Assembly (NCBI RefSeq): GCF_002286975.1
Contig: NZ_NSKB01000012.1
Span: 1 to 64,000, forward strand
Direction: 5' to 3'
DNA length: 64,000 bases
From: Halomonas salipaludis
GTDB lineage: Bacteria > Pseudomonadota > Gammaproteobacteria > Pseudomonadales > Halomonadaceae
Of this stretch, positions 1 to 64,000 are shown piece after piece; within the stretch, counting starts at the first letter, position 1, and each line of letters starts with the position of its first letter. The translations under genes were made by a program, and so were the position numbers. Under the pieces are notes generated by a model that did no database searches, was not told where the DNA came from, and worked only from the letters and a program-made list of their open reading frames with translations.

Positions 1-180
1 ATCACCGCCAACCAACCGTTCAGCGCCTGGGACAGCATCTTCCCCGACAGCATGATGGCGGTGGCCGCCATCGACCGGTTGGTGCACCACGCCACGCTGA
101 TGGAGCTGAGCGGGGAAAGCTACCGTAAGCGTGCTTATCAACGTCAATTACAAGGAGGAAAAGCCGGGTCGTCAGACTGA
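1..180 (+). CDS. istB: IstB-like transposition helper ATPase, C-terminal fragment (cut by window edge)
   Basis: The reading frame is open from base 1 to a TGA at 178-180, giving 59 residues. The segment FSAWDSIFPD followed by AAIDRLVHHATLMELSGESYR is the characteristic C-terminal end of IstB, the AAA+ ATPase that assists the IstA transposase of IS21 elements. The Walker motifs would be upstream of the window. The 5' end is missing only because the window starts here; there is no sign that the gene is broken. Confidence 0.85.
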   Translation: MTANQPFSAWDSIFPDSMMAVAAIDRLVHHATLMELSGESYRKRAYQRQLQGGKAGSSD

Positions 181-246
181 CGACAATTACCCCACCCAAC
201 CGGCCATTTTAATTGTCGCCAAGCGGCCAAAGTAGTTGACGTCGCA
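1..246 (+). mobile_element. Right end of an IS21-family insertion sequence (partial)
   Basis: The window opens inside the last gene of an IS21-type element. About 66 bases of non-coding DNA follow the istB stop, and the segment appears to end near GTTGACGTCGCA at about 246, which fits the CA-3' terminus usual for IS21 ends. The left end and istA lie outside the window, so the inverted repeat and target duplication cannot be checked. The exact right boundary is inferred. Confidence 0.6.
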
Positions 247-532
247 TATTCAATACCTTAGCACACCGTCCCAGAGCGATAACGGCGACGTGGCAGAAGG
301 GAGTGTCGACGACTCGATCATGGGAAAAATACCCTCTCGATACCAAGATGGGCGGGGAGGCATTGATCTTGAACGTGTGAGGCTGGACCAGCACGAGGCT
401 CGGCGACAGGTAACTCGGGGGATGATACGACGTATCCAAAAGCGATGGTGGTGACGCTGAGAGCAGAAAGAGCGAAATGCTCATAATGTTTGCAGTACCG
501 TGAAGGTTCACGCCAGGGCTGACCAACGCCCT
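247..532. other. Non-coding stretch between IS21 end and gene remnant
   Basis: No convincing gene is visible. Short open frames on both strands have no recognisable family signature and lack good ribosome-binding sites. It is probably scar DNA left between the insertion sequence and the truncated glutamate-synthase-like remnant. Confidence 0.5.
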
Positions 533-590
533 GCGTAGCGCAGCCGCTGATCAGCGCCATTTCACGTTGCCAGGTAGCGAGGTCTTCCTG
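533..590 (-). pseudogene. Remnant of an FMN-binding glutamate synthase-type gene (C-terminal end only)
   Basis: Read on the minus strand this encodes DLATWQREMALISG, nearly identical to DLATWQREMALLSG at the C-terminus of the intact glutamate-synthase-like protein at 5888-7453. By eye the two DNA stretches (533-590 and 5913-5971) align with about 85% identity and one 1-base gap. Restoring that base continues the match as LRYAG (intact copy VRYAG) before a stop. Nothing upstream of the last ~20 codons survives, since folD begins almost at once. It is a decayed fragment of a paralogue, possibly a GlxD-type gene that once neighboured folD and was lost near the IS21 insertion. That history is inference. 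Confidence 0.7.
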
Positions 591-616
591 ATATTCGTGC
601 TGTGTCGACTGACGGT

Positions 617-1471
617 CTACTCCCCTACACTATGCACATTGTCAGCCGCGTCTACTGTCTGTGAAATCAGGGTTGATATGGTCATCGGCCCCACGCCCCC
701 AGGTACAGGCGTATATGCCGAACATCTTTCTACAACACTGCCCAATTCTATATCACCCACTCCACCCTGGTGGTAGCCGGCATCAATGACGACAGCGCCA
801 TCCTTGATCCAGCTGCCCTTGATGAATTCAGGTTTACCCACCGCCCCCACGACTACGTCTGCATTTTCTATGATTCCAGGAAGCCCTTCCGTCCTTGAGT
901 GGCATATGGTTACCGTAGCGTTGGCATTCAGCAGCATCATTGCCATGGGCTTACCAAGGATAGGACTTCGACCTACGACCACTGCATGCTTGCCGGCGAG
1001 GCTAATACCATAGTGACTGAGTAGCCGCATGACGCCCATGGGGGTGGCAGAGCCGTAGGATTTCTCTGCCATGGACATCCTGCCGAAACCGTGGCAGGTC
1101 ACACCGTCCACATCCTTATGGAGAGCGATTTTGTCGAAGCAGACGCGCTCATCAATTTGCGCTGGAACAGGATGCTGAAGAAGGATTCCGTGTACGTCGG
1201 GGTTGTTGTTTAATTCAGATATTTTTTCCAGCAATTCTTCCGTAGTGGTAGTTTGAGCAAGCTCTATTTTCAGGGATTGCATGCCCACTCTTTCACACGC
1301 ATTGCCCTTCATTCTGACATAGGTTGCCGAAGAGGGGTCATCGCCAACCAATATCGTAGCCAGTATTGGGGCGACTCCATTGTTTCGTTCCTTGATCCTC
1401 GCCACTCGTACGGCCAGCTCGTTCTCGATTTTTTGCGACAGCGCCTTGCCGTCCAATACTACTTTGTTCAA
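617..1471 (-). CDS. folD: Bifunctional methylenetetrahydrofolate dehydrogenase / methenyltetrahydrofolate cyclohydrolase
   Basis: FolD interconverts 5,10-methylene-THF, 5,10-methenyl-THF and 10-formyl-THF in the cytosol, using NADP. At 284 residues it has the normal family length. The catalytic YxxxK motif is present as YVRMK (Y51, K55), the substrate-side motif reads GILLQHPVP where QLPLP is common, KDVDG is intact, and the NADP loop GRSPILGKP and the C-terminal [11 protein letters not shown] signature are all there. It lies just upstream (in its own direction) of the glutamate-synthase remnant. In relatives folD often accompanies one-carbon genes such as purU or glxD, so this may be an accessory folD copy rather than the only one. 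Function is well supported. Confidence 0.95.
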
Positions 1472-1588
1472 CCTGTCCCCCTCTAAGGCTGGAGCCAGTC
1501 CTCACAGGGCAAGGGACATGCTCCACGCAGTGGCAATGAATGAAAGTGACGATAGGTATCACGATACCACAAGGCAGCCAATGCCTGG

Positions 1589-2068
1589 CTATACGCCCCC
1601 TCCATCCAAGGTGATATCAAAGTGTAGAACGTCTTCCCGGCGACCGAGCTTGCTGTACAAGGCAATTGCCGCTTGGTCTTCCTCGCCGGTATCTGCCTGG
1701 ACGAAGATGGCGTGGGCGCCGCGCCGCGTCCCGATTTGCTTGAGCTGCTCGATCAGGGCAGTGGCAATTCCTTGCCGCCGGTGGACTTCCGCTACCGCCA
1801 GGTCGTAGATGTAGATCTCGCTGCGCGGCTGCTCGAATTTCTTCAGCTCATAAGCCGCCAGCCCACCAACGACCACACCACCCTTCAGTGCAACCAGGGC
1901 GATAAAACCGTCACTCTCGAGCATCTGGCGCATATAGCCGGCATCAGGAGGGCTGCCGGTATAGGTCTCGGGCTGGTCGAATACCTCGCCGAAGGTAGCC
2001 AGGAGCCCATCCATCAGTGCCAGATCATCGGGGGTGAGTTGATGGATTCGATAGTCGCCACTATTCAT
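1589..2068 (-). CDS. AAC(3)-I-like aminoglycoside 3-N-acetyltransferase (GNAT family)
   Basis: This GNAT-fold enzyme closely resembles AAC(3)-I proteins, which transfer acetyl from acetyl-CoA to the 3-amino group of gentamicin-type aminoglycosides. The stretch KFEQPRSEIYIYDLAV is an AAC(3)-I hallmark. It is followed by the acetyl-CoA loop HRRQGIATALI and by LGRREDVLHFDI near the C-terminus. The ATG at 2068 is chosen because GAGAGG precedes it at good spacing; an ATG nine codons further upstream has no clear site. The product is 159 residues, as expected for the family. It sits in an accessory gene patch. Family assignment is strong, but actual drug range is unknown and the natural substrate may differ. 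Confidence 0.85.
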   Translation of the reverse strand: MNSGDYRIHQLTPDDLALMDGLLATFGEVFDQPETYTGSPPDAGYMRQMLESDGFIALVALKGGVVVGGLAAYELKKFEQPRSEIYIYDLAVAEVHRRQGIATALIEQLKQIGTRRGAHAIFVQADTGEEDQAAIALYSKLGRREDVLHFDITLDGGGV

Positions 2069-2128
2069 TCGATAGTCCTCTCGCGAGCTAGTCATTATGT
2101 CATTTATTGTTGTTATTCACGAAGACGC

Positions 2129-2144
2129 CAACCCGTATGGGTTG
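2129..2144. promoter_or_regulatory. Perfect palindrome upstream of the AAC(3)-I-like gene
   Basis: CAACCC-GTAT-GGGTTG is a perfect 6-bp inverted repeat about 60 bp upstream of the acetyltransferase start. It has operator-like geometry, but no regulator is identifiable. It could equally be a small hairpin downstream of the SRPBCC gene. Confidence 0.3.
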
Positions 2145-2275
2145 ATCATGCGCCCTTATGGATGGCACTGATTGATACACGTCTCCTCCTTTTGCACATA
2201 AGGCTGACAAAACAGAAAGCTTTATAGTAGAAGCGAAGCCGCAGCAAGCAAAAACTATTGCTGTGCTTTGACCGG

Positions 2276-2749
2276 TTATTTCGCACCTTCGCGAGCACGT
2301 CGCTCTGCTTCGATTTTCAGCGCTGTTACGCTCCTTTGCAGTGATGCAGTCAGCATCCTCTGCATCGGGCCTGCAAAGACCAGCACGAGCCTCCCGTCGA
2401 AAGACTCTTCCGTGCGTACACGCGTGCCCTCGCCCTCTGCCTCAAACACCCACGTGTGGACAGCACGAATGCCGAGTGGCGCACGTCCAGTCCAGCCAAT
2501 CATTCGCCCCGAGTCGACTGCCTGGAGCGTCGATGCGATCGGCACACCGCCCGCTTTCCATCGGAACCTCTCCCCAGGCGCAAGAGTCCCGCTGAAATGG
2601 ATAGATGTCACGTCTGCGTTCCACTCCGGCCACGTTAAAAGGTTCGTTTTCACCGCCCATACCAATGATGATGGGGCATCAACATACGCCTCGGCTGAGG
2701 CGATAACTGATGCATCACGATTGATCTCCACAGAAATAACCTCGATCAC
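2276..2749 (-). CDS. SRPBCC (START/polyketide-cyclase-like) family protein
   Basis: The 157-residue product has the layout of the SRPBCC ligand-binding fold: an N-terminal strand (ASAEAYVDAPSSLVW), WPEWNADV after the first helices, a central sheet with GERFRWKAGG and GRMIGWTGRA, and a long C-terminal helix. Such proteins bind hydrophobic ligands or act as small cyclases or coenzyme-Q-type chaperones; no specific ligand can be named. The first possible start is a GTG at 2749 directly after an in-frame stop with no clear Shine-Dalgarno. A GTG six codons in, preceded by GAGG, is a credible alternative. It belongs to the accessory patch with the acetyltransferases. Confidence 0.75.
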   Translation of the reverse strand: MIEVISVEINRDASVIASAEAYVDAPSSLVWAVKTNLLTWPEWNADVTSIHFSGTLAPGERFRWKAGGVPIASTLQAVDSGRMIGWTGRAPLGIRAVHTWVFEAEGEGTRVRTEESFDGRLVLVFAGPMQRMLTASLQRSVTALKIEAERRAREGAK

Positions 2750-2784
2750 TTAGATGCCAAGTATCGCGTGGCATGACGCTACAC

Positions 2785-3285
2785 TCAGCTACTGGTACGT
2801 TGCATTTCCTGACGATACAGCTCTAAGTCCAACCCCAAGAACTTAGTTCCTGGGACTGGATTGTTCGTCACCGGCGGATGCTTAGCGAATCCATATGATT
2901 TGTACAATTTCAAGGCTGTCTTGAACTCAGGGAGAACATCAAGACATATTTTTTTGTAACCGCTAGTGATGGCTTCTTTCAATATTCTGTCAACTAGCTT
3001 GGCACCCAAATTACTTCCACGCGCACTGGGGCGGATATAAACTCGTTTCATTTCACAAGCCGTGTCATCCAACTTTCTAAATGCCGCGCACCCAACCGGG
3101 CTATCGTTTTTCTTCAACAAGAAAATCTTAGATTCTTCAGAGCCATACTTATCCGGCAATCTATCGAACTCCTCCTCATTATTCTGAAAAGAGAGATCCG
3201 CAGAAGTACTATTCACATACTCATGGTATAGGTCAAGAACGTCGCTCAAGTCAGCCGGAAAAACTGCTCTTTCTATTTTATACAA
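2785..3285 (-). CDS. GNAT family N-acetyltransferase
   Basis: The 166-residue protein has the GNAT order: an N-terminal helix pair, the central strand CEMKRVYIRPSARG, the acetyl-CoA binding segment GSNLGAKLVDRIL (R/N-x-x-G-x-G/A type), then KKICLDVLPEF and the LYKSYGF motif of the C-terminal part. The substrate is unknown. The likely start is a TTG, unusual but preceded by an excellent Shine-Dalgarno (GGAGGGGGAG), and no ATG lies nearby. The gene is visibly richer in A+T than most of the window, consistent with recent acquisition of the 1.5-5 kb patch. Confidence 0.8.
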   Translation of the reverse strand: MYKIERAVFPADLSDVLDLYHEYVNSTSADLSFQNNEEEFDRLPDKYGSEESKIFLLKKNDSPVGCAAFRKLDDTACEMKRVYIRPSARGSNLGAKLVDRILKEAITSGYKKICLDVLPEFKTALKLYKSYGFAKHPPVTNNPVPGTKFLGLDLELYRQEMQRTSS

Positions 3286-3361
3286 CTCCCCCTCCTACCT
3301 GTCAGGACATTAAATCATGTGAATTATAGCGGAGAAAACCAGCAGCCTCACACTAAAACAT

Positions 3362-3826
3362 CTATACATTTGCAGATGTTCTTATTTTTTCAGCGAGCTC
3401 GGCAAGTACGACATCGTCTGCTCGCTTGTAATCATGAGACGAGATATAGCCTTCATAGTTTTCAAAGTATTTATCTAAACTAGAAGCAATCGGCTTGAAC
3501 TCATGACTGCCACCCGTACCATGCATCGGAAATAGCTTAGCATGCAGGTGATCCACTCCGTATCCTTCAAAGATCATGCCCGTTCGAGCGACGCCATCAA
3601 GAGCATTATCGAGTAGGGTGCCGACTCGCTTCGCTGCTAATACCAGTGCAGACACCACCTCATCTTCCTGAGCAAACAGGTAGCTCTCGGTATGCTGCTT
3701 TGGAATGACTACCGAGAATCCAGGCGTATTCGGAAAGATTGACAGGAAAGCCAAATGATCTGGGCCCTCCCATATCTTGTGGCACGGGGCTTTGCCGCTT
3801 ACAATATTGCAAAAAATACAGTTCAT
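3362..3826 (-). CDS. HIT-family (histidine triad) nucleotide hydrolase-like protein
   Basis: HIT proteins hydrolyse or transfer nucleotidyl groups. This 154-residue protein starts MNCIFCNIVSGKAP with a CxxC pair (C3, C6) that in many HIT proteins helps bind zinc. It also has FSVVIPKQH and the active-site stretch VDHLHAKLFPMHGT. The triad is incomplete: H93 and H95 are present but the third position is K97. The surrounding GYGVDHLHAKLFPMH context appears typical of a particular HIT subfamily, so this is probably a lineage trait and not decay. H95 would be the nucleophile by analogy with HINT1. It is moderately AT-rich like its neighbours, and the substrate is unknown. Confidence 0.85.
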   Translation of the reverse strand: MNCIFCNIVSGKAPCHKIWEGPDHLAFLSIFPNTPGFSVVIPKQHTESYLFAQEDEVVSALVLAAKRVGTLLDNALDGVARTGMIFEGYGVDHLHAKLFPMHGTGGSHEFKPIASSLDKYFENYEGYISSHDYKRADDVVLAELAEKIRTSANV

Positions 3827-4067
3827 ATTCGTCTCTATATCTGTAATGTATAACGACGTCCGACATGTTAGGTAGTCAAGACGACTACAAGCTACCCGCT
3901 TGATAAGCGAGGGGAGGCAGCATTAGACTCAGTCAGGAAGGCAGCAATGTAAACACGTATTATTCACTGGAGGGAACCTCTCCGGACACCCTGGATCCTA
4001 CCCTTGCCGATGTTCAGCTTGGCGCTTTCATTATCACTGAAGATATCTTTCACTTCCTAGCCTCGCT

Positions 4068-4985
4068 TCACCTGGACTTTTCACCGACCCTAATCTGATC
4101 AACTGTCGAAGTAGCCCCACCACACACCACAACCAGGATATTGCTAAAACTCTTAAGTTCTGGTGAATTCTCATATACCACTGCCAGGCTTGCACCGCAG
4201 GCTGGTTCGACCAATATGCGATGATCGTCAAGAAAACGCTCGCAAGCAGACAGTGCGCTTTGATCGGATACCACGACACTGCGGACTGGGTGGTCTTTAG
4301 ACCATTGAAAGGCTTGCTCACAAACACGCTTGGCACCAAGCGAGGTGGCGATGCTCGTTATCTGTTCCAGCTCTACCGTATGGCCAGCTCTTACGGCTGA
4401 GTTAAATGAGGCGGCGCCCATCGTTTCTACAGCTAGAACGGGAATATCACTCCATCCATTGCGATGTAGCCCTTCAATCACGCCAGACAGTAAACCACCG
4501 CCGCCGACGGAGAGTACAACTGCATCTGGCTTAAGGCCGGAGCGAAAAACCTCATCAATTAGCGTCGCGTGACCTTGCCAAAGCAATGGGTCATCAAAGG
4601 GATGAAGAAATGCATCTGATACGTCGATCAACGATTGTGCAAAGGCGTTGGCTTCTTGCCAAGAGGTACCGTGCACGATGACCTGCGCTTTCTCCAACTG
4701 TAGAAGCTCCTTAGCTCTTTCAGTAGTGGTTTCAGGCACCACAACCGTTACCGGAACACCTAAACGTCGGCCAGCGTAGGCAACAGCCAAGCCAGCATTT
4801 CCTCCAGAGGAGGAAATGAATCTACGAGCACCTCGAGAAAGGCAGGTCTCACACGCATAACCAATGCCCCGAATCTTGAATGAACCAGATGGTTGCAACG
4901 CGTCGAGTTTAAGCCAGACGGAACGCCCCGAGGTAACGCTCATCGTGCAGGATTCAATTAGTGGCGTTTCAATGTGTAGTGTCAT
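4068..4985 (-). CDS. PLP-dependent serine/threonine dehydratase, SDS-like
   Basis: This fold-type II PLP enzyme resembles the eukaryotic-type L-serine/L-threonine dehydratases that deaminate serine to pyruvate or threonine to 2-oxobutyrate. The Schiff-base lysine is in PSGSFKIRG (K37 from the chosen start). The substrate loop is SSSGGNAG, the PLP phosphate-binding loop is SVGGGGLLSG, and the C-terminal CGGATS contacts the pyridine nitrogen. The product has about 305 residues and no C-terminal ACT domain, as in the SDS/SDSL group. The ATG at 4985 is preferred because the protein then begins at the conserved LHIETPLI and GGGG precedes it; an ATG 12 codons upstream is possible. It stands alone in a 1.5-kb region with no operon partner. 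Confidence 0.85.
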   Translation of the reverse strand: MTLHIETPLIESCTMSVTSGRSVWLKLDALQPSGSFKIRGIGYACETCLSRGARRFISSSGGNAGLAVAYAGRRLGVPVTVVVPETTTERAKELLQLEKAQVIVHGTSWQEANAFAQSLIDVSDAFLHPFDDPLLWQGHATLIDEVFRSGLKPDAVVLSVGGGGLLSGVIEGLHRNGWSDIPVLAVETMGAASFNSAVRAGHTVELEQITSIATSLGAKRVCEQAFQWSKDHPVRSVVVSDQSALSACERFLDDHRILVEPACGASLAVVYENSPELKSFSNILVVVCGGATSTVDQIRVGEKSR

Positions 4986-5396
4986 AAATCCCCATATCTC
5001 TTCCAGCCCGTGCGGCTTCATAGTGAAGGCGAAGCGGCTGCATTCGTTGCTTCATACGCTTCCATGGAGTGGACCACTCCAATAGCAAGAGTGCCGAGAG
5101 TTAAACACCAGTCCATGTGGCCGAGCACGCTACCGCCCCTACCCTGCACGATACGATGGCGACCGCCATCCATGCGATAGTCGCTGTGCTGCTTGTAGTC
5201 GCTACTCTCTCTACCTTTTGCCCCGCCATCCTCAGCGGCCTTAGGCCAAGAATAAACAGGGCTGGCTTCGGTTGCAAAACAGCCAAACACGAAGATGCCA
5301 ATCCAATGGGCAAGTATGGCGCGATTGGTACTCCGTGTTTTGCGCTACCCGCCATACTGTTGGTGAGGCATTGCGTATCATAAGAGGAGGTGCGTC
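4986..5396. other. Intergenic region upstream of serine dehydratase and GFA genes
   Basis: This 411-bp divergent region probably contains both promoters. A plus-strand frame at 5117-5383 contains one hydrophobic stretch but has no ribosome-binding site or recognisable family, and I do not call it. No repeats or strong hairpins were seen. Confidence 0.45.
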
Positions 5397-5831
5397 ATGG
5401 CCAGCGAGCCGAGCTATCAGGGGAGCTGCATTTGCGGCGCTGTTCGTTTTACCGTTCAGGGCGAACCGGTCGCCATGGGCTATTGCCACTGTGAATCTTG
5501 CCGACGCTGGTCGGCCGGCCCGGTGAACGCCTTCAGTCTCTGGAAACCCGAGGCAGTAAGCGTTACCCAGGGTGCCGACAAAATCGGCAGTTACAACAAG
5601 ACGCCAGGCAGCACTCGTCAGTGGTGCCGGGACTGTGGCGGGCACGTCTTCACCGACCATCCGGAGCTAGGGTTGATCGATGTCTACGCCGCCGTAATGC
5701 CGGATTTTCCTTTTTCTCCCGGCATCCATGTGCATTACCAGGAGACCGTGCTGCACCTTCAAGACGGCCTGCCCAAGATGCGCGATGTCCCCAAGGAGAT
5801 GGGCGGTTCGGGGGAGCATCTCCCGGAGTAG
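5397..5831 (+). CDS. GFA-family (glutathione-dependent formaldehyde-activating-like) zinc protein
   Basis: The 144-residue protein has the GFA/CENP-V zinc scaffold: CIC near the N-terminus (C11, C13), CHCESC (C30, C32, C35), and CRDC (C77, C80) before GGHVF. These cysteines would bind two zinc ions. The founding member helps form S-hydroxymethylglutathione, but most GFA proteins have unknown roles, so a formaldehyde function is not assumed. The start is firm: GAGGAGG precedes the ATG. The gene converges on the CDGSH/glutamate-synthase fusion across a short hairpin. Confidence 0.85.
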   Translation: MASEPSYQGSCICGAVRFTVQGEPVAMGYCHCESCRRWSAGPVNAFSLWKPEAVSVTQGADKIGSYNKTPGSTRQWCRDCGGHVFTDHPELGLIDVYAAVMPDFPFSPGIHVHYQETVLHLQDGLPKMRDVPKEMGGSGEHLPE

Positions 5832-5865
5832 GTGACACGGCGCTTGCTCTGCGCCGCGCTACCTA
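5829..5865. terminator. Hairpin between two convergent genes
   Basis: The nested inverted repeat has an outer TAGGT/ACCTA stem and an inner CGGCGC/GCGCCG stem around TTGCTCT. It overlaps the GFA stop and lies just past the end of the opposing gene. There is no T-tract, so it is a possible bidirectional terminator only. Confidence 0.4.
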
Positions 5866-5887
5866 TCCGAGGCGTAGTTAGTTGCGC

Positions 5888-7453
5888 TCAGGATGTCGGA
5901 GGCATCACACCGGCATAGCGCACGCCGCTGAGCAGCGCCATCTCGCGCTGCCAGGTGGCGAGGTCCCCCTGGTTGAACTGGTGGAGGGCGTCGTGACCAC
6001 AGGCGCGGGCCATCACCTGCATCAGCTCGATGGAGGCGCCAAAGAAGGTCTTGAGGCGCTCTGCCGAGGCATCCACGTCGAGGCGCTTGCGCAGGTCTTC
6101 GCGCTGGGTGGCGATACCCGCCGGGCAGTTGTTGGTGTTGCAGATGCGGGCGCCTACGCAGCCGATCGCCTGGATGGCGCTATTGGAGAGCGCGATGCCG
6201 TCGGCGCCCAGCGCCATGGCCTTGACGAAGTCGATCGGCACACGCAGGCCGCCGGTGATGATCAGCGTGACCCGGCCGCTGGCCTTCTGCTCGTCGAGGT
6301 AGCGACGCGCCCGGGCCTGGGCGGGGATGGTCGGCACCGAGATATGGTCGCGGAACATCGTCGGGGCGGCCCCGGTGGCGCCACCGCGGCCGTCGAGGAT
6401 GATGTAGTCGGCGCTGGCGTCCAGCGCGAACTGGATGTCGCGCTCGATATGATTGGCGCTGAGTTTGAAGCCCACCGGCACGCCACCGGTCACTTCGCGC
6501 ACGCGGTCGGCGAAGCGCTTGAAGTCGCCCACGCTGGAAAGGTCCTCGAAGGTCGGTGGCGAGACCGATGGTTCACCGGCGGTGATGTGGCGTACTTCGG
6601 CGATCTTGGCGGTGTTCTTGTTGCCGGGCAGGTGGCCGCCGGTACCGGTCTTGGCGCCCTGGCCGCCCTTGAAGTGGAAGGCCTGGATTTTCTCCAGCAG
6701 CGCTTCGCTGTAGCCGAACTTGGCGCTGGCCAGTTCATAGAAGTAGCGCGAGTTCTCAGCCTGCTCTTCGGGTAGCATGCCGCCCTCCCCGGAGCAGATG
6801 CCGGTACCGGCCATCTCGGCGCCTTTGGCCAGGGCGACCTTGGCCTCCTGGGAGAGCGCGCCGAAGCTCATATCGGAAACGAACAGCGGGATCTTGAGGG
6901 TCAGCGGCTTCTTGGCCTCGGGACCGATCACCAGTTGGGTATCCACCGCAGCGTCTTCCATCAGCGGCTTGGTGGCCATTTGCGCCACCATCAGCTGCAG
7001 GTCATCCCAGTGCGGCAGGGTGTGACGCGGCACGCCCATGGCGGTTATCGGGCCGTGGTGGCCAACGCCCTTGGTGCCCTCCTTGGCGAGCTGGTGGATG
7101 AACTCCACGGTGGGCTCTTCTTGGCTGGCCTTGGGCTCAGGCTGGCCACCGCTGCTCTTCTGCTCGGCGGCGGCGTCCTTGCTTTTGGGACTCTCCTGGC
7201 CTACGTCATCGTCGCTGAACTGCTTGTGGGTACCATCGCAGTACGGCGCGTCCCGGGTGTGCTTGCACTGGCAGAGAAAGGCGTCGCCGTCCTTATCGGC
7301 CTTGAACATCTTGGGCGTGATGCCGGTGCCGCTGTGGGAGCCGTCGCAGAACGGCTGGTCGCTGGAGCGTCCGCACATGCAGAACGCATACTCCTCACCT
7401 TTGTTCAGGCTTACTTTAGTGGGCTTGTTCGCCGCGATGATGGGTTGGCTCAT
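5888..7453 (-). CDS. Tandem CDGSH iron-sulfur domain fused to FMN-binding glutamate synthase domain
   Basis: This 521-residue cytosolic protein combines two modules. Residues 20-76 hold two CDGSH [2Fe-2S] motifs: C25, C27, C36, H40 and C61, C63, C72, H76. A low-complexity linker (about 80-115, KSKDAAAEQKSSGG-type) joins them to a glutamate synthase FMN domain. That domain has FVSDMSFGALS, GEGGMLPEE, GGQGAKTGTGG, ILDGRGGATGAAP and the [3Fe-4S] ligands C432-x5-C438-x4-C443 (CNTNNCP). The glutaminase and ferredoxin domains of true GOGAT are absent, so it is a GltB2-like oxidoreductase of unknown substrate. The CDGSH part could pass electrons to FMN. It has a clear CGGAG ribosome-binding site. 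A decayed paralogue end lies at 533-590. Confidence 0.9.
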   Translation of the reverse strand: MSQPIIAANKPTKVSLNKGEEYAFCMCGRSSDQPFCDGSHSGTGITPKMFKADKDGDAFLCQCKHTRDAPYCDGTHKQFSDDDVGQESPKSKDAAAEQKSSGGQPEPKASQEEPTVEFIHQLAKEGTKGVGHHGPITAMGVPRHTLPHWDDLQLMVAQMATKPLMEDAAVDTQLVIGPEAKKPLTLKIPLFVSDMSFGALSQEAKVALAKGAEMAGTGICSGEGGMLPEEQAENSRYFYELASAKFGYSEALLEKIQAFHFKGGQGAKTGTGGHLPGNKNTAKIAEVRHITAGEPSVSPPTFEDLSSVGDFKRFADRVREVTGGVPVGFKLSANHIERDIQFALDASADYIILDGRGGATGAAPTMFRDHISVPTIPAQARARRYLDEQKASGRVTLIITGGLRVPIDFVKAMALGADGIALSNSAIQAIGCVGARICNTNNCPAGIATQREDLRKRLDVDASAERLKTFFGASIELMQVMARACGHDALHQFNQGDLATWQREMALLSGVRYAGVMPPTS

Positions 7454-7668
7454 GGGGACTCCGTGTTGTGGTTATTGGCGCGAGCCGGGTGTCAGGCCCG
7501 GCGCGTGGCGCTATTCGTCAACGGTCGTTGCCACTCTCCATTGAGCTAGCCTAGAGGGTTTTGTTCAATCACGCCGAGCCAACGGCTGTGATGGATACCT
7601 CAATTTCGTTCAATATCGGTCGGCGCCGTCACGGCAGACTCCTGACACTGTGTTCCAGGAGACGAACG

Positions 7669-8259
7669 ATGAACCTTGCCATGATCCTGCCAATGTCGGC
7701 CTTTGCCCTGGCCGCGTCCATTTCACCGGGACCGGTGAACCTGGTGTGCCTCAGCAGCGGTACTCGCTACCCCATCTCACGTGGGCTGGTCTTCGTTACC
7801 GGCGCCACCCTGGGCTTCGTTGTTCTGTTCCTCGCCGTGGGCCTCGGGCTCTACTCACTGCTGACGATGGTGCCAGGGCTGAAGGACGCCCTACGCTGGG
7901 CCGGCGTAGCATTTCTACTCTATCTAAGCGTGCAGCTGTTCCGCGATGATGGTCATCTGCCGGAGGGCGATGCTCAGCGAGCCCCCGGGTTTCTAGCCGG
8001 CGCGCTGATGCAGTGGCTCAACCCCAAGGCCTGGCTGGCGTCGGCCTCCGGCATCGGTGCCTACACCGGCGGCGATGTCGGTCTGCTGTGGCTGTTCGCC
8101 GCCCTCTATCTGCCCATCTGCTGGCTTTCGCTGGGTAGCTGGGTCTATGTCGGTGCCTTTCTACGCCGCTACGTGCAGCGCCCTGGCGTCCTGGTCGCCG
8201 TCAACCGGGGGCTGGCGGTGCTGCTAGCGGTCAGCTGCGTCTATCTCTTATTCGAGTAA
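7669..8259 (+). CDS. LysE/RhtB-family amino acid exporter
   Basis: The 196-residue inner-membrane protein starts MNLAMILPMSAFALAASISPGPVN, the RhtB/LysE hallmark of a first helix followed by SPGP. It then has GATLGFVVLFLAVG, further hydrophobic segments and MQWLNPKAWL, the second conserved motif. About six helices are expected. These carriers export amino acids or related metabolites; the substrate is unknown. The ATG at 7669 is chosen because AGGAG lies 7 nt upstream. It converges on an AraC regulator with a 12-bp 3' overlap, a common pairing in which the regulator may control the exporter. Confidence 0.88.
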   Translation: MNLAMILPMSAFALAASISPGPVNLVCLSSGTRYPISRGLVFVTGATLGFVVLFLAVGLGLYSLLTMVPGLKDALRWAGVAFLLYLSVQLFRDDGHLPEGDAQRAPGFLAGALMQWLNPKAWLASASGIGAYTGGDVGLLWLFAALYLPICWLSLGSWVYVGAFLRRYVQRPGVLVAVNRGLAVLLAVSCVYLLFE

Positions 8260-9078
8260 CGGGCTTCGGTACTGATGGGGTGTAGCGGCCACCAGACGCT
8301 TGAAGGTGCGCTGGAAATGCGGCTGGTCGCTGAAGCCGGCATTCAGCGCTGCCTCGGCGATCGGCTTGCCCTGCTTGAGCTGGCGCTGGCCTAGTTGAAT
8401 GCGGCGATTGATCAGGTAGGCATGCGGCGTGAGGCCGAAATGCTGCTTGAAGGCACGGATCAGGTGGCCGGCGCTGTAGCCGGAGCGCTGGCAGAGGGCA
8501 TCCAGCGATACTTCCTCAGCAACGTGCTCATCGAGGTAGGCAGCCAATTCGCGCAGGGTGGCCGGCGGTAGTGAGCGCGGCCTGGTCGGCTGCCCCGTCA
8601 GGTGATGCATTAGCGCCGAGAGATATTCGACCAACTCGCTCTGCTTGTTCAGAAGGTCGCGCTGCGGGTCCAGCAGGGCATCGGTCATGCAGCGATAGCC
8701 GGCGTACCATCCAGGGTCGGCGATTACGGCGGCGGAAATGTCCTGCCAGCACGGCGTATCGATCAGCCCCGCTGCATGGCGCAGCCGAGTCAGCCACTCG
8801 GCGTCCACGTAGAGCATGCGGTAGGCCCAGGGCTGGCCGTCGACAGGATTGCAGGCATGCACCCAGTCCGGGTTCATCAACACCAGGTGCCCGGCGTGGA
8901 TGCGATACTCGTCATCGAGGTAATGGAAGGTGCTCTCTCCAGCAGTCACCGCCCCCAACGACCACTGGGTATGGCTATGTCGGGCGTAGCCGACCTGGCG
9001 GCCATCCTCGACCACGCGCAGCTCCACATGGGGCATACGCGGCTCGCGCCAGAAATGGGGCTGGTGGACATGTGCCAT
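8248..9078 (-). CDS. AraC-family transcriptional regulator
   Basis: This 276-residue regulator has an N-terminal cupin-like sensor domain (HSHTQWSLGAV, HAGHLVLMNPDWVHACNP) and a C-terminal double HTH beginning near LRELAAYLDEHVAEEVSLDALCQ. The second HTH carries the AraC signature AALNAGFSDQPHFQRTFKR. The sensor type (AraC_binding) usually recognises small metabolites. Its 3' end overlaps the LysE-type exporter, which in this arrangement is often the target; no operator was identified. The ribosome-binding site is weak. Confidence 0.9.
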   Translation of the reverse strand: MAHVHQPHFWREPRMPHVELRVVEDGRQVGYARHSHTQWSLGAVTAGESTFHYLDDEYRIHAGHLVLMNPDWVHACNPVDGQPWAYRMLYVDAEWLTRLRHAAGLIDTPCWQDISAAVIADPGWYAGYRCMTDALLDPQRDLLNKQSELVEYLSALMHHLTGQPTRPRSLPPATLRELAAYLDEHVAEEVSLDALCQRSGYSAGHLIRAFKQHFGLTPHAYLINRRIQLGQRQLKQGKPIAEAALNAGFSDQPHFQRTFKRLVAATPHQYRSPLLE

Positions 9079-9175
9079 GCTCGGATCGTCTCGCTACCAA
9101 GGAAAGAAGCGTGCTCAGCCTCGATGCGATAACTCTACGACATTCGCCGCCGTCCTTCGAGGATGCTGGCGACTC

Positions 9176-9218
9176 GGCAGCGCTGCGCGCTGCAATCGCG
9201 AATGACTTCGCTCCCACA
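9176..9218 (-). repeat. REP-like palindromic element, copy 1
   Basis: On the minus strand this 43-nt unit begins TGTGGGAGCGAAGTCATTCG. It matches the copy at 22588-22630 at 42 of 43 positions by eye. It resembles REP elements of pseudomonads and relatives, which start GTGGGAGCG and are mobilised in trans by RAYT proteins. It lies between the AraC and DUF1801 genes. Confidence 0.75.
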
Positions 9219-9243
9219 ATGATCTTGCAGCGAGGTAGTCAGG

Positions 9244-9633
9244 TCATTTTAGCCGTTCCAGGCGCCCCTTGCGGCGCACGATGTTCTTGTAGTCCCACTG
9301 GATATCCCGCGCCTTGCCGAGCCAGCGGCGTAGCGGCTCTGCGTCGATCTGCTCCACCGCGGTATAGCGGACCTCGGCGGCCTTGAAGCTGCCTTCCTTG
9401 CGCAGCCCGCTCTCATCGAAGGATTGTCCGCTCCAGAACAGCAGCCGCACGCAGTGCTTGAGCTTGCTGTAGCCGACGATGGGATTGCCTTCCAGGAACC
9501 ATACCGGGTGGGCATGCCATAGCTTGCCCTCTGCGTCGGGCAGATAGCGCTCGATGGCATGGGCCAAATACTCGCATATCTCCCGGTCGGCCGGCGCCTG
9601 GCGCGCGTGATACATCTGGATATCGGGATGCAT
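9244..9633 (-). CDS. DUF1801 domain protein
   Basis: The 129-residue cytosolic protein matches the DUF1801 pattern: DREICEYLAHAIERYLPDAEGKLWHAHPVWFLEGNPIVGYS in pieces, then VRLLFWSGQSFDESGLRKEGSFKAAEVRY. The family is small, often single-domain, and resembles the frataxin/YdhG-like fold; its biochemical role is not established. The start is supported by AGGAGA 8 nt upstream. It is a monocistronic gene located just downstream of the chemoreceptor's terminator. Confidence 0.8.
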   Translation of the reverse strand: MHPDIQMYHARQAPADREICEYLAHAIERYLPDAEGKLWHAHPVWFLEGNPIVGYSKLKHCVRLLFWSGQSFDESGLRKEGSFKAAEVRYTAVEQIDAEPLRRWLGKARDIQWDYKNIVRRKGRLERLK

Positions 9634-9683
9634 GGCGACTCTCCTGTAGCAGTATCACTCCCAGGATAATCGGCCAGACAGGT

Positions 9684-9718
9684 AAAAATTCGACAGCCGC
9701 CCCAGGGGAGCGGCTGTC
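9684..9718 (-). terminator. Rho-independent terminator of the chemoreceptor gene
   Basis: On the minus strand a 9-bp stem (GACAGCCGC / GCGGCTGTC) is followed directly by GAATTTTTAC. It lies 20 bp past the chemoreceptor stop codon. Confidence 0.85.
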
Positions 9719-9738
9719 GCGAGCTGAATTGGCGGTGC

Positions 9739-11436
9739 CTAGAACTCGGACCAGTCCTCGACGGCTTCAGCGGGTTTCTTGTAGTCCTGTCGGGACTTTT
9801 CAGCAGCGGGCTTGGCCGGCGCCTCAGGCGGTTGGCTGCGCTCGCTCTGCTGATGCGTCAGCTGTGTGGCGTGCGGCTCAACTGGCGCGGCCTGGTCGTC
9901 GACGCGGAAGGTGGCTATCAGCGCGGCGAGATGCTTGGCCTGGTCTTCCAGCGAGGTGGCAGCGGCGCTGGTCTGCTGCACCAGCGAGGCATTCTGCTGG
10001 GTGACCGAGTCCATCTCGGTGATGGCACTGTTGATCTGCTCGATGCCGCTGTTCTGCTCGCGGGTAGCACTGGAGATCTCGCCCATCAAGGCAGTGACCT
10101 GGCGGATCGACTCGACGGTCTCGCCGATGGTGGCGCCACTGCGTTCGGCCTGCTCGGCGCCGCTGGTGATCTTGGCGGTGGTCTCTTCGATCAGCGTGCG
10201 GATCTCCTTGGCAGACTCGGCGCTGCGCGAAGCGAGGTTGCGCACTTCGCTTGCTACCACGGCGAAGCCGCGGCCCTGCTCGCCAGCGCGGGCTGCTTCT
10301 ACCGAGGCGTTGAGAGCCAGGATATTGGTCTGGAAGGCGATCGAGTCGATCACGCCGATGATGTCGTTGACGCGGCTGGCACTGGTGGAGATTTCGCGCA
10401 TCAGCTGTACGGTGTGCTCGACCTCCTGGCCACCAGCCTCGGCGCGCTGCGAGGCAGACGCCGAGAGGCCGTCGGCCTGCTGGGCGGTCTCGGTGTTCTT
10501 GCTCACGGTGGCAGCCATCTCTTCCATGCTCGAGGCGGTCTGCTGCAGCGCCGAGGCCTGCTGCTCGGTGCGTGAGGAGAGATCCTGGCTGCCCAGGGCA
10601 ATTTCGCCGGCGCCGGTGAAGACGCTGTCGCTGCTGCTGCGCAGCGACACCACCAGGGTCTTGAGCTTGTCCTGCATGCGCGCCAGGGCGCTGTAAAGCT
10701 GGCCGATCTCGTTGCGGCCGCGGTCGCGAATCTGCCCGGTGAGATCGCCAGCGGCAATCCGCTCAAAGTGATCGATGGCCTCGCGCAGCGGCGTGACCAC
10801 CACCCGCATCATCGCCAGGCGGATCGCCACCGCGGCGAGCAGCGCCACGACCAGTAGCGTTATGGCGATCATGCCGACCATGTCGCCAAGCCGGCCGACC
10901 TCATCGATCACCGCGTTGCCGCGCCGTTCGGAGTAGGCGACGAAGTCCTCCATGGCGGCGTCGAGCTCGGCCCCCAGCTCGGCCATCTGATCCTGGCTGC
11001 GCTGCACCTGGAAGGGCGCGGCATCCATCAGCGGCTCTAGCCCTTCCACTACGTAGGCATCGTAGGCGGCGATGATCGCCGCCACGTAGGGCGCCCGTGA
11101 ATCGTCGGCGTCGATGGGCACGGCACGGAACTCGTCGAAGCGCTCATGGGCCCCGGCCAGGGCCTCCAGAGCCTGCTGCTGGCTCTGCTGGCCACGCTCA
11201 GCGTTACCTTGCGTGCTCAGGCTGGCAAAGCGGTCCAGCATGATCTGCGCGCGCAGCACGTTGACCTGGGTGCGGTTGGCCATCGTGGAGAGCTCCACGT
11301 TGGTTTCCGCGAGCTCATGCAGCGCCTCCTCGCTGGTGGCGCTGGCATAGAAGCCCAGCCCGCTGATCAGCCCGATCATCAGTACCAGCGCGGCCAGTGC
11401 TGCCGTCAGGCTCCACTTTATGGATAAGTGTGTCAT
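9739..11436 (-). CDS. Methyl-accepting chemotaxis protein with C-terminal CheR-binding pentapeptide
   Basis: This transmembrane chemoreceptor has 565 residues. TM1 spans about 8-30, and a periplasmic helical-bundle ligand domain (Tar/4HB-like) covers about 31-185. TM2 is about 187-208, followed by a HAMP domain to about 260 and the long cytoplasmic signalling hairpin. The hairpin tip carries the conserved [20 protein letters not shown] region in pieces. The final five residues, DWSEF, match the xWxxF tether that recruits CheR/CheB to high-abundance receptors such as Tar (NWETF). The ligand is unknown. The start is supported by AGGGGA upstream, and a strong terminator follows. No che genes adjoin, so it works with a chemotaxis cluster elsewhere. 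Confidence 0.95.
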
Positions 11437-11541
11437 CTGCCTCGTCCCCTCGCGATGGCGATATTCAACATGTCATCGGCCGGTGGGGGACGAGGTTGAG
11501 GAGAAATGAACCGATTACGACTAAAGCATGAGGCCTGAAAG

Positions 11542-11895
11542 CTACGCCTCTACCACCACCTCGAAGCCGCCGTAGATCAGCCGCTTGCCGTCGAACGGCA
11601 TGGGGTTGACGTCGGGCTGCAGGCGCGGGTCTTCCATCACCTTGGCCATGCCGCGGTCGCGTACCTCGCGGGACGGCCACAGGATCCACGAGAAGATCAC
11701 CGTCTCGTCCCCCTGACACTTCACCGCTAGGGGGAAGGAGGTGAGCTTGCCCTCGGGCACGTCGTCGCCCCAGCACTCCACCATCTGCAGCGCACCGTGC
11801 TCCTTGAACACTAATGCAGCGTCGCGGGCATGCTGAATGTACTTGTCACGGTTGGCGGTGGGCACCGCGGCGACGAATCCGTCTACATAGGTCAT
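11542..11895 (-). CDS. DUF1428 (YbaA-like) family protein
   Basis: The 117-residue protein begins MTYVDGFVAAVPTANRDKY and continues MVECWGDDVPEGKLTSFPLAVKC (in parts), VIFSWILWPSREVRD and NPMPFDGKRLIYGGFE. These are typical of DUF1428, a dimeric alpha/beta-barrel family represented by E. coli YbaA and of unknown role. The start at 11895 is chosen for its GGAG site 7 nt upstream and the family's standard N-terminus. No operon partner is evident. Confidence 0.88.
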   Translation of the reverse strand: MTYVDGFVAAVPTANRDKYIQHARDAALVFKEHGALQMVECWGDDVPEGKLTSFPLAVKCQGDETVIFSWILWPSREVRDRGMAKVMEDPRLQPDVNPMPFDGKRLIYGGFEVVVEA

Positions 11896-12121
11896 GGCTG
11901 ATCTCCTTCGTCTCTGGGGTGGTGCCCGCACCAGCGCTGCCAGGGCGGGCGGAGATGTCTCTTCAACGAGTATCGAACGACACGCCGCGAAATCGACATC
12001 GACCAGACCTTGGGCATGCCAGGCGCTGCCCGTCTATGCTGATCACTAGGAGAGTTGCATACAGCGAAGGGAGGCGCACGCACAGGTCATTAGCGGCCCA
12101 GGCGGCCGAAGGAGCACTACC

Positions 12122-12592
12122 ATGACCATTCCGATGACGCTTCGGGAGTACCTCCGCGCCTGCGACATCGACTACGAGGAGGTGTCCCACCCACGCGAAG
12201 TCACCACCAGCCGTATCGCCCAGCGGTCGCATATTCCCGGCGATCAAGTGGCCAAGGCCGTCATGCTGCATGGTGAATCCGGCTATGGCCTGGCGGTCGT
12301 GCCCAGCACCCACGACACCGATCTCGACAGCCTGACGGCGCTGTTCAAGGAGCGCTTCGAGCTCGCTTCCGAAGAGCAGATCGTCAGCAGCTTCGACGAC
12401 TGTGATCCCGGCGCCGCACCTCCGGTGGGCCAGGCCTACGGACTCAAGGTCTATGTCGACGACATGCTGCGCCACCAGCCGGACATCTACTTCGAGGCGG
12501 GCGACCACGAAACCCTGCTGCACATGAGCGGCCGCGAGTTCGAACGCCTGATGGACGGCGCTCCCCACGGCCGCTTCAGCCACCATCGCTGA
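12122..12592 (+). CDS. YbaK/ProX-type aminoacyl-tRNA deacylase domain protein
   Basis: This 156-residue single-domain protein is related to YbaK and ProXp, which hydrolyse mischarged aminoacyl-tRNA in trans. The conserved lysine lies in DQVAKAVMLHG, and the fold is marked by the early HPREVTTSRIAQ segment and by PPVGQAYGLKVYVDD in the C-terminal half. GHETLLHMS replaces the more usual GAHDRLIRLS-like segment as DHETLLHMS. The substrate tRNA cannot be told from sequence. A GGAG site precedes the ATG. It is followed by the ClC gene in the same direction about 90 bp later. Confidence 0.85.
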   Translation: MTIPMTLREYLRACDIDYEEVSHPREVTTSRIAQRSHIPGDQVAKAVMLHGESGYGLAVVPSTHDTDLDSLTALFKERFELASEEQIVSSFDDCDPGAAPPVGQAYGLKVYVDDMLRHQPDIYFEAGDHETLLHMSGREFERLMDGAPHGRFSHHR

Positions 12593-12682
12593 CCCCATAC
12601 CGAGGCCACCAGCGCCTCGCCTCCCCCGCGCTGTCGGCCGGTGTCGCTTGCCGGCAGCGCGCACTGCGCCTACAACTTGAGC

Positions 12683-14446
12683 ATGGACACGCTTCCGGCA
12701 TCCCATACCGCTGGCCGTGGGCCACTGGCGGTGATCCGTTTTCTTGGTCTGGTGCTGCTCGGTGCCCTGGTGGGCGGCATCGCCGCGCTGGCCGCGGTCG
12801 GCTTCGTGACGATCGTGCTGTGGCTCAACGAGGTGCTACTGATATCGCCCCGCAGCCGCATGATGTTCGATCAGCGCGGCATGCTGGTCGCCGCCACCGT
12901 CGCCGTACCGACACTGGGCGGATTGATCGTCGGCCTGCTACACCGCTATATCCCCGAGGGGCGGGCGCACTCCCCCGCCGATGTGATCGCCGCCGTGCAG
13001 ACCCGCCGCGGCCGCTTGCCGGGCCGTGCCGGCGGAATGTCGGCGCTTAGCGCGATGATCTCACTCGGCGCCGGCGCCTCGGTGGGCCAGTACGGTCCCT
13101 TGGTTCATCTTGGCGCGACCCTGGGGTCACTGGGCGCACGCCTGCTGCGCATGAGTCGCTCGGACGACAACATCACCATTGCCTGTGGCGTGGCGGCGGC
13201 CATTGCTACCGCGTTCAATGCCCCGCTGGCGGGGATCGTGTTCGCCCATGAGGTGGTGCTGCGCCACTACGCGCTGCGCGCCTTCGCCCCGGTCGCCGCG
13301 GCGGCCATCGTCGGCTATGTCATCGCCACCAACGTGCTCGAGCGCGGCGCCCTGTTCCATGTCGCCGACACCGCCGTACCACGCCCCTGGGAGTTTGCCC
13401 TGTTCGTGATCATCGGCGGCATGGGGGCCCTGGTCGCCGGTGGCTATATGCGCGCCATCCTCGGCGTCGGACGGCTAGCCGGCCGTGTGCCGCTGGCCGC
13501 GCCGCTGCGGCCGGCCCTGGCCGGCGCGCTGCTCGGGGTGGCTGCCCTCTGGGTGCCGGACATCCTCGGCATGGGCCAAGAGACGTTGCGCTTCGCTACC
13601 ATTGCCGGGGCCTTCGGCAGCGGCGAGCTATTGCTGGTGCTAGTGCTCAAGCTGGCGGCGACCGCGCTGTGCCTGGGCATGGGCTTCAGCGGCGGCGTGT
13701 TCAGCCCGGCACTGGTGATCGGCACCCTGTTCGGTGCCCTGTGTGGCACCCTGGTGGGCCAATTCAGCGATGCGCCCCAGGCAACCTTCGTGTTCTACGC
13801 CGTATGCGGCATGGTGGCGGTCACCGCGCCGGTGATCGGCGCTCCCCTGACCAGCCTGCTGATCGTCTTCGAGCTCACCGGCAGCTATGCGCTGACCACC
13901 GCGGCACTGGCCAGCGTAACCCTGGCCAGCCCGATTGCCGCCCAGCTGTTCGGCCGCTCGCTATTCGATATCCAACTCTCGAACCGCGGCCTGGATCTCT
14001 CCGCCGGGCGCGGCCGCGCGCTGCTGCAGGCCACCCAAGTAGCCGAGCAGCTGACCCGCGACTGCGTGACCCTGGCTCCCCGCACGCCGGTTCACGAGGC
14101 CATCCGCGCGCTGGGTGAAGCACGCCATGCCGAGGCCTACCTGGTCGATGCCCGGGGCCGCTACTGCGGCTGCGTGACGCTTCCCGAGCTGGAAGCGGCG
14201 CAGCAGGCAGGCCAGGCAGACAGCCATATTGCCGATTTCATCGTCACGGCACGTCCGGTGCTGCATCCCGACAGCTCGCTATGGGATGCCATGGCACAGC
14301 TCGAGGAGGTCACTGGCGAGGCCCTGGCGGTGGTCGACGCGGAGCGCGACGACGCCTTCCTCGGCGTGGTCTACGAGGCACGCATCGCCCGCGCCTATCT
14401 GCGTCACAACGATGCGTTACGCAAGGAGGAACATGGTACCGGTTAA
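12683..14446 (+). CDS. ClC-family chloride channel/antiporter with C-terminal CBS pair; gating glutamate replaced by tyrosine
   Basis: This polytopic inner-membrane protein has about 587 residues and the ClC core, including GFSGGVFSPALVIG (the GxFxP selectivity motif), AFNAPLAGIVFAHE and VTAPVIGAPLTSLLIVFELTGSYAL. A cytosolic tail carries two CBS repeats (about 440-580). The GxEGP motif that carries the external gating glutamate reads GQYGP here, with Tyr at position 137, so proton coupling may be altered. An inner glutamate (FAHE) is kept. The ATG at 12683 gives a plausible N-terminus; an in-frame GTG at 12641 is an alternative and neither has a strong ribosome-binding site. The stop overlaps the next gene's start by 14 nt. 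Confidence 0.9.
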   Translation: MDTLPASHTAGRGPLAVIRFLGLVLLGALVGGIAALAAVGFVTIVLWLNEVLLISPRSRMMFDQRGMLVAATVAVPTLGGLIVGLLHRYIPEGRAHSPADVIAAVQTRRGRLPGRAGGMSALSAMISLGAGASVGQYGPLVHLGATLGSLGARLLRMSRSDDNITIACGVAAAIATAFNAPLAGIVFAHEVVLRHYALRAFAPVAAAAIVGYVIATNVLERGALFHVADTAVPRPWEFALFVIIGGMGALVAGGYMRAILGVGRLAGRVPLAAPLRPALAGALLGVAALWVPDILGMGQETLRFATIAGAFGSGELLLVLVLKLAATALCLGMGFSGGVFSPALVIGTLFGALCGTLVGQFSDAPQATFVFYAVCGMVAVTAPVIGAPLTSLLIVFELTGSYALTTAALASVTLASPIAAQLFGRSLFDIQLSNRGLDLSAGRGRALLQATQVAEQLTRDCVTLAPRTPVHEAIRALGEARHAEAYLVDARGRYCGCVTLPELEAAQQAGQADSHIADFIVTARPVLHPDSSLWDAMAQLEEVTGEALAVVDAERDDAFLGVVYEARIARAYLRHNDALRKEEHGTG

Positions 14447-15524
14447 GCCAGGCTCGCTGGCCCTGATGCTGGTCGGCTGCGCGGCGCTGACGCATGCAGC
14501 CGATGATGATGCCTTACACGTCCTGAGCTGGGGAGGCGCCTACGAGCGCGCTCAGCAGGAAGCCCTCTTCACCCCCTTTACCGAGACGACCGGCATCGCG
14601 GTTGAGGTGCACCGCTACGATGGCGACCTGGCACCGCTGCGCCGTGCGGTGGCCGAAGGCAATGTACCCTGGGACGTCATTGACATGACCCGCAGCCAGG
14701 CCATGGCGGCCTGCGACGCGGAGCTACTGGAGCGCTTGCCGGCCGACCTGCCCGCCCCGGCGCCGGATGGCACGCCGGCCAGCCGCGACTTCCTGCCCGG
14801 GGCAATCGGGGAGTGCGCCCTCACCCACAGCGTCTTCGCTACCGTGGTGGCTTACCGCCGCGATGCCTTCCCCGGGCAACGTCCCACCCACATTGGCGAC
14901 CTGTTTGATCAGCAGCGCTTCCCCGGCCCGCGCGCTCTGCAACGCACCCCGGCGGTCAACCTGGAGTGGGCGCTGCTCTCCTATCGGGTGCCCCGCGAGG
15001 AGCTGTACGACCTGCTCAGCACCCGTCGCGGCCTGAGCCTGGCACTGGAGCGACTCGACACGCTCGATGAGATCCACTGGTGGGAAGCCGGTGATACCCC
15101 GCCACAACTGCTTGCGGATGGCGAGGTGGTGATGGCCTCGGGCTATAACGGCCGTTTTTTCGATGCCATGCTGGATCAGGAGACCCCTATCGAGATTCTC
15201 TGGGACGGCCAGGTGCAGGAGCATGAGACCTGGGCGATGCCACGCGGCGTCTCGAACCGGGATGCCGCCCACGATTTCATCCGTTTTGCCACCACCAGCG
15301 AGCGTCTCGCCGAGCTGGCGCGACGCATCCCCTACGGCCCAGCGCGCCATTCGGCCAGCCTGCAGGTCACCACTCACCCGCAGAGCGGCCAGGACATGCG
15401 CCTGCATATTCCCACTCACCCGCTGAACAGCGCCGGCGCCATCGAGAAGGACGAGCAGTGGTATGCGCGCACCCAGCAGCGCATCGACGCCTTCTTCGCC
15501 GACTGGCTGGCGTCGCGGCCCTGA
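14433..15524 (+). CDS. ABC-type extracellular solute-binding protein, PotD/family 1-like
   Basis: This periplasmic binding protein of 363 residues has an N-terminal export signal (MVPVKPGSLALMLVGCAAL) that can be read as a lipobox (LVGC) or a Sec site after LTHA. The mature part starts LHVLSWGGAYERAQQEAL, the spermidine/putrescine-type (PotD/PotF) opening. It continues VPWDVIDMTRSQ, IGECALTHSVFATVVAYRRD and MASGYNGRFFDAML. No permease or ATPase genes follow, so the partner must be elsewhere or the protein works alone. The start is certain: AAGGAGGA lies just upstream, inside the end of the ClC gene, implying translational coupling. The ligand is unknown. Confidence 0.88.
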   Translation: MVPVKPGSLALMLVGCAALTHAADDDALHVLSWGGAYERAQQEALFTPFTETTGIAVEVHRYDGDLAPLRRAVAEGNVPWDVIDMTRSQAMAACDAELLERLPADLPAPAPDGTPASRDFLPGAIGECALTHSVFATVVAYRRDAFPGQRPTHIGDLFDQQRFPGPRALQRTPAVNLEWALLSYRVPREELYDLLSTRRGLSLALERLDTLDEIHWWEAGDTPPQLLADGEVVMASGYNGRFFDAMLDQETPIEILWDGQVQEHETWAMPRGVSNRDAAHDFIRFATTSERLAELARRIPYGPARHSASLQVTTHPQSGQDMRLHIPTHPLNSAGAIEKDEQWYARTQQRIDAFFADWLASRP

Positions 15525-15578
15525 TGGCGACTGCCAAGGCAACGGCGACTGGGGTATCATGAGCGGCGACTCACAGCC

Positions 15579-15818
15579 ATGACCCGCCCCATGCCCAGTA
15601 TCGATGTGGTGATCCGCCTGACCCGCGACGAGTGCCTGGCCCACTATGAGGGCCGCGCCCAGAACGTGCACACCCGCAGTCTGGATGGCCGCAAGGTGAT
15701 CTTCCCCACCGCTGCCCTGACCCGTATCGTCGGCCGCGACGGGATCGACGGCGTGTTCCGGCTGCACTTCACCGCGGCGGGCAAGTTCGCGTCCATCGAG
15801 CCGTTGCCGCGACGCTGA
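15579..15818 (+). CDS. DUF2835 family small protein
   Basis: The 79-residue protein has the DUF2835 pattern: DVVIRLTRDECLAHYEGRAQNV, then DGRKVIFPTAALTRIV and GVFRLHFTAAGKFASIEPL (quoted in parts). This family is found in gammaproteobacteria and has unknown function. A second in-frame ATG four codons in is an equally good start. It lies between the binding protein and the NMT1-GGDEF gene, all on the plus strand. Confidence 0.82.
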   Translation: MTRPMPSIDVVIRLTRDECLAHYEGRAQNVHTRSLDGRKVIFPTAALTRIVGRDGIDGVFRLHFTAAGKFASIEPLPRR

Positions 15819-15896
15819 ACGTTTAAACTACCAACTCGACTTTGTCGGTCGTTGGGCTAGTCTCTAATCGACGACAGTTTCCCTTCGGACGCGCCC

Positions 15897-17576
15897 ATGC
15901 CAAGCCTTCTGGGCCACCGCTCGCCGCTGCGGTGGCTACTGCTCAGCGCGCTACTGATCACCGCCCCCTTGAGCGCGGCGAATGAGCCTGAGCTCGAGCG
16001 TGTCACCCTGCAGCTGGCCTGGTATCACCAGTTCCAGTTCGCCGGTTACTATGCCGCCAAACAGCGAGGCTACTTTCGTGAGGCCGGCTTCGAGGTGGAG
16101 ATTCGCCACGGCGGCCACGACGTCTACGGCCGCCCCATCGACCCGGTGGAAGATGTGGTATTTGGCCGTGCCGACTTCGGCGTGTCGCGCTCCGACCTGC
16201 TGCTCTATCACAGCCAGGGCCTGCCGGTGGTGGTGCTGGCCAATATCATGCAGCGCTCGCCGCTGGTGTTTCTGACCCTGGAGGAACACGGCTTCACGCG
16301 CCTGGAAGAGGTCGGCGAGCGGCCGATCAGCGTCACCCTGCCCGACGTCGATGCCCGGCTCAGCGCCGAGACCCTGGCCAGCTTCCACCGTGCCGGCCTC
16401 GACCTCGAGCGGCTAAACAATCGGGCACCGAGCTGGGCGCTGGACGACTTGCTCGACGGCACCACCCAGCTGATGCCCGGCTACCTCACCGACGCCCCCT
16501 ACTTTCTCGAAGCCTTCGGCGCCGAGCCGGTCACGATCACCCCCGAGTCGTATGGCATCGACTTCTACGGTGACCTGCTGTTTACCCGCGCGGCACTGAT
16601 CGAAGAGCGGCCGGAGCGGGTCGAGGCGTTCCAAGATGCTGCCCTGCGCGGCTGGGCCTACGCGCTGGACAACATCGAGGAGGTGGCCGAGCTGATCACT
16701 CAGCACTACCCGACGCGCAACGCCCTCTACGATATTCACTTCCTGCGCCACGAGGCCGAGAAGCTGCGCGGCCTGATGCAGCCAGAGTTGATCGAGATCG
16801 GCTACATCAACCCCATCCGCTGGGAAAGCATCGCCGAGGTGTATGTGGAGCTCGGCATGATCGAGCACTACGACCTGGAGGGATTTCTCTATCGGCCACC
16901 GGCCCCCGCCAGCACCGACTTCAAGCGCCTGGTGCGCTGGGCGCTGGGTGGCGGGATCCTGCTGCTGCTGGTCATCGGCCTGGCCAGCTACCTGCTGATG
17001 ATCAACCGCCAACTGCGCCACGAGGTGGCACGCCGCCAGACAGCCGAAGATTCGCTACGCGAGCTGGCCGAGAAGGATGGCCTGACCGGCGTCGACAACC
17101 GCCGGCTGTTCGAGGAGCGCCTGCAGCAGTGTGTGGCCCATGCCCGGCGCCATCACCAGCCACTGACGCTGATCCTGTTCGATGTCGATCACTTCAAGCA
17201 GGTCAACGACTGCCATGGACACCTGGCCGGCGACCAGGTGCTGGTGGAAATTGCCCAGATCACCCGCCCGCTGCTGCGCACCGACGACCACTTCGCCCGC
17301 TACGGCGGCGAAGAGTTCGCCGTGCTGCTGCCGGGCACCGATCACGCTGAGGCGTTGCAGGTCGCCAAGCGCATCTGGCAGGTCAACCGCGACCACCGCG
17401 TGACCAGCAACACCGGCCCAATCTGCTATAGCCTGAGCCTGGGGGTGGCCAGCCTCGACGAGCGAGACCAGGATCCGCACGATCTGGTCAGGCGTGCCGA
17501 CGAGCGGCTCTATCAGGCCAAGCACCAAGGCCGTGATCGCTATTTCGGCGCCGCCGGCTACGCGACCAGCACCTAG
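15897..17576 (+). CDS. Membrane diguanylate cyclase with periplasmic NMT1/THI5-type binding domain
   Basis: The 559-residue protein is a sensor fusion. A signal peptide (about 1-28) precedes an NMT1/THI5-like solute-binding domain (about 35-330: LQLAWYHQFQFAGYYAAKQ, FGRADFGVSRSDLLLY). One transmembrane helix spans about 345-369, and a GGDEF domain begins near DGLTGVDNRRLFEERL. The active site is GGEEF (470-474), with an RxxD inhibitory site RTDD at 461-464, so it should make c-di-GMP with product inhibition. The binding domain suggests response to a small, possibly pyrimidine- or amine-like ligand, which is inference. The ribosome-binding site is weak. A structured region and strong terminator follow the gene. 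Confidence 0.92.
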   Translation: MPSLLGHRSPLRWLLLSALLITAPLSAANEPELERVTLQLAWYHQFQFAGYYAAKQRGYFREAGFEVEIRHGGHDVYGRPIDPVEDVVFGRADFGVSRSDLLLYHSQGLPVVVLANIMQRSPLVFLTLEEHGFTRLEEVGERPISVTLPDVDARLSAETLASFHRAGLDLERLNNRAPSWALDDLLDGTTQLMPGYLTDAPYFLEAFGAEPVTITPESYGIDFYGDLLFTRAALIEERPERVEAFQDAALRGWAYALDNIEEVAELITQHYPTRNALYDIHFLRHEAEKLRGLMQPELIEIGYINPIRWESIAEVYVELGMIEHYDLEGFLYRPPAPASTDFKRLVRWALGGGILLLLVIGLASYLLMINRQLRHEVARRQTAEDSLRELAEKDGLTGVDNRRLFEERLQQCVAHARRHHQPLTLILFDVDHFKQVNDCHGHLAGDQVLVEIAQITRPLLRTDDHFARYGGEEFAVLLPGTDHAEALQVAKRIWQVNRDHRVTSNTGPICYSLSLGVASLDERDQDPHDLVRRADERLYQAKHQGRDRYFGAAGYATST

Positions 17577-17656
17577 CTGGTGCGCCGCATGCAACTCATT
17601 TTCATCGCATAACCTGGGTTAAGGTAACCGCCAACCCAGGGGTCCAATGTTAGAGA

Positions 17657-17753
17657 GTGTGGGGTCATGGATGACTCGTTGCGGCCAGGATGCCGCTCAC
17701 ACCCCCTGCGTTGCCCTGATCGCGCCCAGCCGCGATCAAGGCACTCTTTTTTT
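17657..17753 (+). ncRNA. Candidate small RNA with GGA-bearing hairpin loops (Csr/Rsm-like?)
   Basis: No gene occupies 17577-17770, but the DNA is highly structured. GTGTG (17657-17661) pairs with CACAC (17698-17702) around two hairpins: GTCA-TGGA-TGAC (17664-17675) and GCGGC-CAGGAT-GCCGC (17681-17696). Both expose GGA in the loop, the signature of CsrA/RsmA binding sites. A strong intrinsic terminator follows, giving about 100 nt, similar to RsmY/RsmZ. Only two GGA loops are present, no GacA box was found, and the 5' end is not defined. It could instead be the 3' untranslated region of the preceding GGDEF gene. Confidence 0.35.
17712..17753 (+). terminator. Strong intrinsic terminator downstream of NMT1-GGDEF gene / candidate sRNA
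   Basis: A 13-bp stem with a single mismatch (17712-17724 with 17731-17743) encloses the loop CCCAGC and is followed by CTC and seven T residues. It is oriented for plus-strand transcripts. Confidence 0.88.
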
Positions 17754-17770
17754 ACGCGCAGTGCATCCTG

Positions 17771-18409
<639 letters not shown>

Positions 18410-18485
18410 GTCATGTCTCCTCTTGTACTCTTTCGTCATCATCCTGTCGGTACGGGCGACTCACTGGACTAACCACGCCACGCGT

Positions 18486-18618
18486 CCGAAACCCTGGCAC
18501 CCCGGTCGGACTCCCACGGTCGGAAAGACGGCACATCCCTGTGCCGGCTTTCCTCGATCTTCTTCCCTGAAGATCGCCCGCATCGTCTCGACCGTGCTGC
18601 CAGCGGACGCGCGAGGTG
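18486..18618 (-). repeat. Structured intergenic repeat in urease operon, copy 1 (ureF-ureG gap)
   Basis: This 133-bp element aligns without gaps to 19918-20050, with about 17 differences by eye (near 87% identity). It contains two hairpins: GGCAC-ATCCCT-GTGCC and CGATCTTC-TTCCCT-GAAGATCG. Differences between copies fall in loops while both stems are intact, suggesting selection on RNA or DNA structure. Orientation relative to the operon is the same in both copies. It resembles a dispersed, non-coding MITE or REP-type family and is not a gene. Confidence 0.85.
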
Positions 18619-18665
18619 GATTCGCCAGTGATCGCCCGGCCTTGCTAGGCGCTTGGCGCTCAAGA

Positions 18666-19358
18666 CTAGCTTCTGAATAGTCGGGAATATTGCGTTTCAT
18701 GCAGCGCGCTGGCCATTGCCAGGCCGGGCAGCGCCGGGCCGAGTTCGTCGTCGTCCAGGCCCAGGGCCAGATCGACGGCCGCGACCAGCGCCGGGCGCAG
18801 CCGTTCGACCAGCCGCTGGGCGGCGGTATGCCCCAGCGGCAGCGCCTTGCAGGCCACCGCCAGCTGGTTCTCGAGCCACGCCCAGGCGAAGCCGAGCAGT
18901 GCCTGACGTTGGGTCACGCCACGCATTCGGGCGGTCCAGGCAAAGAGTGTCACGTAGCCGGCGTCAGGCGGCAGCATGCCACTATCCGGCAGTCGCTCAA
19001 GGCTTCCCAGCAGCCGCGCCAGCGAAGCGCCGAGGCGACTGTCTTCGGCGGCCAGCTCGGCGGTCTCGCGGTTGGCGGCAAGCCAGGCATCCCACTCCGC
19101 CACGCCATCAGCGTCGTCCTGACGCCAGGCCGTGTGCAGGCGCGCCAGCGCCGGCAGTTCGCAGTGCGCCAGGCCATCATCGAGCACGCCCTCGAGCCAT
19201 TCACCGAGGCTCGCCTCGTTGCTCACCCAGCCCAGCTCGAAGGCGCTCTCCAGGCCTTGCGACCAGGCGAAGGCACCGATCGGCAGCGCCGGGCTGACCA
19301 GCTGCAGCAGGCCCAGCAGCGCCAGGTCGTCGCCCTGTGCCGGCGACTCAGTGGCCAT
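18666..19358 (-). CDS. ureF: Urease accessory protein UreF
   Basis: UreF bridges UreD-urease and UreG during nickel insertion. The 230-residue all-helical protein has the family N-terminal signature LLQLVSPALPIGAFAWSQGLE and the C-terminal region ending ASALHETQYSRLFRS, which contacts UreG and UreD. The start is placed at MATESPAQ (19358), since the longer upstream frame overlaps ureE in a non-homologous way. This makes ureF overlap the end of ureE by 11 nt, consistent with translational coupling. No strong Shine-Dalgarno is visible. Confidence 0.95.
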   Translation of the reverse strand: MATESPAQGDDLALLGLLQLVSPALPIGAFAWSQGLESAFELGWVSNEASLGEWLEGVLDDGLAHCELPALARLHTAWRQDDADGVAEWDAWLAANRETAELAAEDSRLGASLARLLGSLERLPDSGMLPPDAGYVTLFAWTARMRGVTQRQALLGFAWAWLENQLAVACKALPLGHTAAQRLVERLRPALVAAVDLALGLDDDELGPALPGLAMASALHETQYSRLFRS

Positions 19359-19863
19359 GGGGGTGATCATGGTCGTGTGCATGTTCATGTGAGTGGCCAT
19401 GCGAATGGCCGCCGGTCTGTTGGTAGGCGCCGGGCTCGGGGTCGAAGGGCGCCTGGTGATGCTCGAGGGTCGCCCCCAGCAGCTCGGCCAACTCTTCGAG
19501 CACATGATCCGGCGGGAAGCGCACCCAGCCCTGGTCGGGCCGTGCATCGTCGCTGCCCAGCGCCAGCTGCACGTGGCGATTGCCGAGGTGGTAGGCGAGC
19601 CGCGCCAGCGGCAGCCCGGCGGCGACCCGGGCGGTGACCACCGGCTCGGCGGCAGCCTCGATGCGGATCACCTCGCCGCTCTCGGCGCGCAGGCCGTCGC
19701 CGGCACGCAGCACCGGGCCGCGGTCGAGGAACAGGCCCAGTTCGCGGCCGCTATCGCTCACCGCCTTGAGCCGGCCCTTGGTGCGCGGCTCGAAGGGCAG
19801 CGTCAGGGTGTCGCTGGCCTGGCCATGCTCGATGGGGCCCAGGCGTTCGGTCAGTTTCAGCAT
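19348..19863 (-). CDS. ureE: Urease nickel chaperone UreE with histidine-rich tail
   Basis: UreE is the dimeric nickel chaperone that feeds UreG. The 171-residue product has an N-terminal peptide-binding domain (LPFEPRTKGRLKAV, LGLFLDRGPVLRAGD). Its central metal-binding domain contains LAYHLGNRHVQLAL with the interfacial histidine. The C-terminal tail holds many His residues in HSHGHSHEHAHDHDHPHGH, typical of nickel-storing UreE. The ATG at 19863 follows GAGGAG. Upstream lies a 236-bp gap with copy 2 of the structured repeat. Confidence 0.95.
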   Translation of the reverse strand: MLKLTERLGPIEHGQASDTLTLPFEPRTKGRLKAVSDSGRELGLFLDRGPVLRAGDGLRAESGEVIRIEAAAEPVVTARVAAGLPLARLAYHLGNRHVQLALGSDDARPDQGWVRFPPDHVLEELAELLGATLEHHQAPFDPEPGAYQQTGGHSHGHSHEHAHDHDHPHGH

Positions 19864-19917
19864 TGGTACAACACTCCTCGAGGCAAGCCAGCCTTGCCCT
19901 CTCTCAACACCACGTGA

Positions 19918-20050
19918 CCGAAACCCTGACACCCCGGACGGGCTCTCGCGGTCGGAAAGACGGCACCTCCCTGTGCCGGCTTTCCTCGATCTTCATCCAT
20001 GAAGATCGACCGCGTCGCCTCGCCCGGGATGTCAGCGGCCACGCGAGGTG
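19918..20050 (-). repeat. Structured intergenic repeat in urease operon, copy 2 (ureC-ureE gap)
   Basis: This is the second copy of the 133-bp element at 18486. Its stems are GGCAC-CTCCCT-GTGCC and CGATCTTCAT-CC-ATGAAGATCG. It sits between the structural gene ureC and the accessory genes, where it could affect mRNA processing or lower downstream expression; that role is inference. Confidence 0.85.
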
Positions 20051-20099
20051 TCGCGATGACAAGCTGGCTTACTATGCCGCTGTCAGTGACAGCCATGAT

Positions 20100-21799
<1,700 letters not shown>

Positions 21800-21803
<4 letters not shown>

Positions 21804-22165
21804 GACTGGCCTCCTTGGTCTGGTTTCTGCGCCTTTCGCGCGGCTTCGGGCGCGGTAGAGAGCAGCGCACCCATGACATCGCCGCGGAAGCCATAGATAT
21901 GCCGCGTGCCGGCGTAGGGAATCAGCGTTACCTCACGGGTCTGGCCGGGCTCGAAGCGGATCGCCGTGCCGGCGGCAACGTCGAGGCGATAGCCCCGTGC
22001 GCGGTCGCGGTCGAAGGTCAGCGCCGGGTTGGCCTCGGCGAAGTGGTAGTGGGAGCCGATCTGGACCGGTCGGTCGCCGGTGTTGGCAACCTCGACGCTG
22101 ATACGCTCGCGCCCTTCGCAGAGCGCGATCTCGCCGTCCTGCAACTGATACTCTCCGGGAATCAT
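21800..22165 (-). CDS. ureB: Urease beta subunit
   Basis: The 121-residue protein is a structural subunit of urease that packs against UreC. It starts [20 protein letters not shown], the standard UreB N-terminus, and contains [19 protein letters not shown] and RIEPGQT-like [17 protein letters not shown]. The ATG at 22165 has a GAGGAG site; a longer frame upstream overlaps ureA and is not used. It ends with a 4-nt overlap into ureC and lies 10 bp after ureA. A short C-terminal extension ([20 protein letters not shown]) is variable in the family. Confidence 0.97.
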
Positions 22166-22175
22166 GGCGAGCTCC

Positions 22176-22478
<303 letters not shown>

Positions 22479-22587
22479 AGCGCGTCCCTCATATCATTGA
22501 TGTTTGCTGGCAGCGCGTCGCGCTGCCGAGGTAGCCAACCTCATCGCAACTGAAGTCACTCCCACCTTTGCCTTGGCGCCACTCCCC

Positions 22588-22630
22588 TGTGGGAGCGAAT
22601 TCATTCGCGATTGCAGCGCGCAGCGCTGCC
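22588..22630 (+). repeat. REP-like palindromic element, copy 2, in the ureD-ureA gap
   Basis: This 43-nt unit starts TGTGGGAGCGAATTCATTCG and differs at one position from the copy at 9176-9218. A diverged, inverted relative (reverse complement GTGGGAGTGACTTCAGTTGCG) lies just upstream at 22541-22563. The pair in opposite orientation has the look of a REP doublet. It interrupts the urease operon without touching coding sequence. Confidence 0.75.
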
Positions 22631-22694
22631 CGGCCGTGGCCAGACGACTCCCATCGCGACTGACGTCGCGGCGATCTCGCTTGGGCCTGCCTCA

Positions 22695-23588
22695 TCATGT
22701 CAGCCAGATCCGTGGCGTATGCGCCTGGCGCTCCAGCAGCGCAGGCCTGAGCAGTTCCCAGGCCTGCTGGCAAATCGCCCAGGCCTCGTTACGCTCATGC
22801 CCCAGGTAGCGCAGCAGCAGCACGCCGTGACGCAGCGTTACCGCCCAGCGGGTATTGTCCGGCAGTGCCTCGCGCAGCGCCTCGATGGCCGCTGCGGCAT
22901 CGCTGTCGTTAAGCCCTACTGCCCACAGCGTCGCCTGCACGCTGGCACCGCCCTGCCCCCAGCGGCCGCGAAAGCGCCGGTGCTGGGGATCCAGCGGCTG
23001 GCGCTCCAGCCACAGTGGCTTGCCGTCCCGGATCAGGCGGAAGCGCTGCTCGATGCACCCGGAAACGTACGGCAAGCGGCTCGCCGGGCGGCCCAGCGCC
23101 AGCACCTCCCAGCCCAGGCAGCGCGCATTGCCGTGCAGCGCTATGTCGGTCAGCTGTGCGCCGCGCGAGCCATCGAAGGCGATGGTCTCCTGGGGCAGCC
23201 ACTCGAGGCTGGCACCGTCGTCGACGCTGAGCCGGGTCTGCTGGCACCAGGCCACTCCTTGGCTATCGGCCTTGTAGAGTTTGTTGGCCGCCGGCGTGGT
23301 CAGCAATGCATGACTGCCGCCCGCCAGGCGCGCCGAGATATTCAGCGCATCGCCGCTGACCAGGCCACCGGGGGGATGCAATAGATAGACGTGGCAGGCC
23401 CCTTCGCGGCCTTCGGGGTAAAAGGGACGCTGCACGCGCAGCGGGCCCTGGTGGCGCGCCTGGACCATGCGGGTGACGCCGTCACGGCGCTCGAACCCCA
23501 GCGCCAGCGAGGCCGCCCAGTGACGCTCGGCATCGAAACGATGCCCCGAATCGTGAGCGCTTGGCAGGGCGTGCGGAATAGCCGTCAT
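22695..23588 (-). CDS. ureD: Urease accessory protein UreD
   Basis: UreD binds apo-urease and forms the nickel tunnel with UreF. The 297-residue protein has RVQRPFYPEG, HVYLLHPPGGLVSGD, HALLTTPAANKLYKAD and WLPQETIAFDGSRG, all UreD family landmarks. It is the first gene of the operon and starts 31 bp downstream of the predicted transcription start of a sigma-54-like promoter. The gene is followed by the REP-containing gap and ureA. Confidence 0.95.
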   Translation of the reverse strand: MTAIPHALPSAHDSGHRFDAERHWAASLALGFERRDGVTRMVQARHQGPLRVQRPFYPEGREGACHVYLLHPPGGLVSGDALNISARLAGGSHALLTTPAANKLYKADSQGVAWCQQTRLSVDDGASLEWLPQETIAFDGSRGAQLTDIALHGNARCLGWEVLALGRPASRLPYVSGCIEQRFRLIRDGKPLWLERQPLDPQHRRFRGRWGQGGASVQATLWAVGLNDSDAAAAIEALREALPDNTRWAVTLRHGVLLLRYLGHERNEAWAICQQAWELLRPALLERQAHTPRIWLT

Positions 23589-23630
23589 CTAGCGGGTTCC
23601 ATCAAATGGGTGAACGATACGCAGTATGTT

Positions 23631-23645
23631 GCAAGCAGCGTACCA
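23631..23645 (-). promoter_or_regulatory. Sigma-54 (-24/-12) promoter of the urease operon
   Basis: On the minus strand the sequence is TGGTACGCTGCTTGC, matching TGGCACG-N4-TTGC with one mismatch and exact spacing between GG and GC. It lies about 43 bp upstream of ureD with NtrC-like sites 75-125 bp further upstream. Confidence 0.65.
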
Positions 23646-23720
23646 TCTTGGTGAAAAGCCACTAGCACCCATAAAAAACAATCGCTTAAAGTGTATACAA
23701 AAGCGTCGCCGCTGACCTAA

Positions 23721-23769
23721 TGCACCATATAAGCGCCCCATCGGAATATCTTCGCACCACATTGGCGCA
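23721..23769 (-). promoter_or_regulatory. Two NtrC-like enhancer dyads upstream of ureD
   Basis: Two sites fit the NtrC dyad GCAC-N-A/T-rich-N-TGGTGC. On the minus strand they read GGCGCTTATATGGTGCA (23721-23737) and TGCGCCAATGTGGTGC (23754-23769). They are about one and a half helical turns to three turns apart and upstream of the -24/-12 element, the usual enhancer layout. Confidence 0.6.
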
Positions 23770-23799
23770 CCTTGAGAGCAGAGCGCACCACCAGAGGGC

Positions 23800-23832
23800 A
23801 AAACCCGCCAAGCGACTAACCACCGGGCGGGT
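23800..23832 (-). terminator. Terminator of the urtABCDE operon
   Basis: On the minus strand ACCCGCC and GGCGGGT form a stem around a 15-nt loop, followed by TTTTGCC. It is located just past the urtE stop and just upstream of the urease regulatory region. Confidence 0.65.
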
Positions 23833-23849
23833 GCTGGGCGCTGCCGAAC

Positions 23850-24547
23850 CTAGACCGTCAGATGCTGCTTGATCAGTTCGTCGGAGAGCTCGGCGATGGG
23901 CCCCTTGGCCACGTGGCGGCCGCGATCCATGATCACGAAGCGGTCGGCGTACTTGCGGGCGAAGGGCAGCTTCTGCTCCACCAGCAGCACGGTCAGGCCG
24001 TCCTCATCGATCAGGGTGCGGATGACCTCGCCGATCTGAGCGACGATATTGGGCTGAATGCCCTCCCCCGGCTCGTCGAGGATCAACATCCTCGGCTCGA
24101 TCACCAGCGCTCGGCCGATGGCCAGCTGCTGCTGCTGGCCGCCGGAGAGATCGCCGCCGCGCCGGTGGCGCATCTCCTGGAGCACCGGGAACAGCTCATA
24201 GATGCGTTCGGGAATGCTGCGCTTGCCGTCGCTGCGCGCAGCGAGGCCGGTACGCAGGTTCTCCTCGACGCTCAGCAGCGGAAATATCTGCCGCCCCTGG
24301 GGCACGTAACCGATGCCCAGCCGCGAGCGCTCCTCGACCCGCTTGCGGGTCAGCTCGATGTCATCGGCGAAGCGCAGGCTGCCGTCGGCCACCCGCTCCT
24401 CGCCCATCACGCACTTGAGCAGGGTGGTCTTGCCCACCCCGTTGCGGCCCATCACGCAGGTGCACTCACCGGCCGGCACCTCGAGGGTCAGGTCCCACAG
24501 GGTATGGCTCTCACCGTAGTACTGATTGAGCTTGTCGACCTTGAGCA

Positions 24548-24548
<1 letters not shown>
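23850..24548 (-). CDS. urtE: Urea ABC transporter ATPase UrtE
   Basis: This is the second ATPase of the urea importer (branched-chain amino acid, LivF-like type). The 232-residue protein has Walker A GRNGVGKTT, the signature LSGGQQQQLAIGRAL, Walker B RMLILDEPGEGIQPN and the H-loop VLLVEQ. The glutamate after EP and the GIQPN segment are typical of UrtE. Its start overlaps the urtD stop by one base. The operon order urtA-B-C-D-E is complete, and the urease operon lies downstream. Confidence 0.95.
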
Positions 24549-25377
<829 letters not shown>

Positions 25378-25381
<4 letters not shown>

Positions 25382-26496
25382 GGGGTCACCTCCTGGGCGT
25401 CGGCGTCATTGCGACGCCGCTTGAAACGATAGGCGAGCAGTCCGGCCACGCCCTTGGGCAGGAACACCGTGACCAGCACGAACATCGCGCCGAGGGCGAA
25501 CAGCCAGGCATCCGGCATGACGCCGGTGAATACCGTCTTGGCGTAGTTGACCAGGATCGCCCCAATCACCGCGCCGTACAGCGTGGCACGACCACCCAGT
25601 GCAACCCACAGTACGATCTCGATGGAGAAGATCGGCGAAAACTCGCTGGGGTTGATGATACCCACCTGAGGCACATAGAGTGCGCCGGCAAGGCCGGCAA
25701 GCATCGCCGAGACCACGAATACGAACAGCTGGAAGCGTTCGACCCGGTAACCGATGAACCGCGTGCGCGCCTCGGCATCGCGGGTCGCCACGCAGACGCG
25801 GCCGAGCTTGCTGCCGACGATGGCGCGACACACCACATAACCCACCGCCAGGGCCACCCCGGTGGCCAGGAACAGCCCCAGCCGAGTGGCATCGCTCCTC
25901 AGGTTGTAGCCGAGAATATCGCGAAAATCGGTCAGTCCATTATTACCGCCGAAGCCCATCTCGTTGCGGAAGAAGGCCAGCATCAGGGCGAAGGTCAGCG
26001 CCTGGGTGATGATCGACAGATAGACCCCGGTAACCCGCGAACGGAACGCCAGGAAGCCGAACACCAGCGCCAGCGCCCCCGGCGCCAGCAGCACCATGAT
26101 GAAAGCGAACCAGGCCATGTCGAACCCCTGCCAGTACCACGGCAGGCTCTCCCAGTTGAGGAAGACCATGAAATCCGGCAGTTCGGGATGCCCGTAGACC
26201 CCACGGTCGCCGATCTGGCGCATCAGGTACATGCCCATGGCATAGCCGCCGAGGGCGAAGAAGGCGCCGTGGCCGAGGCTGAGGATCCCCAGGTAACCCC
26301 ACACCAGATCCACCGCCACCGCCAGCAGCGCATAGCTGAGGTACTTGCCGAACAGGTTGACGGTATAGGCGTTGACGTGGAGCGGATGCCCCGCCGGCAC
26401 CACCAGATGCAGCAGCGTGACCAGCGTCATCGCCGCCAGCAGTACGCCGAGGAATAGCTGGGTCGAGCGCTCATTGAACGGTTGCGTTAACCACAT
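25378..26496 (-). CDS. urtC: Urea ABC transporter permease UrtC
   Basis: The 372-residue LivM-like permease has roughly ten hydrophobic segments and the conserved LVWGYLGILSLGHGAFFALGGYAMGMYL stretch (quoted in meaning; key residues G-HGAFFALGGY). It also has FNNEMGFGGNNGLTDF-type sequence in its middle loop (RNEMGFGGNNGLTDFRD). A cytoplasmic charged C-terminus follows. It forms the membrane channel with UrtB. It lies 5 bp after urtB and overlaps urtD by 4 nt, so the four downstream genes are tightly coupled. Confidence 0.95.
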
Positions 26497-26501
26497 CGCG
26501 A

Positions 26502-28181
26502 TCAGCCCTCCGCCGCACGGCCCTTTTGCGGAAAGAGTCCGCGGGGGCGCTTCTGAATGAACAGGATGATGAACACCAGCACGATGATCTTGGCCAGCAC
26601 GGCACCTGCCCAGGGCTCGAGAATCTGGTTGATCACGCCCAGCGACAGGCCGGCGACCAGGGTGCCCCAGAGGTTACCCACGCCGCCGAACACCACCACC
26701 ATGAAGGAGTCGATGATGTAGTTCTGGCCCAGGTTGGGGCCGACATTGGTGAGCTGCGACAGCGCCACGCCGGCGAGCCCGGCGACACCGGAGCCCAGCG
26801 CGAAGGTCATGATATCGACGCGGGTCGCGCGGATGCCCATGGAGCGCGCCATGGCCCGGTTCTGGGTCACCGCACGCACCTCCAGGCCGAGCCGGGTACG
26901 GCGCATGATCAACATCAGGGCGGCGAATACCACCAGGGTAAAGCCCAGCACGTACATGCGATTGAGGGTCAGCGACAGAGCATCGTTGACGACCAGCGAG
27001 CCACTCATCCACTCCGGCGTCACCACGGTGCGGTTCTGAGGGGAAATCGCCGTGCGCACCAGCTGCTGGAGAATCAGGCTGATGCCGAAGGTCGCCAGCA
27101 GCGTTTCCAACGGCCGCCCCTTGAGAAACTGGATCACGCCGCGCTCGATGGCGATGCCAGCCAGGGCTGCGACCATGAAGCCTGCGGGTATCGCCAGGAT
27201 CAGCGCCAGCCCTGGCTGGCCCGGCAGTAGCTGCTGCATCGCCCAGGTGGTGTAGGCGCCGAGCATGATCAGCTCGCCATGGGCCATGTTGATGACCCCC
27301 ATTACGCCAAAGGTGATGGCCAGGCCAATCGCTGCCAGCACCAGCACCGAGCCGAGACTCAGCCCGAAGTAGAGCGTCTCGAGGCCACGGTTGATGCGCA
27401 GATTCTGTTCGATGCTGTTGACCGCCTCCTGGGCGGCGGCAGCCAGCAGCGGGTCGTCGCTGCTGGCCGCACGATTGAGCGCCACACGCACCCGAGAATG
27501 CAGGCTGCCCTGCAGGGTCTCGACCGCCTCGACCTCGCCCTGTTCGAGACGATGAATGGCCAACGCCAGGGTCAGGCGCTGGCGCACCCGGGAATCCGCT
27601 TCCTCATCGATTACGGCCGCGATGGGCTCGGCCAGCTCTGAGTCGACCTCGCCGAGCAGACGCTCCGCCGAGGCGCGGCGCAGCTCGAGGTCGGCCGCGT
27701 AAAGGTCGACCACCGCGATGGCGCTGCGCAGCTGGTTGCGCAGCGCATTGTTGATACCGATACGATCCAGCTCGCGGCGCGACATCTCGCCGAGCGCCTC
27801 ACCGTTCAAGGCATCTTCCACCGGCCAGTCGCGGCCCGTGTTGTCGAGCACCACCACGAAGCGACCGTCATCAGCGCGCTGCAGGCGGCCGTCGAGCAGC
27901 GACTGCAGCCAGTAGCGGGCCCGGTCATCTTCGCTGGCGACGATGGCATCGATGGCTTCGCCCTTGGCCGGGAAGCTGTCGACGTCCAGTGCTTCGAGCA
28001 GTTCAAGGGCCGCGGTGTCGCGCTCGGCGTCCTGGGCATGGGCAATGGCGGGGGGCAGGATCAGCATCAGCAGGGCCAGCAGGCCCGCCAGCAACGCCTG
28101 GAGCCAGCGCCGCGCCCACCACTGGGCACGGCAACGGCCGGCCTCGGCCAGCGTCGGCCAGGGCCACGGGAAATTCCTCAT
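26502..28181 (-). CDS. urtB: Urea ABC transporter permease UrtB
   Basis: This is a LivH-like permease with the long N-terminal extension typical of UrtB. The 559-residue protein has a signal-like hydrophobic stretch (about 25-50) and a roughly 200-residue extracytoplasmic helical domain (LLEALDVDSFPAKGEAIDAI and repeat-like helices). The membrane core follows, with GVMGVINMAHGELIMLGAY and GVGNLWGTLVAGLSLGV. The ATG at 28181 is preferred (AGAGG upstream); the frame opens earlier, but that part encodes an implausible, non-family sequence. A GC-rich hairpin separates it from urtA. Confidence 0.94.
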   Translation of the reverse strand: MRNFPWPWPTLAEAGRCRAQWWARRWLQALLAGLLALLMLILPPAIAHAQDAERDTAALELLEALDVDSFPAKGEAIDAIVASEDDRARYWLQSLLDGRLQRADDGRFVVVLDNTGRDWPVEDALNGEALGEMSRRELDRIGINNALRNQLRSAIAVVDLYAADLELRRASAERLLGEVDSELAEPIAAVIDEEADSRVRQRLTLALAIHRLEQGEVEAVETLQGSLHSRVRVALNRAASSDDPLLAAAAQEAVNSIEQNLRINRGLETLYFGLSLGSVLVLAAIGLAITFGVMGVINMAHGELIMLGAYTTWAMQQLLPGQPGLALILAIPAGFMVAALAGIAIERGVIQFLKGRPLETLLATFGISLILQQLVRTAISPQNRTVVTPEWMSGSLVVNDALSLTLNRMYVLGFTLVVFAALMLIMRRTRLGLEVRAVTQNRAMARSMGIRATRVDIMTFALGSGVAGLAGVALSQLTNVGPNLGQNYIIDSFMVVVFGGVGNLWGTLVAGLSLGVINQILEPWAGAVLAKIIVLVFIILFIQKRPRGLFPQKGRAAEG

Positions 28182-28225
28182 CGGGCTTTTCCTCTGGAAT
28201 GAAGTCAAAGGAGATGGCGTACCGT

Positions 28226-28248
28226 TCCGCCGCCCCGAGGGGCGGCGG
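28226..28248 (-). terminator. Hairpin in urtA-urtB gap (partial terminator or mRNA stabiliser)
   Basis: TCCGCCGCCCC-GAG-GGGCGGCGGA is a perfect 10-bp stem with no T-tract. Such hairpins after a binding-protein gene commonly raise its message relative to the permease genes; that role here is inferred. Confidence 0.55.
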
Positions 28249-28260
28249 AGAGCGTAGGAC

Positions 28261-29598
28261 TTACTCGGCCAGGGCAGCTTCGGCTTCTTCGGCCGCGGTG
28301 CTGCCACCACAGGAACCGGTGGACACGTTGAAGTTGCCGCAGCGCATCGGCGCGCGCCAGTCGGCAATCAGGTCGCGCGAGCCCGGCAGATAGTCGGACC
28401 ATGCATCACCGGCCACGGTGGAGGGCGTCTGCCAGACGATGTCGAACTGGCCGTTGTCCTGGATCTCACCGATCAACACCGGCTTGGTAATGTGGTGGTT
28501 GGGCATCATCGCCGCATAGCCGCCGGTAAGATTGGGCACCGTCACGCCAATGATGGCGTCCTTGACCGCGTCGACATCGGTGGTACCGGCCTTGCGTACC
28601 GCCTCGGCCCACATGTTGAAGCCGATGTAGTGGGCCTCCATGGGATCGTTGGTCACCGCCTCCTCGTCGCCGGTGTAGTCGATCCAGGCGTCGATGAAGT
28701 CGTAGTTCTCATCGGTATCGACACTCATGAAGTAGTTCCAGGCCGCCAGATGACCGACCAGCGGAGCGGTGTCGATCCCGGTCAGTTCCTGCTCGCCCAC
28801 CGAGAAGGCCACCACCGGGATATCCGCAGCATCAACGCCCTGGTTGGCGAGTTCGGTGTAGAACGGCACATTGGCATCGCCGTTGATGGTCGAGACCACC
28901 GCGGTCTTCTTGCCTTCGCTGCCGAAGCGACGGATGTCGGAGACGATGTTCTGCCAGTCGGAGTGGCCGAAGGGGGTGTAGTTGATCATGATGTCTTCGT
29001 CGGCCACCCCGAACTCATCCTTCAAGTAGGCCTCGAGAATGCGATTGGTGGTACGCGGAAAGACATAGTCGGTCCCCGCCAGCACCCAGCGCTCCACGCC
29101 GACCTGATCATGCAGGTAGTTGACGGCGGGAATCGACTGCTGGTTGGGTGCCGCGCCGGTGTAGAAAACGTTCTCGGAGGACTCCTCGCCCTCGTACTGC
29201 ACCGGATAGAACAGCAGGCCGTTGAGCTCCTCGAACACCGGCAGCACCGCCTTGCGCGAGACAGACGTCCAGTTGCCGAAGACCACGTCGACCTCTTCCT
29301 GAGCCAGCAGTTCGCGAGCGCGCTCGGCGAACAGCGGCCAGTTGGAGGCGGGATCGACTACCACTGCCTCGAGCTCACGACCCAGCAGGCCGCCCTGCTC
29401 GTTTTGCTGCTCGATAAGCATTTCGACGGTGTCCTTGAGCACCGTTTCACTGATCGCCATGGTGCCCGACAGCGAGTGGAGGATACCGACCTTGATCGGA
29501 TCGTCGGCCAGCGCCTGGCCGGCGCCGGTCAGGGTGCCCGCCGCCAGCATGGCGGCGATGAGACGACGGGGAGTAAAGGATGCCTTGGGTGCGTTCAC
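28261..29598 (-). CDS. urtA: Urea ABC transporter substrate-binding protein UrtA
   Basis: This periplasmic urea receptor (FmdD/AmiC-like, LivK fold) has 445 residues. The signal region includes TPRRLIAAMLAAGTLTGAGQALA with cleavage before DDPIKVGILHSLSG; the paired arginines hint at Tat but could be ordinary Sec. Family landmarks are SLSGTMAISE, NGLLFYPVQYEGEESS and FYTGAAPNQQ. The start is a GTG at 29598, chosen because AAGGAG lies 7 nt upstream and the family N-terminus begins there. It is the first gene of urtABCDE, preceded by a sigma-54-like promoter. Confidence 0.95.
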   Translation of the reverse strand: MNAPKASFTPRRLIAAMLAAGTLTGAGQALADDPIKVGILHSLSGTMAISETVLKDTVEMLIEQQNEQGGLLGRELEAVVVDPASNWPLFAERARELLAQEEVDVVFGNWTSVSRKAVLPVFEELNGLLFYPVQYEGEESSENVFYTGAAPNQQSIPAVNYLHDQVGVERWVLAGTDYVFPRTTNRILEAYLKDEFGVADEDIMINYTPFGHSDWQNIVSDIRRFGSEGKKTAVVSTINGDANVPFYTELANQGVDAADIPVVAFSVGEQELTGIDTAPLVGHLAAWNYFMSVDTDENYDFIDAWIDYTGDEEAVTNDPMEAHYIGFNMWAEAVRKAGTTDVDAVKDAIIGVTVPNLTGGYAAMMPNHHITKPVLIGEIQDNGQFDIVWQTPSTVAGDAWSDYLPGSRDLIADWRAPMRCGNFNVSTGSCGGSTAAEEAEAALAE

Positions 29599-29725
29599 GA
29601 GATTCTCCTTGCGGAATCTGGTTGTTATACGCCGTCGCGGGCGCCTGGCCCGCACTGCGGCGTTGTGTCCAGCGTCGCGTCAGCCCGCAGCGGGTACCGC
29701 GCGTGGCTATCGCATAGGAGATATC

Positions 29726-29740
29726 GCAAGGGTTATGCCA
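29726..29740 (-). promoter_or_regulatory. Sigma-54 (-24/-12) promoter of urtABCDE
   Basis: On the minus strand TGGCATAACCCTTGC matches TGGCACG-N4-TTGC with the exact GG/GC spacing. The predicted start near 29714 gives a leader of about 115 nt before the urtA GTG. Confidence 0.65.
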
Positions 29741-29817
29741 GCGCCGACAAGAGGCCCTGGTTTGTTAGCCATTTCAATCAGTTGAGAATAATAGGTTGAG
29801 GCGTCATCGACGCCCAG

Positions 29818-29865
29818 CGCACCATTAGCGTGCAATGCATGGGGCGCGCACCAGTGCAATGCGCC
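29818..29865 (-). promoter_or_regulatory. NtrC-like enhancer sites upstream of urtA
   Basis: The minus-strand sequence TGCACGCTAATGGTGCG (29818-29834) is a near-ideal NtrC dyad (TGCAC-N5-TGGTGC). A second, weaker site (GGCGCATTGCACTGGTGC, 29848-29865) follows. Both lie roughly 80-125 bp upstream of the -24 element. Confidence 0.65.
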
Positions 29866-29907
29866 AAAATGATGAAACAGCGCGCACCCACACGGTGCAG
29901 CGTGCGT

Positions 29908-29941
29908 AAAACAAGCCGGCCGCCCAACGGGCGGCTGGCTT
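29908..29941 (-). terminator. Terminator of the acyl-CoA dehydrogenase gene
   Basis: On the minus strand AAGCCAGCCGCCC-GTT-GGGCGGCCGGCTT forms a 13-bp stem (one mismatch) followed by GTTTTAC, 20 bp past the stop codon. Confidence 0.8.
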
Positions 29942-29960
29942 GCATCAGGGCCGGCGGCAC

Positions 29961-31763
29961 TCAGTCGGGATAGAAGGCGGCCTCGTCGAGGGCCATCAAT
30001 GGCTCGGCCCCGGCATGGATCTGCTGCTCGAGGGCCAGGGTATGCGGCAGCATGCGGGCAATGAAGTGGCGACCCACGCTGAGCTTGGCCTGATAGAACG
30101 CCGCCCCGGCCGGGCCATCCTGGCGCAGGCCATGCTCGGCGGCACGGGCCATCTTCCACCACATCCAGGCATAGGTAACGTGGCCGAACAGCTGCAGGTA
30201 ATCGTGGGCCGCGGCGCCGAGCTCCTCGGGGTGGCCATCAGCGCGCTCCAGTAGCGCGGCAGTGACCGCCTCGAGACGCGCCAGCTCCTGCTCACAGGCG
30301 CGCTGGAACGGCGCCAGGGTATCGCTGGCCTCGCTGGCCAGGTCGGCGCGCATCACCGCGGCGAAGCGCTCGACGTAGGCGCCACGATTGCGAAATAGCT
30401 TACGCCCCACCAGGTCCATGGCCTGTATACCGTTGGTGCCCTCGTAGATCATCGCGATGCGCGCATCGCGCACGTACTGCTCGGCGCCCCACTCCACGCA
30501 GTAGCCGTTGCCGCCGTAGAGCTGCTGCGCCTCGACGGTGGCCGCGAAGCCGCGGTCGGTGAGAAATGCCTTGGCTATTGGCGTCAGCAGCGCCACCAGG
30601 TCGGCGGCCTGCTCACGCGCCGCGGCATCGGGATGAAACTTGACGCAGTCGAGCTGGCTGCCGACGAAGGCGGCGAAGGCTCGGCCGCCCTCGTTCCAGG
30701 CGCGGGTATTGAGCGCCATGCGGCGGACATCGGGATGCACCAAAATGGGGTCCGCGGGCTTGTCGGGGGCCGCCGGGACGCTCGGGGCACGACTCTGCAG
30801 ACGTTCACGAGCGAAGTCCATGGCGCTCTGGTAGGCCACTTCGCCGAGACCGAGCCCCTGGATGCCGATCGACAGGCGCTCGTAGTTCATCATGGTGAAC
30901 ATGGTCGCCAGGCCCTGGTGCGGCTCGCCGATCAGGATGCCCTCGGCGCCGTCGAAGTTCATCACGCAGGTGGCACTGCCCTTGATGCCCATCTTGTGCT
31001 CGAGGCCGCCGCAGCTCAGCGCGTTGCGCTCGCCGAGGGTGCCGTCGGCATTGACCTTGAACTTGGGCACCAGGAATACCGAGATGCCCCGGGAGCCGGC
31101 AGGCGCATCGGGCAGTTTGGCCAGTACCAGGTGGACGATGTTGTCGACCATGTCGTGCTCGCCGCCGGTGATCCAGATCTTGCTGCCGGTAATCGCGTAG
31201 CGGTCGTCTGCGAGCGGCTCGGCGCGGGTCTTGATCAGCCCCAGGTCAGTGCCGCAGTGGGGCTCTGTAAGGCACATGGTGCCCAGCCACTCGCCGCGGT
31301 GCATGGGCGGCAGGTAGATCTGCTTGATGGGGTCCGGGGCGTACTGGTCGAGCAGCAGGGTGGCGCCATTGTTGAGCGCTGGATAGAGCGCGAAGCTGGC
31401 GTTGGTGGCGTAGAGCATCTCCTCGAAGGCCACCGTGAGCATCTTGGGCAGGCCCTGTCCGTCGTAGTCGGGATTGCCGCCAAGTCCCAGCCAGCCGCCC
31501 TCGGCGAGGGTCTTGCAGGCCGCCTTGAAACCGGCAGGCGTGCTCACCTCGCCGTCCTTGAGATGGCAGCCCTCGGCATCCCCCGTCTGGTTGAGCGGGA
31601 ACAGTTCGGCCTCGGTGACCCGTGCCCCCTCCTCGAGGATGGCATCGGCGAGCTCGGCACCGAACTCGGCGGTAGCCGGCATCGCTGCCCACATCATAGG
31701 TGCTTCCAGCACCTCGTTGAGGACGAAACGCATGTCGGTCAGTGGTGCCCGGTAAAAGGCCAT
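29961..31763 (-). CDS. Acyl-CoA dehydrogenase with C-terminal extension (DmdC/AcdA-like)
   Basis: This FAD-dependent acyl-CoA dehydrogenase has 600 residues, longer than the 380-residue classic type and matching the group with an extra C-terminal helical domain (DmdC-like). It has CLTEPHCGTDLG and ITGSKIWITGGEHD (FAD and substrate loops), QLYGGNGYCVEWG, and the catalytic-glutamate motif IYEGTNGIQAMDL. Members act on fatty acyl-CoA or methylthiopropanoyl-CoA, and the substrate cannot be decided from sequence. It is monocistronic, with its own terminator downstream and a hairpin upstream that belongs to tctA. Confidence 0.9.
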   Translation of the reverse strand: MAFYRAPLTDMRFVLNEVLEAPMMWAAMPATAEFGAELADAILEEGARVTEAELFPLNQTGDAEGCHLKDGEVSTPAGFKAACKTLAEGGWLGLGGNPDYDGQGLPKMLTVAFEEMLYATNASFALYPALNNGATLLLDQYAPDPIKQIYLPPMHRGEWLGTMCLTEPHCGTDLGLIKTRAEPLADDRYAITGSKIWITGGEHDMVDNIVHLVLAKLPDAPAGSRGISVFLVPKFKVNADGTLGERNALSCGGLEHKMGIKGSATCVMNFDGAEGILIGEPHQGLATMFTMMNYERLSIGIQGLGLGEVAYQSAMDFARERLQSRAPSVPAAPDKPADPILVHPDVRRMALNTRAWNEGGRAFAAFVGSQLDCVKFHPDAAAREQAADLVALLTPIAKAFLTDRGFAATVEAQQLYGGNGYCVEWGAEQYVRDARIAMIYEGTNGIQAMDLVGRKLFRNRGAYVERFAAVMRADLASEASDTLAPFQRACEQELARLEAVTAALLERADGHPEELGAAAHDYLQLFGHVTYAWMWWKMARAAEHGLRQDGPAGAAFYQAKLSVGRHFIARMLPHTLALEQQIHAGAEPLMALDEAAFYPD

Positions 31764-31894
31764 GGTGTCTCTCCTGGTCGGCGGCGGTCACCGTCTATCG
31801 CGGCAACCACCAAAATTCAAACGATTGCTTGAATTCTAGACCAGTCACCTACGGGCTGTCATAGCGACCTTGGGCGTAGACCGCCAATAGCAGC

Positions 31895-31925
31895 GCGGGG
31901 GCGCCGGCTGTGCCGACGCCCCCGC
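31895..31925 (-). terminator. Hairpin downstream of tctA
   Basis: The 9-bp GCGGGGGCG/CGCCCCCGC stem is extended by an inner CGGC-TGT-GCCG stem. It lies 22 bp past the tctA stop with no clear T-tract, so it is a GC-rich terminator or mRNA 3'-end stabiliser. Confidence 0.55.
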
Positions 31926-31947
31926 GTAGCTCCTGAAGGACCACGTC

Positions 31948-33444
31948 TCAGGCCTGAGCGCGTACTCCGGCAATGGCCTTCTTGACCAGCGGCAGAGCCA
32001 GCGACAGCACCGCGATGATCAGCAGCCACATCGAGATCGGCTTGTCGATGAAGATCGACCAGTCGCCGCCGGAGATCTGCAGCGCGCGACGCATCGACTC
32101 CTCCATGATGGCGCCCAGGATCAGTGCCAGGATCAGCGGTGCCGCGGGGAAACCGAACAGCCGCATGCCGAGCCCCAGCAGGCCGAAGCCCAGCAGCAGC
32201 AGCAGGTCGAAGACGCTGAAGCTCATGCCGTAGACGCCGATCATGCAGAAGATCAGGATCAGCGCCAACAGCAGCGGACGCGGCATATCGAGGATCTTGG
32301 CGATCAGCGGAATCAGCGGCAGGTTGAGCACCAGCAGGAAGATGTTGCCGATGTACATGCTGGCGATCACGCCCCAGAACACATCCGGACGGCTCTCGAT
32401 CATCGCCGGCCCGGGGGTCACGCCCATCACCAGCAGCGCCCCCAGCAGTACCGCGGTGGTGCCCGAGCCGGGTACGCCGAGGGTCAGCAGCGGCACGAAG
32501 GAGCCGGTACAGGCGGCGTTGTTGGCCGCCTCCGGCGCCGCCACGCCCTTGATGTTGCCCTTGCCGAAGGTGTCACCGTCCTTGGCCAGGCGCTTCTCCA
32601 TGCTGTAGCCCAGGAACGAGCCGATGGTGGCGCCGGCCCCCGGCAGCACGCCGGTGAAGAAGCCCAGGATCGAGCTACGCCCGATCGGCGCGGCGATGTC
32701 GCGACACTCGCGGCCGGTGAGCTTGAGCGAACCGATGGCATTGCGCGGCTGCTCCTTGCCCCCACCGCCGCGCAGCAGCATGTAGAAGACCTCGGCCAGG
32801 GCGAAGATACCCAGCGCCACGACCAGGAAGTCGATGCCGTCGAGCAGGTGGGCGGCACCGAAGGTGTAGCGCTCGGTGCCGGTCTGCAGGTCGATGCCGA
32901 TGATCGAGATCATCACCCCGACCACCGCGGCGATCAGGCCCTTGACCAGCGACTTGTCGGACAGCGAGACCACCGCGGTGAGGCCCAGCACCATCAGCGC
33001 GAAATACTCGGCGGGACCGAAGCTCACTGCCACCTTGCCGAGCAGCGGCGCCACCAGCATCAGGAAGACGATCGACACCGTGCCGCCGATGAAAGAGGAG
33101 TAGGCCGCGATTGCCAGCGCCTTGCCGGCCATGCCCTGCTTGGCCAGCGGGTAGCCGTCGAAGGAGGTGGCCACGGTGCCGGCGACGCCCGGCGCGTTGA
33201 GCAGGATCGACGACGTCGAGCCGCCGAAGATTGCGCCATAGTAGACGCCGGCCATCAGGATCAGGCCCGATGACGGCTCCATGGCGAAGGTGATCGGGAT
33301 CATCAGCGCCAGCGCACTGATCGGCCCGAGGCCGGGCAACATGCCGATGATGGTACCAGCAAACACCCCGAAGAAGACGTAGGCGATGTTCATGGGCTCC
33401 AGCGCAATGCCGAAGCCGTACATCAGGTTATTGAAGGCTTCCAT
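31948..33444 (-). CDS. tctA: Tripartite tricarboxylate transporter large membrane subunit TctA
   Basis: The 498-residue inner-membrane protein has about 12 helices and the two TctA motifs GMLPGLGPISALALMIP and FTGVLPGAGATIGSFLGYSMEK. A third signature, GVPGSGTTAVLLGALLVMGV, is also present (quoted in parts). It is the channel of a TTT-family transporter for citrate-like carboxylates. The start at MEAFNNLMYGFG (33444) is chosen since the upstream 23 codons do not resemble the family. It is the last gene of a tctCBA set preceded by a two-component system. The exact substrate is unknown. Confidence 0.93.
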   Translation of the reverse strand: MEAFNNLMYGFGIALEPMNIAYVFFGVFAGTIIGMLPGLGPISALALMIPITFAMEPSSGLILMAGVYYGAIFGGSTSSILLNAPGVAGTVATSFDGYPLAKQGMAGKALAIAAYSSFIGGTVSIVFLMLVAPLLGKVAVSFGPAEYFALMVLGLTAVVSLSDKSLVKGLIAAVVGVMISIIGIDLQTGTERYTFGAAHLLDGIDFLVVALGIFALAEVFYMLLRGGGGKEQPRNAIGSLKLTGRECRDIAAPIGRSSILGFFTGVLPGAGATIGSFLGYSMEKRLAKDGDTFGKGNIKGVAAPEAANNAACTGSFVPLLTLGVPGSGTTAVLLGALLVMGVTPGPAMIESRPDVFWGVIASMYIGNIFLLVLNLPLIPLIAKILDMPRPLLLALILIFCMIGVYGMSFSVFDLLLLLGFGLLGLGMRLFGFPAAPLILALILGAIMEESMRRALQISGGDWSIFIDKPISMWLLIIAVLSLALPLVKKAIAGVRAQA

Positions 33445-33478
33445 GGAAGTATCTCTCTCACGTGACGTTGACGTCGGC

Positions 33479-33961
33479 TCAGAGCGGCAGAATGCCCGTC
33501 GGCAGATAGACATCCATGACCTTGGTCATGGTCAGATACAGCGCCAGCACGACGCCAAGCGATACCGCCATGTTGACCCCGTGGCGACGGTAGCCGTAGT
33601 ACCAGGCCAGCCCGAAGGAGAGCGTGGTGGAAGCGACAACGAACCCGATGGGTGCCAACAGCAGCGCGTAGAGCACGATGGCCAGCGAGGTGATCACCAC
33701 CCGCGACCAAGGACGCAGCAGCAGCGGCTGGGCCTGTTCATTGGGGTCGAGCTCGTCGGGTATGTCCTGTGCCTTGGGTTTTTCAAGGAACAGCAGCAGT
33801 GAGAGGCCAAGCAGCGTGAAGCCCAGCACCTTGGGGAACAGGTCGGAATCGACCGGGCGCGGCAGCGGGAAGTTGGGGATCTGCCAGGCCATGGCCAGGT
33901 AGCCTACTGCCACCAGTGCCAGGCACAGCGCCAGGATCTGGTTTACGTTGAGTCGTGTCAT
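33479..33961 (-). CDS. tctB: Tripartite tricarboxylate transporter small membrane subunit TctB
   Basis: The 160-residue protein has four hydrophobic helices and the TctB layout: MTRLNVNQILALCLALVAVGYL (TM1), DSDLFPKVLGFTLLGLSLLLFL (TM2, with the FP segment), a charged loop (PKAQDIPDELDPNEQ), then two more helices. It sits between tctC and tctA on the minus strand, 34 bp before tctA. Its sequence is typical of this poorly conserved family, so the call rests on topology plus context. Confidence 0.88.
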   Translation of the reverse strand: MTRLNVNQILALCLALVAVGYLAMAWQIPNFPLPRPVDSDLFPKVLGFTLLGLSLLLFLEKPKAQDIPDELDPNEQAQPLLLRPWSRVVITSLAIVLYALLLAPIGFVVASTTLSFGLAWYYGYRRHGVNMAVSLGVVLALYLTMTKVMDVYLPTGILPL

Positions 33962-34016
33962 GAGGAGTCTACCCCGAACCCTATGAAGGCGGGTTCAAGT
34001 GTCACATTCAAGAACG

Positions 34017-34042
34017 CGTGGGCCTCGCTAGCGAGGCCCACG
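34017..34042 (-). terminator. Perfect palindrome hairpin between tctC and tctB
   Basis: GTGGGCCTCGCT/AGCGAGGCCCAC forms a 12-bp perfect inverted repeat 25 bp past the tctC stop. Such hairpins often boost binding-protein mRNA over permease mRNA. There is no T-tract. Confidence 0.55.
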
Positions 34043-34066
34043 CCGCAACAGCGCTGGGTGGTCGAC

Positions 34067-35065
34067 TTAGTCGCCGAGCAGGCCCAGCTCGCTCAGCACT
34101 TCGCTGAACTGCTCTTTCTGCGCGTCGAGGAAATCGCCGAACTCTTCGCTATTCTGATAGGCATCGAGCCAGCCCAACTGGTCGCGGGCGTCGGCCCAGC
34201 CATCGGTCTCGAGCATCTCGGCGAAGAGGTTCTCGTAGTAGGCCACCGCCTCTTCCGGCATGTTCGGGGTGCCCATCACGCCGCGCCAGATATCGAAGGT
34301 GTAGTCGATGTCCTGTTCGAGGTAGGTCGGGATGTCGGCCAGGGCACCACCCAGGCGCTCCGGCGCGGAGACGCCCAGCGCACGGATATCGCTGCCCTCG
34401 CCCAGCTGGCCTGCGGCTTCGCCGGCACCGGTGATGACCGCTTCGACGTGGCCGCCCATCAGATTGGTCATCGCTTCACCACCGCCAGAGAACGGGATGT
34501 AGTTGACGTCCGAGGCATTGAGACCTGCTGCCGAGGCCATGCCAGCCATAGAGATGTGGTCCATGGAGCCCGGCGCGCTACCGCCGCCGACGCTGAGGCT
34601 GGTGTCCGCTGCCATGGCTTCGATCAGGTCGTTGAGACTCTGGTATTCGGAGTCGGCCGGAACCAGCACGATGGAGTAGTCGGTGATCAGGCGCGCGATC
34701 GGCGTGAAGTCGGTGTGATCGTAGCGCGAGGTGCCGGCCAGCGGGACCAAGATGATCGGCGGGCTGGTGGCGAAGATCTTGTGCGGGTTGCCGTCGTCGC
34801 GGGCAATCTGCGCCCAGGCCACGGCACCGCCGCCGCCCGGGGTGTTGATCGCCGCGTAGTTTTCCTCGGCGAGGCCCTCTTCCTGGATCACCCGCGAGGA
34901 GGTGCGCACCAGGGTATCCCAGCCGCCCCCCGGATTGGCCGGGGCGATGAACTCTACCGAGCTGGTCGGCTGCCAGTCGTCGGCCTGGGCCGTGGCGGCG
35001 CCGAAGGCCATGGTCGCGGCCAGCGGCAGGGCCAGGAAGGATAGACGGGTAAGCTTGGCGGTCAT
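34067..35065 (-). CDS. tctC: Tripartite tricarboxylate transporter substrate-binding protein TctC
   Basis: This periplasmic receptor of the TTT system has 332 residues. The signal peptide is MTAKLTRLSFLALPLAATMAF...ATAQA, cleaved before DDWQPTSS. The mature protein shows VEFIAPANPGGGWD (the TctC beta-strand/loop that binds carboxylates), INTPGGGGAVAWAQ and GGGSAPGSMDHISMAGMASAAG (in parts). The start at 35065 is chosen for GTGGAG 6-9 nt upstream and a proper signal peptide. A two-component system directly upstream likely controls it. Confidence 0.93.
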   Translation of the reverse strand: MTAKLTRLSFLALPLAATMAFGAATAQADDWQPTSSVEFIAPANPGGGWDTLVRTSSRVIQEEGLAEENYAAINTPGGGGAVAWAQIARDDGNPHKIFATSPPIILVPLAGTSRYDHTDFTPIARLITDYSIVLVPADSEYQSLNDLIEAMAADTSLSVGGGSAPGSMDHISMAGMASAAGLNASDVNYIPFSGGGEAMTNLMGGHVEAVITGAGEAAGQLGEGSDIRALGVSAPERLGGALADIPTYLEQDIDYTFDIWRGVMGTPNMPEEAVAYYENLFAEMLETDGWADARDQLGWLDAYQNSEEFGDFLDAQKEQFSEVLSELGLLGD

Positions 35066-35252
35066 GGCGTTCTCCACTTCAATTGCTTTGGTTGTTATCG
35101 GCACGCTTGCGGTGCCTCGATACGTCTCGTCCTGCACCCTAGTGCAAGGTGATTCGGGCCGACAAGCTTGTGGCGATAAACGATAAAAAGCGCATTAGCG
35201 GCATTCTGCTCATTATGTTCACGCCGAAGTATTGCAGGACGAGTGCCGTCCC

Positions 35253-35993
35253 TCATCCGCCCTCGCCCAACCACTCATCGGCACTGCCCACCAACCGGTA
35301 GCGGCGCTCCGGCCTGCCTACATCACCATAGCCCAGTTCGGCACGCGCCACGTCCACCGATACCAGAAATTCCAGGTAACGCCGCGCCGTGGAGCGACTG
35401 GCGCCGATCAGAGTAGCCAGCTGCATGGCGGTTAGCGGGCCGGCCTCCTCACGCAGGGCACCCACTACCGCTCCCAGCGTCAGGCGGTCGATGCCCTTGG
35501 GCAGTGCCGTGCGGCTGGCGGCGGGAGCCTTTTCGGTACTCGCGCGCATGCGCCCCAGGGTGCGGTCGAGCTCCTCCTGGCTCATCTCGGCCTTGTGGTC
35601 CAGCGCGGCACGCTCCTGGCGAAAACGATGCAGCATCTGCGCCATGCGCGCACCTTCGGTGGGCTTTATCAGGTAGTCGAAGACACCACCACGCAGCGCC
35701 TCGGCGATGGTTTCGACCTCCTTGGCGGCGGTGATCATCACGATGTCGAGATGCGCGTGACGACGACGCATCTCCCACAGCAGTTCGAGACCCTCGACGT
35801 CGGGGATATAGGCATCCAGCAGCACCAGATGAATGCTGCTCGCGTCGCGGGCGAGAATCGCCATCGCCTCGGCGCCGGTCTTGGCCATGCCGACCACCTC
35901 GAAGCCATCGCTCCGCTCGATGAAGGCGCGGTTGATATCGGCGATGCGAAAATCGTCCTCGACGATCAGGATCCCATACACGGGTTCGCTCAT
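35253..35993 (-). CDS. Response regulator, CitB/DcuR family
   Basis: The 246-residue regulator has an N-terminal receiver domain (GILIVEDDFRIADINRAF with the acidic pocket, phospho-acceptor Asp in LVLLDAYIPDVEGLELL, and K in YLIKPTEGARM). A linker and a C-terminal wHTH (TAMQLATLIGASRSTARRYLEFLV) follow. This is the CitB/DcuR type used for citrate and C4-dicarboxylate control. The start MSEPVYGILIVEDD (35993) is preferred; the longer frame would overlap the sensor gene. It follows the sensor gene by 46 bp, and its targets are likely the adjacent tctCBA genes. Confidence 0.92.
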   Translation of the reverse strand: MSEPVYGILIVEDDFRIADINRAFIERSDGFEVVGMAKTGAEAMAILARDASSIHLVLLDAYIPDVEGLELLWEMRRRHAHLDIVMITAAKEVETIAEALRGGVFDYLIKPTEGARMAQMLHRFRQERAALDHKAEMSQEELDRTLGRMRASTEKAPAASRTALPKGIDRLTLGAVVGALREEAGPLTAMQLATLIGASRSTARRYLEFLVSVDVARAELGYGDVGRPERRYRLVGSADEWLGEGG

Positions 35994-36039
35994 CTGTTTC
36001 CCTATTGTTGTATGCGTTGCTGGCGTGTTGTTGCCGTGC

Positions 36040-37773
36040 TCAGGCATCGCTGACGCTGGTCGCACGGCACAGTGTCTTGTCGAGCACCACGGTGAAACCG
36101 GCACCACCCAGCTCGCTGTCCTCCAGGGTGATGGCGCCGCCGTTCTCCTCGCATAGCCGGCTGACCAGCGCCAGGCCGATACCGCGATGCTTGCCGGGCT
36201 TGGTCGAGAAGCCCTCGCTGAAGATCGATTCGACCTGCTCGGGCGGCACGCCGGGGCCGTTGTCCTCGACCTCGATCAGCAGCTGGTCGCCGAGATCGGT
36301 GAAGAAAAGCCGCACCCGCGGCTGGCGCGGGCCAGCGTCGGCATCGAGGCCAGCCGCGCTGGGTGTGCCGATGCCCTGCACTGCGGCATAGCAGGCGTTG
36401 TCGAGCAGATTGCCGATCACCGTCATCAGCACCTCCTGACCGTGCAGCGTCAGCGGCTCGCCGAGCGAGCTCTGTTCGTCGATCTCGAGCTGCACGCCCA
36501 GCTCGCGGGCGCGGGTCAGCTTGCCCATCAGGGTACCACTGAGGACCGGGTCGGCGACGTGGGCCATCAGAAACGCCATCTGCGCCTGAGCCCGCTCGCT
36601 CTCCTGATGAATCAGCGCCAGCGCCTCCTTGACCCGGTCGAGCTGCAGCAGGCCGGAGATGGTATACAACTTGTTGGAAAACTCATGGGCCTGGGCACGC
36701 AGCATGTCGACGTCGCGGGTCACCGCGCTCAGCGCCTGGGACAGGTCGACGATCTCGCGCCGGCTGCGGAAGGTCGCCACCGCCCCCTCGACCTCACCTT
36801 CGTGCATCACCGGCACGCGGTTGACCACCACCGGATGATCGCCCAGCCACATCTCCTGGTCGAACTGGCGTTCGCCACTGTCGAGCACCTCCATCAGCCG
36901 CGAGTTGGGCACCACCTCCTGGACCGGCTGGCCGAGCACCTCACGCTCGCTGGGCAGGTCGAGAAAGCGTCGCCCCTGCTGGTTGAGCAGGGTGATCTGC
37001 CCCTCGTGGTTGACCGCCAGGATGCCCTCGTGGATCGACTGCAGGATGGCCTCCTTCTCCATCGCCAGGCGTGCGATCTCGTGAGGCTCGAGCCCCAGGA
37101 TCACGCGCTTGAGGTGGCGCGACAGACCATAGGCGCCGGCGAAGCCGAACACGATCATGAGTGCCACCAGCATCCAGCCGAGGTTGGTATGTTCGATGAC
37201 ATCCAGCTCCACGCGATCGAGCATGAAGCCTACCGAGACGATGCCGACGATATTGCCCTCGGCGTCGAATACCGGCGTCTTGCCGCGAATCGCCTCGCCC
37301 AGCGAGCCGGTGGCCTCGGAGACGTAGGACTCGCCGTGGATCAGCGCACGATCGTTGTCGCCACCGACCATCGACAAGCCGAGCCGCTCCTCCAGCGGGT
37401 GGGAATAGCGAATGCCTTCCTCGTCGCCGACCACCACGTAACGGGCCCCGGTCTCGCGGCGGATGCGCTCGGCGATGGGCTGGATGGTGGCACTGGGATC
37501 GTCGTCGTTGAAGGCCTCGATCACGGCCGGGATGCTGGCCACCGAGAGCGCCACCGACAGCGCCCGCTGGCCGATCTGGTCGGCGATGATCTCGGCCTTG
37601 CGGTGATTGAGGTAGGCGCCCTGGGCCAGCAGCATGCCGGCCAGCAGCGCGCCCACCAGCAGCATCACCTGCAGCCGGAAACTGCGCAGCTTGAGCCCAC
37701 GGCGGCTGCGGCGCCGCCAGCGGGCGACTTCGGCGATGACGTCAGGACGGGTAGTGCGCATACGGGGCCTCAC
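36040..37773 (-). CDS. Sensor histidine kinase, CitA/DcuS family
   Basis: The 577-residue membrane sensor has TM1 about 33-52 and a periplasmic PAS-like (sCache) domain with [21 protein letters not shown], a CitA-type ligand motif. TM2 lies about 197-218, and a cytoplasmic PAS follows ([24 protein letters not shown], in parts). The SpoOB-type H-box is [19 protein letters not shown], and the HATPase domain has [20 protein letters not shown] and [15 protein letters not shown]. It should sense an external di- or tricarboxylate and phosphorylate the neighbouring regulator. It overlaps the rlpA stop by 4 nt. Confidence 0.93.
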
Positions 37774-38192
37774 TCGGCGCTGACGCGCACCGGCGCGACA
37801 CCGCTGCGTAGCATGTCGAGCTCCTCGGCGGCGCGCCGCGACAGGTCGATGATACGGCCACGCACGAAGGGGCCACGATCGTTGATGCGCACCACCGTTT
37901 CGCGGCCGTTGTCGAGATGGGTGACGCGCACGCGGGTACCGAACGGCAGGCTGGGATGCGCCGCAGTAAGCGCCCGCTGATCGAAACGCTCGCCGCTAGC
38001 GGTCTGGCGACCGTGGTAACGGTCGGCATAGTAGGAGGCGATGCCCTCCTCGGTGGCCACGCCAGCGCCCGACTGGCGCGACGCCTCGCGGCTAGCGCAG
38101 CCAGCGAGCAGCACGGCCAGCGACAGCAGCGCACATAGTACCATTAACCGCACTGACCCGCGGGCGGCAAGGCGCGTGGGAAGTCCATGCAT
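37770..38192 (-). CDS. rlpA: RlpA-family septal ring lytic transglycosylase-like lipoprotein
   Basis: The 140-residue lipoprotein has a signal peptide ending LAVLLAGC, so Cys is lipidated and the protein is envelope-anchored. The double-psi beta-barrel domain shows [50 protein letters not shown] and [16 protein letters not shown] (in parts), with the catalytic-type D of NDRGPF. It has no SPOR domain, so it is a short RlpA-like protein. The ATG at 38192 gives a 32-residue leader; another ATG at 38144 would also work. It overlaps the sensor kinase gene by 4 nt. Confidence 0.88.
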
Positions 38193-38223
38193 GTCGAGCG
38201 GCCTACCTCTGACAAAGTCGCAC

Positions 38224-39093
38224 TCAGGCGCTGTCGGCGTTGGCCTCGGGGGTGGGGTGCTTACCCTCCTGCCAGCCACCGCTGCCGGCCCCGCGCGGGT
38301 CGAACCACGCCAGGCGCGCATGCAGCGCCACTACCTGGCCGACGATGATCAAGGTCGGCGGCTTGATAGTGCCCGCCGCAACGTCCGCGGGCAAGTGCCG
38401 CAGGGTGCCAACATGCACCCGCTGGCGAGCCGTGGTGCCCTGCTCGATCAGCGCCAGGGGAGTGTCGTCGGCCAGGCCATGGGCGCGCAGCGCCGCGCTG
38501 ATGATCGGCAGCCCTCCCAGCCCCATGTAGAACACCAGGGTCTGTCCGGGGTGGGCCAGGGTCGCCCAGTCCAGCTCGCAGCTGCCGTTCTGCAGATGAC
38601 CGGTGATGAAGCGCACCGATTGGGCATGGTCGCGGTGAGTCAGCGGAATACCGGCATAGGCGCCACAGCCCGCTGCTGCGGTGACCCCGGGGATCACCTC
38701 GAAGTCCACGCCAGCCGCCGCCAGGGTTTCGAGTTCTTCGCCGCCGCGGCCGAAGATGAACGGATCGCCGCCCTTGAGGCGCACTACGCGCTTGCCCTGG
38801 TGCGCCCAGTCCACCAGCGCCTGGTTGATGCCCTCCTGAGGCACACTGTGCTGCGAACGCGCCTTGCCGACGTAGCATCGCTGGGCCTGGGGATTAGCCA
38901 TGGCCAGGATCTCCTCGCTGACCAGTCGGTCATGCAGGATTACCTCGGCGAGTTGCAGCCGCTTGAGCGCCTTGAGCGTCAGCAGCTCGGGATCGCCCGG
39001 ACCGGCGCCCACCAGAGCAACCTGACCGCGCGGAAAGTCACGGCGATTGGCCAGGCCGACATCGGCGGTTAGCGAGGGATAAGAGGCCATCAT
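38224..39093 (-). CDS. cobA: Uroporphyrinogen-III C-methyltransferase (SUMT)
   Basis: SUMT methylates uroporphyrinogen III at C2 and C7, using SAM, to give precorrin-2 for siroheme or cobalamin. The 289-residue protein has [18 protein letters not shown] (SAM motif I), [16 protein letters not shown]-type [17 protein letters not shown], and [21 protein letters not shown], all diagnostic. The ATG at 39093 is used in place of a TTG nine codons upstream. A short C-terminal extension ([20 protein letters not shown]) is unusual but compatible. It is the stand-alone CobA type and is not fused to a CysG-type dehydrogenase. Confidence 0.95.
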
Positions 39094-39179
39094 AAGAACC
39101 AAAAGGAATAAAAGAGACAACAGATATGCCGAAGTTTAGAGCATCATGGCAGGCGCCGCCAGCCTGTCGGACACACGAT

Positions 39180-39211
39180 ACTGCCCCGCCGGCCGAGGCC
39201 GACAGGGCAGT
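39180..39211 (-). terminator. Hairpin downstream of the NSS transporter gene
   Basis: ACTGCCC and GGGCAGT flank an inner GGCC-GA-GGCC hairpin. It is placed about 20 bp after the stop, with no T-tract on the minus strand; terminator role uncertain. Confidence 0.4.
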
Positions 39212-39231
39212 GACTAGCGCTGCAGGCGAGG

Positions 39232-40641
39232 TCAGGCGCCGCGCGGACGCCGCAGGCGCGGGCTCGCCACCTCACCGATGACCACCACCAGCGCCAGCAG
39301 GGCCAGCAGCCACGGCCACTGCGACGCCAGATGCAGGGTCGCGATGCCCAGCGCATCGACGAAGATCAGCAGGATCCCCAGCGGGCTGACGTAGCGAATC
39401 ATGAACAGCCACAGCGCGTGCTGGGTATCGGACAGGCCGAGCTCGGCCTTGAATATCTCGTGGCGCAGCAGGAAGCCGGCCATCAGCGCCATCGCCAGGC
39501 CACCCAGCGGCATCATCCAGCGCGAGGTCAGGTAGTCGAGCCAGTCGAAGGCGTTGCGCCCCGCCAGGGTCCAGTCGGCGCCCCAGTTGAACGACAGCAT
39601 CGCCAAGCTGCTGACCAGCCACAGCACGATGCCCACGCCCCAGGCGGCGTGCTTGCGCGCGATCCCCTTGCTCTCGTTGAGCCAGGCCACGGTGGCCTCG
39701 ATCATCGAGATCGACGAGGTCAGTGCCGCCATCGACAGCATCACGAAGAACAGGACGCCGAACAGCGTGCCCAGCGGCATCGACTGGAAGGCCAGCGGCA
39801 GGCTCATGAAGATCAACCCCGGCCCCTCGCCGGGATCCATGCCGTTGGCGAAGATGATCGGGAAGATCGCCAGGCCGGCCATCAGCGCCACCACGGTATC
39901 GGCGGCCGCCACGCTGAAGGTGGTGCGGGCAATCGAGCTGCGGTCGGGCAGATAGGCGCCGTAGGTGAGGATCGCCCCGGAGGCCAGCGACAGGGTGAAG
40001 AAGGCGTGCCCCAGGGCCGCCAGCATGCCCTCGCTGGAGAGGCCTTCGGCGTTGAAGGAGAACAGGAAGGCGACCGCCGCGCCGAAGCCGCCGGAGAAGA
40101 CGCCGTAGCCGATCAGGATCGCCAGCATGATCACCATGCCCGGCATCATCCAGCTGACGCTGCGCTCGATGCCGGCCTGGACCCCCTTGCTGACGATCAG
40201 CATGGTCAACACCACCACCAGCGTGCTCCATAGGCCGAGGTTGAAGGGGTTCTCGTTGTTGGCGACGAAGATCGCCACCATGTCGTCGACGCTCGACCCG
40301 CCCAGCGAGCCGCTGAGCATCTTCCACAGATAGGAGAACGACCAGCCGGCCACCACCACGTAGAAGGAGAGGATCATGAACCCCGCCAGCATCGCCATCC
40401 AGCCCACCAGCGACCACAGCCGCCCGTGTCCCGACTCGCGGGTGACGCGCCGGATGGCGTCGATGGGACTGCCGCGTCCGCGCCGGCCAAAAGCGATCTC
40501 GGCCATCATGATCGGCACCCCCACCGCCAGGATGCAGGCCAGGTACACCAGCACGAAGGCGCCACCGCCAAATTCGCCAACGATATAGGGAAATTTCCAG
40601 ATATTGCCGAGGCCCACCGCGGAGCCGGTGGCGGCGAGCAC
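39232..40641 (-). CDS. Neurotransmitter:sodium symporter (NSS) family transporter, possibly for tyrosine; N-terminus disrupted
   Basis: This LeuT-fold sodium-dependent amino acid transporter has about 12 helices, opening with GSAVGLGNIWKFPYIVGEFGGG (TM1, sodium and substrate site; quoted in parts). It continues with FVLVYLACILAVGVPIMM and MLAALGHAFFTLSLASGAIL. The first in-frame start is a GTG at 40641, which truncates TM1. Upstream, the frame continues in family-like sequence (TTTQESLARPLGF) but has no ATG before a stop, while the good ATG at 40691 (MTT) is one base out of frame. A missing base near 40680 would restore a normal N-terminus. The operator shared with hmgA suggests a tyrosine or phenylalanine substrate. 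Confidence 0.85.
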   Translation of the reverse strand: MLAATGSAVGLGNIWKFPYIVGEFGGGAFVLVYLACILAVGVPIMMAEIAFGRRGRGSPIDAIRRVTRESGHGRLWSLVGWMAMLAGFMILSFYVVVAGWSFSYLWKMLSGSLGGSSVDDMVAIFVANNENPFNLGLWSTLVVVLTMLIVSKGVQAGIERSVSWMMPGMVIMLAILIGYGVFSGGFGAAVAFLFSFNAEGLSSEGMLAALGHAFFTLSLASGAILTYGAYLPDRSSIARTTFSVAAADTVVALMAGLAIFPIIFANGMDPGEGPGLIFMSLPLAFQSMPLGTLFGVLFFVMLSMAALTSSISMIEATVAWLNESKGIARKHAAWGVGIVLWLVSSLAMLSFNWGADWTLAGRNAFDWLDYLTSRWMMPLGGLAMALMAGFLLRHEIFKAELGLSDTQHALWLFMIRYVSPLGILLIFVDALGIATLHLASQWPWLLALLALVVVIGEVASPRLRRPRGA

Positions 40642-40808
40642 GAACCCCAGCGGCCGAGCCAGAGATTCTTGGGTTGTTGTCTTGTCGTCATTGCCAAACC
40701 TTTCGAGGAAGCTTGTTATTGTCGGCGATTACCGAACGATTCGCTACCGAAGCGCCAGACATCATCGTCATTGACCAGATAAAACGTCATGAACGGCATA
40801 AAATAACG

Positions 40809-40822
40809 TTTCTTTTGAAACG
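40809..40822. promoter_or_regulatory. MarR-type operator upstream of NSS and marR genes
   Basis: GTTTC-TTTT-GAAAC (extended ACGTTTC...GAAACGA) is a perfect 5-bp dyad with a 4-bp spacer, identical in half-sites and spacing to the site at 41484. It lies about 118 bp upstream of the NSS start and 164 bp upstream of marR. Confidence 0.6.
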
Positions 40823-40985
40823 ATATGCTGCGTGAAGCGCCCCCGACAAGCGCTGATCGTCGCCTGTCACCCTTGCCTCGCCAGAAAATCGTCACGAAAA
40901 CCTGACACCTGCACCCGAGCACCATCCCGCGCTTCCTCGGTTACACTGGGGCACGACTCGAACGACACGACACAGGATACTTGCC

Positions 40986-41456
40986 GTGAGCCACGCCCCC
41001 TCATCGCCGCCGCCCGAGCTGCAGCTGGAGCAGTTCCTGCCCTATCGCCTGGCCCATCTCGCCGAGCGCATCAGCCAGTCGTTGGCGCAGATCTACGCCC
41101 GCGAGTTCGAACTCAGCATCGCCGAGTGGCGCATCCTGGCATGGCTGCATCAGCGCAGCAGCCTAACCGCCAGCCAGATCTGCGAGCTCACCGACATGGA
41201 CAAGGCGCGGGTCTCGCGGGCCGTCAAGTCGCTGGGCGAGCGCCAACTGCTGGCCCGCCAGCGCACCCACCGCGACCAGCGCAGCATGCGCCTGAGCCTC
41301 ACCGAGGCGGGACAGGCACTGATGGCCGAGGCGATCCCACTGGCCCTGGCGTGGGAGGGCGAGCTGGTCGACGCACTCAGCGGCGCCGAATATCGTGACC
41401 TGTTCCGGCTGCTCAACAAGCTCGATGCACGCCTGGATCAACTGGTCGAGGCTTGA
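40986..41456 (+). CDS. MarR-family transcriptional regulator (homogentisate pathway)
   Basis: The 156-residue winged-helix regulator has the MarR helical N-terminus (LEQFLPYRLAHLAERISQSLAQIYAREF), a recognition region ILAWLHQRSSLTASQICELTDMDKARVSRAVKSL (quoted in parts) and a wing DQRSMRLSLTEAG. The start is a GTG at 40986 with AGGA 9 nt upstream. It lies 68 bp before hmgA and has identical GTTTC-N4-GAAAC dyads on both sides of its gene, so it probably represses the hmgA operon and the NSS transporter until an aromatic ligand such as homogentisate binds. The ligand is inferred from context. Confidence 0.9.
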   Translation: MSHAPSSPPPELQLEQFLPYRLAHLAERISQSLAQIYAREFELSIAEWRILAWLHQRSSLTASQICELTDMDKARVSRAVKSLGERQLLARQRTHRDQRSMRLSLTEAGQALMAEAIPLALAWEGELVDALSGAEYRDLFRLLNKLDARLDQLVEA

Positions 41457-41483
41457 CCCGACCCAGGCCTCCGGCTAGATTTA

Positions 41484-41497
41484 GTTTCAAATGAAAC
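41484..41497. promoter_or_regulatory. MarR-type operator at the hmgA promoter
   Basis: GTTTC-AAAT-GAAAC is the second dyad of this type. It lies 27 bp upstream of the hmgA start codon, where binding would block transcription. Confidence 0.65.
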
Positions 41498-41524
41498 AAA
41501 ATAAGTCTAGTCAGGAGATTCGCC

Positions 41525-42838
41525 ATGCCATCCCAGCATGCCGTGCCGTCGTACCACTGCGGCTTTCGCAATCACGTCTCGAGCGAGGCGCTGCCCGGCG
41601 CCCTCCCCGAGGGCCAGAACTCGCCGCAGCGCTGCGCCTACGGCCTGTATGCCGAACAGCTGACCGGCTCGGCCTTCACCGCGCCGCGCGGCCACAACCT
41701 GCGCAGCTGGCTATACCGTATTCGCCCCTCGGTGGTGCAGAGCGCCTACCGCCCGCTCGACCATCCACGCTGGGTGACCGCCCCCGACGCCTCGGCGCTG
41801 GCCGATCCCAACCAGATGCGCTGGGACCCGCTGCCGCTGCCCACTGAGCCCAGCGATTTCATTGACGGCCTGACCACCATCGGCATCAACGGCGATGCTC
41901 AAGGCCAAGCCGGCTGTGGCGTGCACGTCTACGCCTGCAACCGCAGCATGCAGCGCTTCTTCTACGACGCCGATGGTGAGCTGCTGATCGTGCCGCAGCT
42001 TGGCGATCTGGTGGTGCGCACCGAGATGGGCGTGCTCGAGGTGGGCTGCGGCGAGATCGCGGTGATACCGCGCGGCGTCAAATGCCAGGTGCGGCTGGCC
42101 GAGGGCAGCGAGGCGGCACGCGGCTATGTGTGCGAGAACTACGGCGCCCCCTTCGAGCTGCCCGGACTTGGCCCGCTCGGCGCCAACGGCCTGGCCAACC
42201 CCCGCGACTTCCTGACCCCGCCCGCCGCCTATGAAGACGTGGCGGGCGAGTTCGAGCTGCTGGTGCGTTTCGCCGGCCGGCTGTGGGTGACCCAGCTCGA
42301 CCACTCGCCGCTTGACGTGGTCGCCTGGCACGGCAACTACGCGCCCTACAAGTACGACCTGGCCCACTTCAACACCATCAACACGGTGAGCTTCGACCAC
42401 CCCGACCCATCGATCTTCACCGTGCTGACCTCGCCCTCGGACACCGCGGGCGTGGCCAATATCGACTTCGTGATCTTCCCGCCGCGCTGGATGGTGGCCG
42501 AGAACACCTTCCGCCCGCCCTACTTCCATCGCAACCTGATGAGCGAGTTCATGGGCCTGATCCATGGCGAGTACGACGCCAAGGCCGAAGGCTTCGTGCC
42601 CGGCGGCGCCAGCCTGCACAACTGCATGTCGCCCCATGGGCCGGATGCCGAAACATTCGACAAGGCCTCCAGCGCCGATCTCAAGCCCCACTATCAGGCC
42701 GCCACCCTGGCCTTTATGTTCGAGAGCCGCTATCCGTTCCAGACCGTGCCCGGCGCACGCGACGCCAACTTCCGCCAGCGCGACTACGTCGATGTCTGGT
42801 CGACGCTGCGCTCCCACTTCGACGACGAGCGGCCCTGA
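41525..42838 (+). CDS. hmgA: Homogentisate 1,2-dioxygenase
   Basis: This Fe(II) enzyme opens the homogentisate ring to maleylacetoacetate in tyrosine and phenylalanine breakdown. The 437-residue protein matches the family in length. Iron ligands lie in [15 protein letters not shown] (His and Glu of the HRNxxSE segment) and in NCMSPHGPD (third His). The N-terminal [12 protein letters not shown] and [16 protein letters not shown] are also diagnostic. AGGAG precedes the ATG by 7 nt. It heads the hmgA-fahA-maiA operon under the MarR regulator. Confidence 0.97.
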
Positions 42839-42866
42839 TTCCCCTGACGACAAGGATTCCACGACG

Positions 42867-43901
42867 ATGAAACTCGCCACCCTCAAGCTCGACCCCAAGC
42901 AGCAGCGCCGCGACGGCGAACTGGTGATCGTGTCCCGCGATCTGCGCCAGGCCGTCAGCGCCAGCGATATCGCCGACACCCTGCAGCAGGCCCTCGAGGA
43001 CTGGGACGCTGTCAGCCCTCGGCTCGAGCAGCGCTACGCCGAGCTCAACGCCGGCAGCGCCATGGGCGCCTTCGATCTCGACACACGCGAGCTGCACTCG
43101 CCGCTGCCGCGCAGCTACCACTGGGCCGATGGCTCGGCCTATCTCAACCACGTCAAGCTGGTACGCCAGGCGCGCGGCGCCGAACTCCCCGAGAGCTTGT
43201 GGAGCGACCCGCTGATGTATCAGGGCGGCGGCGACGTCTTCCTCGCCCCGCATGAGGACATCGCAGCGCTCAGCGAGGAGCACGGCATCGACTTCGAGGG
43301 TGAGATCGCGGTGATCACCGACGACGTGCCCATGGCGGTAACGCCGCAGCAGGCCGCCGGCCATATCAAGCTGATCATGCTGGTCAACGACGTCAGCCTG
43401 CGTGGATTGATCCCCGGCGAGCTGGCCAAAGGCTTCGGCTTCTTCCAGGCCAAGCCGGCCTCGAGCTTCTCGCCGGTGTGCGTGACCCCCGACGAACTGG
43501 GCGACGCCTGGCAGGACGGCCGCGTGCACCTACCGCTGAGCGTGCACCTCAACGGCGAGAAGTTCGGCGAGCCCGAGGCCGGGCCGGACATGATCTTCGG
43601 CTTCCCCGAGCTGGTGGCTCACGCCGCCAGGACCCGCCACCTGGGTGCCGGCGCCATCGTCGGTTCGGGCACCGTGTCCAACCCCGACCCCGACGGCGGC
43701 CCTGGCAAGCCGATCGCCGACGGTGGTGTCGGCTACAGCTGCCTGGCCGAGGTGCGCATGGTCGAGAAGATCCTGTTCGATGAGATCAAGACGCCCTTCA
43801 TGCGCTTCGGCGACAGGGTGCGCATCGAGATGTTCGACCGCCACGGCCACAGCATCTTCGGCGCCATCGACCAGCAGGTGGTAAAGTATCAGCCCAAGTG
43901 A
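42867..43901 (+). CDS. fahA: Fumarylacetoacetate hydrolase
   Basis: This enzyme cleaves fumarylacetoacetate to fumarate and acetoacetate, the last step of the homogentisate route. The 344-residue protein shows YLNHVKLVRQARG, the metal-binding acidic set FEGEIAVITDDVP (the E-x-E-x29-D type of the FAH fold), LIPGELAKGFGFFQAKPASSFS and GSGTVSNPDP near the C-terminus. An ATG at 42867 with AAGGA upstream is used; a much longer frame in the same phase reads through hmgA out of frame and is not real. It sits between hmgA and maiA. Confidence 0.93.
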   Translation: MKLATLKLDPKQQRRDGELVIVSRDLRQAVSASDIADTLQQALEDWDAVSPRLEQRYAELNAGSAMGAFDLDTRELHSPLPRSYHWADGSAYLNHVKLVRQARGAELPESLWSDPLMYQGGGDVFLAPHEDIAALSEEHGIDFEGEIAVITDDVPMAVTPQQAAGHIKLIMLVNDVSLRGLIPGELAKGFGFFQAKPASSFSPVCVTPDELGDAWQDGRVHLPLSVHLNGEKFGEPEAGPDMIFGFPELVAHAARTRHLGAGAIVGSGTVSNPDPDGGPGKPIADGGVGYSCLAEVRMVEKILFDEIKTPFMRFGDRVRIEMFDRHGHSIFGAIDQQVVKYQPK

Positions 43902-43920
43902 GCGGCCAGGAGAGGCAAGC

Positions 43921-44565
43921 ATGACCACGCTATACGGCTACTACCGCTCCTCGGCGGCCTACCGGGTGCGCATCGTCCTCAACCTCAAGGGGCTGGCCTA
44001 CGACCAGGTGCCGGTCGACCTGGTCAAGGGTGGGCAGCGCTCTGAGGAGAGCCTCGCCCGCAACCCCCAGGGGCTGGTGCCGGTGCTCGAGACCGATGAC
44101 GGGGTCCAGCTGACCCAATCACTGGCGATCTGCGAGTACCTGGAGGAGTGCCATCCGACCCCGCCACTGCTGCCGGCGGACCCCGCCGGACGGGCGCGGG
44201 TGCGCGCCCTGGCGCAGCTGATCGCCTGCGAGATGCATCCGCTCAACAACCTGCGCGTGCTCAGGTACCTGGTGGATGAGCTGGGCGCCAGCGACGCAGC
44301 CAAGCTGGCCTGGTACCGCCACTGGATCGCCGAGGGCTTCAGCGCGCTGGAGGCCCAGCTCTCCCGCGCGGCGGGCAGCGGCGACTTCTGCCACGGCGAC
44401 TGCCCGACCCTTGCCGACGCCTGCCTGGTGCCCCAGGTGTTCAATGCCGAACGCTTCGACTGCGACCTCGGCGACTACCCACGCATCCAGTATATCGTCG
44501 CCAACTGCCGTGCCCTGCCCGCCTTTGAGCAGGCCGCGCCGGCGGCGCAGCCCGACGCACGCTAA
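43921..44565 (+). CDS. maiA: Maleylacetoacetate isomerase (zeta-class GST)
   Basis: This enzyme isomerises maleylacetoacetate to fumarylacetoacetate using glutathione. The 214-residue protein has the N-terminal thioredoxin-like domain. Its active-site segment is YYRSSAAYRVRIVLN, where SSCS is usual, so the catalytic Cys position is Ala while the two serines remain. It also has NPQGLVPVL (cis-Pro), LTQSLAICEYLEE, and the C-terminal helical domain with IACEMHPLNNLRVL and FCHGDCPTLADACLVPQ. AGGAGAGG precedes the ATG. It closes the hmgA operon, and a terminator hairpin follows. Confidence 0.94.
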   Translation: MTTLYGYYRSSAAYRVRIVLNLKGLAYDQVPVDLVKGGQRSEESLARNPQGLVPVLETDDGVQLTQSLAICEYLEECHPTPPLLPADPAGRARVRALAQLIACEMHPLNNLRVLRYLVDELGASDAAKLAWYRHWIAEGFSALEAQLSRAAGSGDFCHGDCPTLADACLVPQVFNAERFDCDLGDYPRIQYIVANCRALPAFEQAAPAAQPDAR

Positions 44566-44581
44566 CTCCCCCTACCGACAC

Positions 44582-44612
44582 GGCGCCGTGCAACACGCAC
44601 AGCGCCGGTTTC
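44582..44612 (+). terminator. Hairpin terminator after maiA
   Basis: GGCGC and GCGCC pair around an inner GTGC-AACAC-GCAC hairpin, followed by GGTTTCTC. It lies 16 bp past the maiA stop. Confidence 0.6.
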
Positions 44613-44652
44613 TCAGCCCACGGTCATGCCATCCCCTCGCACCAGTACGCCA

Positions 44653-46629
44653 TCAGCGGAACCACAGCGCATCGAGGATCCCGCTCGGGTAAGTGAGGCT
44701 CATGAAGTGCGCCATGGCGACCAGGAAGACCCCCGCACCCGCTGCCAGAATCACGGCAATCCAAGGCTTGAGCTTGGCAATGAACAGCAGGAAACCCAGG
44801 CAAAACAAAATCGCCGACGAGACCAGCCCCAGGCTGAGAATCATGCCCACGAGGGCGAAGAAACCCAATATCCAGAGCATCTCTTCACGCAGCGGCAACC
44901 ATGTCCAACCAGCACCGGCGAGCGTCAACCTGACCACCTCAGCCGCCATGGAGGCCAGGATGATCGCCATGGCAAGCAGCGGGAAGACGCTTCCGAGCAG
45001 CGACATCTGACGAGTTTCATGCCAGGTCAACAGCGACAGTGCGAGCAGGCCGATGAACAGGAGGATATCGATGTTGCTGAGGCGAAGCTTGCCTCCCTCC
45101 TGAGCCTCCGAATCCCCCGCCCCATCGCGCTTGAACTGCGAGGTAGGCTCATTGGCTTGCGTACGCTTACGGCGGAAATGCTGCAACAACGGCAGGAACA
45201 GCGAGATGCCAATCATGGCAGCGATGATAGCGACACCAGGCCGTGCAAAGGCACTGCTGCCTTGGAACTGCACGGCTTGGTAGAAGTAGGTTTCAGCACC
45301 GGCAGCGAGCACGAAACCGATCAGGAAGGCGGGACGCGACCAGCCGGCACGCTTCATCAGTACACCCAGCAAGCCGACCAGGCCCAGCGCTATGAGGTCA
45401 CCGGTGGAGCGCGTCGCTTGATAGGCCGCGAACAGGATCAGCGTAGTGATCAAGGGCGCCAGAATGACAAAGCGGACACGGGTCAGGCTGGCGACGGGCC
45501 CCGCCAGGCCAAGGCAGAGTGCCGCGCCCAGGATATTGGCCAGCGCCAACGACCAGATGATCGTGTAGGTCAGGTCGAGATGCGTTTCGATCATTCCGAT
45601 CCCGGGCTGCAGGCCCAGCAGCAAGAGCCCGCCGAGGAAAACGGCGGCGGTGCCCGAACCGGGGATGCCGAACAGCAAGGTGGGCACCATGGCACCACAG
45701 GCGGTGGCATTGTTGGCCGACTCGGGGGCAATCACCCCGCGAATGTCGCCTTTACCAAACTGTGATTTGTCCTTGGCACTCTGCACGGCATGGCCGTAGG
45801 TCAGCCAGTCCACCACCGAACCGGCCAGGCCGGGAATGGTGCCGATCAGGCTCCCCGCCCCGGCGCAACGCATCACCAGGCCGCGCTCTCTTGCAACGTC
45901 CCCGAAGCCTTGTCGCCAGCCCTTGCCAAGGGCATAGGTCTGATTGGCGATGGCCCCGCGCCCCTTCAGCAGGTCGATGATCTCCGGCAACGCGAAGATA
46001 CCCAGGCCGACGACCACCAGCGGCAAGCCATCGTAGAGATAGTCGATATCGAGGTTGAGCCTGAACTCACCCGTGGCCGGTGCCATGCCGATACCACCTA
46101 CCAGCAGCCCCAGGCCGCACGCCGCCAGGCCCTTGAACATGTCGCCCCCTGACAGGACGGCCACCATCGACAGCCCCAGCAGCGTCAACATGAAGAGCTC
46201 TGAGGACGAGAAAGAGAGCACCACCGGCCGCGCAACGACGATGAACAAGGTAAGCACAATCGCGCCTATCAGGCCGCCGATCATCGACGAGAGAAAGGCA
46301 CTCGACAAGGCGCGTGCCGCCTGGCCCTGCTTGGCGAGGCTGAACCCATCCAGCACAGTGGCTTGTGAAGCACTTGACCCGGGAATACCCAATAACACCG
46401 ATGCAAAGGTGTCCCCGGTAGGAATGACCGCCACCAACCCCATCAACATGCCCAAAGCAATCGCAGGATCCATGCCATAGAGGAATGGCAACAGTATTGA
46501 CATGCCTGCAATGCCGCCTAGCCCGGGGATAATGCCTACGATTAGCCCGATGGAAACACCAAGCATCATGTAGAGCAGATGGGGCAAGGTGAAAACTTGC
46601 CCTAAGCTAGATAGCAATACATCAAACAT
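44653..46629 (-). CDS. Fused TctA-TctB tricarboxylate transporter membrane protein
   Basis: The 658-residue membrane protein joins both TTT membrane subunits. Residues about 1-490 are TctA: GIIPGLGGIAGMSILLP, GDTFASVLLGIPGSSASQA, GAGSLIGTIPGLAGSVVDWL and FGIPGSGTAAVFLGGLLLLG (partial quotes). A charged linker (RRKRTQANEPTSQFKRD, about 495-525) leads to a four-helix TctB-like part. TctB is normally a separate 150-residue protein, as in this window's first Tct set at 33479. It belongs to a minus-strand cluster with TctC and a PrpF/GalD-type isomerase. The substrate is unknown, but carboxylates linked to that isomerase are likely. Confidence 0.88.
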   Translation of the reverse strand: MFDVLLSSLGQVFTLPHLLYMMLGVSIGLIVGIIPGLGGIAGMSILLPFLYGMDPAIALGMLMGLVAVIPTGDTFASVLLGIPGSSASQATVLDGFSLAKQGQAARALSSAFLSSMIGGLIGAIVLTLFIVVARPVVLSFSSSELFMLTLLGLSMVAVLSGGDMFKGLAACGLGLLVGGIGMAPATGEFRLNLDIDYLYDGLPLVVVGLGIFALPEIIDLLKGRGAIANQTYALGKGWRQGFGDVARERGLVMRCAGAGSLIGTIPGLAGSVVDWLTYGHAVQSAKDKSQFGKGDIRGVIAPESANNATACGAMVPTLLFGIPGSGTAAVFLGGLLLLGLQPGIGMIETHLDLTYTIIWSLALANILGAALCLGLAGPVASLTRVRFVILAPLITTLILFAAYQATRSTGDLIALGLVGLLGVLMKRAGWSRPAFLIGFVLAAGAETYFYQAVQFQGSSAFARPGVAIIAAMIGISLFLPLLQHFRRKRTQANEPTSQFKRDGAGDSEAQEGGKLRLSNIDILLFIGLLALSLLTWHETRQMSLLGSVFPLLAMAIILASMAAEVVRLTLAGAGWTWLPLREEMLWILGFFALVGMILSLGLVSSAILFCLGFLLFIAKLKPWIAVILAAGAGVFLVAMAHFMSLTYPSGILDALWFR

Positions 46630-46658
46630 AGGAAGAATCTCGTAATAAATGGCAGCGT

Positions 46659-46690
46659 GCCGGGCCGCCCACCCAAGCGGACAGCCCGGC
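46659..46690 (-). terminator. Hairpin between tctC and tctAB
   Basis: GCCGGGC and GCCCGGC form a 7-bp stem around 18 nt, in the same position as the hairpin of the first Tct operon (34017). It probably sets binding-protein to permease message ratio. Confidence 0.5.
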
Positions 46691-46703
46691 GTCTAGGTGC
46701 ACG

Positions 46704-47816
46704 TCAGATTGAGGCACCAAAGCGACTTTCGAGCCACTCGGCCAACCATTCACGAGTACCATCATCGAGGGTCATCACCTCCTGCAGGTGACGCTCTGCC
46801 ACGCTTCCATTGACCAGGCTATAGGGGCCGAGCTGGGCTTCGGACTCTTCCAGGAAGCGCTCGTCATTGATGAATGCGCTAGCAGCGCTGCGGTAGTCAT
46901 CGATGATATCCTGAGGCGTATCGGCAGGTAGCATGATCAGCTTCTGCAGCGCAAAGCCGGCGGCAAAAAACTGGCGAAATGCATCGTAGGCAGGACCTTC
47001 GGGGGCGGCACCGTGGAGTTCTGCATAGACTTCACTGAAGGTAGGCAGGTCGGGGAACGCCGGGTCGCGCACCAGCTCACCCTCATCATTCAGCATGCCC
47101 AGCGAGAATAACGGGATGGCGTCTCCCGCTTCCACCAAAGGCTCAACGCTGCTGAAATACGCGGAGGTGGTCTGAAAATCGATCTTGGCCTCTCCGCGCT
47201 CGAAAGCCAGGCGGCCTTCGCCACGGCTGCGCATGCCGAACACCGCCGTCACGTCCATATCCAGCATATCCAGCGCTATCAATACCGGCATCTCGAGACC
47301 GGTAGGGGTTTGCGCGGCAAACTTCACCGGGGTTTCGAGAAGCGCCGCCATGACAGCGTCCTGGTCTTCGCCCAATTCGCTGCTGGCATACACCACCCCG
47401 CCGGTGGGCGAGGCGAGGACCGGCAGCCAGTCGGCATAGTCGTAGCGTACGCGATCTTCGTTCAGCATGGCCGGGAACTGCGTCGATGCCGACGTGGCAA
47501 GGATATGACTGCCGTCGCTGCTTGCCCGTCTGGCGAACACGTTGGCCCCATTGATCGAACCGCCGCCAGGCACATTGTCGATCATGATGGTGGGGGCACT
47601 TTCCAGGTATTCAGTAAGCCAAGGGGCAAGGAATCGCGCCCACACATCGGTACCACCACCCACACCAAACGGGACGGTGAACGTGACATTGCCCGGCACA
47701 TTGCTATCGGCATGGCCGTAGCTTCCAAACAGCAGCGCAGCACTCACTACGCCAGCCTTAACAAGCTTGCCAAGCCCGGGGGCCAAGCCAGTTTCTTTGC
47801 GGTGAAACAGTTTCAT
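46704..47816 (-). CDS. TctC-family tripartite transporter substrate-binding protein
   Basis: This 370-residue periplasmic receptor has a long, positively charged leader (MKLFHRKETGLAPGLGKLVK) before a hydrophobic stretch ending GSYGHA. The mature domain has FTVPFGVGGGTDVWARFLAPWL, IDNVPGGGSINGANVFARRA and PTGLEMPVLIALDML (in parts), the TctC/Bug features. It pairs with the TctA-TctB fusion downstream. It lies between the isomerase gene and the permease gene, so uptake and metabolism of one substrate seem linked. Confidence 0.88.
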   Translation of the reverse strand: MKLFHRKETGLAPGLGKLVKAGVVSAALLFGSYGHADSNVPGNVTFTVPFGVGGGTDVWARFLAPWLTEYLESAPTIMIDNVPGGGSINGANVFARRASSDGSHILATSASTQFPAMLNEDRVRYDYADWLPVLASPTGGVVYASSELGEDQDAVMAALLETPVKFAAQTPTGLEMPVLIALDMLDMDVTAVFGMRSRGEGRLAFERGEAKIDFQTTSAYFSSVEPLVEAGDAIPLFSLGMLNDEGELVRDPAFPDLPTFSEVYAELHGAAPEGPAYDAFRQFFAAGFALQKLIMLPADTPQDIIDDYRSAASAFINDERFLEESEAQLGPYSLVNGSVAERHLQEVMTLDDGTREWLAEWLESRFGASI

Positions 47817-47868
47817 GGCGTTACTCCTTTCTACTTATAGGATATATGCGATACTAGGCTTACCATCC

Positions 47869-47884
47869 AAGCGCCAAGGCGCTT
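47869..47884 (-). terminator. Small perfect hairpin between isomerase and tctC genes
   Basis: AAGCGCC-AA-GGCGCTT is a 7-bp perfect stem with a very short loop in the 106-bp gap. It may be a partial terminator or an mRNA-processing site; there is no T-tract. Confidence 0.35.
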
Positions 47885-47922
47885 GCCATTCGGGGCCAAA
47901 AGGGCCTATAAAAAAGTCAAAA

Positions 47923-49017
47923 TCATGCGCTGAGTGCTGGATAAAAGATGTCCCCACTCATTATTTTGCGTGCTGTTCTTATCATCGAGACGCGCGATAC
48001 GTCACCACTTCCTCCGCCACCGTGTGACACATCGAGCTCCATGACACCGAGAGGGTGCTCGATACTCACACTTTGCAGAAGATCCCCCGGGCCAAGGTGG
48101 CCTGCCTTGACTGCCACACGGTTGGCCAGCGTCCCCTCGACGCTTATGGCACTTGCAAGTGCTATTGCCCCGGTCACGGCTATCGACTTATGGCAGCTAT
48201 GTGGGACGAAGTATCGGGCACGCAGGGTACACGCCGGCGCATCCGAACAGGAGACGATGATCGGCTTGGGCAGAACGCTCTGAGTCACGTCTCCCATGCC
48301 CATGAGCCGCCCCGCCTGGCGCCTAATCTCTTCCAGGCGGTCCAGCATGTCACGGTTGGCATCCAGCTGCTCGGCCGTTTCATTGCCTTGCACACCCAGT
48401 GCGTTGGCTTCCACCAACACCACGGGAGTTGCCGCATCAATGCAGCTCACCTCGACCCCATCAATGACATCGACGGTGTTGCCGGTGGGCAGCAGGTGCC
48501 CGGTCTTGGCGCCGACGACATCCAGAAAGCTCAGACGTATCCCTGCGGCACTGCCGGGTACACCGCTAATCGAGACATCACCTTCGTAGCAGACCTGCTT
48601 GTTCGGCGTGGAAACCTGGCATTCGATGAACCGCTGAGTGTTGAGATTGCGGACACGAACACTGGTGATACCTTCATCAGCCTCGACCAAGCCGGTTTCA
48701 ATGGCGTACGGGCCAACTGCCGAAAGCATATTGCCGCAATTTGGATTGAAGTCGACATGTCGCTTCAGCACATCGACCTGGGCAAAAAGATAATCGACAT
48801 CGGCATCTGGATGGGTGGATCGCTCGACAATGGCCACCTTGCTGGTCAGTGGATTTCCCCCACCGATACCATCGATCTGCAGCAGATGACCCGAGCCCAT
48901 CAGCCCCAGGAGCAAATCGGCCCTGGCCGCTTCCGAATCGGGTAGATCCCTCATTCTCAAGAAGGGCCCCCTAGAGGTGCCCCCCCTCATGATGATGCAG
49001 GGAATGCTATTGCTCAT
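47923..49017 (-). CDS. PrpF/GalD-type isomerase (4-oxalomesaconate tautomerase-like)
   Basis: The 364-residue protein has the PrpF diaminopimelate-epimerase fold: IPCIIMRGGTSRGPFL at the start, LQIDGIGGGNPLTSKVAIV, FNPNCGNMLSAVGPYAIETGLV with the catalytic-type cysteine, and HGGGGSGDVSRVSMIRTARKIM near the end (partial quotes). PrpF isomerises aconitate in the 2-methylcitrate cycle; GalD tautomerises oxalomesaconate in gallate breakdown. There is no prpB/C/D or gal gene here, so either is possible. Its association with a Tct transporter and a divergent LysR regulator suggests use of an imported tricarboxylate-type acid. Confidence 0.85.
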   Translation of the reverse strand: MSNSIPCIIMRGGTSRGPFLRMRDLPDSEAARADLLLGLMGSGHLLQIDGIGGGNPLTSKVAIVERSTHPDADVDYLFAQVDVLKRHVDFNPNCGNMLSAVGPYAIETGLVEADEGITSVRVRNLNTQRFIECQVSTPNKQVCYEGDVSISGVPGSAAGIRLSFLDVVGAKTGHLLPTGNTVDVIDGVEVSCIDAATPVVLVEANALGVQGNETAEQLDANRDMLDRLEEIRRQAGRLMGMGDVTQSVLPKPIIVSCSDAPACTLRARYFVPHSCHKSIAVTGAIALASAISVEGTLANRVAVKAGHLGPGDLLQSVSIEHPLGVMELDVSHGGGGSGDVSRVSMIRTARKIMSGDIFYPALSA

Positions 49018-49080
49018 GAATCATATCTCGGCTCATGTTTGACGTGATATGAGCTTGTCACCCCGCCTTTGATGCCTCAA

Positions 49081-49125
49081 ATGCAAATATACATGCAAAT
49101 TATGGCGATACGCGCATTAATGTGC
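49081..49125. promoter_or_regulatory. Divergent LysR-type control region
   Basis: The 148-bp AT-rich gap between the isomerase and lysR genes has a direct repeat ATGCAAAT (49081-49088 and 49093-49100) and a palindrome GCGCATTAATGTGC (49112-49125) with the T-N-A symmetry of LysR sites. Binding by the neighbouring regulator is inferred. Confidence 0.45.
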
Positions 49126-49165
49126 TAGCGTTATTAGTTGAAAACAATGATGCAAGAGACATGTC

Positions 49166-50083
49166 ATGCTACATAGGGTCGAGTTCCTGGATCTACAGGC
49201 GTTCGTGCTGGTCGCCGAGCTGGGTAACTTTCACGAGGCTGCCAAGCGGTTGCATCTCTCACAGCCGGCATTGTCACGCCGCATTCAGAAGCTAGAAGAG
49301 GTCCTGGAGGTGTCGCTGCTCGAGCGCACCACCCGCCGTACACGCCTGACGGCGATCGGAGTGGACTTTCTGCCGAGGGCACGTCGGGTCATCGAAGAGT
49401 ACGAGTCTTCGATCTTCGGCATCAGGGAGCTGGCGACCCACAAGAAAGGCACCCTGACCATCGCCTGCCTGCCGACGGCCGCCTTCTACTTTCTGCCCAG
49501 TGTCATTCGGGTGTTCAGCGAAGCCTGGCCCGGCATACGCATCCGCATTCTCGACGTCAGCGCCAACGAGGGGTTGGAGAAGGTGGTAAGGGGGGAGGCG
49601 GATTTCGGCATCAACATGATCAGTGCGCAGAACCCCGAGGTGGACTTCACGCCCTTGCTGAAGGACCCCTTCGTGCTGGCACTGCGCTCCGATCACCCAT
49701 TGGCCCATAAAGCCGAGATCCAGTGGGACGACCTTCACGACGTGCGCTTGATCACGGTGAGTCGCGACAGCGGCAACCGTACTCTGCTGGACAACGCCCT
49801 ATCCGCCGATGGTATCCGCTTGAACAGCTTCTACGAGGTGCAGCATTTGTCCACCTCGCTGGGTCTGGTCGAGTCGGGGTTGGGCGTGGCGATCCTGCCC
49901 CGTATGACGATGCCGGGTGCCGACCACGACACGCTCTGTTCACGACAACTTCCGGCACCCAACATACAACGGACCATCGGCCTGGTGACCAGCAACTCGC
50001 ATAGCCTGTCGGGGACGGCACAGCTGTTCATCGACCTGTTGCTCGAGAAGTGGGGGAACGACAGGGAGGGTGAGTTTCACTAG
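49166..50083 (+). CDS. LysR-family transcriptional regulator of the second Tct cluster
   Basis: The 305-residue regulator has the N-terminal HTH (LDLQAFVLVAELGNFHEAAKRLHLSQPALSRRIQKLEE, in parts) and a periplasmic-binding-protein-like effector domain with GTLTIACLPTAAFYFLPSVI, GEADFGINMISAQNPEVDFTPLL and GVAILPRMTMPG. It is divergent from the PrpF/GalD-type gene, the usual geometry for a regulator and its target. The ligand is probably the transported acid or its product. Confidence 0.92.
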   Translation: MLHRVEFLDLQAFVLVAELGNFHEAAKRLHLSQPALSRRIQKLEEVLEVSLLERTTRRTRLTAIGVDFLPRARRVIEEYESSIFGIRELATHKKGTLTIACLPTAAFYFLPSVIRVFSEAWPGIRIRILDVSANEGLEKVVRGEADFGINMISAQNPEVDFTPLLKDPFVLALRSDHPLAHKAEIQWDDLHDVRLITVSRDSGNRTLLDNALSADGIRLNSFYEVQHLSTSLGLVESGLGVAILPRMTMPGADHDTLCSRQLPAPNIQRTIGLVTSNSHSLSGTAQLFIDLLLEKWGNDREGEFH

Positions 50084-50126
50084 GTTGGTTTGTACGAAAA
50101 GTCGGCGAGCGATAGCCAGTTACGGC

Positions 50127-50153
50127 AAAAACCCCGCGGCATGGGCCGCGGGG
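50127..50153 (-). terminator. Terminator of hppD
   Basis: On the minus strand CCCCGCGG-CCCATG-CCGCGGGG forms a perfect 8-bp stem followed by TTTTTGCC, 30 bp past the hppD stop. Confidence 0.9.
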
Positions 50154-50182
50154 TAAGCGTCAGGAGCGGTATGTCGAGGGGC

Positions 50183-51283
50183 TCAGTCGTCCTTGATCAC
50201 GCCGCGGCGGATCTGATCCTCCTCGATGGATTCGAACAGCGCCTTGAAGTTGCCCTCGCCGAAGCCGTCGTTGCCCTTGCGCTGGATGATCTCGAAGAAG
50301 ATCGGGCCGATCACCGTTTCGGTGAAGATCTGCAGCAGTACCCCCTCGCCTTCGGCACCGTCGACCAGCAGGCTCAACTCGCGTAGCTCGGCGACGTTCT
50401 CCTGATGATTGGGCACCCGCGCATCGACCTTTTCATAGTAGGTGTCCGGGGTGGAGAGGAAGGTCACGCCGTTGGCACGCAGGGCACGCACCGTGGCATA
50501 GATATCGTCGGTGGCCATGGCCAGGTGCTGGATGCCTTCGCCGTTGTACTCGCGCAGGAATTCGGCGATCTGCGAGTTGTCGTCGGCGGACTCGTTGATC
50601 GGGATGTGCATCTTGCCGCACGGCGCGGTCATCGCCCGCGACAGCAGCCCGGTCTTCTTGCCCTTGATGTCGAAGTAGCGATTCTCGCGGAAGTTGGCGA
50701 TGTCGGTATAGAAATCGGCCCACTTGTCCATCTGGCCGCGGTCGACGTTGTGGGTCAGGTGGTCGAGCACCTTGAGACCGACGCTGCGCTCGTTGGGTTG
50801 GCTACCAGGAATCTTCTCGAAGTCGATGTCGTAGATGGTGCGGCCCTGGCCGTCGACCCGGTTATCGACGAAGTAGAGCAGCGAGCCGCCGATACCGCGT
50901 ACCGCCGGAATGCCGACCTCACCGGGCCCGACCGGATTCTCCACCGGCTCGGCGCCGTTGGCCACGGCATGCTCGAAGGCCTGCTCGGCGTCGGCCACCT
51001 TCCAGGCCATGGCGCAGGCGCTGGGGCCGTGGATCTTGGCGAATTCGGCGGCGTGGCTGTTCGGCTCGGCGTTGAGCACGAAGTTGACGCCCTCCTGCTG
51101 GAACAGCGAAACCTGTTTGGAGCGGTGCTTGCGGGTCTCGGTGAAGCCCATCTGGATGAACAGCTGGCGAAGTGCCTCCAGGCCTTCGGCGCTGGGTGCG
51201 GTGTATTCGACGAACTCGAAGCCGTTGGTGCCGATCGGATTGTTTGCGCTCTGCTGCGCAGCGACCTGTGCCGGTGCGTTCAT
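50183..51283 (-). CDS. hppD: 4-hydroxyphenylpyruvate dioxygenase
   Basis: This enzyme converts 4-hydroxyphenylpyruvate to homogentisate, the step that feeds hmgA. The 366-residue protein has the two vicinal-oxygen-chelate domains. Iron ligands lie in VLDHLTHNVDRG (His), GIQHLAMATDD (His) and GPIFFEIIQRKGNDGFGEGNF (Glu; quoted in part). The ATG at 51283 is preferred, with GAGGAGG 6 nt upstream; the frame extends 23 codons further with no family support. It lies 5.6 kb from the rest of the pathway, separated by the second Tct cluster. No GTTTC-N4-GAAAC dyad was found here. Confidence 0.96.
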   Translation of the reverse strand: MNAPAQVAAQQSANNPIGTNGFEFVEYTAPSAEGLEALRQLFIQMGFTETRKHRSKQVSLFQQEGVNFVLNAEPNSHAAEFAKIHGPSACAMAWKVADAEQAFEHAVANGAEPVENPVGPGEVGIPAVRGIGGSLLYFVDNRVDGQGRTIYDIDFEKIPGSQPNERSVGLKVLDHLTHNVDRGQMDKWADFYTDIANFRENRYFDIKGKKTGLLSRAMTAPCGKMHIPINESADDNSQIAEFLREYNGEGIQHLAMATDDIYATVRALRANGVTFLSTPDTYYEKVDARVPNHQENVAELRELSLLVDGAEGEGVLLQIFTETVIGPIFFEIIQRKGNDGFGEGNFKALFESIEEDQIRRGVIKDD

Positions 51284-51505
51284 GGAGACCTCCTCAGGGT
51301 GTTGTTGTGGGTCGTGACCAATGTCGTGCCCCCAGACTAGAGCCCCGGCCACACCGCGAGCAGTGCTATTTCATGCCTCTGGCAAGGTGTTCTGGCAATG
51401 CAGCGTCGGCCGTTGTAACGGTTCCTTGCCAGCCACTGGCAGCCGTGATGCTGCGCCGCCGCTGCGGTCGAAACCCCTGACACCCCGTAACGAAAGCCTT
51501 ACAGC

Positions 51506-52114
51506 TCACGGCAGCATCGCGCCGCTGGCGAGCCGCCATGCCACCCACGCCAGGATCATCGCGATCAGTGCGTCGATGATCTGCCATACGCGGGGGCTGG
51601 CCAGACGCGGGGCCAGCCAGCCTGCAGCAGCTACCAGCCCGAAGAACCAGCCGAACGAGGCCAAAGCGGCGCCGATGAAGAAACCCAGCGGGCTCGGCTG
51701 CACCGCGCCGATGGCGCCCAGCAGTACCAGGGTCTCCAGATAGACCTGCGGGTTGAGCAGGGTTACCGCCAGGGTCGCCGCCAGCGCAGCACGCCAGGAA
51801 CCCTGGGAGCCCGTGCCGGCCACCAGTGCATTGCTGAGCATCGCGCGGCGCAGTGCCAGCCACGCCTGCCAGGCAAGAAACGCCGCTCCCGCCCAGCGCG
51901 CCACCTCCATCAGCAGCGCCTGCTGGGCAATCAATGCCCCTAGCCCCAGCACTCCCAGGCCAATTAACAGCCAGTCACACAGCGCACACACCCCGGCCAC
52001 CAGCCAGGCATGCTCACGACGTAGCCCCTGCTGCAGCACGAAAGCATTCTGGGCGCCGATGGCGACGATCAGGCCGGCACAAATCAGTAGTCCATGGGTG
52101 AGGGAAATCAGCAC
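51506..52114 (-). CDS. argO: ArgO/LysE-type amino acid exporter
   Basis: The 202-residue LysE-superfamily inner-membrane protein has about six helices: LTHGLLICAGLIVAIGAQNAFVLQQGLRREH (the ArgO/LysE hallmark, in parts), CDWLLIGLGVLGLGALI, and LLNPQVYLETLVLLGAIG. E. coli ArgO exports arginine and some lysine. The start is a GTG at 52114 with AGGAG 6 nt upstream, giving the family-standard N-terminus; earlier in-frame codons read into the argP promoter. It is divergent from argP, its known activator in E. coli. Confidence 0.92.
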   Translation of the reverse strand: MLISLTHGLLICAGLIVAIGAQNAFVLQQGLRREHAWLVAGVCALCDWLLIGLGVLGLGALIAQQALLMEVARWAGAAFLAWQAWLALRRAMLSNALVAGTGSQGSWRAALAATLAVTLLNPQVYLETLVLLGAIGAVQPSPLGFFIGAALASFGWFFGLVAAAGWLAPRLASPRVWQIIDALIAMILAWVAWRLASGAMLP

Positions 52115-52251
52115 GCGCAACTCCTCTTGGCAGCATCGATTGGAAGATCGTGCCGAGCAGGCTACGCTGTGCGCTAAAATTAATGAAATTACTAAAGCAA
52201 CTGAGTGATTAGAAATAATGATGAGCGAATCGACCGCCACGGCGCGCCAAG

Positions 52252-53199
52252 ATGCTCGACTATAAGCTGCTCGCGGCGCTGGCTGCGGTGGTCGACCAGG
52301 CCGGCTTCGAGCGCGGCGCGCGCCAGCTCGGCCTGACCCAGTCGGCGGTATCCCAGCGCATCAAACTGCTCGAGGCCCGCCTCGGACAGCCGGTACTGAT
52401 GCGCAGCCCGCGCCTGGCGCCGACGCCACTCGGTCAGCGCCTGCTCAACCATGTGCAACAGGTGCGGCTGCTCGAACACGACCTGCTCGATGAGGTCCCG
52501 GCACTGGGCAGCGGCGATGAGCCGCGGCTGCGCCTGGCCATCAACGCCGATAGCCTGGCGACCTGGTGGCCGGAGGCCGTGGGCCGCTTCAGCGACCGGC
52601 ATCGGGTGCTGTTCGAACTGGTAGTGGAAGATCAGGAGGTCGCGCTCAAGCGCATGCGCGACGGCGAGGTCGCCGGCTGCATCTGTGACTCACCGCGCCC
52701 GGTGCAGGGGGCACGCAGCCACGCGCTGGGCAGCATGCGCTACCGTGCGCTGGCAAGCCCGGCCTTCATTGCCCGTTATTTTCCCAATGGCATGACAGCG
52801 GCGGCGCTCAAACGCGCCCCGGCGCTGGTATTTGGGCCCGATGATCGGCTCCAGCATCGCTTCCTGGCGATGTACGGCGTCGAACCACCGTTCCCCTATC
52901 ACCTGTGCCCGTCATCACAGGGCTTCGTCGGGCTGGCCCTGGCCGGTCTCGGCTGGGGGATGGTACCGGAGCGTCAGGCCGCTCGCGAACTCGGCGATGG
53001 GAGCCTACAAGAGATCGACCCCAGCGGCCATCTGGCCGATGGCCGACTAGTGGATCTCTCACCGCAGCGGGTCGTCGACATCCCACTCTACTGGCATCAC
53101 TGGCGTCAGGGTGGCCAGGTGCTGGATGCCCTGACCGATCACCTGCTGTCGCTCAGCGATAGCTGGCTGGTGCCGCCGGACGCCACGCCCGGCGGCTGA
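52252..53199 (+). CDS. argP: LysR-family regulator ArgP (IciA)
   Basis: The 315-residue protein matches ArgP/LysG: MLDYKLLAALAAVVDQAGFERGARQLGLTQSAVSQRIKLLE (in parts) with the HTH, then RLRLAINADSLATWWPEA, the ArgP effector-domain opening, and SSQGFVGLALAGLGWGMVPE. ArgP activates argO in response to basic amino acids. It is divergent from argO over an AT-rich 137-bp gap, as in E. coli, and ends 5 bp before the convergent fdhA gene. Confidence 0.93.
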   Translation: MLDYKLLAALAAVVDQAGFERGARQLGLTQSAVSQRIKLLEARLGQPVLMRSPRLAPTPLGQRLLNHVQQVRLLEHDLLDEVPALGSGDEPRLRLAINADSLATWWPEAVGRFSDRHRVLFELVVEDQEVALKRMRDGEVAGCICDSPRPVQGARSHALGSMRYRALASPAFIARYFPNGMTAAALKRAPALVFGPDDRLQHRFLAMYGVEPPFPYHLCPSSQGFVGLALAGLGWGMVPERQAARELGDGSLQEIDPSGHLADGRLVDLSPQRVVDIPLYWHHWRQGGQVLDALTDHLLSLSDSWLVPPDATPGG

Positions 53200-53204
53200 C
53201 GCGC

Positions 53205-54398
53205 TCAGGCGGCTACGCTGCCGTGGGGGTCGATGACGAATTTCTTCGCCACGCCACCATCGAAATCGGCATAGCCCTGCGGCGCGTCGTCCAGCGAGAT
53301 CACCTGAACGTTGACCGCCTGGGCAATATGCACCCGCTCGAACAGGATCGCCTGCATCAGCTGGCGATGGTACTTCATTACCGGGCACTGGCCGGTGTGG
53401 AAGGAGTGCGACTTGGCCCAGCCCAGGCCCAGGCGCATCGACAGATTGCCGTGCTGGGCATCGGCGCTCTCGGCCCCAGGGTCCTCGGTGACGTAGAGCC
53501 CGGGAATGCCGATCTGGCCGCCGGCACGGGTGATGTCCATGCAGGCGTTGAGTACCGCAGCGGGCTGCTCATGAGAGTGATCGTGACCGTGGCAACGCGC
53601 CTCGAAGCCCACCGCATCCACCGCACAGTCGACCTCGCGATCACCGAGAATCGGTTCGAGCATGTCGGCCATCGGCGTATCCTGGCGCAGATCGAGGGTC
53701 TCGCAGCCGAAGCTTTCGGCCTGGGCCAGGCGCTCTGGGTTCATGTCGCCGACCACCACGCAGGCCGCCCCCAGCAACTGCGCCGAGACCGCCGCCGCCA
53801 GGCCTACCGGGCCGGCACCGGCAATGTAGACGGTACTGCCCGGCCCCACTCCGGCGGTCACGCAGCCGTGGAAACCGGTGGGGAAGATATCCGAGAGCAG
53901 CGTCAGGTCGCCGATCTTGTCCATGGCGAGCTCGCGGTCGGGGAACTTGAGCAGATTGAAGTCGGCGTAGGGCACCATCACGTACTCGGTCTGGCCACCG
54001 ACCCAGCCGCCCATGTCGACATAGCCGTAGGCCGCCCCGGGGCGCGCCGGATTGACGTTGAGACAGATGCCGGTCTTGCCCTCCTTGCAGTTGCGGCAAC
54101 GACCGCAGGCAATATTGAACGGCACCGAGACGATATCGCCGACCGCGACGAACTCCACGTCTCGGCCACACTCGATCACCTCGCCGGTGATCTCATGGCC
54201 CAGCACCAGTCCCTGTGGCGCAGTGGTGCGGCCGCGCACCATATGCTGGTCACTGCCGCAGATATTGGTGGTGATTACCCTGAGAATCACCCCGTGCTCG
54301 CACTTGCGCTTGCCCAGCGCCAGTTCGGGAAAGGGAATGGCCTGGACCTCGACCTTGCCGGGGCCCATGTAGACCACCCCGCGATTGGCTTGACTCAT
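53205..54398 (-). CDS. fdhA: Glutathione-independent formaldehyde dehydrogenase
   Basis: This zinc-dependent, NAD-linked enzyme oxidises formaldehyde to formate without glutathione. The 397-residue protein follows the Pseudomonas putida type: NRGVVYMGPGKVEVQAIPFP at the N-terminus, the catalytic zinc region NICGSDQHMVRGRTTAP and GHEITGEVIE, and a structural zinc set CGRCRNCKEGKTGIC. The Rossmann motif is GAGPVGLAAAVSAQLLGA. A His-rich insert (CHGHDHSHEQ) is normal in this group. It likely removes formaldehyde from sarcosine or methylamine-type catabolism. Confidence 0.94.
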   Translation of the reverse strand: MSQANRGVVYMGPGKVEVQAIPFPELALGKRKCEHGVILRVITTNICGSDQHMVRGRTTAPQGLVLGHEITGEVIECGRDVEFVAVGDIVSVPFNIACGRCRNCKEGKTGICLNVNPARPGAAYGYVDMGGWVGGQTEYVMVPYADFNLLKFPDRELAMDKIGDLTLLSDIFPTGFHGCVTAGVGPGSTVYIAGAGPVGLAAAVSAQLLGAACVVVGDMNPERLAQAESFGCETLDLRQDTPMADMLEPILGDREVDCAVDAVGFEARCHGHDHSHEQPAAVLNACMDITRAGGQIGIPGLYVTEDPGAESADAQHGNLSMRLGLGWAKSHSFHTGQCPVMKYHRQLMQAILFERVHIAQAVNVQVISLDDAPQGYADFDGGVAKKFVIDPHGSVAA

Positions 54399-54660
54399 GG
54401 CTGGCGTCCTTCACTTGTGGTGTTGTTGGCGCCTACAGCCTAGTCGAGCCAGCCTGGTCGAACGTCTCAGGTGAGGCATCGACATGCCTGAAAGAGACAT
54501 GCGCCGAGTTCACTGCCCGCCGGCGGAGTTACCACGCCGGTTGTCGATCGTCTATGCTCAGTAAACACCTCGTCGCAAGCCTAACAAGATGTCACCGCAC
54601 GCCCTGCCGTCACCCTAGCCAATGCCCGGAGAGTCCACGCTAACGGAACAGGAGACTGCC

Positions 54661-55812
54661 ATGACCAGCGACCCCCGCATCGGCCCCGTCCCGCTCCCCG
54701 ACACCCGCGCCCGTCGCGTCGTCGAGCAGTTGCTGGAGGGCTCCGGCGTGACCCTCAACGGCAGCGCCGACTGGGACATTCAGGTGCACCATCCCGATCT
54801 CTTCTCGCGGGTGCTCCACCAGGGCACCCTGGGGCTCGGCGAGGCCTACATGGATGGCTGGTGGGAGTGCCCGCGCATCGACGAGATGGCCTGCCGGCTG
54901 CTGATGCACGGGCTCGGCGAACGCGCCCATACGCCCTCCGAACGGCTGATGTACCGCCTGCAGACCGGCTTCTTCAATCTGCAGAGCAAGGCGCGGGCGT
55001 ATATCGTCGGCGAAGCGCACTACGACCTCGGCAATGATCTGTTCGAGCGCATGCTCGACCCCACCATGTGCTACTCCTGTGGCTACTGGAAGCGCGCCGA
55101 CTCTCTGCACCAGGCTCAGCTCGACAAGCTCGACCTGGCGGCGCGCAAGCTCGAGCTAGAGCCCGGCATGCGGGTGCTCGACATCGGCTGCGGCTGGGGT
55201 AGCTTTGCCGAATACGCTGCCCACCACTACCGCGCCGAGGTGACCGGCATTACCATCTCCCACGAGCAGGCGGCGCTGGCCCGCGAACGCTGTGACGGCT
55301 TGCCGGTAGAGATCCTGCTGCAGGACTACCGCGACCTCGACGGCCGCTTCGACCGTATCGTCTCGATCGGCATGTTCGAGCACGTCGGCCACCGCAACTA
55401 TGCCACCTACTTCAAGACCGTGGAGCGCCTGCTCGAGCCCGACGGCCTGTTCCTGCTGCATACCATCGGCTCCAACAGCTCCGACATCACCGCCGACCCC
55501 TGGGTCAACAAGTACATCTTCCCCAACGGTGTGCTGCCCTCGGCGATGCATATCGCACGGGCTGCCGAAGGGCACCTGCTGCTCGAGGACTGGCAGAATT
55601 TCGGCGCCGACTACGACCCCACCCTGATGGCCTGGCTGGCCAACATAGACGCCAACTGGCACCAGATCGCCGACGTCTACGGCGAGCGCATTAGGCGCAT
55701 GTTCCGCTACTATCTCTCGGTGTGCGCCGGTGCCTTTCGCGCCCGCGACCTGCAGCTCTGGCAGCTGGTGTTCTCGCGCGGGCGTGCCGGGCGCTACGAC
55801 GCCCCGCGCTAA
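54661..55812 (+). CDS. cfa: Cyclopropane-fatty-acyl-phospholipid synthase
   Basis: This SAM-dependent enzyme adds a methylene bridge to unsaturated acyl chains of membrane phospholipids. The 383-residue protein has an N-terminal domain (DIQVHHPDLFSRVLHQGTLGLGEAYMDGWWE, in parts), SAM motif I VLDIGCGWGSFAEYAA, HYDLGNDLFERMLDPTMCYSCGYW and the late VGHRNYATYFK segment. The ATG at 54661 follows CAGGAG. It lies apart from other lipid genes, as is common. Confidence 0.95.
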   Translation: MTSDPRIGPVPLPDTRARRVVEQLLEGSGVTLNGSADWDIQVHHPDLFSRVLHQGTLGLGEAYMDGWWECPRIDEMACRLLMHGLGERAHTPSERLMYRLQTGFFNLQSKARAYIVGEAHYDLGNDLFERMLDPTMCYSCGYWKRADSLHQAQLDKLDLAARKLELEPGMRVLDIGCGWGSFAEYAAHHYRAEVTGITISHEQAALARERCDGLPVEILLQDYRDLDGRFDRIVSIGMFEHVGHRNYATYFKTVERLLEPDGLFLLHTIGSNSSDITADPWVNKYIFPNGVLPSAMHIARAAEGHLLLEDWQNFGADYDPTLMAWLANIDANWHQIADVYGERIRRMFRYYLSVCAGAFRARDLQLWQLVFSRGRAGRYDAPR

Positions 55813-55827
55813 CCGAGCCATGACAAA

Positions 55828-55874
55828 GCGTCACGCCCTGTAGTCAATCGCTTACATCCTTTGCAGGGTGACGC
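55828..55874 (+). terminator. Hairpin after cfa
   Basis: GCGTCA-CG-CCCTG pairs with CAGGG-TGACGC with a 2-nt bulge across a 23-nt loop, 15 bp past the cfa stop. There is no clear T-tract, so terminator role is tentative. Confidence 0.45.
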
Positions 55875-55907
55875 CTCCTCATGCTTAGGCGTATATTTGC
55901 CTGCTTA

Positions 55908-55913
55908 TATAAT
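55908..55913 (+). promoter_or_regulatory. Possible -10 element upstream of PAS-GGDEF gene
   Basis: TATAAT lies 70 bp upstream of the predicted start codon, with a weak -35 (TTAGGC) 17 bp upstream. This is a candidate sigma-70 promoter only. Confidence 0.35.
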
Positions 55914-55982
55914 GAGGTGCCCAACACCCGACGAACAACAAGAAACACCAACGCAGCGGAACGCCTAGCCAGGAGGCCAACC

Positions 55983-56897
55983 ATGCCTGCCGATGACAGC
56001 GTGCTGCCCGAGACCATGGAGAGTCTCGCGCAGCTCAAGGCCATGACCGAACGTATCCCCGGCATGATCTTCCAACTCTTTCGCAGCACCAGCGGCCAGC
56101 TGCGCTTTCCCTATCTGGCCGGCAATGCCACCCTGGTCCGCGCAGGCGAGCGCCGCCTGCTCGCCGACGATGCCAGCTATGCTTTCGCACGTATTCACGC
56201 CGAGGATTTTCCACGCCTGATGGCCGCCATCGAGCGCTCGGCCAAGTCGCTGACGCCGCTGGCCAATCAGTTTCGGCTCTATCAGCCGTGTGGCGAGGTT
56301 CGCTGGATCTCGGTGCGTGCCCAGCCCGAATGGCGCGGAGACGGCACGCTATGGCATGGCCTGATGATGGATGTCAGCGAGCAGGTCGCCCATGAGGCGC
56401 ATCTGCGCGAACTCTCCGATACCGACGAACTCACCGGCCTGGCCAATCGCCGCAAGTTGATGTGCCGCCTGGACGAGGAGATCTCCTCCGCACGCCGCCA
56501 CGGCTCGCCGCTATCGCTGATGCTGATCGATCTCGACCACTTCAAGGGTATCAACGACACTTGGGGACACTTGCAGGGCGACCAGGTGCTCGAGGACCTG
56601 GCAAGACTCTGTGAGCAGCAGCTGCGTGAGGAGGACATCCCCGCGCGGCTGGGCGGTGAAGAGTTCGCCGTGATCCTGCCGCTGACGCCGCTATCGCACT
56701 GCCTACCGCTTGCCGAGCGCCTGCGCGAGGCGATTGCCCTCCACGACTTCGGGTTTGGTGCGGGGCGCGTCACGGCCAGCATCGGCATCGCCGAGTACCG
56801 TCTCGGCGAGCCCCGCGAGGCCTTTATCGAACGCGCCGACCGCCGGCTCTATCGCGCCAAGCACCAGGGCCGCAATCAGGTACTGAGCCAGCCCTGA
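55983..56897 (+). CDS. PAS-GGDEF diguanylate cyclase
   Basis: This cytosolic c-di-GMP synthase has 304 residues. An N-terminal PAS domain (about 15-130: IPGMIFQLFRSTSGQLRFPY, FRLYQPCGEVRWISVRAQPE) precedes a GGDEF domain opening at DTDELTGLANRRKLMC. The active site is GGEEF (224-228), with an inhibitory RxxD site REED at 215-218. No membrane segment is present. The ATG at 55983 is firm: AGGAGG stands 6 nt upstream; an upstream frame of 34 codons has no support. It converges on the truncated haemoglobin gene. Confidence 0.93.
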   Translation: MPADDSVLPETMESLAQLKAMTERIPGMIFQLFRSTSGQLRFPYLAGNATLVRAGERRLLADDASYAFARIHAEDFPRLMAAIERSAKSLTPLANQFRLYQPCGEVRWISVRAQPEWRGDGTLWHGLMMDVSEQVAHEAHLRELSDTDELTGLANRRKLMCRLDEEISSARRHGSPLSLMLIDLDHFKGINDTWGHLQGDQVLEDLARLCEQQLREEDIPARLGGEEFAVILPLTPLSHCLPLAERLREAIALHDFGFGAGRVTASIGIAEYRLGEPREAFIERADRRLYRAKHQGRNQVLSQP

Positions 56898-56906
56898 CCC
56901 ACCCTT

Positions 56907-57311
56907 TCAGCGCCGCCGACACATTTCCGCAGGGTGACGCAGCTGAGCCAGCAGGTAGGCCTTGAGCTCGGCATCCACGCCCTGCTCGTCGAGCGCCGTT
57001 GCCATGCACAAAAGCCAAGCGTCGCGCTCCTCGGGGCCGATATCCAAGTGACGATGCGCCCCCGGGATGCTGATCGGCCCGAAACGCTCGCGATAGCGCT
57101 TGGGACCGCCCATCCAGCCGATCAGAAAGGTGGTCAGCTTGTCCCGCGCCTCGCCGAGATCGGCGGGATGCATGGCGCGAATCCGCTGCGCCTCGGGCAG
57201 CCGCTGCATCGCCGCATAGAAGCGCCCGACGAGTGCGGCCACCGCCGCCTCGCCGCCCAGCGCCTGCAGGGTACTGTCGCCAACGCCGTAGATTCGTGCC
57301 GTATCGCTCAT
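56907..57311 (-). CDS. Group-2 truncated haemoglobin, coupled to the SMC operon
   Basis: The 134-residue haem protein of the 2-over-2 globin fold has an N-terminal extension (ARIYGVGDSTLQALGGEAAVAALVGRFY). Its haem-pocket segment is AHRHLDIGPEERDAW, with the proximal His (H88) and the group-2 Trp (W99). Such globins bind oxygen or nitric oxide, often for detoxification. The ATG at 57311 lies 1 nt after the stop of the giant SMC-like gene, and its GAGGAG ribosome-binding site is inside that gene. This implies translational coupling to a DNA-management operon, an unusual partner for a globin; the functional link is unknown. Confidence 0.88.
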   Translation of the reverse strand: MSDTARIYGVGDSTLQALGGEAAVAALVGRFYAAMQRLPEAQRIRAMHPADLGEARDKLTTFLIGWMGGPKRYRERFGPISIPGAHRHLDIGPEERDAWLLCMATALDEQGVDAELKAYLLAQLRHPAEMCRRR

Positions 57312-57312
57312 C

Positions 57313-60300
57313 CTACGTCTCCTCGCTGACCGGCTCGCTGACATGGATGCCGAACAGGCTGGCTTCGCCGGCGCTGCGACCGAGCTGCTCGGGTGCGACG
57401 CTGCGGCCGTCGCGGACCATGACATGACCGCCCTGGCCCTGAACACCGCCGATCACGCTGCCCACCAGGTAGGTGGGGAAGATTGCCGGGTCGTTCTCGT
57501 AGTTGGGATTGTGGATCAGGCCGATCATCTGGAAACGCCCGCGGGTGTTGCGCAGCGACTCCAGCGAGTCCTGAATCAGCCGCCGGTGGGAGAGCTTGGA
57601 GAACAGGCCGTCGAGCAGGATCACGCTCTCGCGGCTGTTGCGCGCCCGCCGCTTGTGGTGGCCGGGCAGTTCGCGCAGCTCGCGCTCGATGGCGAACTCC
57701 GAGAGCTTGACCAGCCACATCAGCGATACCGCCTCGCGCTGGCCCTCGGACATGTCCTCGTTGAGCGAGAACAGCCGACCGTGGGGACGGATGGCGTCGT
57801 GCTTGAGGCGAATCGCTACGTCGTGGAACAACCCGCGGTAGATGCGCCGGCGAATCTGGCGCAGCAGGTCGTCGTCGCGGCGCCGTGCATCGCCGTCGGG
57901 CATGCCACCGTCGCGCTCGGCGCGGCGCTTCTGCGCCAACTGGTGCTCGTCGATGTCCGCCAGCAGGGTGGTGATCAGCTCGCGCAGCGGCTCGCCGTCG
58001 ATCAGCGACGCCTTGACCTCGAAATAGGCGCCGCCCTCGCCGTGGCTGCGCGCCACGCGCTTGAGGATATCCAGGTTGCCGGCGGCGTCGGCGATGATCG
58101 AGCTCAACCGCTCGACCAGGGTGCCTTCGATCTGCTCGCGTGAGGCATGCAGCCGCTCGACACGCTGGCGATGCTCGCCGAGCTGAGCGTCGAGCTGGTC
58201 GTGCAGCGCCGCCAGATCGGCCAAGGCCGCTGCACTGACGCCCTTCAATGCCGCCAGCCGCGCGCGCTCGGTATCGCTGAAGGCACGGCTCTGGGCAGCC
58301 GCCTCCAGCGCCTCGGCCAGGCGCCGTTCGAGGGCACGCACCGCCTTGTCCTGGCGCTCGCGGTCGCGCGCCCGTTCACCCAGGTTGAGATCATCAAGCG
58401 CATCGATCAGGGTCTGCTGGCAGGCCTCCAGCGCCGCCGGATCGGGCAGCGCCGCCTCACTGCCTGCCAGCCGCCACCAGTCGTCCAGCGCTGCCTGACG
58501 CGGCGCCTGGTCGGGGTCGTCGAGGGGCCAGGCGCACTGCGGCTCGGCCTCTGCCAGCCGCTGCCCCCAGCCGCTGGGCAGCTCGCGGACCACCGCCAGC
58601 CACGCCAGGGCCAGATGGTCGACCCACTCCATGGCCCGGCGCTGGACGCCGAGCCGCTCGCTGACGCTGTCACGCTCCTCGCGCTTGGCCTTGAGCTGCT
58701 CACGGCACTCGCCGCGCTCGCGCTTGACCCGAGCGATCTCGCGCTCGAGTTTCTGCCCGCCGCCACCGGCGTCGCGCACGTCGAGGTAGGCGCGGATCCG
58801 CGTGAACGAGAAGTCGGCGCGGCGGTTGGCCGTGGCCAACTGCGTCTCGAGCTGCTCCTGCACCTCGGCGGCGGTCTCGATAAAGGCCACGCCACCCTCG
58901 GCCTCGAACTCGGCCAGGGCGCGCAGCCGGTCGCGTTCGCCATCGGCGAATAGCCCGCGCTGCTCGGCGTCGAGTTCGCTGAGACGGCGCTCGAGGGTCT
59001 CGCGCTGGGCCTCGGCGTCATGCAGTCGCTCGCCGACCTCGGCCTGGCGTTCGGCCAGGGCATCGAGGCGCGCCTCCAGCGCTGCGAGCCGCTCCGCGCC
59101 ACCGGCGTTGGCAAACTGCTCCGCCGCCAGCCAGGTCTCGCCATGGCGCTCCAGCGCCTGCTGCGCATCGACCAGTTGCGGGCGTTGCTCGGCCAGTTCG
59201 CTCTCGGCCGCCAGTGCCGCCTCGGCGGCGGCCTCCAGGGCCAGCTCACCACCGGCTTCCAGGTAGCGCTGGTAGTCGTCGATGCAGCTCAGCGCGGCGT
59301 CGCTGAGGCGCGGCGCCAGCGCCGCCTGGCGCTCGGCCAACGCGGCCTGCTCGGCACCCAGCGCCTCCAGCGCATCGACCACTCCGGCCTCATCGGCCTG
59401 CCTGGCGCGTACCGCCAGGGCGTAGGCCTCGCCGTGGGGATCGAGACGCCGGCATTCGACCTCGAGTGCCACCTGGCGCTCGCGGTCGGCGGCCAGGCGC
59501 CGCTCGGTGGCCTGACGCAGCTCGTCCAGGTAGCGCGGGTCGAGGGCCGCCTTGACCGCCAGCGTCTCGACGCCCTGTACCGCACCAAGCGGCGAGCGGC
59601 CGGCCTCCAGCCGCGTCGTCAGGGCCCCGGCTTCGAGTACCGGCAGCGCCAGGCCGGCGTCGACCAACAGGCCGGCGACGTCTTCGGCATTGGCCTCGCC
59701 CTCGACCACCGGCGCGAACAGCACCCCGGCGGCCTGGGCCAGCCACTCGCGGCGCCGGGCCTCGGGCCAATGCGCGGCGTTGAGCACTTCGTGCAGCGGC
59801 TGCCAGGCGATCTCCTCGCGCTGCAGCAGGCGCTCGGCCTCGGCTTCCACCGCACGGCGTTCGAGTGGGTCGCCGCTCAGGCTCTCCAGATAGCGCTGGC
59901 GCTCGGCAATGGCGCTATCCAGCGACTCCGCCTCGCTGAGCAGTCGCGGGTAGCGGCGCTGGGCATCGCGCAGCCAGTCCGCCGGGGCCAGTTCGCTGCG
60001 TTCGGCGAAGCTCAGCCGCGCCTGATGCAGCTCGCGCAGCTCGGCCTCGCGCTGGGCGAGGCGGTGCTCGGTATCCGCCAGTTCACGCTCGCGCTCGCGC
60101 AGGCGGCTACGCAGGTGCACCGGTTCGTCATCGCCGTGCAGCTCGGCGTAGCGCCGCGCCGCCTCGGCCAGCGGTGCCAGCCGCGCCTGCTCGCGGCGGG
60201 CATCCTGCTGGCGCTGCTCGGCGTCGCGGCAGCGGGTCTCGAGTTCGGCCAGCTGGGTCTTGCGCCGCGACCAGAAACCGCGCGGCTCCTCCTCCGGCCA

Positions 60301-62196
60301 GCCCTCGACGAAGGCCTGCCACGGCCCTTGACCCTGGCTGAGCAGGCCCTGCTCGCCGGCCAGGCGCTGCTGCTCGTCGCGCAGGGTGGCCGCCTCTTCG
60401 CGCAGCTCGCGGCACTGCTCGAGCAGCGGTTGGCGCTGCTGCTCGGCGGCCTCGCGGGCCTCCTCGATCAGCGCCTCGCGCTCGTGCTTCTCGGCCAGGC
60501 GCTCGGCGGGCACTTCATGGGGGTGACGCTGGCGGAACTCGGCGTGCCAGGCGGCGACCTGCTTGAGCTCGCCGCTGCGACCCAGATGCGCGTTGAGGGC
60601 GCGGCGCGCCTCATCGGCCTCGCGGCGGCTGGCCTCGGCGGTGTGTTCCGGCGCCTCCAGCTCGGCCTCGCTGAACAGGCCGTCGGCGAGCGCCTGGGTA
60701 TAGAAACTCTGGTTGTCGACGAACTCGCGCTGCTGCCCCTCGAGGCGCTCACGGTCGTGCTCGAGGCCCTCGAGCTGCTGCTCGAGGCCGTCGAGGTCAT
60801 GGCCTAGCTCATCGAGGTAGGTGCGGTCGGCGATCACCTCTTCGCGGAAGCGGTTGCCGTCCAGCGCTTCGAAGGCATCGGCCGCGCTGTCCAGCGCCTC
60901 CAGCGCACGGTGGCGCGCGCTGTCGTCGTTGAAACTCAGCGTCTCTGCCAGCCAGTCGCGGGCGGCGGCAAAGGTCACGTGGCCCAGGTCGCGGGCACTC
61001 AGCCACTCGGCATCGGGCAAGTGAATCAGCCGGCGGTGGGCATCGACCCGCGCGCCGCGCTCGGAGAGCGCCTGGCGGACGCTGCGCTCGCTGGCGCCGC
61101 TGAGCCGTGCCAGTAGCCAGGTCGAGACCCGCGGCCGGCCGGTGTCGCCCACCGCCCAGGCCAAGCCCGCCAGGGGCGCGGCATCGACGTCGGCGTCGGA
61201 CGGCTGCCGCGGCAGCCCCGGCAGGCCGGCCAGGGCCTGGCCGCCAAGCAGGCGCTCGAGGCTGGCCAGCCCCTCGTCGAGGCGCTCGCGGGCTTCGCGG
61301 GCCTCGAGCAGCGCCGCGCCGTCGGCACTCAGCGTCGCCAGGTTGGCCACCTTGTCGGCAGTGCGACGCTGGTCGCTCTCGGCTTCGTCGAGGCGATGGC
61401 GCAGCTCGGTGATATGGGTGCCGGAGTTGAGGATCACCTCCTCGATCAGCTCCTCGCTCTCGTCGGTCTCGCCGCGGGTCGCGCCGGAGAGGATCTCCGG
61501 CGCCAGCACCTCGAAGAAGAACGCCTGGTCGGCCTTCTCGCCGCCGCGCGGCTTGATGGCGTTGAAGATCTGGCTCTTGTCGGCGCCGCCCTCCTTCTGG
61601 AAGGCGGCCAGCTGCGCCAGCTCACGGCGCGACACATGGGCACCCACCGCGTCCAGCCACTCCTCGCGGTTGTGGGTCAGGCGCACGTTGCGGCTTGCCA
61701 TGGCGGTCTTGATATCGCTGTTGGCGTACAGCGCCAGCATGCCGTCGGCGGTCAGGTGGTGGACCGGGATGTCCTCGAGCCGCCCGGGGTAGTGGTAGAA
61801 CGACAGGCCACTGCCGTCGCTGTAGCCATAGAAGCCGAACACGAAGGTCTCGCCGGCGACCTCTTCGCCGGCGGCGGCGAGCATGTCCTCCTGGCGCTCG
61901 CCGCCGCTGCGAGAGCGAAACTCGACGCGCAGATGGCTCCAGCTGCGCCCCTGGCCGGCGACGGTCGATGGCGAGCACTTGCGTCGCGTGCGCGAGATCA
62001 GCGTGCGGTCCCGCGACAGCAGACCGATCAGCGCCTCGGCGAGGGTGGTCTTGCCGAAGCCGTTCTCCATGCTGATGGCGCTGGACTGGCCGCGCAGGTC
62101 GAGCAGCAGGTGACGCATCTTGGCGTCCCACGGCGAGGCGATGTCGCCGTGCTTGTTGAGCAGGTTGGCGACTTCGATACGGTTGATCACGCTCAT
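57313..62196 (-). CDS. Giant SMC/MukB-like ATPase (Muk/Mks/Wadjet-type condensin subunit)
   Basis: This 1627-residue ATPase has the SMC layout. Residues 1-260 form an N-terminal ATPase lobe with P-loop MENGFGKTT (43-51). A putative winged-helix insert follows at about 340-410 (STWLLARLSGASERSVRQAL). Long coiled coils then run to about 1440, with a globular hinge-like section near 800-880 (GVLFAPVVEGEANAEDV). The C-terminal lobe has signature SEGQRE (near 1483) and Walker B VILLDG (D near 1529), where the usual catalytic Glu after Asp is Gly. It is longer than MukB (about 1485) and much longer than MksB or JetC. It overlaps the MukE-like gene by 4 nt. The family call rests on architecture and operon context. 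Confidence 0.75.
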   Translation of the reverse strand: MSVINRIEVANLLNKHGDIASPWDAKMRHLLLDLRGQSSAISMENGFGKTTLAEALIGLLSRDRTLISRTRRKCSPSTVAGQGRSWSHLRVEFRSRSGGERQEDMLAAAGEEVAGETFVFGFYGYSDGSGLSFYHYPGRLEDIPVHHLTADGMLALYANSDIKTAMASRNVRLTHNREEWLDAVGAHVSRRELAQLAAFQKEGGADKSQIFNAIKPRGGEKADQAFFFEVLAPEILSGATRGETDESEELIEEVILNSGTHITELRHRLDEAESDQRRTADKVANLATLSADGAALLEAREARERLDEGLASLERLLGGQALAGLPGLPRQPSDADVDAAPLAGLAWAVGDTGRPRVSTWLLARLSGASERSVRQALSERGARVDAHRRLIHLPDAEWLSARDLGHVTFAAARDWLAETLSFNDDSARHRALEALDSAADAFEALDGNRFREEVIADRTYLDELGHDLDGLEQQLEGLEHDRERLEGQQREFVDNQSFYTQALADGLFSEAELEAPEHTAEASRREADEARRALNAHLGRSGELKQVAAWHAEFRQRHPHEVPAERLAEKHEREALIEEAREAAEQQRQPLLEQCRELREEAATLRDEQQRLAGEQGLLSQGQGPWQAFVEGWPEEEPRGFWSRRKTQLAELETRCRDAEQRQQDARREQARLAPLAEAARRYAELHGDDEPVHLRSRLRERERELADTEHRLAQREAELRELHQARLSFAERSELAPADWLRDAQRRYPRLLSEAESLDSAIAERQRYLESLSGDPLERRAVEAEAERLLQREEIAWQPLHEVLNAAHWPEARRREWLAQAAGVLFAPVVEGEANAEDVAGLLVDAGLALPVLEAGALTTRLEAGRSPLGAVQGVETLAVKAALDPRYLDELRQATERRLAADRERQVALEVECRRLDPHGEAYALAVRARQADEAGVVDALEALGAEQAALAERQAALAPRLSDAALSCIDDYQRYLEAGGELALEAAAEAALAAESELAEQRPQLVDAQQALERHGETWLAAEQFANAGGAERLAALEARLDALAERQAEVGERLHDAEAQRETLERRLSELDAEQRGLFADGERDRLRALAEFEAEGGVAFIETAAEVQEQLETQLATANRRADFSFTRIRAYLDVRDAGGGGQKLEREIARVKRERGECREQLKAKREERDSVSERLGVQRRAMEWVDHLALAWLAVVRELPSGWGQRLAEAEPQCAWPLDDPDQAPRQAALDDWWRLAGSEAALPDPAALEACQQTLIDALDDLNLGERARDRERQDKAVRALERRLAEALEAAAQSRAFSDTERARLAALKGVSAAALADLAALHDQLDAQLGEHRQRVERLHASREQIEGTLVERLSSIIADAAGNLDILKRVARSHGEGGAYFEVKASLIDGEPLRELITTLLADIDEHQLAQKRRAERDGGMPDGDARRRDDDLLRQIRRRIYRGLFHDVAIRLKHDAIRPHGRLFSLNEDMSEGQREAVSLMWLVKLSEFAIERELRELPGHHKRRARNSRESVILLDGLFSKLSHRRLIQDSLESLRNTRGRFQMIGLIHNPNYENDPAIFPTYLVGSVIGGVQGQGGHVMVRDGRSVAPEQLGRSAGEASLFGIHVSEPVSEET

Positions 62197-63017
62197 GCGT
62201 CGGCCTCCTGGTGGGCGGCTTGTGGCATTTCCGCTGAGGCCTCGTCGGCCAGGCGCCCCTCGGCCAGCGACTGCAGGTGGCCGAGCTGGTGCAGGCCGAC
62301 CTGCTCGCTCTCCAGGGCGCCGAGCAACGTCTGCTGCCAGATATCGCCGCCGGCCTCGTCGCCCTCCTCGACCAGCGTTTCCCGCGGCGACTCGAGCAGC
62401 CCGGCGCGAGCCTGCAGGTCGATGAAGGCGCGCACCCGGCGGTTGAGGTCCTCGCCGCGTTCATCGAGCAGCGCGCGGCTGGCCTCCGGCGCCGCCTCAC
62501 CCAGGCTGCGCAGCGCCTCGAGCTGCTCGCGCAGCAGGTCTAGCAGCTCGTTGCTGGCGAAGGTCGCCTCCTGGTAGCGGCTGACATCGGACAGCGCACG
62601 GTTGTAGCGGGTATAGAGCAGGGTATGCATCAACAGCCACAGCTGCAGGTACCACTGGGCCAGCTCGGCGCGGCTCTCCTGGCGCAGCTTGAGGGCCTCG
62701 AACACCGGCTCGCGGGTGTACAGCGGCGGCTGCTCGAGATCCGGGTCGGGCAACAGCGCGTAGTAGCGCGAGCCCGGCGCAATGCCCGGATAATCGCCGG
62801 ACTCGAAGGCCTTGAGACGCAGCCCCTGGCCAGCCAGGAAGTCGCGCAGCGCCTCGCGCTCGAGATCGCTGGCATCATCGATCAGCGCGCAGACATCGCG
62901 CTCGGAGAGCTGCCCCTCGCGGGCGGCACGCCGCTTACGGCCGCTGCCCGGGGCGCGTTCGGCACTGCGGTAGCGCAGCAGGTAGGCGACCACTTCGCCC
63001 ATTTCACTCATGTTCAT
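62193..63017 (-). CDS. MukE/JetB-like condensin subunit
   Basis: The 274-residue, helix-rich acidic protein has no strong stand-alone signature. Its central EALKLRQESRAELAQWYLQLWLLMHTLLYTRYNR stretch (quoted in parts) and the later RVRAFIDLQARAGLLE suggest a winged-helix fold of the MukE/MksE/JetB type. Position is the main evidence: 4-nt overlaps join it to a kleisin-like gene upstream and the SMC-like ATPase downstream, the standard F-E-B gene order. An acidic, low-complexity C-terminus (GRLADEASAEMPQAAHQEADA) is present. Confidence 0.55.
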   Translation of the reverse strand: MNMSEMGEVVAYLLRYRSAERAPGSGRKRRAAREGQLSERDVCALIDDASDLEREALRDFLAGQGLRLKAFESGDYPGIAPGSRYYALLPDPDLEQPPLYTREPVFEALKLRQESRAELAQWYLQLWLLMHTLLYTRYNRALSDVSRYQEATFASNELLDLLREQLEALRSLGEAAPEASRALLDERGEDLNRRVRAFIDLQARAGLLESPRETLVEEGDEAGGDIWQQTLLGALESEQVGLHQLGHLQSLAEGRLADEASAEMPQAAHQEADA

Positions 63018-64000
63018 TGCGGATCATCCTGATCGGAGAGGCGCAGTGACGGGGTCACTGCGCCGCGGACACATCGGCCGTCAGCGAGGGTCAGCTCGAA
63101 CGGCGTGGCGTCGATGCCCACCGCCAGGCGGTCATCGAGCAGTTGGGTATCGACGAAGGTGTTGAGCAGCTGGGCCAGGCAGTCGCCCTCTTCGAAGCGG
63201 TGCCAGCCCTCGGCCAGCGCCGCCGGCAGCGACAGCGGCTCGCGCTGGATGCGCTGGCGCAGCGCCGGGCCACGGGCCTCGAGGAAGCGCGCCAGCAGCG
63301 GGTCCTCGGGGGCCGCGTCGTGCTGCTCGTCGAACACCAGGGCGGCGTGGCTGGTCTCGGCACGGCGCGACTCCAGCAGCGGAATCAGCGGCGCCATGCG
63401 CGGCACCGCGACCTGCACGTGCAGCGGCATCAGCCGCGCCACCAGCGCCTGCTGTAGCGCCGCCGGCGGGGCGCTATTGAGCAGTCCGCGGGCCAGGTCG
63501 GCGAAGTCGACCACGCCCATCGACTGGATGCGCCCCTCGGCGATATCGGCGAGCAGCTCGGCGAGGCGCCGCGAGAGGTTCTCGATGGCGGTCAGCACCC
63601 GGCCGATGGCGCTGGACAGCATGCGCAGGTCCCACTCCTCGCCGCTGGCCGCCTGCTCGGCCTCACGCCACTCGGCGAAGCGTTCCATCAGCCGCGGTGC
63701 GGTGAGCTGGGCGCGGGCGTCAAGCAGGGTACGCTGAATGCTCGACAGCGCGTTGTGATAGTGGCGCTGGTTGTCGAGCAGTGCCGCCAGCTTGCCTTCG
63801 CGGGTGGGATTCTCGCGCACCCGGCGCAGCTCCTGGGTCAGCCCGCGGATCGCCAGCAGGATCTGGTTGGTGATATCCGGCACCCGGGCGAAGTCGCCGC
63901 GGGCCAGCGCCGCCAGCACCTTGGCGGCGTCGTATTCGGAGTACAGCAGGTCCTCGACCTGGCTGGCCAGGGTCACCGCCTGGCGGCCGCTGGCGGTCAG
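63014..64000 (-). CDS. MukF/JetA-like kleisin subunit, partial (cut by window edge)
   Basis: The frame is open from the window edge. The first visible residues LTASGRQAV, followed by TLASQVEDLLYSEYDAAKVLA, look like the wing end of a winged helix leading into helices, as in MukF/MksF/JetA kleisins. The middle has a helical bundle (RVRENPTREGKLAALLDNQRHYHNAL in parts), and the C-terminal quarter (VGIDATPFELTLADGRCVRGAV) would be the domain that contacts the SMC head. A GTG at 63976 is probably an internal codon, not the start, because the frame and homologous-looking sequence continue upstream. Its end overlaps the MukE-like gene by 4 nt. Confidence 0.55.
   Translation of the reverse strand: MTASGRQAVTLASQVEDLLYSEYDAAKVLAALARGDFARVPDITNQILLAIRGLTQELRRVRENPTREGKLAALLDNQRHYHNALSSIQRTLLDARAQLTAPRLMERFAEWREAEQAASGEEWDLRMLSSAIGRVLTAIENLSRRLAELLADIAEGRIQSMGVVDFADLARGLLNSAPPAALQQALVARLMPLHVQVAVPRMAPLIPLLESRRAETSHAALVFDEQHDAAPEDPLLARFLEARGPALRQRIQREPLSLPAALAEGWHRFEEGDCLAQLLNTFVDTQLLDDRLAVGIDATPFELTLADGRCVRGAVTPSLRLSDQDDPQ

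Follow-up and report, generated by a model that had tools for sequence, protein, structure and literature searches.

The operon at the end of the window (the whole 64,000-nucleotide stretch of Halomonas salipaludis DNA that was analyzed) is probably the nuclease-less form of a divergent Wadjet/MksBEFG-type branch, in which the nuclease JetD has repeatedly been lost or exchanged and the core has a role independent of the nuclease, probably an MksBEF-like organization of DNA. The first-pass annotation had offered a plasmid-defence relative without its nuclease and a new branch as separate possibilities; both were supported jointly, given that JetD occupies the expected place in relatives, is absent here, and the core proteins were matched by none of the existing models.

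The order of three minus-strand genes (kleisin, MukE-like and SMC) with 4-nt overlaps, read initially from the sequence, was confirmed by the ORF calls and by the loci of the relatives. The kleisin-KITE-SMC operon encodes proteins of 463, 274 and 1627 amino acid residues, and both overlaps are 4 nt. The features are as follows.

56907–57311, minus strand: truncated globin (PF01152, E 3.3e-28).
57312–57315, minus strand: junction corresponding to the JetD site of relatives, made up of the SMC stop codon and one further nucleotide before the globin gene begins.
57313–62196, minus strand: SMC ATPase, 1627 aa (ORF call).
62193–63017, minus strand: KITE-like subunit in the JetB/MksE/MukE position, 274 aa (ORF call).
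63014–64405 of the contig, running past the window end at 64000, minus strand: kleisin-like subunit in the JetA/MksF/MukF position, 463 aa when complete.

The globin gene starts 1 nt past the SMC stop codon with no nuclease gene between them, in agreement with the junction as first described. A GTG-started ORF of 179 aa was found to be an over-extended version of this globin gene. The globin neighbor is kept in several genera, with JetD present or absent, and it is probably not part of the SMC system. Beyond base 64000, the contig carries a divergent RecQ-type helicase gene along with a cluster of aromatic amino-acid genes. When this DNA was read for a TOPRIM-type gene, as had been proposed, no member of the TOPRIM family was found among the predicted genes to L026:15633, ∼7 kb past the kleisin gene. 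A JetD hidden upstream of the window, one of the options raised initially, was therefore rejected for this locus, and the sole JetD_C match of the genome lies on another contig.

Of the 275 family genomes, 80 have a homolog of the SMC protein; in two of these, G154 and G215, the gene is broken. The operon order is far beyond chance because 17 of 58 genomes (window genome counted) have the SMC protein over its full length and the kleisin-KITE-SMC order was kept in 80 of 81 loci; at the sole exception, L139, the contig end falls inside the KITE gene. Based on the same end-to-end conservation, a chance coiled-coil ORF was rejected. The RecQ side is kept in many loci, and pterin dehydratase and aminotransferase genes were present at 11 of 15 mapped loci. 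The gene maps were drawn with a simple ORF script, and some start codons were chosen by rule. A phage or plasmid passenger was also rejected: there was no phage match, no relative was confirmed among viral contigs, and only two plasmid records gave a match (7% match).

A JetD (TOPRIM) gene was found in 24 of the 275 family genomes, and in all 24 it adjoins the SMC 3′ end, with a spacing between an 11-nt overlap and a 21-nt gap. All three JetD proteins scanned scored above the Pfam cut-off for JetD_C, as did that of Endozoicomonas, and the PADLOC JetD1 model matched three of three (E 2e-12 to 3e-19). The four-gene order was also found outside the family, at all three loci of family f8 (one of them Endozoicomonas) and in G1165, a genome of the same class that is more distantly related; Pseudomonas aeruginosa plasmid fragments, likewise relatives from outside the family, carry JetD too. 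One comparison was provided by G004, whose SMC is 97% identical to that of the window and is followed at the junction by a JetD gene of 375 aa; homology between the two loci ends in the last SMC codons and restarts at the globin. Similar differences separate other close relatives, JetD being present in the genomes matching Chromohalobacter beijerinckii and C. israelensis and absent in the C. marismortui match, and present in one of two strains named Salinicola salarius and absent in the other. No family-type JetD was matched in the window genome. Because PF09983 scores the branch's own JetD just above the cut-off, a highly divergent JetD might escape detection.

Profile searches against known families, suggested by the first-pass annotation, were carried out, and the JetABC, MksBEF and MukBEF models of Pfam, NCBIfam and PADLOC gave no match to the three core proteins; as a positive control, PADLOC strongly matched the canonical type I proteins encoded in this genome. 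Within Pfam, the three proteins matched neither MukB, MukE and MukF nor SMC_N, ScpA, DUF3375 and DUF4194. A DUF3375-type kleisin and a DUF4194-type KITE are the markers of MksF and MksE. PF04310 found nothing in the window genome and no full MukB in 114 genomes of the class. NCBIfam gave no name for the full kleisin or for the two JetD proteins scanned. Against the PDB, phmmer and profile searches returned nothing relevant for the kleisin, KITE or SMC, and JetD reached MksG only at E 0.54, behind yeast RAD24 chains at 0.07–0.10. The hhalign comparisons with JetC1, JetC2, MukB, JetA, MukF, JetB and MukE gave nothing significant, and no head alignment of the SMC with MukB, a weak negative at Neff ∼2 with single-sequence partners. 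JetC3 loci sought in 249 genomes gave weak partial matches only, type III being compared through the PADLOC models alone.

For the predicted folds of the kleisin and KITE, JetA/MukF and JetB chains came out on top, at weak significance. The AF2 model of the kleisin (H. socia orthologue) was weak (pLDDT 69.6, pTM 0.37); Foldseek ranks 1 to 4 were taken by Wadjet-II JetA and three MukF chains, with a best E of 2.2e-3. For the KITE model (pLDDT 77.0, pTM 0.73), rank 1 was JetB of P. aeruginosa PA14 (E 1.9e-3, prob 1.00). With structure runs built on 40 and 41 sequences, neither model had a Foldseek match at E ≤ 0.001.

The SMC protein, ∼1520–1670 aa in the branch, carries in the window a Walker A motif ENGFGKTT (44–51), a signature MSEGQ (1482–1486), a Walker B motif LLDG (D1529-G1530) and an H-loop (H1562). 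The P-loop, signature and Walker B Asp noted initially were borne out, but the missing Glu after the Asp had gone unnoticed. In SMC ABC-type ATPases, the Walker B Asp usually precedes the catalytic Glu. As shown by the alignment of 81 SMCs (without L139, L151 and L154, and with three f8 rows added), the P-loop and the MSEGQ signature are kept in all rows except for one K49R (G080), and the Walker B Asp is kept in all 81, followed in all 81 by Gly where Glu is expected. The Asp-Gly pair was also present in G1165 and in a P. aeruginosa plasmid fragment, whereas DE was found at Walker B in the window genome's own JetC1 and in a JetC2. It is a tentative possibility that the branch represents an undescribed SMC family that is without the catalytic Walker B Glu throughout and may work as a DNA clamp gated by ATP or as a motor of very low speed, and which in one bacterial family has repeatedly turned from a plasmid-cutting defence into a nuclease-free DNA organizer. 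On that reading, the bacterial family would supply naturally replicated pairs in which to examine the origin proposed for MksBEF and MukBEF from Wadjet.

The nuclease-less SMCs are under purifying selection. In all 18 nuclease-less pairs dN/dS was 0.052–0.148 for the SMC, and in the same pairs it was 0.017–0.252 for the kleisin and KITE. The pairs (18 nuclease-less and 8 with JetD) were hand-picked from the tree and evaluated by simple pairwise counting; G201, G188 and G159 each serve in two pairs, and in the pairs G001-G003, G201-G208, G201-G209 and G071-G111 the common ancestor may still have had JetD. No JetD_C match anywhere was found in 34 of the 37 nuclease-less genomes searched, the others (G019, G017 and G026) having one elsewhere. 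We infer that the core functions in its nuclease-less form, and a nuclease-independent role is suggested because selection persists and most such genomes are without detectable JetD.

Such a role could also be defence, with plasmid or phage DNA held or silenced by the core but left uncut, as proposed for Smc5/6. The JetD-bearing relatives resemble plasmid-defence systems and share this core, and the patchy presence (80/275) is more like that of a defence gene than of a core gene; nevertheless, the neighborhood of RecQ, pterin dehydratase and aminotransferase genes is a stable chromosomal one and not a defence island, and the core is under purifying selection, so that this explanation is possible but doubtful.

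When JetD state was placed on the SMC tree, 13 changes were obtained, at least 12 of them forced by supported branches, against a shuffled mean of 20.6; this tree held 77 of the 81 SMC loci, after L151 and L154 (broken), L139 (second copy in G213) and L155 (contig end) had been dropped. With family f8 as outgroup, the tree required 14 changes and its root carried JetD. Both trees came from quick searches, and long branches were flagged in them. In the 13-change tree G008, where 205 bases follow the SMC, was scored as JetD-less; in the f8-rooted tree it was set to unknown. For G134, 629 bases follow the SMC. The f8 rows fall beside Oceanospirillum (support 67), and the root position is uncertain. 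Given this root, and given that the deep Oceanospirillum, Terasakiispira and Halotalea loci for which JetD state could be judged are without JetD, some JetD gains may have occurred. A three-gene condensin to which JetD was repeatedly added would fit those lineages, the many state changes and the partly incongruent JetD tree. It is nonetheless quite unlikely as the ancestral state, given that all relatives found outside the family (the three f8 loci, G1165 and the P. aeruginosa plasmid fragments) bear JetD and that remnants show loss in several lineages: a profile recognized JetD remnants in G102 and G154, and inspection by eye added G111. Since the JetD tree departs from the SMC tree in places and SMC tail types track JetD state across genera, recombinational exchange rather than independent loss seems to account for part of the pattern.

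A nuclease borrowed in trans was considered highly improbable. The window genome (G000) does hold a complete canonical Wadjet type I JetABCD (L157) on another contig, whose JetD could serve, and JetD_C matches occur elsewhere in the three genomes named above; however, the other 34 have none, and the branch and type I JetD proteins are alike only around the GDxD motif. That the operon is a decaying, functionless leftover of defence is barely credible. It would fit the two broken SMC genes among 80 genomes and G080, which has a frameshifted JetD together with the P-loop K49R, but it is contradicted by the low dN/dS in all 18 pairs, for the lineages in those pairs, and opposed by the otherwise invariant ATPase motifs.

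For the nuclease-less derivative of a Wadjet-type system, the following course is proposed. The ancestral system probably comprised kleisin, KITE, SMC and JetD in that order, as in f8 (Endozoicomonas), G1165 and the 24 family genomes, and in this complete form the SMC core would presumably sense small circular DNA and JetD would cut it, by analogy with Wadjet. JetD would then have been lost, or swapped for a JetD-less allele, many times, including one such event in the lineage leading to the window genome, and the three-gene core would have been retained by purifying selection, mostly in genomes without detectable JetD. The core would most likely trap DNA or form loops on the chromosome, as Pseudomonas MksBEF does, beside the ordinary Smc-ScpAB of the genome, whose own Smc and ScpA are encoded on contig C29; a chromosome condensin role is plausible.

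In this bacterium and in many relatives the three genes, which would encode a ring-shaped complex that handles DNA, have been kept without the cutting enzyme; this may reflect the conversion of a defence system into a DNA organizer. Within a single family, many instances of JetD loss or exchange can be seen, and the step from defence to non-defence is directly testable because close relatives differ in JetD. An SMC whose Walker B motif invariably reads Asp-Gly would further test which residues SMC motors really need.

Among known systems, Lamassu LmuB gave a weak PADLOC match to the SMC, in the coiled coil only (E 0.0073), but the window SMC has kleisin- and KITE-like partners. E. coli MukBEF shares the subunit order, a weakly similar fold class and a large SMC (MukB, 1486 aa); it differs in that its Pfam models do not match and in that the window genome keeps Smc and ScpA, which MukBEF replaces elsewhere, according to a review. 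Wadjet/JetABCD (types I–III; MksBEFG, EptABCD) has the same kleisin-KITE-SMC-JetD order as the complete relatives, whose JetD is recognized by JetD_C and JetD1, and JetA and JetB rank first for the predicted kleisin and KITE folds, at E of only ∼2e-3; the branch differs in its core without JetA/B/C model matches, in the length and Asp-Gly Walker B of its SMC and, in the window form, in the absence of JetD. While the window proteins differ from Pseudomonas MksBEF in having no DUF3375 or DUF4194 match, and the MksB of C. glutamicum (1111 aa) is far shorter than the window SMC, MksBEF is likewise a three-gene kleisin-KITE-SMC operon without a nuclease.

The operon at the right end of the window probably represents a new branch of Wadjet/MksBEFG-type systems that lacks its nuclease here, most likely through loss or allele exchange. 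In this genome (5.48 Mb), the core was found by ORF reading to comprise three genes of contig NZ_NSKB01000012.1:

63014-64405, minus strand: kleisin-like protein, 463 aa
62193-63017, minus strand: MukE/KITE-like protein, 274 aa
57313-62196, minus strand: SMC ATPase, 1627 aa

The genes are joined by 4-nt overlaps, and a truncated globin gene starts 1 nt past the SMC stop, as the first-pass annotation had correctly observed. Same-genus relatives of the window genome include Halomonas socia, Franzmannia pantelleriensis and Halomonas sp. ML-15. Beside the operon (locus L026, 8728-15633) lie genes for a RecQ-type helicase, a sigma-54 regulator with ACT and PAS domains, a biopterin-dependent hydroxylase, a pterin dehydratase and an aminotransferase. 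Of these neighbours, the dehydratase and the aminotransferase were found again near the operon in 11 of the 15 loci mapped.

In some relatives, a fourth gene was found 3' of the SMC gene. All three of these genes that were scanned matched Pfam JetD_C (22.2 to 34.6 bits; cut-off, 22 bits) and PADLOC JetD1 (E 2e-12 to 3e-19). In an alignment of 20 JetD sequences, IEN was invariant and the GDxDPEG motif was kept, which we take to be the motifs expected of a TOPRIM nuclease. The SMC of H. socia is 97% identical to that of the window, and a 375-aa JetD lies exactly at its SMC/globin junction; homology between the two genomes ends in the last SMC codons and restarts at the globin. A genome-wide search of the window genome gave no match to the SMC-adjoining JetD of the relatives. 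Two of the three options of the first-pass annotation, a plasmid-defence relative that lost its nuclease and a new branch, hold together.

The analysis shows which genes are present, how they are distributed and how selection acts on them. The SMC was present in 80 of the 275 genomes of the family (84 rows minus four weak partial matches at E 4e-4 to 1e-3). JetD of this type occurred in 24 of the 275, adjoining the SMC 3' end in every case, and the 56 other SMC genomes gave no JetD match, two of them (G008 and G134) being at contig ends, where absence cannot be judged. Of 390 genomes sampled from the order, 8 matched at E ≤ 1e-6; three of these belong to one other family (f8, with Endozoicomonas as one member), and all three of its loci carry the complete kleisin-KITE-SMC-JetD set. 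Among 350 genomes sampled from the class, two matched at E ≤ 1e-10, namely the window genome itself and a more distant genome (G1165) with all four genes in the same order. Two Pseudomonas aeruginosa megaplasmid records also matched part of the SMC and part of JetD. On one of the two, the conjugative megaplasmid pPUV-6 (NZ_MT732184.1), fragments of a distant relative of the SMC are followed by an annotated JetD-domain gene and have a Tn3-family transposase and mercury genes as neighbours.

The SMC tree (77 rows) required 13 changes of JetD state, at least 12 of them forced by well-supported branches. When the f8 outgroup was added (80 rows), parsimony gave 14 changes with a JetD-bearing root, or 28 losses if JetD regain was disallowed. 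The JetD profile picked up remnants of the gene in G102 and G154; inspection by eye added G111 and, more faintly, G071. The JetD tree departs from the SMC tree in places, and the last SMC residues, compared by eye and not statistically, tend to track JetD state. In a Billgrantia-type group, SEPATQE or similar tails accompany JetD or its remnants, and SEPEPT or SEPEPS tails its absence in interleaved species; in three genera, loci lacking JetD have in common an acidic EES/EET/ETS-type tail followed by the globin. The tail pattern and the tree mismatch point to a JetD-less allele being exchanged by recombination, in addition to loss, and the claim is therefore of at least 12 state changes, not of 12 independent losses.

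Selection on the SMC indicates that the core is still functional without JetD: dN/dS was 0.052-0.148 in all 18 nuclease-less pairs, although in a few of these the common ancestor may still have carried JetD. In eight JetD-bearing pairs, dN/dS was 0.051-0.282 for the SMC and 0.153-0.368 for JetD. That the nuclease-less core generally borrows a JetD in trans is unlikely because, although a JetD_C match was present elsewhere in three of 37 nuclease-less genomes and in the window genome (searched separately), the other 34 had none anywhere. The window genome also carries Smc and ScpA, as well as SbcCD by ORF reading, so the three-gene core is not its sole SMC-type complex. By inference, the JetD-bearing form senses plasmids and the nuclease-less form organizes DNA.

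At four loci, a ~188-bp unit made up of the KITE gene end plus about 48 initial SMC codons is repeated between the KITE-like and SMC genes, yielding small ORFs coupled by ATGA, with the P-loop not intact:

L117 (G120): twice
L120 (G117): once
L123 (G080): twice
L124 (G121): one more, incomplete copy that runs into N

At L123, JetD is frameshifted and the SMC is the only one of 81 in which P-loop Lys49 is replaced by Arg; given this coincidence, the copy may be decaying.

Searches of Pfam, NCBIfam and PADLOC gave no meaningful match for the three core proteins (lowest E, 0.0011 for the TrlF model and 0.0073 for LmuB, both partial), and sequence and profile searches of the PDB gave no relevant relative. 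As a positive control, the type I Wadjet of the window genome matched the JetA1, JetB1, JetC1 and JetD1 models, each with a best E of 2e-91 or lower. This complete canonical system (contig C31, 320000-336000) adjoins a large gene resembling, by eye, a DNA methylase. The AlphaFold2 model was moderate for the KITE-like protein (pLDDT 77.0, pTM 0.73) and weak for the kleisin-like protein (pLDDT 69.6, pTM 0.37). In Foldseek, the top match of the KITE-like model was P. aeruginosa PA14 JetB (E 1.9e-3, probability 1.00); for the kleisin-like model, a Wadjet-II JetA came first and three MukF chains came next (best E 2.2e-3). Since neither model had a match at E ≤ 0.001, the predicted folds support, short of proof, the KITE and kleisin roles. 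A review names three Wadjet types (PMC10586767), and in another paper MksG is the nuclease that executes cleavage and is bound via the kleisin (PMC10123090). Abstract-level searches of open-access journal papers on Wadjet and JetD, loss of JetD or of the nuclease, further Wadjet types, and Wadjet or condensins in Halomonas gave no paper that names this family.

The Walker B motif reads Asp-Gly in all 81 aligned SMCs, with or without JetD, and Gly also occupies the Glu position in the G1165 SMC and the P. aeruginosa plasmid fragment. The Walker B Asp usually precedes a catalytic Glu; an Asp-Gly SMC may hydrolyse ATP through another residue, or the complex may be mainly an ATP-gated clamp. Asp-Glu stands at this position in the type I JetC encoded by the window genome and in a type II JetC, so the Gly is a mark of this SMC family.
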